Virus record (IMG/VR): IMGVR_UViG_3300025810_000095
Coordinates: 1-22,070 of that record
Reading direction: 5' to 3' (one strand)
Origin: a virus
DNA: 22,070 nucleotides
Notes under the pieces: generated by a model
What the model saw: the letters and a program-made list of their open reading frames with translations, nothing else
The model's database searches: none
What the model was told of the DNA's origin: nothing
Program-made: the position numbers and the translations under genes
Shown: positions 1-22,070 of the stretch, piece after piece
Layout: the number at the start of each line of letters is the position of its first letter
Position numbering within the stretch: the first letter of the stretch is position 1

Positions 1-1725
1 TTGACTTCCATCTACAGCAGGTAGTTGAGCTGAACCATTTAATTGTACCACATTATTTGCTGAAGTTCCAACATTTAATGTAGCAGCAGTACCTAATCCA
101 GTAATCTTAGAATTATCAATAGCATTAACTGCTAAATTAATTGTACCTGAAGATGTAATTGGTGAGCCAGTTACTGTAAATTCTGATGAGCCTGAATCTG
201 CTACAGCTACTGAAGTTACTGTACCAACATTACTTGGTGTAACTTGTGTAAATGTAATAGTATCAGTATCTAATGTAGCTGTGTTATTTGTAGTACATAA
301 AAAGATTTTATTGTCATTTGCTGTACCTTGATTAACTACAACCATTTGACCAGATAGTTCTGCAATAGTATCATACTCAGTATCTCTACTTGCAGTACCA
401 CTAGCTACAACTGTATATAAACCATTTTGTGATCCTGTAGATTGATCTTTAACTAATACTCTATCTCCAGTAACCAATGTAACACCATCAATAGTATCAC
501 CATTTTGTAAATCTGCTGTTAGATCTACATTTGCTGTAGTAGCTACTTCAGCTACAATTCTAGTTCTTAGTCCAGCAATAAGTTGATCTACATAATTTTT
601 TGTTGCTGCATCTGATGTAGCAGAAGGATCTCCAAGACCTGTTATACTACCACCTGTTAATGCAACATTATTTGCATCTTGAGTAGCAATCGTTCCTAAA
701 CCTAAATTAGTTCTAGCTGTACTAGCTGAAGTTAAATCTGATAAGTTACTTGCTTTAACAAGTTTAGCATCTAATTGAGTTTGTATTGCTGATGTTACAC
801 CATTTAGATAACCAAATTCTACATTTGCAACTGTACCATTATAAATTTTAGTAGCTTCAATAGCTGCACTAGCATTAATATCTGCATTAATAATAGTACC
901 ATCTAAAATTTTTGCTGAAGTAATATTTGAATCTGCAATCTTAGCAGTTGTTACTTGGCTATCTCCAATGTGAGCTGTGTCTATACTTCCATCAACATAC
1001 TGATCTGAGTCCACAGAATTAGCAGCCATTTTAGCATTAGTAATTTGAGAATCAGCTATATGTACTGTATCTATAGATCCATCTACATATTGATCTGAAT
1101 CAACTGAGTTAGCTGCCATCTTGGCATTTGTAATTTGTGAGTCTGCAATATGTTGAGTATCAATACTGCCATCTACATAATGCTCAGAATCTATACTGTC
1201 ATCTGCAATCTTAGAACCATTTACAGCATCTGCACCAAGTTTGGCAGTTGTTACTGATCCATCCGCAAGAGTTGCAGTAGCAACCACACCCTCAGGTATA
1301 GAATTATTAGTTGCTGATAATGCTGCAACATAAACATTAGATATTGCTTCGTTAGATAAGTTACCGCTATCCCAAGTTACATTTACTGTTGTGTCTGTTG
1401 AAAATGATGAGCTTGAGATTGTACCATAGATAGTACCAGGAGTAGTTGCTGTAACTTTAATTCTTCTGTTTGCATGGTAAATAGAAGTTACATCTGCACC
1501 AGCAATTGTAAAAGAAGTTGATGAAGCATAGCTTGCAGTGTAAGCACCATCGCCATCACCATATTCAATCCATTGTGCATCGTTAAACCAATCTCTAGTA
1601 TTTTTCATTAATGCTCTAATAGCATTGTTTAAATTACTAGGTAGCATCCCCTCATCTACATCAATAGAATTTAATGTAGTGTTGCTTGCTTGTGTAGTTG
1701 AGTAATCTTTAATATTTGTTGGCAT
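1..1725 (-). CDS. Tail fibre protein, N-terminal 575 residues (runs off left edge)
   Basis: The frame is open from an ATG at 1725 to base 1 with no stop, so the C-terminus lies outside the window. AGGAG sits 6 bases upstream of the ATG. Residues 1-140 resemble the virion-attachment part of podovirus tail fibres (start MPTNIKDYSTT, then a beta-rich NRRIKV / GTIYGTI segment). About residues 170-265 contain a 30-residue repeat with core VDGSIDT.HIADSQIT.AK. About residues 355-375 (DPSATSDAATKNYVDQ) and 390-460 (DGVTLVTGDRVLVKDQ) match modules common in phage tail fibre and collar proteins. The visible end (LNGSAQLPAVDGSQ) is also a typical fibre motif. It is inferred to bind the host surface. 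It is the last leftward gene visible in the structural block. Confidence 0.88.
   Translation of the reverse strand, partial: MPTNIKDYSTTQASNTTLNSIDVDEGMLPSNLNNAIRALMKNTRDWFNDAQWIEYGDGDGAYTASYASSTSFTIAGADVTSIYHANRRIKVTATTPGTIYGTISSSSFSTDTTVNVTWDSGNLSNEAISNVYVAALSATNNSIPEGVVATATLADGSVTTAKLGADAVNGSKIADDSIDSEHYVDGSIDTQHIADSQITNAKMAANSVDSDQYVDGSIDTVHIADSQITNAKMAANSVDSDQYVDGSIDTAHIGDSQVTTAKIADSNITSAKILDGTIINADINASAAIEATKIYNGTVANVEFGYLNGVTSAIQTQLDAKLVKASNLSDLTSASTARTNLGLGTIATQDANNVALTGGSITGLGDPSATSDAATKNYVDQLIAGLRTRIVAEVATTANVDLTADLQNGDTIDGVTLVTGDRVLVKDQSTGSQNGLYTVVASGTASRDTEYDTIAELSGQMVVVNQGTANDNKIFLCTTNNTATLDTDTITFTQVTPSNVGTVTSVAVADSGSSEFTVTGSPITSSGTINLAVNAIDNSKITGLGTAATLNVGTSANNVVQLNGSAQLPAVDGSQ
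931..1215 (-). repeat. 90-bp (30-residue) tandem repeats inside the tail fibre gene
   Basis: Near-copies of a 90-base unit begin about 991, 1081 and 1171 (plus-strand reading atcWacataNtg). They encode a repeated DSDQYVDGSIDTxHIADSQITNAK-like block. The first two units are the most alike. The outer units diverge, fading into related ADSNIT / AKI segments. The codons differ between copies although the peptide is kept, which suggests an old repeat under protein-level selection. Confidence 0.85.
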
Positions 1726-1732
1726 ATAACTC

Positions 1733-1879
1733 CTAATTCATAAACCAAGAAAAAGCTTTATCGCTTTCACTATTATTTTTATTAATTAAATTATTTACAG
1801 CTTCTTCCACTTGTCTTTGAAAGAACTCTTGAGTTTCAATTGAATACCTTATGTTATCTATATCCACTTTATCACTCAT
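1733..1879 (-). CDS. Small 48-aa protein between tail genes
   Basis: A 48-codon ORF fills the space between the tail stabilisation gene and the tail fibre. Its ATG overlaps the upstream TAA by one base (TAATG at 1879), and its TAG ends 7 bases before the fibre start, so it is likely translated by coupling. The protein starts MSDKVDIDNIRYSIETQ and is predicted to be mostly helical and charged, with no cysteine and no membrane segment. I do not recognise the family. Small genes at this position in podoviruses are often tail-assembly or hypothetical proteins. The tight fit and coupled start support it being real. Confidence 0.65.
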   Translation of the reverse strand: MSDKVDIDNIRYSIETQEFFQRQVEEAVNNLINKNNSESDKAFSWFMN

Positions 1880-3363
1880 TACCTAGAGCCTCCTTGACTA
1901 GCAGTTAAGTCTATTCCTTGAGCATGAGTCCAAATACTCTCTGCTGGTATTTTTACACTTGCTCTAAAATATCTTCCTGATTGTCTTACTGGTGCTATAC
2001 CAGTTGTATTTATTGTACTTGAAGAAGAACTTGTAACTGCATCTGCAAGTTTATCTCTAGTTTTAATTACAACATTTGATGAAGCATCAACTAAGGGTCT
2101 AACTCCTGTTATGTTTGCTCTAAGGCCAGGAAATAATTCTGTTTCTTTTGTTTCTAATTCTGCTTCTAAAGCTTTTCCAGAAAATATAGCTGCCTTAAAG
2201 TTTTCATCAATTGCACCTAAGTATAACTGTCCACTTGTCCAGTAAGCACTGTCTAGTGATATATTTATATCATCTAAATTTTCTGAAATAATATCCATCA
2301 GTTCTACAGTATTAACCACCATAAACTGTTTAAATATTTGTGAAGCTTTTACATTAGCTACTGACCATTTTTGCGTTACATAATTATAAATTAATATTTT
2401 ATCGCAAATACCAGTAGTGTTAGGATTATTTTTACTTGGATATAACCATAACGCTAAAGTATTAAATGGATCTACCGCAGCTGTAATTCTATCTGTGTAA
2501 GCTTTGTTTAAATCACTATCAAAAAATCTATTAACTTTTTCTGCACCAATCGGTAAAACCTGGTCGCCATTAATTTGAAAAAAACCATCTTCGGCATAGA
2601 AAAATATTTGTCTGTTGTCCTGGCAAACTGTTTGTCCATAAACAGCTCCTCTGTTTGGTGATATAACTGAAAATCTAAAAATTACATTACCACCGACAAA
2701 GTCCATTCTAATTATTTGATTTTGCCTAAATACATAACCAACCTCACCAGAAGTTATGGCAACAATCTGTCCACCAGAACCAGGTAAGTCTTGTGTATCA
2801 CTAGATTTAACTCCAGCTTCCCAAGTTGATATGTCATTCAAACCTGACCAAGCAACTCTGTTTTTTGCATTTTCAATGTTACCAGTTACTAAAAAATCCC
2901 TAACAACACCACTTACTCTAAATTTAGATGGTACTGTACCTGAGCCACTACTTGTAACTAAGCTTTGCAAAGTTGCAAAATTAGTTGATGTACCCATTAA
3001 ATAATACATTGGAGGATTAACTCCATTACTTGCAATTACATATTGGCCAAACTGAGTAAATGTAAAAAAATCTGTATCGCCACCACTAACTGTGCAGCTA
3101 CCTTTAACACTTGTAAATGTACCAGATGTTAATTTGTAAATATTGTCTTTTGTACCAACAAAAGTAAATACTGTGTTTGTGTTATCTCTAAAACTACCAG
3201 CACCTTTAGCATTTTGTGTTACATTAGATGCACCACTATAAGCAACTAAACCTTTAACTGGTTTGTAACTTGATTGTGCATGATACACATTGGTTGCTAC
3301 TGTAGCACCAGGATTAAGATGATCTGGTTGATCAGGTAGCCATTCTCCAAAAGGTAATTGCAT
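1879..3363 (-). CDS. Tail stabilisation protein (P22 gp10-like)
   Basis: A 494-residue protein whose N-terminus (LPFGEWLPDQPDHLNPGATV..NVY) is typical of podovirus proteins annotated as packaged-DNA stabilisation or tail-hub proteins of the P22 gp10 type. The remainder is beta-rich with repeated short strands and many S/T/G residues, as expected for a propeller-like tail component. It probably attaches below the portal/adaptor ring and closes the head after packaging. It begins 2 bases after the stop of the adaptor gene, and its TAA overlaps the next ATG. Assignment rests on N-terminal pattern, length and gene order, not on an alignment. Confidence 0.7.
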   Translation of the reverse strand: MQLPFGEWLPDQPDHLNPGATVATNVYHAQSSYKPVKGLVAYSGASNVTQNAKGAGSFRDNTNTVFTFVGTKDNIYKLTSGTFTSVKGSCTVSGGDTDFFTFTQFGQYVIASNGVNPPMYYLMGTSTNFATLQSLVTSSGSGTVPSKFRVSGVVRDFLVTGNIENAKNRVAWSGLNDISTWEAGVKSSDTQDLPGSGGQIVAITSGEVGYVFRQNQIIRMDFVGGNVIFRFSVISPNRGAVYGQTVCQDNRQIFFYAEDGFFQINGDQVLPIGAEKVNRFFDSDLNKAYTDRITAAVDPFNTLALWLYPSKNNPNTTGICDKILIYNYVTQKWSVANVKASQIFKQFMVVNTVELMDIISENLDDINISLDSAYWTSGQLYLGAIDENFKAAIFSGKALEAELETKETELFPGLRANITGVRPLVDASSNVVIKTRDKLADAVTSSSSSTINTTGIAPVRQSGRYFRASVKIPAESIWTHAQGIDLTASQGGSR

Positions 3364-3365
3364 AA

Positions 3366-4040
3366 TTAAGCCGAATTAGTTGTTGATGTATAATTTTCTT
3401 TAAATGGTGAAGCGATTGTATCTTCACTTCTTATTTGTAGAGGTGATCCACTAAATTGATCTTCCCTATCATTTAATTCTAGTCGTTCAAGAGCTGTAGC
3501 GTACATCTGTTGCCAAGTTTGAACTTGTTGCGGATTGTAGCCACCTAAAAAATTAGCAGCATGAAATAATGAGCCATATAAATATATAGCTGGGTGATCT
3601 GTTAAAATAAAATTTGTAGCATTAGTTGATGATAGTGCATCAAACTTTTTATAATAATTTAAGTAACCTGAGTAACTACTATCAGGCTTTGGTGTAAATC
3701 TAAATGTATCACCTAAAATTGTATAAGCTTGTGGTATGCCGGTAACAGAAGTACCTTTTACTTGATCCATTTGTGATGGAGTCATGTAACGTAAAGGATA
3801 TTTCGTACTACCACTTAAAATGTAAAAATCTCTTACTTGTAAAAAGCCTGTAGGTATAGACTCAGTTTCACTATCAATTGTAATAGTGCTTTGAGCTATC
3901 ATTTTTCTAACTCTTAACTTAGAGTTAAAATCAGCTTCTGTTAAAACTATAAAATCATCTGCTATCTCATCAGTTAAATCTGATCTGTTTAACCAGTTAG
4001 CTATAGATGCTTTAAGTGTTGTGTAGTTAGTTAATGCCAT
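3366..4040 (-). CDS. Head-tail adaptor (SU10 adaptor / gp4-type)
   Basis: A 224-aa protein with an N-terminus typical of phage adaptor subunits (LTNYTTLKASIANWLNRSDLTDEIADDFIVLTEADFN), followed by a beta-rich middle (RDFYILSGSTKYPLRYMTPSQMD) and a helical C-terminal part. This pattern is known from SU10-type adaptors that form the ring beneath the portal. Its ATG overlaps the stop of the upstream 111-aa gene (TAATG at 4040), so the two are coupled. Position between small head genes and the tail stabilisation gene fits a connector role. The last 20 or so residues are polar and probably disordered. Confidence 0.78.
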   Translation of the reverse strand: MALTNYTTLKASIANWLNRSDLTDEIADDFIVLTEADFNSKLRVRKMIAQSTITIDSETESIPTGFLQVRDFYILSGSTKYPLRYMTPSQMDQVKGTSVTGIPQAYTILGDTFRFTPKPDSSYSGYLNYYKKFDALSSTNATNFILTDHPAIYLYGSLFHAANFLGGYNPQQVQTWQQMYATALERLELNDREDQFSGSPLQIRSEDTIASPFKENYTSTTNSA

Positions 4041-4375
4041 TAAAAATTACCTGGTGCAGTTCTAAAATATCTATAATCAGAACTATTTAATTTTTCTTTT
4101 AAAATTTTAGTTTGAACATCTTTTGGTAAAGCAAACCAATTACCTTTGTTTTGATCACCATTATATTCTTTTGCCCAAATCTCTAAAATGATTGTAGGAA
4201 TAGAAGCTATTCTTTTTAATCCTTTATCAGGTGAGTAACCATCATTTTGATTATATAATTTTTTATTGTGTTCTAAAATTGGTTTATGATCAATTTTTCT
4301 TTCCTGGACAACACCCTTTTCTGTTCCATAAAAAGTTTCTGTAACTAAACCATTTTTTTCAACAATCTTACTCAT
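4040..4375 (-). CDS. Conserved-looking small virion-region protein, 111 aa
   Basis: A basic, mixed alpha/beta protein beginning MSKIVEKNGLVTETFYGTEKG and ending in an aromatic stretch (DYRYFRTAPGNF). I do not recognise a named domain. Proteins of this size and position, between a 43-aa basic protein and the adaptor, recur in SU10-like and other podovirus head blocks. The ATG lies inside the stop of the preceding ORF (ATGA overlap at 4372-4375) and its own stop overlaps the adaptor start. This coupling supports expression in fixed ratio with head-tail genes. Function unknown; a head-completion role is a guess from position. Confidence 0.62.
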   Translation of the reverse strand: MSKIVEKNGLVTETFYGTEKGVVQERKIDHKPILEHNKKLYNQNDGYSPDKGLKRIASIPTIILEIWAKEYNGDQNKGNWFALPKDVQTKILKEKLNSSDYRYFRTAPGNF

Positions 4376-4503
4376 CGGCCACCACCTTTATATCTAGTTT
4401 GTTTCTTTTGCCTTTTCTCCGATTTGGATTGAGATTTTTTGTGCTTTCCTAATTTAGGAGGCTTATCTCTTGGAACGAAATGAACAAATTTTTGTTTTGC
4501 CAC
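4372..4503 (-). CDS. 43-aa basic protein with GTG start
   Basis: This short ORF starts at a GTG that overlaps the TAG of the upstream gene (TAGTG at 4505-4501) and ends with a TGA overlapping the next ATG, so it is coupled on both sides. The peptide begins MAKQKFVHFVPRDKPPKLGK and is very rich in K, R, Q and S, ending RYKGGGR. This matches, from memory, a small basic phage family whose members share the KFVHFVPRDKP core and a KKS.NKSEKR tail. It lacks cysteine and hydrophobic segments and probably binds nucleic acid or an acidic virion surface. The role is not known to me. Confidence 0.68.
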   Translation of the reverse strand: MAKQKFVHFVPRDKPPKLGKHKKSQSKSEKRQKKQTRYKGGGR

Positions 4504-4772
4504 TAGCTTAATTCAGAAATAGAAACATTTGCTGAACCTATAGCTGCAACTTTTTCACCTGGATTAACCTTAAATATTTCTGGTTGATCTGCCGGTATAA
4601 AGATACTGCTAGAAGTAGCTGTAGGACTTGAACCGAACAAAATATGACAATCTGCGTCTGCACATATTCTTACATATAAAGTATATGCACCAAAAGCACT
4701 TGAGGCACTTGATGTACCACTTGATGCTAACATTTGTACTGTTGTTGGTCTTAAACCATAATTAAAAGCCAT
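4503..4772 (-). CDS. Small beta-rich virion protein, 89 aa
   Basis: An 89-residue protein (MAFNYGLRPTTVQMLASSGT...) with alternating S/A/T-rich and hydrophobic stretches and a compact all-beta look (HILFGSSPTATSSSIFIPAD, then FKVNPGEKVAAIG). It carries two cysteines near position 40 (ICADADCHI). Its size, composition and place close to the capsid gene suggest a head decoration or head-surface protein. I do not recognise a named family. The start is preceded by AAGGAG about 7 bases upstream, and the stop overlaps the GTG of the next ORF. Confidence 0.6.
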   Translation of the reverse strand: MAFNYGLRPTTVQMLASSGTSSASSAFGAYTLYVRICADADCHILFGSSPTATSSSIFIPADQPEIFKVNPGEKVAAIGSANVSISELS

Positions 4773-4784
4773 CTTATTTACTCC

Positions 4785-4892
4785 TTATTTTCTTTTCTTC
4801 ATTTTAGATTTGACAATCTTTGCTTGAAGCTTTTTTGGTAAAGTTTTTTGCTTAGCAGTAAGAACTGCTTTGCCTTTCATTTTACCTTTCAT
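4785..4892 (-). CDS. 35-aa lysine-rich peptide (second of a pair)
   Basis: A complete 35-codon ORF whose ATG overlaps the TAA of the preceding 35-codon ORF (TAATG at 4894-4890). The peptide (MKGKMKGKAVLTAKQKTLPK...) is about 40 percent lysine, has no acidic residue and ends KSKMKKRK. Stop codons are frequent in this AT-rich DNA, so two adjoining same-length basic ORFs with a coupled junction are unlikely to be accidental. The GGAG for the next gene lies just after its stop. Likely a virion-associated, DNA-binding peptide; the function is inferred from charge only. Confidence 0.62.
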   Translation of the reverse strand: MKGKMKGKAVLTAKQKTLPKKLQAKIVKSKMKKRK

Positions 4893-4999
4893 TAATATTT
4901 TCTCATTTTTACTTTTTTGCCCATTTTCTTCGCAGCTTTTTTTGCAGCAGCTTTACCTTTTTTTGTATAAGCAAATTTCTTTTTTCCCACCATTGGCAT
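4892..4999 (-). CDS. 35-aa lysine/alanine-rich peptide (first of a pair)
   Basis: A 35-codon ORF with a good ribosome binding site (AGGAG about 8 bases before the ATG). The peptide starts MPMVGKKKFAYTKKGKAAAK and continues as an amphipathic K/A-rich helix. The GKKKFAYTKKG core recurs in tiny basic proteins near phage capsid genes as I remember them. It is analogous in composition to DNA-condensing core peptides of other viruses, but this is a comparison, not homology. It is coupled to the next 35-aa ORF. Probable role: binding packaged DNA or the inner capsid. Confidence 0.68.
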   Translation of the reverse strand: MPMVGKKKFAYTKKGKAAAKKAAKKMGKKVKMRKY

Positions 5000-5028
5000 A
5001 GTCGTTTCTCCTAAAAAATTTTTGTTGT

Positions 5029-5066
5029 GTACTTGGGGGAAGTACCGGCTAGGCAAGATCCCCCAA
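5029..5066. promoter_or_regulatory. Two mutually exclusive hairpins between capsid-decoration and peptide genes
   Basis: One hairpin pairs GTACTT (5029-5034) with AAGTAC (5040-5045) around a five-G loop. The other pairs TTGGGGGA (5033-5040) with TCCCCCAA (5059-5066) around 18 bases. They share bases 5033-5040, so only one can form. In the leftward transcript the longer stem is followed, after about 12 bases, by a run AAAAATTTTTT. It may act as a weak terminator or as a translation/processing element upstream of the lysine-rich peptides. Confidence 0.5.
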
Positions 5067-5072
5067 ATTCTG

Positions 5073-5420
5073 TTATCTTCTAACTACAAATGTAACTAAA
5101 AGTTTTTGTGCTCCAGTTGATGCACCATCTGTAATCATTTCAATAGTTCCATCTTCTGATACTGAGTTTGCAGCTGTAGGCTCTGATGTATCTACATCAC
5201 CAGCAGCTGAACCAGATTGAGCTACAGTAATTGCTGAGCTAGTCATAGCAGTTCCACCAATTTCAAAAGTGATAGCTGCATCAGAACCAGAAATAGCACC
5301 TTGTAGAGCAGTTATAATTTTAATAACTCTACCGCCATCTGGTACTGCAACAAAAGTAGAAGATGCAGTTGATATATCTTCTATTTCAGCAGTTAAAAAG
5401 TAATCGTTTAAAGTTCTCAT
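5073..5420 (-). CDS. Capsid decoration-like protein, 115 aa
   Basis: A 115-aa beta-rich protein directly after the major capsid gene in the reading direction. It starts MRTLNDYFLTAEIEDIST and ends in a hydrophobic strand (KLLVTFVVRR). The middle is rich in A, S, T, G and D. Size, composition and placement next to the capsid gene fit a head decoration or stabilisation protein, as seen in many SU10-type head blocks. There is no catalytic motif. An upstream AGGAAT close to the ATG can serve as the ribosome site. Family assignment is tentative. Confidence 0.62.
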   Translation of the reverse strand: MRTLNDYFLTAEIEDISTASSTFVAVPDGGRVIKIITALQGAISGSDAAITFEIGGTAMTSSAITVAQSGSAAGDVDTSEPTAANSVSEDGTIEMITDGASTGAQKLLVTFVVRR

Positions 5421-5495
5421 GATTTATTCCTATTTATTTGCTTCGTTCCGCCATTGATTGACTTCAAAGACCAAACAAAATGTTAATGATAAGTA

Positions 5496-5513
5496 GAGGG
5501 GATTGCTCCCCTC
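5496..5513 (-). terminator. Hairpin after the major capsid gene, possible attenuating terminator
   Basis: GAGGGG (5496-5501) and CCCCTC (5508-5513) form a perfect 6-bp GC-rich stem with a 6-base loop, 15 bases after the capsid stop in the leftward transcript. The following bases are T-rich but not a clean T tract, so termination would be partial. This would let the capsid mRNA outnumber downstream tail messages. Alternatively it protects the 3' end. Confidence 0.5.
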
Positions 5514-5528
5514 CACATTAATTTAAGA

Positions 5529-6476
5529 TTATGATGTTGTTAAATCAAATACACCACCACTTGCTTTTTCGTTTTTAGAAACAAGTGTGTATTCTGCTAA
5601 CAATGCCTGTTTAGTTGCGTCACCAGTCTTAGCAAGATCCATAAGTTGGAAATCTCTTAAGAAAGCAACACCCCACATATCAGGTTGTATCACATAAGCT
5701 GATCTGCTTCTTGAGAATCTGTTAGGTACAACAGTCATTGCACCAAAGTCAGACTCATATACATCAACAGCAGCAACTAATCTTTTGTTTTCAGCTGGGT
5801 CAAATCTAGTTGATCCACCAGTAAAACCAGATAGCACTTGCTTATTGAAAGAGCCAAGCATGATCATAGATGGATCTCCACCCTCATCCCAACACTGCTT
5901 AATTACGTCTTTAAGCTGTGCTTCAGTGAAAGCTCTTTGAGTTCCATCAGTTCTAGCGTTAGTTCCAGAAGTTGTTGGATCTGCACCAGAACCACCGCCT
6001 TTTGATGTGTTAGTTTTAATCCAAGATTCTAAACCAGCTAATCTTCTAGGTGTAGAGTCGTCACCAGTTACTGGTGCTTGGTTAGCAGTTAGCGATGTTT
6101 CCATATCTCTTTTTAGCTCTTTAGAAGCTTTAGAGATTTGGTAAGCTAACTCATTGTTTCTACCAGCTTTAGATACTGAATCTAAAGTACCAGAAACGAT
6201 CACAGATTTTCTTGAAATTTGTGTTCTGTTTCCAAGTCTAGTAGTAGCAGATGGAGCAGCGAAAGAAATTTCGTCACCCTCAATCTGATAGTTGTTAGAT
6301 GCAGCCGCAGCTAAAGCATCTGTTTGCCACTCATGAAAAATTGCGTTTGCGTTTGATTTCGCAATACCTGACATGAATGGAGTGTCAGTTGGAGAGATTG
6401 AATAGATAATATCTGATAAATCTTCTCTTTCACCAACTGCATCATATGTACTGTAAGTATTTGTTACCTGAGCCAT
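5529..6476 (-). CDS. Major capsid protein (HK97-fold, SU10 / DUF5309-like)
   Basis: A 315-aa protein with the N-terminal signature of SU10-type capsid proteins: NTYSTYDAVGEREDLSDIIY, ISPTDTPFMSGI, then FHEWQTDALA. The central part has RKSVIVSGTLD and a glycine-rich loop, and the C-terminal part carries DVYESDFGAMTVVPNRF and VIQPDMWGVAFLRDF, which are typical P-domain strands. It forms the icosahedral shell around the scaffold. The gene follows the scaffold gene with a 20-base gap and has a strong AGGAG before the ATG. No signal for an N-terminal prohead protease site is evident. This is one of the surest calls. Confidence 0.9.
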   Translation of the reverse strand: MAQVTNTYSTYDAVGEREDLSDIIYSISPTDTPFMSGIAKSNANAIFHEWQTDALAAAASNNYQIEGDEISFAAPSATTRLGNRTQISRKSVIVSGTLDSVSKAGRNNELAYQISKASKELKRDMETSLTANQAPVTGDDSTPRRLAGLESWIKTNTSKGGGSGADPTTSGTNARTDGTQRAFTEAQLKDVIKQCWDEGGDPSMIMLGSFNKQVLSGFTGGSTRFDPAENKRLVAAVDVYESDFGAMTVVPNRFSRSRSAYVIQPDMWGVAFLRDFQLMDLAKTGDATKQALLAEYTLVSKNEKASGGVFDLTTS

Positions 6477-6496
6477 AATGTTCTCCTGTTGTTGAG

Positions 6497-7531
6497 TTAT
6501 TTTTTGTTAATCATATCTAAGAAGATGCTAGTAGCGTCTTTAACGCTTCCAGATTTTCTTAGTCGGCTCAACTTTTCTTTTCTAGCTTTAGAACTAATTT
6601 CAGATTTGCTTTGTTTCACTCCAGAAGTAAAAACTTTGCCAGGCTTTGTAATTTTTTTAGCAATATTTGGTTTTGCTTTTTGTAAATTACGATATTTCAT
6701 GGCATCGTTCACCAACATTACTATTCTATGGTCATAAACTTGTGCTACTTCTGTGTCGTTAAACCCATAAGCATTTAAAGTTGATTTCATAGAAGTTTTA
6801 AGCTGACTTGCTTTGTCAGGATCACTAAATTCTGGCATTTTAGATACCAATTTAGTTTGTTGATCCTTTAAAAACATATCAAACTGTCTTTTTTGCTCAG
6901 ATTGGTTTTTGGCCATTGCAGAATTTATTTTTTCTTGCTTTTTTCTTAGCCTATGTTCAATCCTAGCAGCTTCTGTTGGATCTTCTTCGTACAACTTCTC
7001 TAAATCAGCAGAATTTATCTCTTGATTGAGTTGTTGTTGTGCAACTGACAGCATCTGATTAGCTTCGTTAAGCTTTGCAGAATAGTCTTGCCTTTGCTTT
7101 TCAGACTCAGACATAAATTGTTTCTTTTCATAAGAAAGTTCTTCTGTCTTTCGTCTATAATCAGCATCTCTTGAGTAACCATTTCTCAACTCATCAAGGG
7201 TAACATCGTATTCTTGACCAGCAACTTTAACTTTGTAAAGTTGATCTTCGGTGGAATCCTGTTTCTCTTGAGTCTCAATTTGTTCTTCGTCTTGAGATAC
7301 TTCTTCGGTTGCTTCTTCTTGCGATTCAGCTTCCATGTTTTCCTGTTCCTCAGGTTGATCTTCTGTAGAAGATTCCTGTTGTGTAGGCTCAGGAGAATTT
7401 TGTTGTTCTTCTGTTTGTTGTTGTTCTGGTTTTGCCTCTTGTTTGGGGTCTAACAAACCAGTTATTGCTTTTGTTGCTTTTGTTATGTCAGTTTCAGCTT
7501 CCGCAAGCGGATTAGCATAATTGTCTGCCAT
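6497..7531 (-). CDS. Capsid scaffolding protein
   Basis: A 344-aa, highly charged protein. Residues about 30-100 are dominated by E and Q (QTEEQQNSPEPTQQ and similar), followed by YKVKVAGQEYDVTLDELRNGYSRDADYRRKTEEL, a conserved element in phage scaffold proteins. Residues about 115-235 form a long coiled coil. The C-terminal 60 residues are basic (KPNIAKKITKPGK, KARKEKLSRLRK), as expected for the capsid-binding end. Its place between the portal-side genes and the major capsid gene is standard. AGGAG lies upstream of the ATG at 7531. Confidence 0.85.
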   Translation of the reverse strand: MADNYANPLAEAETDITKATKAITGLLDPKQEAKPEQQQTEEQQNSPEPTQQESSTEDQPEEQENMEAESQEEATEEVSQDEEQIETQEKQDSTEDQLYKVKVAGQEYDVTLDELRNGYSRDADYRRKTEELSYEKKQFMSESEKQRQDYSAKLNEANQMLSVAQQQLNQEINSADLEKLYEEDPTEAARIEHRLRKKQEKINSAMAKNQSEQKRQFDMFLKDQQTKLVSKMPEFSDPDKASQLKTSMKSTLNAYGFNDTEVAQVYDHRIVMLVNDAMKYRNLQKAKPNIAKKITKPGKVFTSGVKQSKSEISSKARKEKLSRLRKSGSVKDATSIFLDMINKK

Positions 7532-7592
7532 TGTGTTCTCCTTTAAGTTAAGCTCCTGTTGTGCAAGGTTGGCTTATCCTAAACTTGAGTGT

Positions 7593-7886
7593 TTAGAATT
7601 TTTGATTTTTGATTGATTTACGATAATCCTCTAACTGTTTTGTAGCTAGCTTTCCTGTATCAATCATTTCTAATAAATTTTGTTCTACTTTGCCTACTAC
7701 ATTGTAAGCTAACCAAAGTTTCTCTCTGGCCTCAGTTTCCTTTGCACCAGTATTAAATAAACTATCTGCGTAAAGTTTTTTTAATTTATCAAAACTTTCT
7801 TGTAATAAAGGGTTGTCAAAAAGCTGTTTAGCTTTGTTCGCCTGGCTCACTTCCTTTTGGAGCTTGCCCACCTGATCCTTGTCCAT
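7593..7886 (-). CDS. Helical 97-aa protein overlapping the portal gene
   Basis: The ORF overlaps the last 59 bases of the portal gene in another frame. The protein is alpha-helical with the pattern FDNPLLQESFDKLKKLYADSLFNTGAKETEAREKLWLAYNVVGKVEQNL, which I recall from small proteins beside portal genes in many phages. Their function is not established. No clear ribosome site precedes the ATG at 7886; AAGGA precedes an in-frame GTG at 7871 with good spacing, so the protein may be 92 aa. The overlap zone has higher GC than its surroundings, consistent with double coding constraints. Confidence 0.7.
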   Translation of the reverse strand: MDKDQVGKLQKEVSQANKAKQLFDNPLLQESFDKLKKLYADSLFNTGAKETEAREKLWLAYNVVGKVEQNLLEMIDTGKLATKQLEDYRKSIKNQKF

Positions 7887-10020
7887 ATAATTGTCTTATC
7901 TGATCTTGTACTTGTTGCGATTGCTCTGCTGCTTTTCTAAAATCGTTTGTGCTTTCAGCAACTAACATTTTATTTAAATCAGCGTCTGCCTTTATTTGTT
8001 GTGAGTCTAATTGAGCATTGTATTTAAGTTCTAGCTCTTTTAGTTTAATTTCATTTTCGTAAAGAATTTCTGCGTTTTGTGATTTAACTTTTTTCAGTTC
8101 TATTTCTAGTTCAGCAATCTTACGCTGTTCTTCACTTGCAATTCTTCTAAACTCAATTTTTTCAATTGGTGTTAATGGTGGCTCAGGTGGAGGTGTAACC
8201 ATACCTTTACCCATTTCAGGATTTACAAAGTAATTCTCAACATTTTTCAGGCCAGCATTTTCAATAATTTTTGCTAAACTATTATAAATATTTTTAAGAC
8301 TAACCATTGGGTATTCTCTATTGCCTTGCAATTGGAACGCCTGGAGTTGTCTTTCTAAAATATTATTTAGCATCATTATTTGTTGTTCTTTAGAACCTGA
8401 TCCTAAACCAACAGTAATACTAATATTAAATCTGTTTCTCCACTCAGTAGGTTTTACTGGAATGAACTGATTATTTAATTCTACAATTCTTTCTTTGTCT
8501 TGGTACTTACAAGTTAGTTCAAAGATACGTCTAAATAAATCTTTGATACCAGTTTCTGCAAACACTCTAGCAATTAACTCCATACGCATTTGCGATTGAG
8601 TCATAATTGCATTTACGCCAGTTGCAGTTTTATTCAAGCTATCTGCATCTAAGCCTTGATTATATCTTGTAATACCAGTTCTAGTTTCCCTTACAGTATC
8701 TAAGTATTCTAATAATGGGAAAGCTTGTTGCGATATAGTTTGCGATTGCATTGGCAACATAACTTGTGATGGTGGTTGTTTAGTTCTAACTACACCGCCT
8801 GGTCTTGAAGTAAGTAAATCATCTAGATTTACCATACCATCCATTATTGCAACTCTGTTGTTGTTAGTTAAATACATATTGTCTAACAACTGTCGCATTA
8901 CTGTAGATTTAACTAGCTGCACATCTTCTACTAACTCTGCAACTGATCTACCATAAAATCTATGTGGCATTGGAATAGGTGTTAGTGAACAGAATGGAAT
9001 ATTATCGCAACTTTCATTGGATAAAATTTCATAACCACTTTCACCGGCAACAATAACTTTTCTAAGTTCTGCAACGCCATCGCCATCAATATCACATCTT
9101 ACATAGCACTCATAAATTTCGATCTCAGCTGTCGAATTATCTGGTGCATTGTCAAATGGTGCTTGGTCTATATCTGAGTATCTTGTTAATCTTTCGTTAT
9201 TTAAAATTATGTTATTTGTAGTTGGTAGGTTTTCTACTACCTCTTTATCAAATCCCATTTCAATTAAATCGGATCTAGTTTTAGATACTCTGTGTGCTAC
9301 AAAGTTTGCTGACTCAATAGATTTTGCAGTTCTTTGTATTAAAAATTCTTCTGGTGGAACATTTTCTATTTTAACTTTACCACCTCTTGATGTTCGTTTA
9401 ATAACGCAGTTGTGAAGCATAGGTGTAGGCTCATCTGCAACTAACTTACCTTGCTTAGTTGCCTCTACTAATAATAAGTCCATAGCAGCTTTCATCTTCT
9501 CATCAACAAAAGACTCTTCTTCAACTACTGTAACATTTTCATCGTCAAGCAATAATTGATATTCTTGATCGTTTAAATTCTCATAAGTTTCTTGTTCAAC
9601 ACTACTACTGTCATCCCAATAAACTTTTACAATTCCATTTTTTTCTAAAAGTGCATCCTTGAACCAGGTATATAAAATTGAAAAACCAGGATTATCTTTA
9701 TTAAAAATATAATTAATATAATTTGTAGCTTGTTCTGCTAAAGGTACATCTTCACTTTTAACCGGCTCACATTTAACTACTTGATCTGATGCTGTAAAAA
9801 TTCTAAGCAAGTTAGGTAATATTGTTTCAATTGTGTCTGCAACATCTGTACTCACAACCTGGCTACGACCATCTATCTCAGTACCAAGTTTCTCCCCCAT
9901 ATAATATTCCATAGATTTTTTTCTTTGTGAAGTAAGGTTACTTCCCATAAAACCTATAGAGTTATTTATTTCTGAGTTAATGATTGCTCTTAACTGTTCG
10001 TTTGTAACTTTGTCTGCCAT
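7828..10020 (-). CDS. Portal protein (SU10-type)
   Basis: A 730-aa protein beginning MADKVTNEQLRAIINSEINNS, with GRSQVVSTDVADTIETILPNLLRIFTASD near residues 50-80, a signature of SU10/podovirus portals. The stem and clip region include PHRFYGRSVAELVEDVQ and MRQLLDNMYLTNNNR, and TATGVNAIMTQSQMRMELIARVFAE is the usual helical segment lining the channel. About residues 620-710 form a long coiled coil rich in E, K and Q (barrel), ending in a G/P/E-rich tail. It forms the dodecameric DNA entry ring and docks the terminase. It starts one base after the terminase stop. Confidence 0.88.
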   Translation of the reverse strand: MADKVTNEQLRAIINSEINNSIGFMGSNLTSQRKKSMEYYMGEKLGTEIDGRSQVVSTDVADTIETILPNLLRIFTASDQVVKCEPVKSEDVPLAEQATNYINYIFNKDNPGFSILYTWFKDALLEKNGIVKVYWDDSSSVEQETYENLNDQEYQLLLDDENVTVVEEESFVDEKMKAAMDLLLVEATKQGKLVADEPTPMLHNCVIKRTSRGGKVKIENVPPEEFLIQRTAKSIESANFVAHRVSKTRSDLIEMGFDKEVVENLPTTNNIILNNERLTRYSDIDQAPFDNAPDNSTAEIEIYECYVRCDIDGDGVAELRKVIVAGESGYEILSNESCDNIPFCSLTPIPMPHRFYGRSVAELVEDVQLVKSTVMRQLLDNMYLTNNNRVAIMDGMVNLDDLLTSRPGGVVRTKQPPSQVMLPMQSQTISQQAFPLLEYLDTVRETRTGITRYNQGLDADSLNKTATGVNAIMTQSQMRMELIARVFAETGIKDLFRRIFELTCKYQDKERIVELNNQFIPVKPTEWRNRFNISITVGLGSGSKEQQIMMLNNILERQLQAFQLQGNREYPMVSLKNIYNSLAKIIENAGLKNVENYFVNPEMGKGMVTPPPEPPLTPIEKIEFRRIASEEQRKIAELEIELKKVKSQNAEILYENEIKLKELELKYNAQLDSQQIKADADLNKMLVAESTNDFRKAAEQSQQVQDQIRQLYGQGSGGQAPKGSEPGEQS

Positions 10021-10021
10021 A

Positions 10022-11290
10022 TTAAACTATATAATTTGTGTTAATTGGAACTTGATTAGTCCAATCTGAAATTTCAGCACCCTGTCCTATTATGCCAGTC
10101 CTAAAACTATCGGCACAATGCGATGCGTAATTGTGCATGGGTTTATTTTTAAAGCATTGGTTTTTATCATCCCACCTTTTTTGGTAGGCTTTTAAATACT
10201 CAATTCCTGTTTTGCATTTTTCTTTATCAAACCAACAATTCGGCAATGCTTTTCGTACTGCTTCAATTCCATCTTCAATTGACAGCTTTGGAGCTACTTC
10301 GCCAGCTATTCCTAATTCTAATAAACTTTCTAATCTTGATTTACCAAAATTACCTATTTCCCTTACTTGAACATCATGGGGAAATACATGAGTAGAATAT
10401 TCATAATCTTTTTCATTTAGAACATCTGAATAATGATCCAAACCATAACCACTATTTTCATAGTAATCTATTAATCTTATTTCACCTTTGTACTTTTGCA
10501 CAAACCAAATAGCTGTTGAATCGTTAAGACCCAAATCCCACCAGGTTTCTACTTCTAGGTTATCATCGTAAGGCACATCGGTAATTCTACCATCTTTTGC
10601 TAGACCCTCTATGATAGCACCATAATAAGAACCAGTAATCGCAGCATTGAAACTTACTTCAAATTCTTGGTTGTACAAATCTTTAGACATTACAGCTTTA
10701 GCTGCATCTAACTCATCTTGGTCTAAAATTTTTGTATCGCTTGCTTTAAATTTACAAGCATACCAATCTTTGTTTTCTTTTGCTTGTTCGTATAATTCAA
10801 AAAAATAATTTCTGCCTTTTGGTGTTCCTATAAACACACACCATCCTTTTCGGTCTGCCAAAGCTGGTCTTATGACTTCTGGAAATATGGTAGGCTTAAT
10901 ACTTTGGGTTTCATCAAACACACATCCATCTAAGAAAATTCCTCTTAAAGATTGATCGTTCTCAGCCCCTAATATTGTTATCCTTGCACCATTTGGTAAA
11001 TCGCACCTAAGCTCACTTTCGTTGAATTTAGTGCCAGGTATTTTACCAGCGTATGTTTTTATGTAATCCCAAGCGGTGGCCTTTCCCTGTTTGAATGTGG
11101 GCGATAGAAACGCATATCTGGGGTTAGGCAAGGGATTTGTTAAAGCTGCTTTCAGCATATGATTTATGGTCATTACTGTTTTGCCAGCTCTACGATGCAG
11201 CACTAAAACACTAAATCGGTGCTTATCAATTTTCTTGTGCAAAAAATTTTGTAATTCTCTTGGTTTGTATGGAATGACTATGTTTGCCAT
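10022..11290 (-). CDS. terL: Terminase large subunit
   Basis: A 422-aa packaging ATPase/nuclease. Residues 29-38 (LVLHRRAGKT) hold the Walker A motif. VFDE at 124-127 is the Walker B/catalytic glutamate, and IGTPKG at 154-159 is the coupling motif. The C-terminal RNase-H-fold nuclease starts at WWDLGLNDS (about 250-258) with its first catalytic aspartate D252. HCADSFR near residue 400 carries a later catalytic aspartate. Length is a little short but normal for podovirus enzymes. Only a distant AAGGGGGG lies before the ATG, so initiation may depend on the 63-aa ORF upstream. The protein packages DNA together with the small subunit at 11836-12255. Confidence 0.92.
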   Translation of the reverse strand: MANIVIPYKPRELQNFLHKKIDKHRFSVLVLHRRAGKTVMTINHMLKAALTNPLPNPRYAFLSPTFKQGKATAWDYIKTYAGKIPGTKFNESELRCDLPNGARITILGAENDQSLRGIFLDGCVFDETQSIKPTIFPEVIRPALADRKGWCVFIGTPKGRNYFFELYEQAKENKDWYACKFKASDTKILDQDELDAAKAVMSKDLYNQEFEVSFNAAITGSYYGAIIEGLAKDGRITDVPYDDNLEVETWWDLGLNDSTAIWFVQKYKGEIRLIDYYENSGYGLDHYSDVLNEKDYEYSTHVFPHDVQVREIGNFGKSRLESLLELGIAGEVAPKLSIEDGIEAVRKALPNCWFDKEKCKTGIEYLKAYQKRWDDKNQCFKNKPMHNYASHCADSFRTGIIGQGAEISDWTNQVPINTNYIV

Positions 11291-11308
11291 TTTAAAACAA
11301 AACCCCCC

Positions 11309-11500
11309 TTAGTGTACTGTGACACCTCTAGGTACATTTAATAATTGTTCTATTCCAAGATCATCCATGATGTGATGTGAAAAATATCTGCACTCAGTTA
11401 AATCATTGAAACCGCCAAAGTGTACTACAACGCTATTGGTAGACTCCATAATGTAGATAACTGCTGAATATCCTTGTTTGCCATCTTCGTAGTCGAACAT
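11309..11500 (-). CDS. Hypothetical 63-aa protein before large terminase
   Basis: A 63-aa ORF reading MFDYEDGKQGYSAVIYIMEST and ending LNVPRGVTVH. It has an alternating beta pattern (VIYIMESTNSVVVHFGGF) followed by a short helix (CRYFSHHIMDDLGIEQLL). There is one cysteine and several histidines but no known metal motif. AAGGG lies about 10 bases upstream of the ATG. I do not recognise the family. Its position, leftmost of the 335-bp non-coding spacer and 18 bases from large terminase, makes it a leader gene of the packaging operon. Confidence 0.5.
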   Translation of the reverse strand: MFDYEDGKQGYSAVIYIMESTNSVVVHFGGFNDLTECRYFSHHIMDDLGIEQLLNVPRGVTVH

Positions 11501-11835
11501 ATTAAAAACCCTTGTTTATTTGTGTGTAACATCCCTAATTTTTTTTTTAGTTACCGATATAGCTTTGGGGTATGGCTTCGTTCAAAACCCCCCAAAATCT
11601 AGGTTTAGAACTAAAAACTGATTAGTAATCAATTGGTTTAGTCTATTAACCTTGATAAATAATAATTTTATTATGCCGGTATAGTTTTGGTATAGCTTAG
11701 CTCTAATATTTTCTGTAGTTTAGAATAATTCTAGAACAAAATGTGAACATTTAAACCTTAGCTATAAGGTTCGGTGTGCTAGTTTTATCTGCAACTCACA
11801 TAATATTAAACTATTACCAGTAAAATCAATAACTT
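11501..11835. other. 335-bp gene-free spacer between terminase genes, rich in inverted repeats
   Basis: No ORF with a plausible start and ribosome site is seen on either strand. Three inverted repeats sit close together: TAGAATAATTCTA (11721-11733), AAATGTGAACATTT (11739-11752) and AACCTTAGCTATAAGGTT (11754-11771). Another, GATTAGTAATC, is at 11620-11630. A GC-rich stem can form between TTTGGGG (about 11564-11570) and CCCCAAA. Two related segments, CCGATATAGCTTTGG (11554-11568) and CCGGTATAGTTTTGG (11676-11690), both followed by TATRGCTT, form degenerate direct repeats 122 bp apart. It could be a packaging site, a structured RNA or an operator cluster; no tRNA is evident. Confidence 0.55.
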
Positions 11836-12255
11836 TTACTTATCCCACTTAACAACTAATGGAGTATTTTTATCAAAATTTAATGTAGTTGCATCCCTTT
11901 TAGCATAGTATTTGGGTGCAATTCGTTCAGATTTCCACTTACTTAGATCAACAAATGACTTAATTAAATGTGTTTGTCCTAAATCTGTCTTTTCTTTAAA
12001 CTTACTGTTCTCAATACTTTCGTTAAGTAAATCTTGTGCATCAGATAATAAATATTCAATACCATCTGTTTTAGCATCTTCGTATTGCTGCCTAAGCTCA
12101 GGATCTTTTCTCATCCATGATCTAAAGGTTTCCCAACATGGTCTATCTTTAGCTTTATTTATTGGTGTAAGACAGCTTCTGATACTTTTGCCTACAGCAA
12201 GCTCAGATAGTATTTCTTTGATCAAAGTCTTGTTGTATTTAGTTTTATTGGCCAT
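11836..12255 (-). CDS. terS: Terminase small subunit
   Basis: A 139-aa protein with a helical N-terminal DNA-binding part (KYNKTLIKEILSELAVGKSIRSCL, then RPCWETFRSWMRKDPELRQQYEDAK), the pattern of Sf6-type small terminases in which a helix-turn-helix reads the packaging site. The central helices (GIEYLLSDAQDLLNE) form the oligomer, and the segment WKSERIAPKYYAKR is a well-known small-terminase element that precedes the C-terminal strand (PLVVKWDK). It lies upstream of large terminase in the leftward order, but is separated from it by the palindrome-rich spacer, which is unusual since the two are usually adjacent. Confidence 0.85.
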   Translation of the reverse strand: MANKTKYNKTLIKEILSELAVGKSIRSCLTPINKAKDRPCWETFRSWMRKDPELRQQYEDAKTDGIEYLLSDAQDLLNESIENSKFKEKTDLGQTHLIKSFVDLSKWKSERIAPKYYAKRDATTLNFDKNTPLVVKWDK

Positions 12256-12274
12256 TTTATTAATCTATTTCTGG

Positions 12275-12303
12275 TTGTAATACTGTTAGCGATAGTGTTT
12301 AAT
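12275..12303 (+). promoter_or_regulatory. Sigma70-type promoter for the 52-aa gene
   Basis: TTGTAA at 12275-12280, 17 bases, then TTTAAT at 12298-12303. A start near 12310 gives a 34-base leader. ATAGTGTT is repeated with a 10-bp period at 12292 and 12302 across the -10 box. The inverted repeat TGATTC-TAAC-GAATCA (12316-12331) lies between the start point and the ribosome site. Both could be regulator targets. Confidence 0.55.
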
Positions 12304-12343
12304 AGTGTTATCAACTGATTCTAACGAATCAAAGGAGAGAAAT

Positions 12344-12502
12344 ATGTTTAATAAAAATAAAATACTAACTACTCCAATTGTTATGTTTAGAGTTCCTATT
12401 CTTAAATACTACAAGAACAAGGATAAGTTCAAATCAGCATTAAACAATAGGAAAGAGTTAAAAAAGCTTAAATTAAAAGACTTTAAGCCTATCGAACATT
12501 AA
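12344..12502 (+). CDS. Small basic 52-aa protein, plus-strand island
   Basis: The ATG at 12344 is preceded by AAAGGAGAG at ideal spacing. An upstream in-frame ATG at 12305 is rejected because the promoter and ribosome site lie after or around it. The peptide starts MFNKNKILTTPIVMFRVPIL and is lysine-rich, ending KLKLKDFKPIEH. It has a short hydrophobic stretch but no clear membrane segment. This is the only rightward gene inside the leftward block and has its own promoter and a hairpin after its stop, the layout of a moron-type gene. No family recognised. Confidence 0.6.
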   Translation: MFNKNKILTTPIVMFRVPILKYYKNKDKFKSALNNRKELKKLKLKDFKPIEH

Positions 12503-12510
12503 TAATCATA

Positions 12511-12562
12511 GTGGGGTGTAACCTAAGAGAGAGAGAAAGAAAGAAAGGAATAACCACCCCAC
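12511..12562. terminator. Hairpin with a polypurine loop after the 52-aa gene
   Basis: GTGGGGTG (12511-12518) pairs with CACCCCAC (12555-12562), enclosing 36 bases that include an almost pure A/G tract (about 12525-12550). There is no T tract directly after it on either strand, so it is not a standard intrinsic terminator. It sits where the rightward 52-aa gene and the leftward 137-aa gene converge, and may stop or stabilise either transcript. Confidence 0.45.
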
Positions 12563-12656
12563 AATATGATTCAAACTAAAAAAAAAGGTTTTATAAAAAA
12601 CACTTATTTCAAGTATAATTTTTTTTTCTTACTTATTTGATAACTTGTCAAATACT

Positions 12657-13070
12657 TTACAAATATTTTGTTAAGTTCTTATTAGCTTGTACACAAGCAT
12701 CAACCAATGCTCTGTGATATTGGTATCTAATCTTTTCATGGCTATCACCAATATAAAATCTTTTAAGCTGCCTAAAGGATCTGTAAGGAAAATGTCTTAG
12801 ATACATCAGTTCTCTGTGATCCTTTTTAATATCAATCAACAAGAGAAGTACGAATTCATAGATTGATAATTGTTTTGATGTTGGAACTATCTTGAGTCTA
12901 GCAGTAGAGGTTGCCGAATCCTTGTAGGTATTTTTATCTGGTGCTACATCTAACATTTGAAAGTTAGTAGTACATACTGGTTTCTTTACTCCAGGTGATA
13001 TTCTATCTACAAATGCTGCAATACTTAAAAATCTATCTAATTCATCTGTAGTTAATCTAGCTGTAATCAT
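12657..13070 (-). CDS. Probable HTH protein, 137 aa (DUF6362-like?)
   Basis: The first 60 residues (MITARLTTDELDRFLSIAAFVDRISPG) are mixed; the C-terminal half (LLLLIDIKKDHRELMYLRHFPYRSFRQLKRFYIGDSHEKIRYQYHRALVDACVQAN) resembles a sigma-region-4-type helix-turn-helix. The same layout is seen in DUF6362 proteins, which often precede small terminase in alphaproteobacterial phages; this resemblance is from memory and weak. It could regulate late transcription or assist packaging. Its ATG lies inside the stop of the upstream gene (ATGA overlap, 13067-13070). After its stop comes a non-coding A/T-rich stretch to the 52-aa gene. Confidence 0.5.
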   Translation of the reverse strand: MITARLTTDELDRFLSIAAFVDRISPGVKKPVCTTNFQMLDVAPDKNTYKDSATSTARLKIVPTSKQLSIYEFVLLLLIDIKKDHRELMYLRHFPYRSFRQLKRFYIGDSHEKIRYQYHRALVDACVQANKNLTKYL

Positions 13071-13270
13071 TGTTTGTAAATATCCTCTATGTATTGGTTG
13101 AATCTATCTTTACTGAGTGATTTTTGTTTATTTTTTATTTCCTTATTAAGATCATGTTGTTTTCTGTTCTTAATTCTAGATTCTTTAGCTTGTGAGTAGA
13201 AATAGTTAGTATTTTTAACTATTTTATTTAATTGTTTCTGGATTATCTTAGGATCTACATACTTAGTCAT
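13067..13270 (-). CDS. Hypothetical basic 67-aa protein
   Basis: A 67-aa helical, very polar protein (MTKYVDPKIIQKQLNKIVKN...DIYKQ) rich in K, N and Q and lacking cysteine. It is the first gene after the 17-bp direct repeats at 13315-13353 and is coupled to the 137-aa gene. No family recognised. Because its composition matches the AT-rich background, I rely mainly on the coupled junction and the leftward operon fit to call it real. Confidence 0.5.
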   Translation of the reverse strand: MTKYVDPKIIQKQLNKIVKNTNYFYSQAKESRIKNRKQHDLNKEIKNKQKSLSKDRFNQYIEDIYKQ

Positions 13271-13292
13271 TACTAACCCTATAGATATGAGT

Positions 13293-13353
13293 ATATAGTT
13301 CTATATTAAGATATGTTTTTGATACACCCAAATGAAGTTTTTGATACACCCAA
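13293..13353 (-). promoter_or_regulatory. Two 17-bp direct repeats plus palindrome, candidate operator or iteron pair
   Basis: GTTTTTGATACACCCAA occurs exactly at 13315-13331 and again at 13337-13353, a period of 22 bp (about two helical turns), so both copies present the same DNA face. The second copy abuts the stop codon of the HTH gene at 13354. Just beyond is ATATAG-TT-CTATAT (13293-13306), a perfect inverted repeat. The block lies between the HTH gene and the 67-aa gene. A dimeric regulator or replication initiator could bind here; the adjacent HTH protein is the obvious candidate. Confidence 0.6.
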
Positions 13354-13743
13354 CTATTTCCTGTTATTAACTATGTGAATAACTTTTGGATTATTCATGG
13401 CATAGTTCTTTTGTTGTTTATTCTTAGCTAAAGTAATTTTTCTTCGCTTATTTAGATTGTGTTGTATATAATCTTGCATTAATTTTTTCTCAAAAACATA
13501 ATGGTTTGTGCCATTGTTAATTTGTTTTCTAGCAAGCATCCCAAACAACTGTAGTCGGTCAAGGCACTTAGTAAGTGTTCTCCTGGTTTTAATACCAGTT
13601 CTTAACATCAGGTATTTGTGCGATATTCGGCAACCATTGGGTGCAAACTCAAAGGATTTGCAAATGACATAGATTAGCTTTTCATGGCTATTTAAGTTTC
13701 TGTTGTTAATTAAATCTTTGTCAAATTTTTCAAAATATTTCAT
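13354..13743 (-). CDS. Winged-helix (HTH_36-like) DNA-binding protein, 129 aa
   Basis: Residues about 15-75 (LNSHEKLIYVICKSFEFAPNGCRISHKYLMLRTGIKTRRTLTKCLDRLQLFGMLAR) show the helix-turn-helix and wing of HTH_36-type domains, which occur in phage replication initiators and regulators. The remaining 50 residues are basic and probably disordered (NLNKRRKITLAKNKQQKNY). The ATG overlaps the stop of the MT-A70 gene (ATGA at 13740-13743). Without an additional replication domain it is more likely a regulator, or the DNA-binding part of an initiator. The 17-bp direct repeats directly after its stop are a likely target. Confidence 0.65.
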   Translation of the reverse strand: MKYFEKFDKDLINNRNLNSHEKLIYVICKSFEFAPNGCRISHKYLMLRTGIKTRRTLTKCLDRLQLFGMLARKQINNGTNHYVFEKKLMQDYIQHNLNKRRKITLAKNKQQKNYAMNNPKVIHIVNNRK

Positions 13744-14276
13744 ACTTCGTTACCCCAACAATCCCATCCATCAACTTTCTGTCTGGCAAAGAGTTCAATT
13801 CTAGGTAAATCACCACAAAGCTGTACGATTCTATCCCTTACACAATCAGGCTTTCTGCTGTGTTCTCTAATTTTATCAAGCACTACCTGGTGGACAGATG
13901 ATGATATTCTTTTTGGCTTACCTTTTGTGGCCAGCAAACAAATCTCATTATTGGATCTTGTATAATAACCCATTCCCCAAAATAAACTGTCAGCTTTTTT
14001 ATTTTTTTTTATCCAACTAAAACCACAAGTTTTATATGTAAATCCCCATCGTTTTATGGTTTCTAAACCCTCTAATAAATTTGGATATGTTACCCAAATA
14101 AATAAAATACAATTATCGTCTGCAATTTCATTTACAGGCATTTTATAAATATCCTCAGCTGACATGAGATCATAATGATCTGAAACTTTTCTTTGTGCTT
14201 TGTTGCTCCAAAAAGTAAAAGTCCAAGCTGGATCTGCATAAATAATATTGTATTTTTTGTTTGGCAGCTTAATCAT
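13740..14276 (-). CDS. MT-A70 family adenine DNA methyltransferase
   Basis: The catalytic motif DPAW lies at residues 15-18 (YNIIYADPAWTF), a variant of the DPPW motif of MT-A70 enzymes that methylate adenine N6. Further family elements are LFIWVTYPNLLEGLETIKRWGFTYKTCGFSWIKKNK and the SAM-side motif HSRKPDCVRDRIVQLCGDLPRIELFARQ near the C-terminus. I choose the ATG at 14276 (178 aa), preceded by AAAGGTGG, over the GTG at 14285. The gene overlaps the zinc-finger ORF upstream by 8 bases. In phages such solitary enzymes usually protect the genome against host restriction or alter promoter activity; which applies here is not visible. Confidence 0.85.
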   Translation of the reverse strand: MIKLPNKKYNIIYADPAWTFTFWSNKAQRKVSDHYDLMSAEDIYKMPVNEIADDNCILFIWVTYPNLLEGLETIKRWGFTYKTCGFSWIKKNKKADSLFWGMGYYTRSNNEICLLATKGKPKRISSSVHQVVLDKIREHSRKPDCVRDRIVQLCGDLPRIELFARQKVDGWDCWGNEV

Positions 14277-14436
14277 CCTCACCACCTTTACCTATTTCCT
14301 CTAATGGTATTTGTAATATTTCAGATGAATAATGATCTGGGCAATAATGCTTATTGTTTTCTGTTAGCATAGCTGGTGTATCACAATCTTTCATGCAACA
14401 CTTCTTTGCCGGATCACCATACATATCTAGTTCCAT
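14269..14436 (-). CDS. Small zinc-finger protein, 55 aa
   Basis: The ORF bridges the two methyltransferase genes, overlapping the cytosine enzyme by 10 bases and the adenine enzyme by 8. The peptide (MELDMYGDPAKKCCMKDCDT..., then KHYCPDHYSSE) has the pattern C-x3-C (C14, C18), a PA pair, and C32-x2-H35, a layout seen in small phage zinc-binding proteins. A second in-frame ATG at 14424 gives 51 aa. The acidic tail ends EEIGKGGEDD. It may be a DNA- or protein-binding partner of the enzymes on either side, since all three are translated in close coupling. Confidence 0.65.
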   Translation of the reverse strand: MELDMYGDPAKKCCMKDCDTPAMLTENNKHYCPDHYSSEILQIPLEEIGKGGEDD

Positions 14437-15329
14437 TCATTTATTTCTTCTTCTGCTTTAATAATGGCTTTGCCAATTTCTGTGATGATGGGAGGTACGA
14501 TTGAATTTCCAAGTGCTTTAATTCTGTTGGCTCTATCTGTGTCCAATTCTGTTGAAATCCCATGAGGAATTCCAAAAAGTTCGGATTCAGTTTCCCACCA
14601 GGTTTGTTGTTTTTTAATATCTGTCTGGCACAACTGTTTTGTGAGTTCTTGCCCATTTTCCAAGTTGTGTTGTAGCTCATATCCTTGTGATCTGATGCTC
14701 TGGGTGTTGGATAATTCCATTTGATTACTGGTTGTTCTGAGTTGTAATCTTTGATTGCTGTTAAAATATTTATTTGATGTTTCTTCTCCCTTAAATTTTT
14801 CTGACTTCTTGCACCCCTTGCTGAATCCCAAGCATTTGGTGTTGGCAGCAACGATCCAGATTCTACTTCTTTTGTGCCATGCTCCTTGCGAACTAGCTGA
14901 AATATTAAAAGTTTGGACTTCGAAACCTTGAGATTCCAAATCATTGTAAATTCCTTGCAAGATTTCTCCATTTGAGATGTTAGTAAGGTTTTGGACATTT
15001 TCGCCAATAATCCATCTGGGTTTAACCTCTTTAATGACTCTAAACATTTCATCCCAGAGGTATCGTTCATCATCTTTTCCTTTTTGCTTACCGGCAATAC
15101 TGAAACTTTGACAGGGAAAACCTCCGACCAACACATCTGCTTTAATTTTTCTGGCATCTAATTTTTTAATATCCTCATGTATTGGTATGTTTGGCCAATG
15201 CTTATGCAAAACCTTTTGGCAAAACTTGTCTTGCTCACAAAAGGCAACTGTTTTGAATTTATTAGTTGACTCAAGACCAATACTAAAACCACCAATACCG
15301 CTGAATAAATCAAGTACACTTAATTCCAT
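14427..15329 (-). CDS. C5-cytosine DNA methyltransferase
   Basis: A 300-aa enzyme with the ordered C5-methyltransferase motifs: motif I LDLFSGIGGFS (residues 6-16), motif IV GGFPCQSFS with catalytic C73, motif VI GENV (109-112), motif VIII WHKRSRIWIVA (about 151-161), and C-terminal motifs IX-X WWETESELFGIPHGI and RIKALGNSIVPPI. The target-recognition part (about 165-240) is short. It transfers a methyl group from SAM to cytosine C5 at a site not predictable here. The ATG at 15329 overlaps the nuclease-like gene by 10 bases. A 238-codon ORF lies in the +1 frame at 14441-15157. Confidence 0.92.
   Translation of the reverse strand: MELSVLDLFSGIGGFSIGLESTNKFKTVAFCEQDKFCQKVLHKHWPNIPIHEDIKKLDARKIKADVLVGGFPCQSFSIAGKQKGKDDERYLWDEMFRVIKEVKPRWIIGENVQNLTNISNGEILQGIYNDLESQGFEVQTFNISASSQGAWHKRSRIWIVAANTKCLGFSKGCKKSEKFKGEETSNKYFNSNQRLQLRTTSNQMELSNTQSIRSQGYELQHNLENGQELTKQLCQTDIKKQQTWWETESELFGIPHGISTELDTDRANRIKALGNSIVPPIITEIGKAIIKAEEEINEWN
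14441..15157 (-). CDS. Overprinted ORF inside the cytosine methyltransferase gene, 238 aa
   Basis: This ORF is open for 238 codons in the +1 frame of the cytosine methyltransferase gene, in DNA where stops are frequent. Its product is not random: it contains SGSLLPTPNAWDSARG, YPTPRASDHKD and GGKLNPNFLEFLMGFQQNWT, then a basic SSQK tail. These are signature motifs of a phage protein family I know as standalone or C-terminal proteins (W/LPTPTASD and LNPxWVEWLMGFPxGWT). They lie exactly over methyltransferase motifs VIII to X, read one base later. The ATG at 15157 is only one possible start, and no clear ribosome site was confirmed. Translation is not proven; see the finding. Confidence 0.5.
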   Translation of the reverse strand: MPEKLKQMCWSEVFPVKVSVLPVSKKEKMMNDTSGMKCLESLKRLNPDGLLAKMSKTLLTSQMEKSCKEFTMIWNLKVSKSKLLIFQLVRKEHGTKEVESGSLLPTPNAWDSARGARSQKNLREKKHQINILTAIKDYNSEQPVIKWNYPTPRASDHKDMSYNTTWKMGKNSQNSCARQILKNNKPGGKLNPNFLEFLMGFQQNWTQIEPTELKHLEIQSYLPSSQKLAKPLLKQKKK

Positions 15330-15829
15330 GCTCCATCTTTCAAAAATTTAATTGGTGTTAATTTTTCTAATCCTAATGAGTGAACTTTTGGTCGGTCAGT
15401 AATACCAAAGTCAGTTAAAAATCTGTCAGTACCTAAAACATGGGTACTATTAACAAAGCCATGAATTTCAAAAATAGGTGCTTTATCAATAACTAAAATG
15501 TAAATTTCGTTTGGCTTACTACCTTTGGGTCTAATAATTAAACTATTATGTTTTTTAGGTAACTGCGATCTAACTTGTAAATGTATGTCATGAAATATTA
15601 TGTCAGGGTTAGAGCCATGATTTACATGAAAATTAAATTGTGTATCTAAATATCTGCAAACTGCAAGCTCTGCACAAGCACCACTAATTGATTTTGCTAT
15701 CTGGTCATTAACTGTGCCTTTATAGTTATGACCCCAATCTTGTTTTAGTCTTAATGACTCAAATACTCTTAGCAACCCAGTTTGTGAAGCTGCCATAATA
15801 TCGTATAAATCTAATTTAACTTCTATCAT
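15320..15829 (-). CDS. Restriction-endonuclease-fold-like protein, 169 aa
   Basis: The sequence follows the order of PD-(D/E)XK-like small phage proteins: a helix with glutamate (SISGACAELAVCRYLD, E54), PDIIFHDIHLQVRS with D76 and Q85-x-R87 in the place of the usual E-x-K pair, then strands SLIIRPKGSKPNEIYILVIDKAPIFEIHGFVNS. I recall such proteins in phages as hypothetical nuclease-like genes. The missing acidic residue at 85 and the arginine instead of lysine suggest altered or lost catalysis. It precedes the cytosine methyltransferase with a 10-base overlap, reminiscent of a restriction-modification pair. The fold call is by eye. Confidence 0.5.
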   Translation of the reverse strand: MIEVKLDLYDIMAASQTGLLRVFESLRLKQDWGHNYKGTVNDQIAKSISGACAELAVCRYLDTQFNFHVNHGSNPDIIFHDIHLQVRSQLPKKHNSLIIRPKGSKPNEIYILVIDKAPIFEIHGFVNSTHVLGTDRFLTDFGITDRPKVHSLGLEKLTPIKFLKDGAWN

Positions 15830-15831
15830 AA

Positions 15832-16098
15832 TTAATTTGGTATTTTTTCTAAATGTAAATGATGTGATTTAATTTTATCCAATTCTCTATCTGACAGTTC
15901 TGGATTTAATTTTTCACAAAATGCTAAGATTAAACTTCTCATTTCAGAGTTGCTTAACAAATCAAATCCTGCCATTTCAAAAATTTGGTTGTATTCTTTA
16001 GGGGTAAAATTAATTTCTTCTAAATCTTTTATTTTTTCTTTTATTTCTTTGTATTTTTTTAAATTAATATCAAATTCCACAATAACCCTCACACTCAT
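15832..16098 (-). CDS. Hypothetical 88-aa protein
   Basis: A helical protein (MSVRVIVEFDINLKKYKEIK...) starting with one strand followed by charged helices (DLEEINFTPKEYNQIFEMAG and MRSLILAFCEKLNPELSDREL). It overlaps the end of the PP-loop gene by 29 bases in another frame. A GTG at codon 7, preceded by GAGGG, is an alternative start that would shorten the overlap. No family recognised. The single cysteine and two adjacent histidines (KSHHLHLEK) do not make a clear metal site. It sits between two DNA-modification-type genes. Confidence 0.5.
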   Translation of the reverse strand: MSVRVIVEFDINLKKYKEIKEKIKDLEEINFTPKEYNQIFEMAGFDLLSNSEMRSLILAFCEKLNPELSDRELDKIKSHHLHLEKIPN

Positions 16099-16900
16099 TA
16101 TTAAATAAATCTAGTTGATCAGTTTTTGGATCAAAATCTATTTCATCAATTGGTTTGCAACTGTTGTGTAAATACAGCTCATCTTTTAAAGTTGCCGAAC
16201 CTTTATTTTTTTCCTTAAATCTTTCTTGTGTTCTTATTGCTTTATCCAATGCAACAACTTCATCCCACTCTCTACTATTATTTTTTATTTCAAGCCATTC
16301 TTTTGCAGAATGAAATGGGCAAAAAGTACAAGCTGATCTTGGTGGTTTAGGATAATTATTTTTTTCCATCCATGTTAAACAATGTGCTCTCCTAAAATCT
16401 TTATCTATTAATGGGTAAATATTTTTAATATATTTAATTGGGTTGATTTTCATTCTTTGAACTTCATCTTTAGATATGCCCATTAACAGTTCAACTTGAG
16501 TACCCTCTTTTCTTCTTTCACCTTTTTTTAAACCAAGTAATTCTCTTATTTTTTGTAATACAGGTTTTATCTTGTAATCTGCTGTGCATTGTCTGCGAAG
16601 CATACCTTTTTTTCCTGTTTCTAAATTTTTGGTGTAAAATGGTGCTGTAAAAGCTTTAAATTCACCTTTAGAAGCATCTAATATATCTTGTTTTAAATCT
16701 CTGTAGCTAACAATATAAATTGGAAATTTAGTAATTTGTTTTTTTAAATAATTTAGCCAATCATAAACCGCTTTTGGCTCACCTTTTACATCTGCAAAAA
16801 TAGCTGCACTGACGTTCTCAATTTCACCCTTTTGAATCATAAGTGCTAAAGTAGAACTTTGAACACCAGCACCTAAACTTAATATTCTTAATTTTTTCAT
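16070..16900 (-). CDS. PP-loop ATPase, PAPS-reductase-like
   Basis: A 276-aa protein with an N-terminal PP-loop of the form SLGAGVQSSTLAL (residues 8-20), which binds ATP and adenylates a substrate in this family. Cysteines C105 (LRRQCTADYKIKP), C174 and the pair C191/C194 (SACTFCPFHS) are spaced as in phage PAPS-reductase-like proteins, and the last residues CEGYCGI are a known C-terminal signature of that group. Such phage proteins are usually annotated as phosphoadenosine phosphosulfate reductase; true sulfate reduction is unlikely. Relatives act in tRNA thiolation and DNA phosphorothioation (DndC). Its position beside two DNA methyltransferases suggests a nucleic-acid substrate, but this is inference. 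Confidence 0.78.
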   Translation of the reverse strand: MKKLRILSLGAGVQSSTLALMIQKGEIENVSAAIFADVKGEPKAVYDWLNYLKKQITKFPIYIVSYRDLKQDILDASKGEFKAFTAPFYTKNLETGKKGMLRRQCTADYKIKPVLQKIRELLGLKKGERRKEGTQVELLMGISKDEVQRMKINPIKYIKNIYPLIDKDFRRAHCLTWMEKNNYPKPPRSACTFCPFHSAKEWLEIKNNSREWDEVVALDKAIRTQERFKEKNKGSATLKDELYLHNSCKPIDEIDFDPKTDQLDLFNNECEGYCGI

Positions 16901-17127
16901 AGCAACCAGTTACCCTCCTGGTCTTTGCAGTACGAAGCTACTATCTGTTTATTGTTGTAAATATAAAAACCCCAAAGCTGACCATTGCCATCTTCAAACT
17001 TTGGGTTGTCATACCAGGTTGCTTTGCTTTCATAAGCAGAATCACAATCTGTGTAATTTTCAATGTGTATTTTTTCGTAATGTAATCCTTGTTGTGTAAG
17101 TAAAACTAAAAACAAAAAGGCTTTCAT
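16897..17127 (-). CDS. Small exported protein, 76 aa
   Basis: I start it at the ATG at 17127, which overlaps the preceding stop (ATGA), rather than at a TTG at 17139. Residues 1-15 (MKAFLFLVLLTQQGL) form a signal-peptide-like hydrophobic segment without a sharp cleavage site. The rest is compact with two cysteines, at about residues 28 and 67 (NYTDCDSAY and IVASYCKDQ), that could form a disulfide in the periplasm, plus NGQLWGFYIYNNKQ. The pattern resembles small exported proteins of unknown function in marine bacteria and their phages. It may act on the host envelope, for instance as a superinfection-related protein; that is only a guess. Confidence 0.6.
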   Translation of the reverse strand: MKAFLFLVLLTQQGLHYEKIHIENYTDCDSAYESKATWYDNPKFEDGNGQLWGFYIYNNKQIVASYCKDQEGNWLL

Positions 17128-17444
17128 TTGGCAGCACAACTTTTTATAAAAGTTATTAATTTAGGATTTTGTAAAAAAATTTTAGAAAACTCTGAGCCTA
17201 TAAAACTTGCTACACCCTCCTCACCAAGATTTTTTAAACGAATCTCTGACTTGTGAGCTATCATGTGTGCAATTTCATGCAGTAAGGTGTCTAGCAAGGT
17301 GATATTTTTAATATCTTCTTGGATAGCTATGATTGATTTGTCTGTATCGTAGTAACCCCAGATATTGTCTTTTTTAGCGTCTTTCCTAGCTAATTTAACT
17401 ATTTTTACCTTAAAATTACGATATTTAATCTCTTTCAGAATCAT
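17124..17444 (-). CDS. HExxH zinc metallopeptidase-like protein, 106 aa
   Basis: LLHEIAHMIAH (residues 54-64) has the zinc-binding HExxH motif (H56, E57, H60), and GEEGVASF downstream offers the third ligand (E75 or E76). The beta-strand start (YRNFKVKIVKL) and the strand IIAIQEDI before the motif match small phage metallopeptidases of the ImmA/IrrE or SprT-like kind, as far as I can judge by eye. It is the first gene of the leftward accessory operon, directly opposite the repressor, and its promoter leaves only about 5-6 bases of leader. A role in cleaving a regulator is possible by analogy with ImmA, but no partner is shown. Confidence 0.7.
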   Translation of the reverse strand: MILKEIKYRNFKVKIVKLARKDAKKDNIWGYYDTDKSIIAIQEDIKNITLLDTLLHEIAHMIAHKSEIRLKNLGEEGVASFIGSEFSKIFLQNPKLITFIKSCAAK

Positions 17445-17455
17445 AACTAAGCTTT

Positions 17456-17484
17456 GTTATAAATAAAATTATATTATGTTGCAA
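17456..17484 (-). promoter_or_regulatory. Leftward promoter of the accessory operon
   Basis: On the minus strand TTGCAA (17484-17479), 17 bases, then TATAAC (17461-17456). The expected start is near 17449, only about 5 bases before the ATG at 17444, with no ribosome site, so the mRNA would be nearly leaderless. The -10 box lies within the motif TTTGTTATAA (17453-17462), which recurs in the repressor operator. Confidence 0.6.
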
Positions 17485-17491
17485 TTATTAT

Positions 17492-17514
17492 TTGTTATAA
17501 TATATCTATAACAA
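17492..17514 (+). promoter_or_regulatory. Repressor promoter (extended -10) with overlapping palindromic operator
   Basis: TGTTATAAT at 17493-17501 is an extended -10 (TGn before TATAAT). A perfect inverted repeat, TTGTTATA (17492-17499) and TATAACAA (17507-17514) around 7 bases, covers the -10 and the expected start near 17508. The start codon at 17547 has a strong AGGAGGTG at 17537-17544. This layout predicts autoregulation of the 229-aa gene. The same TTTGTTATAA half-site is at 17453-17462 in the leftward promoter. Confidence 0.6.
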
Positions 17515-17546
17515 CATGATAATAGACAATAATAATAGGAGGTGTT

Positions 17547-18236
17547 ATGGTTATAGATATAATTAAGACTACATTAGACATGTTTCAAAAAGAAAAATTG
17601 GAAGAATTGTTAAAAATTCACAACGTATCAAGAGATCAAGTTTTAAGAGATACACTTGGTAAGAATGTTAGAGAGTTTAACAATTGGAAAGTTAAATGGT
17701 CTAGGCTTGTAAATAAAAAAGATAAAGACCCTAGTAATTTTGGTTTGTTAGAATTTTCAACACTTTTATCTAAATATTTTAACGCTAGAGGTAAAATTGA
17801 TGAACCAATTATATCTAATACTTATTTTATAACTCCAGATTGTACTATTAATGGTGTTGGTGAATTACAAATAAATGGTCAAGTAAGAGTATGGTCTAAA
17901 AAAGAACAAAAAAAATTAAAAGTTATAGAAAAATGGAAAGGCTATAATTTTATAGTGTTAAGATTAGGCTCAACCAGAGGATCAGTTCGTTTTTTTAAAC
18001 CATTAAAAATTATTGAAACTGAATCTTTATATTCCATGTCAATTATAAGAGAAAAGAAAACTAAAAAATTATTTGCTGGATTTTTAATACCTTTAAATAA
18101 TGGTAATTATGATGTGGTTGATAAATCTACAATTACTGACCAAACTATATCTGTTATGGCTCAAAATATTCAAATTGATGCAGCTTCAAAGTTTATGGCA
18201 GCAAACTTCCCTAACAACAATCAATGGGTGTTATAG
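17547..18236 (+). CDS. Probable phage repressor / master regulator, 229 aa
   Basis: I do not recognise a named family. Residues about 10-80 are helical (KEKLEELLKIHNVSRDQVLRDTL, then NFGLLEFSTLLSKYFNAR) and could contain a degenerate helix-turn-helix. Residues about 90-190 are beta-rich (VGELQINGQVRVW, WKGYNFIVLRLGS, KLFAGFLIPLNNGNYDVVD), resembling in outline the C-terminal dimerisation part of CI/LexA-like repressors, but I see no clear Ser-Lys peptidase pair. The case for a regulator is context: it is alone between two early operons, has its own promoter with an overlapping palindrome, and is flanked by two copies of TGTTGCAATTAT. It may be a new repressor type. Confidence 0.55.
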   Translation: MVIDIIKTTLDMFQKEKLEELLKIHNVSRDQVLRDTLGKNVREFNNWKVKWSRLVNKKDKDPSNFGLLEFSTLLSKYFNARGKIDEPIISNTYFITPDCTINGVGELQINGQVRVWSKKEQKKLKVIEKWKGYNFIVLRLGSTRGSVRFFKPLKIIETESLYSMSIIREKKTKKLFAGFLIPLNNGNYDVVDKSTITDQTISVMAQNIQIDAASKFMAANFPNNNQWVL

Positions 18237-18252
18237 ATAATTTATAATACTG

Positions 18253-18281
18253 TTGCAATTATCATATAATAACATTATAAG
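18253..18281 (+). promoter_or_regulatory. Rightward early promoter, leaderless transcript predicted
   Basis: TTGCAA (18253-18258), 17 bases, TATAAG (18276-18281). The expected start is around 18288-18290, and the first gene begins ATG at 18290. There is no Shine-Dalgarno sequence, and an in-frame TAA at 18278-18280 excludes a longer protein. TGTTGCAATTAT (18251-18262) is identical to 17477-17488 in the divergent region, so one regulator probably controls both. Confidence 0.62.
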
Positions 18282-18289
18282 TTATTTAT

Positions 18290-19162
18290 ATGACGAATCA
18301 CCCAAAAATATTAGGCGATTGTTACAAAAAATTTAACTTGGCACATACTAGTAAAAGCCAAAACACAATTCCTGACGATATAAGATTCAGAAATTACATT
18401 GTACTTACCCCAAAAGAAAAAGCTAACTTACCAAGTAATTGTTCTTTTACTGGCGGTACGATTGCACATGAAATAATTCAAAGAATTTTATGTAAAAATT
18501 TATCTTACCAACAAGCACTAGAGTCTGTGCAAGATAGAATAACTAATTACAAAAGTATTGATGAAAAAGATGATTTAAAATTTGGTCACATCATAGATAA
18601 CATGGAAGATTTAGTTAATAACCATTTAGCTAACATTGATGAAGTAGGCAAACAAACCTGGCAAGATGAATTAGAATATACACATTGGGCAGATGGCATT
18701 AATACTTATTTTTTAATGTATGTAGATTTGGTTGGCCAAACAGAATTTTTTGATATTAAAAATGTATTCGGCACACTAACTAAAACTAAAAAAGGTTTTA
18801 GTTATTCCAAAAAAAAATGCCCTAAAGTTCCATACCATTCAGATTGTATGCAGCTTGCCTTGTACAGTAAGGAACTACCAAAACTTAAACCTTGCCTGAC
18901 TTATGCAAGTGATAGCGATAGAGTTGTTTTTACACCTAGCAACTGTGTAGAACTTAGACCTGATAGCTTACAATATTATTATGAAGAATTAGTTCTTTAC
19001 CAAAAGTGTTGGGAAACAAAATTAGAATTAGCTAATGGCGACCCTAAAGTTCTAGCAAAACTTTGCAAACCTGACTTATCAGAAATTAGAAAAGATGGCT
19101 TCTGGTGGAAAGGTTTAGATCCAGAAATTATTAAAAGATTTAGAGGTTATTATGAACTTTAA
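18290..19162 (+). CDS. RecB / lambda-exonuclease-like PD-(D/E)XK nuclease, 290 aa
   Basis: Residues show the RecB-family nuclease order: H60 in GGTIAHEIIQ, an E/Y helix near 128-133, D146 (YVDLVGQTEFF), D155-I-K157 as the D-x-K catalytic pair, and Q188-x3-Y192 (CMQLALYSK), the QxxxY motif. This is the PD-(D/E)XK fold also found in Cas4 and AddB, and in viral exonucleases acting with annealing proteins. It probably resects phage DNA ends for recombination. It is the first gene of the rightward early operon, with a predicted leaderless start. The last part (GFWWKGLDPEIIKRFRGYY) has no known motif. Confidence 0.72.
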   Translation: MTNHPKILGDCYKKFNLAHTSKSQNTIPDDIRFRNYIVLTPKEKANLPSNCSFTGGTIAHEIIQRILCKNLSYQQALESVQDRITNYKSIDEKDDLKFGHIIDNMEDLVNNHLANIDEVGKQTWQDELEYTHWADGINTYFLMYVDLVGQTEFFDIKNVFGTLTKTKKGFSYSKKKCPKVPYHSDCMQLALYSKELPKLKPCLTYASDSDRVVFTPSNCVELRPDSLQYYYEELVLYQKCWETKLELANGDPKVLAKLCKPDLSEIRKDGFWWKGLDPEIIKRFRGYYEL

Positions 19163-19367
19163 ACAACTGATTGCACACTACGATTCATTGCCAAAAGATC
19201 AGCTAATACAAAAGCTAGTAGATAAAAATGCTTTGTTGCTAAAACAAGAAAACGAAATTGAAAGACTTGGCAAGGAGCTAAAAGATGTCAAGGAAATAGA
19301 ACAAGATCACAAACAATTAAATGGCAACTTACAAAAAGAATTAGACAAACTAAGGGAGAGAAAATGA
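19152..19367 (+). CDS. Coiled-coil protein, 71 aa
   Basis: A small, almost wholly helical protein (MNFKQLIAHYDSLPKDQLIQ...) in which residues about 28-71 form a coiled coil rich in L, E and K (LLLKQENEIERLGKELKDVKEIEQDHK). It overlaps the nuclease gene by 11 bases, with AGAGG about 6 bases before its ATG, and its end overlaps the next ATG, so the three genes are made together. No named family. It may link the nuclease and the annealing protein into a complex, judging by position only. Confidence 0.6.
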   Translation: MNFKQLIAHYDSLPKDQLIQKLVDKNALLLKQENEIERLGKELKDVKEIEQDHKQLNGNLQKELDKLRERK

Positions 19368-20011
19368 AAAATTTACAGGAAGCTATAGCTCAATTTAAAG
19401 CAAGTATTAAAAAAACAGATTATGAAAAAGTTAAAGGTAATAGAGATTATCTTGGTGTTGCTTACCGATTAAAATTTTGTAGAGAATTTTTTGGTGAAAG
19501 ACTTCAAATACTTACTAAAAGTGTTGAGCTATCTAATGGCTCTCACAAATTTATAGCTGAAATTTTTATAGATAATAATTGTTTAGCAGTTGGTGAGTCT
19601 AAGCAAATGCACAATAAAGAAAAAGATTTTGAAAAAACACAAACTGTAGCTATTGGTAGAGGGTTAGCTTTTCTTGGGTTTATGGGTGATGAGATTGCTT
19701 CTAAAGAAGAAATGGATCAATTTTATAGAAATGATGAAACTATTACTGAACCAAAAGAAGAAAACAAACCATCAAAAAAAGTTTCAAAAAATATTACTCA
19801 GTTAGCTGATGATTGGATTGGTCAAATGCAAACTGTTGCAAAACATTCTAAGTCACAACTTTATTTCGAAAAAAATTTAACTCCTATTAAAGATAAATAC
19901 AAAGATGATTTACTTTTAATAGCAGCTGACCCTATTGAACAGCTAAGGGTTGATACAGAATACAACAAACTAAAATCACAAATACAATCAAGAGGAACAA
20001 ATGGCAGATAG
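19364..20011 (+). CDS. Putative single-strand annealing protein (Rad52/ERF-like), 215 aa
   Basis: Residues about 28-110 (GNRDYLGVAYRLKFCREFFGERLQILTKSVE, then FIAEIFIDNNCLAVGESKQ and KTQTVAIGRGLAFLGFMGDEIASKEEM) carry the pattern of phage proteins in the Rad52/ERF-like annealing group, including the conserved E/K-T-x-AIGRxLAxxG..IAS segment. The C-terminal half is acidic then helical (NITQLADDWIGQMQTVAKHS) and may bind SSB or the nuclease. It has a strong GGGAGAG ribosome site. Together with the nuclease at 18290-19162 it would form an exonuclease/annealing pair like lambda Red. The family call is by eye. Confidence 0.6.
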   Translation: MKNLQEAIAQFKASIKKTDYEKVKGNRDYLGVAYRLKFCREFFGERLQILTKSVELSNGSHKFIAEIFIDNNCLAVGESKQMHNKEKDFEKTQTVAIGRGLAFLGFMGDEIASKEEMDQFYRNDETITEPKEENKPSKKVSKNITQLADDWIGQMQTVAKHSKSQLYFEKNLTPIKDKYKDDLLLIAADPIEQLRVDTEYNKLKSQIQSRGTNGR

Positions 20012-20225
20012 TAAATACGATAATTCAGGTGCATTATGGAAAAGACAACCAAGAGATAATGATGATCCTGGTAAAAAATATCCACATTACACAGGCAACG
20101 TAACTATTAATGGAACTACTAAGTCAGCTTCGGCTTGGCTTAATACTGAAAAAGGTACTGATCCAGAAAAGGCTACTCAACCTGACATATCAATTAAATT
20201 AAACGACCCAATAAAGAAAGATTAA
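20001..20225 (+). CDS. Small conserved phage protein, 74 aa
   Basis: The peptide (MADSKYDNSGALWKRQPRDN..., then PHYTGNVTINGTTKSASAWL) follows the pattern of small phage proteins with NSGALWKN and PDYTGxxxINGxxxxLSAW motifs, a compact beta fold often placed near replication/recombination genes. Function is not known to me; a single-strand DNA contact is often supposed. It overlaps the annealing gene by 11 bases with AGAGGA ahead of the ATG. The acidic C-terminal tail ends LNDPIKKD. Confidence 0.65.
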   Translation: MADSKYDNSGALWKRQPRDNDDPGKKYPHYTGNVTINGTTKSASAWLNTEKGTDPEKATQPDISIKLNDPIKKD

Positions 20226-20226
20226 C

Positions 20227-20520
20227 ATGGAAAGTAAAAACCCTCCTCACTATCAAAAAGGAATACAAACTTGCGATGCCATTATGAGTCAAATGACTCC
20301 AGAAGAAAACATCGGCTTTTTGAGAGGATCAGCAATGAAATACTTATCTAGGTTTGGTGCTAAAGGAGGGCAAACACTAGAAAAGGCAATTATGGATTTA
20401 GAAAAATCTAATTGGTTTAACCAAAAGTTAATTAACTATTTAAAAAGTCTAGCAAGCGATGGCAATGATTTACGAACTACTAAAACCAACGTAACAAATT
20501 TATTTGAGGAAATTAAATGA
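20227..20520 (+). CDS. DUF3310 (SaV-like) protein, 97 aa
   Basis: The sequence shows the DUF3310 pattern: NPPHYQKGIQTCDAIM at residues 5-20, then FLRGSAMKYLSRFGAKGG (about 31-48) and a helix with W63 (KSNWFNQKLINYL). This family is common in phage early regions; the function is undetermined, and nucleotide metabolism or replication control has been proposed. The ATG is one base after the upstream stop. The last 20 or so residues (TTKTNVTNLFEEIK) extend beyond the usual core. The stop overlaps the next start (ATGA). Confidence 0.8.
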   Translation: MESKNPPHYQKGIQTCDAIMSQMTPEENIGFLRGSAMKYLSRFGAKGGQTLEKAIMDLEKSNWFNQKLINYLKSLASDGNDLRTTKTNVTNLFEEIK

Positions 20521-20828
20521 TACTTAAAAATGGAAATGGCAATGGCAATGGTCATATTTACCTAAGCCAAATAAAAAAAGATGTTCTTGATTTTATAAAG
20601 CACTTCATTGAAACTTATGACTATGCTCCAACCTACAAAGAGATAAGTGAAAAATTTCATTTTACTAGAGCAAGAGCTGGTGCTTTAATTGCAGAGTTTC
20701 GTAAATTAAATCTAATTAGTAAAAGCAACCAGGCTCATAGAAATATTGCCTTATCTAAAAAACAATTAAAATTAATACCCACACTTAAAGTTAATAAAAG
20801 TTATTCAACAATGGAGTTCAGAAAATGA
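20517..20828 (+). CDS. LexA-type winged-helix protein without peptidase domain, 103 aa
   Basis: Residues about 15-80 match the LexA N-terminal DNA-binding domain: LSQIKKDVLDFIKHFIETYDYAPTYKEISEKFHFTRARAGALIAEFRKLNLI, followed by the wing ..RNIALSKK. The self-cleaving S24 domain is absent, so it cannot respond to DNA damage by cleavage. A repeated NGNG stretch at residues 5-12 is encoded by a 6-base tandem repeat. The gene is coupled to the DUF3310 gene (ATGA) and to the next gene. It is probably an early-gene regulator. Confidence 0.72.
   Translation: MILKNGNGNGNGHIYLSQIKKDVLDFIKHFIETYDYAPTYKEISEKFHFTRARAGALIAEFRKLNLISKSNQAHRNIALSKKQLKLIPTLKVNKSYSTMEFRK
20529..20552 (+). repeat. Hexanucleotide tandem repeat at the start of the LexA-like gene
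   Basis: Four copies of AATGG[A/C/T] run from 20529 to 20552 and encode the NGNGNGNG stretch. Copy changes would add or remove two residues and not shift the frame. It sits just after the start codon and might influence early elongation or the N-terminal tail length. Confidence 0.7.
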
Positions 20829-21025
20829 GCAAAGTAACAAAAGAAAGTTTTTTTGAAGCTAACTTCAAAGTTGATGAAGAATTTGACAATGCAGAAATAG
20901 CTGCAAAATCAAATACTCCTAGCAATGATGCTAGGGTTACTGTCCTAGATATTAAGTTTGATAAATCTAGGATTAAATTAAACAAAGATGAGGAGTCTAA
21001 AGAGGATGGCTTTAAGGAAAAGTAA
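20825..21025 (+). CDS. Hypothetical acidic 66-aa protein
   Basis: The peptide (MSKVTKESFFEANFKVDEEF...) is acidic at both ends with one likely strand (ARVTVLDIKFDKSRIKL). It overlaps the LexA-like gene (ATGA at 20825-20828) and the next gene by 20 bases or more. Two hairpins with CCTAG/CTAGG arms lie inside it. No family recognised. I consider it real because of the coupling on both ends. Confidence 0.5.
   Translation: MSKVTKESFFEANFKVDEEFDNAEIAAKSNTPSNDARVTVLDIKFDKSRIKLNKDEESKEDGFKEK
20918..20972 (+). repeat. Pair of CCTAG-armed hairpins inside the 66-aa gene
   Basis: CCTAGC (20918-20923) pairs with GCTAGG (20930-20935) around AATGAT. TCCTAGAT (20943-20950) pairs with ATCTAGGA (20965-20972) around 14 bases. 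Four CTAG tetramers in 55 bp is unusual, since CTAG is generally scarce in bacterial DNA. They may form mRNA stems or operator sites. Confidence 0.5.
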
Positions 21026-21206
21026 TAGTCTTACAAGACGTTACCAAAAACTTGAAAAGTATCATGCTGAAATTATGAAACCGGCTAAGTCTGGCAAACC
21101 AAGACAGTGTGTTCATTCAAGTGTAGCGTTCAAAAAATATGTTAAGACTTTTAGGCAGATATGCTTGGTAGAAAATGAAGATGCCAAGTTCATGTATTCG
21201 CCTTAA
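21006..21206 (+). CDS. Hypothetical basic 66-aa protein
   Basis: I prefer the ATG at 21006, with GAGGAG about 10 bases upstream, over an ATG at 20988 that gives 72 aa and a longer overlap with the gene before; the choice is not certain. The protein (MALRKSNSLTRRYQKLEKYHAEI...) is basic and helical, with HSSVAFKKYVKTFRQICLVENEDAKF after a CVH pair. No family recognised. It is the last gene of the coupled early series; a 67-base gap follows. Confidence 0.5.
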   Translation: MALRKSNSLTRRYQKLEKYHAEIMKPAKSGKPRQCVHSSVAFKKYVKTFRQICLVENEDAKFMYSP

Positions 21207-21273
21207 TAACTGATGTACTTAAAAGTTGTAAAAAACTATAGGCTAGGAGTCTGCACAAATTAAGGAGAGAAAG

Positions 21274-21678
21274 ATGGCATTGAGTAAATCCAAAACAGAT
21301 TTTGAAGTAACGATTGCAAAAGCTGTTGGTAAGAAAATAAAATATTGTAGAGAAAATTATTATAGATCGGTTAAAGAAATAGTAGATGGTGAGTTTAAAG
21401 GTACTTATAAACCAGTTAAAATGCTTGTTACTCAATCAAGGTTAGCAAAGTTTTGCGGTGTAACATTTCAACAGATTCAAAAATATGAGAAAGGTGGCAA
21501 TAGTTGTAGCCTACCAAAGCTGCTAATGATTGCAGCATTTTTTCAAAAACCAATAACTTATTTTTTAGAAGATATAAATTTAGAAGAATTATTAGGGCAA
21601 GACACTTCTCCAAATAATAACCCAATAGCTCCCTCTTTAAAAGAGTATGGGATAACAGAAAAAAGTAAGTGTCATTAA
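21274..21678 (+). CDS. Cro/CI-type (XRE) helix-turn-helix regulator, 134 aa
   Basis: Residues about 50-100 hold the XRE helix-turn-helix: LVTQSRLAKFCGVTFQQIQKYEKGGNSCSLPKLLMIAAFFQKPITYFLED. The N-terminal 48 residues are a basic helical extension, including an insertion (EIVDGEFKGTYKPVK) between the first helix (KKIKYCRENYYRS) and the rest of the domain, and the last 30 are probably disordered. AAGGAGAG lies at good spacing before the ATG. It ends the rightward block just before the terminator, where a Cro-like or late regulator could sit. It is the most recognisable repressor-type protein here, so it may share control with the 229-aa protein. Confidence 0.75.
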   Translation: MALSKSKTDFEVTIAKAVGKKIKYCRENYYRSVKEIVDGEFKGTYKPVKMLVTQSRLAKFCGVTFQQIQKYEKGGNSCSLPKLLMIAAFFQKPITYFLEDINLEELLGQDTSPNNNPIAPSLKEYGITEKSKCH

Positions 21679-21688
21679 ATGTGAAAAC

Positions 21689-21718
21689 TATAAGAGCTTT
21701 GTAAAAGAAACTCTTATA
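21689..21718 (+). terminator. Hairpin after the XRE gene
   Basis: TATAAGAG (21689-21696) pairs with CTCTTATA (21711-21718) over a 14-base loop, followed by the T-rich TTTATTTG. The stem is AT-rich, so it is weak by itself. It precedes the strong terminator at 21738 and may act with it. Confidence 0.4.
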
Positions 21719-21737
21719 TTTATTTGTTGTGTGATTG

Positions 21738-21767
21738 AGGGGGAGAGAGATCTCCCCCTTTTTTTTT
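21738..21767 (+). terminator. Strong intrinsic terminator of the rightward block
   Basis: Perfect 9-bp stem AGGGGGAGA (21738-21746) and TCTCCCCCT (21751-21759) with a 4-base GAGA loop, followed by a run of nine T (21759-21767). This is a textbook rho-independent terminator. The start codon of the next ORF begins at 21768, directly after the T run. Confidence 0.9.
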
Positions 21768-21938
21768 ATGTATTTTGTAATTTGGAAACCTAAAGATAAA
21801 TTTACTAGCTTTAGCAATGTACTATTTGCATTGGAAAAGGATGCTATAGAGTTTGCTAAAAAAAGTGTTAAACGAAAAATAGAATGGGATGTAGTCCTCT
21901 ACAATTCAGAGAACTACAATAAGTATTGGTATAAATAA
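21768..21938 (+). CDS. Hypothetical 56-aa protein starting directly after a terminator
   Basis: The ATG at 21768 follows the terminator T run with no room for a normal ribosome site. The peptide (MYFVIWKPKDKFTSFSNVLFAL...) has a strand-helix pattern and ends in an aromatic N/Y/K-rich tail. It ends one base before the convergent integrase stop (21939). No family recognised. An upstream in-frame start lies within the hairpin and is unlikely. The tight fit supports a real gene, but expression would need readthrough or an internal promoter not seen here. Confidence 0.42.
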   Translation: MYFVIWKPKDKFTSFSNVLFALEKDAIEFAKKSVKRKIEWDVVLYNSENYNKYWYK

Positions 21939-22070
21939 TTAACCCCAATTGTAGTGTTTGTTTTGATAATCAATGTTCTGCACTTCATCACCATTGCTTT
22001 GATATGGTTTGATGTAAGTGTCCTGGACAAAGTTAATATCCTTATCCCCTAGTGCTTTTGCCAAATCTAT
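21939..22070 (-). CDS. int: Tyrosine recombinase (integrase), C-terminal 43 residues (runs off right edge)
   Basis: The minus-strand frame is open from base 22070 to a TAA at 21941-21939. The peptide IDLAKALGDKDINFVQDTYIKP looks like the last part of a tyrosine integrase, in which LGDKDI aligns with the common LGHxxI segment and the Y of DTY is the expected nucleophile tyrosine. The following 25 residues are a polar tail. It converges on the 56-aa ORF with no gap. Only the end is visible, so the identification is by pattern and by position next to a phage control region. Confidence 0.6.
   Translation of the reverse strand: MDLAKALGDKDINFVQDTYIKPYQSNGDEVQNIDYQNKHYNWG

Follow-up and report, generated by a model that had tools for sequence, protein, structure and literature searches.

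A +1 reading frame nested in a phage cytosine methyltransferase gene very probably encodes the target-recognition part of a split enzyme

Introduction

What does a +1 reading frame of 238 codons do inside the gene of a phage C5-cytosine methyltransferase? The question is raised by a virus record from IMG/VR, which we analysed over a stretch of 22,070 bases (the window) and in which profile searches find phage terminase, portal and major head genes. A sequence-only reading of this DNA had pointed out the frame and listed LLPTPNAWD, YPTPRASD and LNPNFLEFLMGFQQNWT in its product, and it had proposed either a general overprinted gene, giving two products from one locus, or a frequent frame switch. 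The frame is indeed open for 238 codons from an ATG, nested in an ORF of 300 codons, and its product holds the three motifs. We refer to the 300-codon ORF as alpha and to the nested one as beta.

Lee reportedly described in 1995 that the small polypeptide of M.EcoHK31I is encoded within the gene of the large one, in an alternative frame. More is on record about methyltransferases that are divided, overlapping or modular. In the summary given in PMC3404938, M.EcoHK31I consists of two polypeptides, a large one with motifs I-VIII and X, where the predicted target-recognition domain (TRD) is also placed, and a small one with motif IX; M.AquI appears there as a related split C5 enzyme. Fully overlapping C5 methyltransferase ORFs were reported in the 5093-group phages of Streptococcus thermophilus (PMC5601072), a paper that cites Streptococcus pneumoniae phage MM1 and Tn5252 as older cases. 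The C5 methyltransferases of Bacillus phages SPR and H2, as cited in PMC8936443, are multispecific and have tandem modular TRDs, and an out-of-frame HNH insertion of the ShiLan type is known from a phage methylase (PMC11855218).

Results

Alpha has the catalytic motifs and motif X

Alpha matches PF00145 and carries motifs I, IV (PCQ), VI (ENV), VIII and X, as expected of a C5-cytosine methyltransferase (table 1). In a monomeric canonical enzyme, one polypeptide also contains motif IX and a TRD, and these alpha does not have: in a profile comparison with canonical methyltransferases, only motifs I-VIII and motif X aligned, and no alignment was obtained in the motif IX columns. The AlphaFold2 (AF2) model of alpha is confident for most of motifs I-VIII and for motif X, with a core that fits M.HhaI at 1.5 Å over about 165 columns. 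Between them, pLDDT falls below 50 at residues 177-223, 233-237 and 244-258, and the linker is predicted to be disordered.

Table 1. Parts of the alpha and beta ORFs in the window (AF2, AlphaFold2; omega, dN/dS with bootstrap interval in parentheses).
Feature	Position	Strand	Evidence
Alpha, C5-cytosine methyltransferase ORF, 300 aa	14427..15329 (15329..14430 plus stop)	-	PF00145, 5.2e-50; phrog_363, 1.2e-71
Alpha motifs I-VIII, catalytic domain, residues 1-162	14844..15329	-	canonical methyltransferase profile, 1e-48; AF2 confidence high over most
Alpha read-through linker, residues 163-258, neutral in alpha frame	14556..14843	-	omega_alpha 1.24 (1.07-1.43); AF2
Alpha C-terminus with motif X (RIKALGNSIVPP)	14430..14555	-	canonical motif X columns, 1.3e-5; omega_alpha 0.23
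Beta, nested +1 ORF, 238 aa, ATG start, wholly inside alpha ORF	14441..15157	-	ORF scan; phrog_1008; selection
Beta N-terminal domain, residues 1-103, over alpha motifs IV-VIII	14849..15157	-	omega_beta 0.68 (0.53-0.85) and 0.47 (0.31-0.80)
Beta TRD-like module 1 (LPTPNAWD...KWN), residues 104-148	14714..14848	-	module pattern; exchange among betas
Beta TRD-like module 2 (YPTPRASD...PGG), residues 149-188	14594..14713	-	module pattern; exchange among betas
Beta motif IX (KLNPNFLEFLMGFQQNWT), residues 189-206	14540..14593	-	top canonical-profile match; omega_beta 0.14

The +1 frame is open in the window and in its homologues

An open frame may be an untranslated by-product of codon bias or amino-acid composition. 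When synonymous codons in the beta region were redrawn from neighbouring genes, the +1 frame had 14.8 stops on average and a longest open run that averaged 50 codons and reached at most 129 in 2000 draws, against the 238 observed. The gene's own codon usage lowers the expected stops to 6.6, which speaks for a by-product, yet shuffling its own codons gave runs of at most 218 in 2000 draws. Nine other genes of the window have 10 to 68 +1 stops each, their longest +1 run being 87 codons. The sharpest comparison is with canonical enzymes: over motifs IV-VIII, 114 alpha-type homologues have no +1 stop in 10,502 codons, whereas 54 canonical C5 methyltransferases have 278 in 5,380, the mean GC being 0.46 in both sets. 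Redraws, canonical control and the selection on beta amino acids described below rule out chance or codon bias, an explanation to which we give next to no credence.

Homologues were gathered with the methyltransferase protein, with methyltransferase patterns and by searching DNA for a pattern that encodes EWLMG[FY]P. Between motifs VIII and IX, 101 non-redundant loci together hold 12,520 codons with 0 stops in the +1 frame and 957 in the +2 frame; the 0 frame, that of alpha, is open through this linker in 99 of them. In the 59 IMG/VR homologues (GC 0.31 to 0.59), the +1 frame is long and open wherever the fragment covers it, and the +2 frame is rich in stops. Among 80 loci fetched by N-terminal alpha motifs only, the +1 frame is open in every one and matches the beta profile (E 1e-36 to 1e-85); the +2 frame of the same loci showed no beta-profile homology. 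Among the outcomes that the sequence-only reading had named as speaking against it are interruption of the +1 frame in close homologues and a family made up of frameshift mispredictions. Neither was found: the frame runs uninterrupted through the 101 loci, and the members of the beta family are not random mispredictions.

One phage locus (KT997847.1 16128-16999) is annotated as two genes. We considered it as an alpha gene with a stop and set this aside, since a change of the alpha frame near codon 45, which may be a sequencing error, explains the split annotation. Its beta is open save for one stop near the C-terminus.

Both frames are under selection, with a balance that shifts along the gene

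Selection was estimated from closely related homologues that are 80 to 98.5% identical, taken as 51 independent pairs. Possible and observed changes were classed as silent or not in each frame; this simplified dN/dS for overlapping genes keeps the transition weights fixed, and the pairs were bootstrapped. Before the overlap, substitutions follow the pattern of an ordinary gene (183/95/543 by alpha codon position); within it they are distributed as 1348/587/1137.

The balance between the frames changes along the gene. Ahead of the beta start, omega is 1.26 for beta and 0.22 for alpha. Over motifs IV-VIII, beta has 0.68 and alpha 0.21, indicating that both frames are in use at once. From motif VIII to IX, beta falls to 0.24 (0.18-0.31) and alpha rises to 1.24, and in motif IX the values are 0.14 and 0.58. 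At the motif X end, the order is reversed, with 0.88 (0.63-1.32) for beta and 0.23 for alpha. Going by these values, beta alone counts between VIII and IX, and alpha alone at motif X. Beta is under purifying selection in the 51 pairs, which is the extra +1 constraint that an overprinted gene should have. Together with the open frame and the non-random family members, it supports the first of the two earlier proposals, a general overprinted gene with two products; the second, a switch from one frame to the other, is not supported, given the joint constraint between motifs IV and VIII.

Beta consists of exchangeable modules followed by a motif IX

Searched against protein families, as had been suggested for the 238-residue product, beta matched phrog_1008 at 1.5e-24 over residues 4-217 (2.7e-25 in the genome search), and the Pfam and NCBIfam profile searches gave no match, for Pfam above the cut-off. 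The match to phrog_1008 is nearly full length, but the label of that family, 'DNA methyltransferase', names the activity of alpha; beta is without catalytic motifs. The best match of beta in the whole canonical methyltransferase profile is motif IX (LTpREaaRLqGFPd), ending just ahead of the motif X columns; in beta the motif takes the form LNPxWVEWLMGFPxGWT. The match is short and, with a score of 22.1 against a null mean of 11.2 and maximum of 18.7 in 60 column shuffles, weak taken alone (P ~0.02). The sequence-only reading had taken the LNP..GF motif of beta for the +1 reading of an ordinary motif IX. The relation is the other way round: the 0 frame at this place is not an ordinary motif IX, and the +1 reading itself looks like one.

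Between the N-terminal domain and motif IX, beta proteins have one to six repeats, each opening with a PTP-like motif; we counted 708 such modules, of median length 41 residues, in 281 proteins; the window beta has two. The same module can be 71-91% identical in betas whose N-termini are 19-52% alike, and it occurs at different positions. Tandem, exchangeable modules of about 40 residues characterize multispecific methyltransferases, and beta has them. What appears as ADT/ANT repeats in the alpha linker is an out-of-frame reading of these modules.

Modelled alone, beta gave a poor AF2 model (pLDDT 63, pTM 0.29) that supports no claim about its fold, and a Foldseek comparison with the PDB found no relative. 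Within the N-terminal domain, two helices and two strands are predicted at a pLDDT of about 64-88 (residues 31-100). Beta very probably carries the DNA-target recognition part of the enzyme; as a TRD of a given fold it is a candidate only, the model being poor.

Beta accompanies methyltransferases that lack motif IX

We then compared the presence of beta with that of motif IX in 90 methyltransferases, mostly from random Pseudomonadota and Bacillota genomes and one from a seed genome. None of the 73 that bear motif IX has a beta, while 13 of the 17 without it do (one weakly); the ratio 73:17 is no estimate of frequency, since the first 60 PF00145 genome matches were the top-scoring ones, hence canonical, and weaker partial matches were added for balance. 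Natural variants join the same segments differently. In two viral loci (L045 and L050) and a bacterial one (L165), alpha ends right after motif VIII, and an overlapping +1 ORF holds the modules with motifs IX and X. In L338 and in a Candidatus Megaera plasmid (L434), the LNPDWVEWLMGYP segment stands in the alpha frame, immediately 5' of motif X, and the beta of the plasmid ends without it.

These observations bear on the possibility that beta is a real overprinted protein of some other function, for example anti-restriction or regulatory. It would accord with beta alone having no recognizable fold and with phage MM1, where ORF14 is a different nested +1 ORF over a canonical methyltransferase bearing motif IX, so that nested ORFs other than TRDs may exist. 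Such a function is nevertheless improbable: beta is present where alpha has no motif IX and absent where motif IX is found, the conserved C-terminal end of beta matches motif IX where this motif is expected, in the variants the same segments are linked to motif X, and alpha has no constrained segment able to serve as a TRD.

Alternatively, programmed frameshifting might yield one hybrid polypeptide, read in the 0 frame to motif VIII, in +1 through the TRD and motif IX, and in 0 again for motif X. The constrained frame does change in exactly that order along the DNA, and L338 and L434 have motifs IX and X in one frame. However, such a product would need two frameshifts per protein and would leave unused the +1 frame over motifs IV-VIII, which is selected and stop-free as well; the 0 frame is moreover open across the linker in nearly all loci. 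There is also a start to be accounted for. An SD-like 4-mer precedes the beta ATG in 84 of 100 loci against a background of 14%, an excess confounded by the alpha codons for EDI. The ATG lies some 11-13 codons 5' of the GGFPCQ codons in most relatives, and in the window its signal is weak (GAGG about 14 bases upstream). Selection on the +1 frame between IV and VIII makes a single frameshifted polypeptide very unlikely, more so than a beta of other function.

The beta-type arrangement is a widespread minority and is usually missed in annotation

According to record titles, loci with the DNA pattern of the beta motif come from Bacillota, Pseudomonadota, Actinomycetota, Planctomycetota, Verrucomicrobiota, Acidobacteriota, Chloroflexota and others, with alpha intact in nearly all. 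The beta profile matched in 4 of 199 Bacillota genomes (two strongly, one being the seed) and in 16 of 200 Pseudomonadota genomes, some weakly. Among C5 methyltransferases, beta-type enzymes are in the minority.

In most annotations the arrangement is overlooked or wrongly labelled. For Paenibacillus phage Shelly, the entry for beta reads 'g55 internal gene'; Leyra and K1ind2 list it as their second 'DNA methyltransferase'. In a prophage of Escherichia coli EC20 (L494:1443-2655), annotation divides the C5 methyltransferase into two pseudogene fragments; its alpha ORF is open for 404 codons, beta is open, and the annotated 'gap' is the unconstrained linker. Annotation pipelines may thus call members of this family broken.

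Discussion

Our preferred reading, which we hold to be highly probable, is a naturally split C5 methyltransferase encoded in two overlapping frames, in which a catalytic alpha and a beta with target-recognition modules and motif IX would assemble as one enzyme. Beta would initiate separately at its own ATG and fold with alpha, supplying target recognition and motif IX. Alpha would supply cofactor binding, catalysis and motif X, the latter joined to motifs I-VIII by a read-through linker not under selection, and would flip and methylate the cytosine. The modules would choose the target, and the most likely role of the enzyme would be to protect phage DNA from host restriction.

Along the DNA, the canonical order (I-VIII, putative TRD, IX, X) is kept although two proteins share it, and the gene can be read as braided from two frames. 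We give an even chance to the following origin: in an ordinary C5 methyltransferase gene, the central part with TRD and motif IX slipped to +1 while both ends kept their frame. Modules would thereby be free to shuffle and duplicate without disturbing the catalytic frame, and phages and bacteria could build multispecific methyltransferases in the alternate frame.

Among known systems, M.EcoHK31I (YGGCCR) comes nearest, the window pair having its I-VIII plus X/IX layout in a comparison by published description rather than by sequence. Its TRD is predicted in the large subunit, whereas our selection map places it in beta, a difference that counts against the present reading. The passages of PMC3404938 on this enzyme make no mention of multiple shuffled modules or a wide distribution. 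M.AquI (CYCGRG) likewise has two subunits, and the variants in which alpha ends after motif VIII come close to its split; its small subunit, however, holds a distal variable region with motifs IX and X, while in the window motif X is on alpha and beta is fully nested. Beta modules behave like the tandem TRDs described for SPR and H2 in the cited account, which lie within a single polypeptide and not in a separate overprinted subunit. The ShiLan-type case also uses a second frame inside a phage methylase gene, but what is encoded there is a homing endonuclease that came with an insertion and is no conserved subunit.

The 5093-group phages, MM1 and Tn5252 have in common with the window that one C5 methyltransferase gene is covered by two ORFs in different frames. 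We set MM1 ORF14 apart from the beta family: motif IX (LTPRECWRLQGFPD) is present in the MM1 methyltransferase itself, and the 141-residue ORF nested in its gene has neither modules nor motif IX and scores 12 bits against the beta profile. ORF14 (L541:7631-8056) and a counterpart in L472 represent a second, distinct nested +1 ORF (..SLSDILEEEVDERYFLSAE.., ..SLIDILETKVPEKYFLSPE..), which overlies motifs IV-VIII of canonical C5 methyltransferases with their own motif IX.

A literature search found no account that explains the beta family or its generality, although such an absence is no proof. What we consider new is this generality, the selection map, the placing of target recognition in beta and module shuffling in an alternate frame; the arrangement is much wider, and divides the labour differently, than the published summary of M.EcoHK31I and M.AquI conveys in the part concerned. 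A widespread family that carries the annotation 'hypothetical' or the mistaken label 'DNA methyltransferase' gains a testable role, and phages and several bacterial phyla prove to share a long, deeply conserved same-strand overprint. The apparent absence of a TRD in these methyltransferases would also be explained: the +1 frame is where their specificity should be sought, and specificity prediction or methylome matching from the annotated protein would be misplaced. The unusual codon-position pattern can serve in practice as a signature in searches for further overprinted subunits.

Some neighbouring genes may be recorded here. Directly downstream of the C5 gene, the window has an N6-adenine methyltransferase-like gene (13740-14285, minus strand; phrog_359, 3e-84), and in the E. 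coli EC20 prophage, too, the C5 gene has a methyltransferase neighbour, of the MT-A70 type. In Klebsiella virus KpV2811 (L432:657-2016), the beta frame continues stop-free into an adjoining endonuclease VII/HNH-like gene. The phage of the window further encodes, both on the minus strand, a PAPS reductase-like protein (16070-16900; phrog_424, 5.7e-39) and a tail-fibre-like protein (1-1725) with repeated units SVDSDQYVDGSIDT.HIADSQITNAKMAAN.

Follow-up and report, generated by a model that had tools for sequence, protein, structure and literature searches.

A putative CI-like immunity region with a predicted leaderless early gene in a temperate virus related to SAR11 phages

We describe what is quite probably the immunity region of a temperate phage related to Pelagibacter phage HTVC106P, in which a CI-like repressor would act on a palindrome termed type A, the message of the right early promoter P_R would be leaderless, and the repressor mRNA would carry a leader. 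This reading best explains the sequences, their conservation and spacing, and a predicted protein fold; from these we infer binding, the direction of regulation, transcript starts and leaderless translation. Few marine viruses are as abundant as those that infect SAR11. The literature searched, which took in few subscription papers, describes no lysis-lysogeny repressor with its operators for SAR11 phages, and the available parts of two papers (PMC12753301, PMC10504331) describe no lysogeny repressor. With defined sites and natural relatives that lack the repressor, the switch of a SAR11-type phage becomes testable.

The window, that is, the whole stretch of DNA analysed, comprises 22,070 bp from a virus record of IMG/VR kind, and positions are counted along its full length (Table 1). 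Its first 4 kb are ~75% identical to HTVC106P, with which it shares structural genes at that identity over part of its length as well as related XRE and nuclease genes. Searches of the HTVC106P genome matched neither the repressor nor the integrase, and they turned up none of the three kinds of site discussed below (type A, type B, TTGCAA-core). A 38,710-bp record, G001, holds the window near letter for letter (21,919 of 22,070 positions, no gaps) and supplies the tyrosine integrase (PF00589, PF14659) that is missing from the window except for its last residues, at 21939-22064. The same genomes thus carry an integrase gene, as temperate phages do, and the window is inferred to derive from a temperate virus related to SAR11 phages, with the host judged from the kinship to HTVC106P. 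Pattern-limited profile searches of bacterial genome contigs gave no confirmed match to the repressor or integrase, and no tRNA was found as attachment site in 12 sources. An apparent break in the G012 integrase proved to be a run of N.

Two sets of relatives were compared. The near-type set (n = 29) comprises the window plus 28 relatives that have both flanks; L011 and L022, truncated on the left side, do not belong to it, nor do distant loci. The P_R set (n = 54) joins 36 loci from the repressor searches to 18 contigs added by searching with the 290-aa protein of the right operon; that search gave 34 loci, of which 13 were contigs already in the set and three lacked the gene start.

Table 1. 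Features of the predicted immunity region and neighboring genes, with positions in the window
Feature	Position	Strand	Remarks
Left operon gene 1, 106 aa, HEIAH metalloprotease-like	17124..17444	-	
P_L -10, TATAAC	17456..17461	-	N17 after -35; 11 bp to ATG at 17444
P_L -35, TTGCAA (within 12-mer 17477-17488)	17479..17484	-	29/29 near loci
O_M, putative type A operator GTTATA-N7-TATAAC	17494..17512		exact 27/28, one mismatch 1/28
P_M extended -10 TGTTATAAT of repressor gene, inside O_M	17496..17501	+	
Repressor Shine-Dalgarno AGGAGG	17537..17542	+	energy -10.8
Predicted 229-aa CI-like repressor	17547..18236	+	relatives and predicted fold
O_R, putative type A operator GTTATAGATAATTTATAAT, overlaps repressor gene end	18230..18248		4 bp upstream of P_R -35
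P_R -35, TTGCAA (within 12-mer 18251-18262)	18253..18258	+	TTG 34-37 bp before ATG, 54/54
Type B palindrome TATAAT-N3-ATTATA over P_R -10	18265..18279		
P_R -10, TATAAG	18276..18281	+	N17 after -35; 8 bp from ATG at 18290
Right operon gene 1, 290 aa, weakly Dna2/nuclease-like, predicted leaderless	18290..19162	+	
103-aa protein with LexA DNA-binding domain, right operon	20517..20828	+	PF01726 E 6e-8
134-aa XRE-type regulator, right operon	21274..21678	+	PF01381 E 7e-8
Tyrosine integrase, C-terminal end	21939..22070	-	gene cut by window end
Integrase promoter P_int with type A and B sites	beyond window end		read in G001 and relatives

The 229-aa protein is predicted to be a new-looking CI-like lysis-lysogeny repressor. 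Its relatives are encoded at 34 IMG/VR loci, while tblastn at E 0.01 found none in the phage collection. Searches against Pfam, PHROGs and PDB sequences gave nothing significant, and 25 members scanned singly gave scattered weak family matches only. An AlphaFold model from 25 sequences (pLDDT 86.7, pTM 0.71), which superseded an uninformative first model from 16 sequences (pLDDT 60), matched a lambda-186 hybrid repressor (E 2.7e-4), 186 CI (E 1.5e-3) and a lambda CI fragment (E 2.1e-3). The C-terminal part of the predicted model has a LexA/CI-type fold (LexA C-terminal domain, Z 9.2 over 110 residues at 3.1 A; 186 CI C-terminal domain, Z 8.2); by the aligner's own notes best Z values of 7 to 8 are common without kinship, so the weight rests on the top rows all being LexA/CI proteins. 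The N-terminal part forms four helices that align to the lambda-repressor-like 28tn and 9iaq at Z 5.2 over 64-65 residues, against 4.1-4.7 for enzymes with a similar sub-fold. These helices are the more conserved part, with a mean majority fraction of 0.88 at residues 44-71 against 0.60 at residues 84-229. No conserved Ser-Lys dyad was found: no serine between residues 84 and 193 is common to all 25 sequences, and S194 is invariant, yet the 229-aa chain has no lysine 30-50 residues further on. Self-cleavage of the repressor therefore seems unlikely as judged from these alignments. HTVC011P gp03 (identified through its name and length of 259) matched the model in BFVD (E 2.3e-6) and was set aside as a relative after hhalign gave no sequence-profile match.

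Type A, GTTATA-N7-TATAAC, is the probable operator of this protein. The exact palindrome occurs 33 times at spacer 7 and once at all other spacers from 0 to 15, in 392,960 bp from 35 records that are related and hence non-independent; G001 has two where 0.01 are expected. Operator-like palindromes thus lie at the repressor's own promoter and at the early promoters, as expected of a CI-like protein. O_M overlaps the extended -10, and its distance to the repressor ATG is 34 bp in all but one of 28 loci (37 bp in the other); the ribosome site lies between operator and ATG, an arrangement that points to a conventionally led repressor. The extended -10, palindromic operator and strong ribosome site that the earlier note had ascribed to this gene are all present. 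A short ORF upstream of the repressor gene, at 17516 (ATGATAATAGAC), was discarded since its ATG is not kept in L012 and L021.

O_R keeps its 4-bp gap to the P_R -35 in all 29 near loci, with zero or one mismatch in 19 and the form ATTAGC-N7-TATAAT in 10; the degenerate left half in these 10 counts against the repressor reading. At P_int, G001, L022, L038 and L040 have TTGCAA-N4-GTTATA-N7-TATAAC, in which the right half of the operator is the -10 box, and G005 and G007 show the same arrangement with TTGTAA. The left half there is GTTAGC, GTTAGT or ATTAGT in L005, L026, L030, G010 and G012 and diverges more in L010, L012 and L036, while L039 is cut at this place. The distant L042 and L043 carry GTTAA-N8-TTAAC at the left promoter in place of type A. 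G007 has an exact type A site at P_int although its 6.7-kb record shows no repressor; this speaks against a strict link of repressor and site unless the repressor lies elsewhere.

Ten loci naturally lack the repressor gene (L056, L058, L059, L060, L063, L064, L065, L067, L068, L077), and a profile search of the ten whole records, fragments of 4.7 to 23 kb, found no repressor; L067 has only 166 bp ahead of the right gene. Seven of these loci were mapped. The metalloprotease gene adjoins the nuclease gene in six, 77-175 bp apart, and is not listed in the seventh, L077. No type A site occurs in the fetched loci of the seven records, and all seven retain the P_R spacing. In loci that lack the repressor gene, P_R has -35 boxes TTGTAT, TTGTAA, TTGATT or TTGCAT and -10 boxes TATAAG, TATAAA or TATAGA. 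An integrase is present in five of the ten records.

A second palindrome, type B (TATAAY-N3-RTTATA), has 40 occurrences at spacer 3, compared with 14 for the remaining spacers from 0 to 20 together, and every site but one in G005 lies on the -10 of P_R or P_int. It is plausible, though we lean slightly away from it, that the 229-aa protein reads type A and a second regulator, such as the XRE protein of the right operon, reads type B in the manner of Cro. Such a division of labor would be compatible with the immunity region proposed above. Type B survives in five repressor-minus loci (L063, L064, L065, L067, L068), where type A is missing as far as mapped, and also in L044, where the repressor has just 35% identity; however, it is absent from four others (L056, L058, L059, L060), and the two palindromes have the GTTATA half in common. 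The 134-aa XRE protein is a possible reader of type B by virtue of its presence in the operon.

The right early gene appears to be leaderless, with a layout kept in every relative examined. TTG stands 34-37 bp ahead of its ATG in 54 of 54 loci, which represent 32 distinct sequences; for comparison, 10% of 498 ATGs in G001 have a TTG at this distance. The hexamer that begins with this TTG varies (TTGCAA, TTGCAT, TTGATA, TTGATT, TTGCTT, TTGTAT, TTGTAA, TTGACT, TTGACA). In the 36 loci from the repressor searches, the end of a -10-like hexamer lies precisely 8 bp ahead of the ATG; as judged by eye, the best box ends ~6 bp before it in L074-L076 and L078-L080 and ~5 bp before it in L077. No Shine-Dalgarno energy below -3.8 was found in the 54 loci, and none has a ribosome site. 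In the window, duplex energies at the left and right early starts are +1.1 and +0.8 kcal/mol, with no Shine-Dalgarno match. The second base of the P_R -10 lies 13 bp before the ATG, and a -10-like signal ~12 bp before the start is a mark of leaderless bacterial genes in the accessible text of PMC3160421. A -10 beside the start codon, no Shine-Dalgarno sequence and conservation of both thus coincide at the right gene in 54 of 54 loci. The TATAAT at 18265-18270 was rejected as the main P_R -10; distant relatives lack it and retain TTGACA/T-N17 to a box near the ATG.

Alternatively, transcription could begin further upstream, for example at P_M, and the AUG be used with no ribosome site, as in many AT-rich messages. 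We consider this unlikely. It agrees with the lack of the final T in the -10 boxes, with the finding of no terminator between the repressor gene and P_R in the window, and with 11 other genes of the 36 in the window that also have no Shine-Dalgarno match, so that a missing ribosome site alone is nothing special. It would, however, leave unexplained both the constant distance between -35 and ATG (34-37 bp in all 54 loci) and the persistence of that spacing where the repressor is gone. The leaderless start proposed in the earlier note is supported at P_R by the fixed place of the -35 and the lack of a ribosome site, and the early starts do lie within the 8-12 bases of the -10 boxes that it gave, at 8 and 11 bp. 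A P_R transcript would start ~2 nt before the AUG, and right gene 1 would then be translated as a leaderless message.

At P_L the case is mixed. TTGCAA-N16/17-TATAAC precedes the left gene in 29 of 32 loci and is absent from the distant L041-L043. The gap from -10 to ATG is 11 bp in 18 near loci and 13 bp in 11, which supports the claim of a leaderless or nearly leaderless start, but a G-rich, Shine-Dalgarno-like run (energy -5.8 to -7.1) precedes the ATG in seven of the 29. The left start is thus likely to be nearly leaderless and less constrained than the right one, with a predicted transcript leader of 4-7 nt, whereas the repressor mRNA would have a normal leader and a ribosome site.

In the proposed switch, GTTATA-N7-TATAAC is the probable binding site of a dimer of the 229-aa repressor. 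At O_M the protein would cover its own -10 and sit just upstream of P_L, on O_R it would sit just upstream of P_R, and at P_int it would fill the spacer and the -10. It would probably in this way restrain the two early operons and the integrase promoter as well as its own gene; O_M would be the strongest site, and cooperation between O_M and O_R, 736 bp apart, is possible. The sites are placed such that a direct block is favoured for P_M and P_int. The operators next to P_R and P_L lie upstream of the -35, and either a block of upstream RNA polymerase contacts or O_M-O_R cooperation must be assumed; a position upstream of the -35, as for O_R, is an unusual place for simple repression and counts against the repressor reading.

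It is improbable, in our estimation, that the 229-aa protein instead activates the early promoters and represses only itself and the integrase. O_M and O_R do immediately precede the -35 boxes of P_L and P_R, a position that activators occupy, and the core boxes of both promoters are weak. Yet their centers, near -54 for O_M and near -49 for O_R relative to the inferred starts, differ from the classic activator positions of -41.5 or -61.5. Obligate activation is also unlikely because P_R persists with no stronger core in loci that lack the repressor, and so seems not to need it.

The earlier note had built on the 12-mer TGTTGCAATTAT, whose two exact copies at 17477-17488 and 18251-18262 are the only ones in the window; at up to two mismatches there are nine sites against a shuffle mean of 7.3, which is not an enrichment. 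TTGCAA is its own reverse complement and can be read both ways, and the coordinates bear out the two TTGCAA-N17-TATAA(C/G) promoters, one leftward and one rightward. Conservation of the 12-mer in relatives, the check that the earlier note had suggested, was low: among the 29 near loci the left copy is exact in 11, the right in five and both in three. That one regulator binds TTGCAA at both operons, as then supposed, is very improbable, for although every one of the 29 near loci has the hexamer at P_L, where the consensus -35 would be TTGACA, it is found at P_R in only 12 of 29, drifting there as a -35 would, to TTGACA or TTGACT in distant relatives. On this pattern of variation each 12-mer is a promoter -35 region, the left one that of P_L and the right one that of P_R, and no regulator target; a single regulator of both operons is plausible through type A, with O_M by P_L and O_R by P_R, and not through TTGCAA.

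TTGCAA-N16..18-TATAA occurs four times in G001 against a Markov mean of 0.61 (the maximum of 100 simulations was also four); three of the sites are P_L, P_R and the integrase promoter, and the fourth is antisense. The antisense TTGCAA-N17-TATAAC, directed into the repressor gene, was rejected as unconserved: read on the reverse strand, its -35 becomes AATCAA or TATCAA in loci whose P_R hexamer is TTGATT or TTGATA. A sigma-70 scan of the window (13 sites, 12.4 expected) lists neither P_L nor P_R, since it has a rule on the final T of the consensus and neither -10 box ends in T. This T is missing from every -10 box at P_L, P_R and P_int, a point against the proposed reading. As a -10, TATAAC is similar to the housekeeping consensus of Caulobacter.

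The layout resembles that of phage 186 CI and lambda CI in the predicted LexA-like C-terminal domain and a tentatively predicted helix-turn-helix, in the place of the repressor gene between the early operons, and in inverted-repeat operators on its own and the early promoters. It differs in that the 229-aa protein has no sequence match and no conserved Ser-Lys dyad, and in that the repressor gene is in tandem with the right early operon, not divergent from it. Leaderless early phage genes are already known from PY54, at whose immB switch cI and cro are both leaderless according to the available part of PMC4488713; the same part gives lambda cI as leaderless. Like PY54, the window has a (predicted) leaderless first early gene beside a CI repressor; unlike PY54, its repressor is led by a Shine-Dalgarno sequence, and the gene order differs. 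Conserved leaderless early translation next to a leadered repressor would be, for the repressor, the reverse of lambda. The AR9 authors, in the accessible text of PMC5312081, call phage transcripts 'often leaderless'. Leaderless bacterial genes, as far as the available portion of PMC3160421 describes them, share the -10-like signal and the lack of a Shine-Dalgarno sequence; the present, predicted case concerns a phage and has -10 boxes without the final T.

Whether leaderless starts serve as a translational gate in the lysis-lysogeny switch is doubtful. The repressor gene and the right early operon are arranged in tandem with 53-65 bp between them (14 loci measured), and with no terminator found in the window, repressor transcripts of a lysogen would run into the early operon. 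With a gate, such read-through RNA would be untranslated, since the first AUG would work only at the 5' end of an mRNA, and exposed to Rho, while P_R transcripts would be translated; the ribosome state of a slow-growing host could then bias the decision. Insulation as the sole reason for leaderless starts is weakened by the repressor-minus loci, which keep the same spacing.

The left operon begins with the metalloprotease-like gene, and HExxH was recovered from 18 of 19 loci, the script having failed to find the frame in L017. Its 106-aa product matches M78 (PF06114) at E 0.0027, under the curated cut-off. In ImmR/ImmA modules a repressor gene adjoins a gene for an HExxH metalloprotease, as it does here, and this neighbor is one candidate for induction of the repressor switch. 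Unlike in those modules, the two genes are divergent, and the protease gene persists in phages that have no repressor, so we regard an ImmA-like inducer as a lead only. A relative of the metalloprotease is also encoded by HTVC112P, where it lies inside a rightward operon.

Overlapping type A (putative operator GTTATA-N7-TATAAC) and type B (palindrome TATAAY-N3-RTTATA) sites occur upstream of a leftward operon in the related record G005. The first gene of this operon encodes a 189-aa protein, with the small terminase gene nearby, and the operon is a candidate further member of the regulon.

In locus L044, a repressor with 35% identity to the predicted CI-like 229-aa repressor is followed by an extra short gene and then by the same rightward early promoter, P_R, at which the type B site is retained and the type A site is absent. 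A distant repressor homologue in G019 contains one internal TAA. The unannotated protein gp03 of HTVC011P, a temperate T7-like pelagiphage, gave no match to the 229-aa repressor in sequence comparison; its predicted fold resembles that of the 229-aa protein (BFVD E 2.3e-6), and gp03 may be this phage's own repressor.

Read leftward, into the end of the repressor gene, the P_R -35 element belongs to an antisense, promoter-like TTGCAA-N17-TATAAC, which is missing where the P_R -35 of relatives differs.

In the left operon, the PAPS-reductase-like gene is present in locus L059, and its position is occupied by an unrelated 226-aa gene in the close relative L056, a difference that suggests a hot spot for exchange.

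Coordinates of features in the window and in related loci
Feature	Location	Positions	Strand
MT-A70 methylase, C5-cytosine methylase and PAPS-reductase-like gene (left operon)	window	13740-16900	-
TTGCAA-N17-TATAAC	window	18230-18258	-
Type A site overlapping a type B site	L031 (G005)	12135 and 12148	
Repressor, short gene and P_R	L044	20-1116	
Distant repressor homologue	G019	13280-13936	
HTVC011P gp03	L047	1805-2584	
Unrelated 226-aa gene	L056	1196-1876	
PAPS-reductase-like gene	L059	1076-1876
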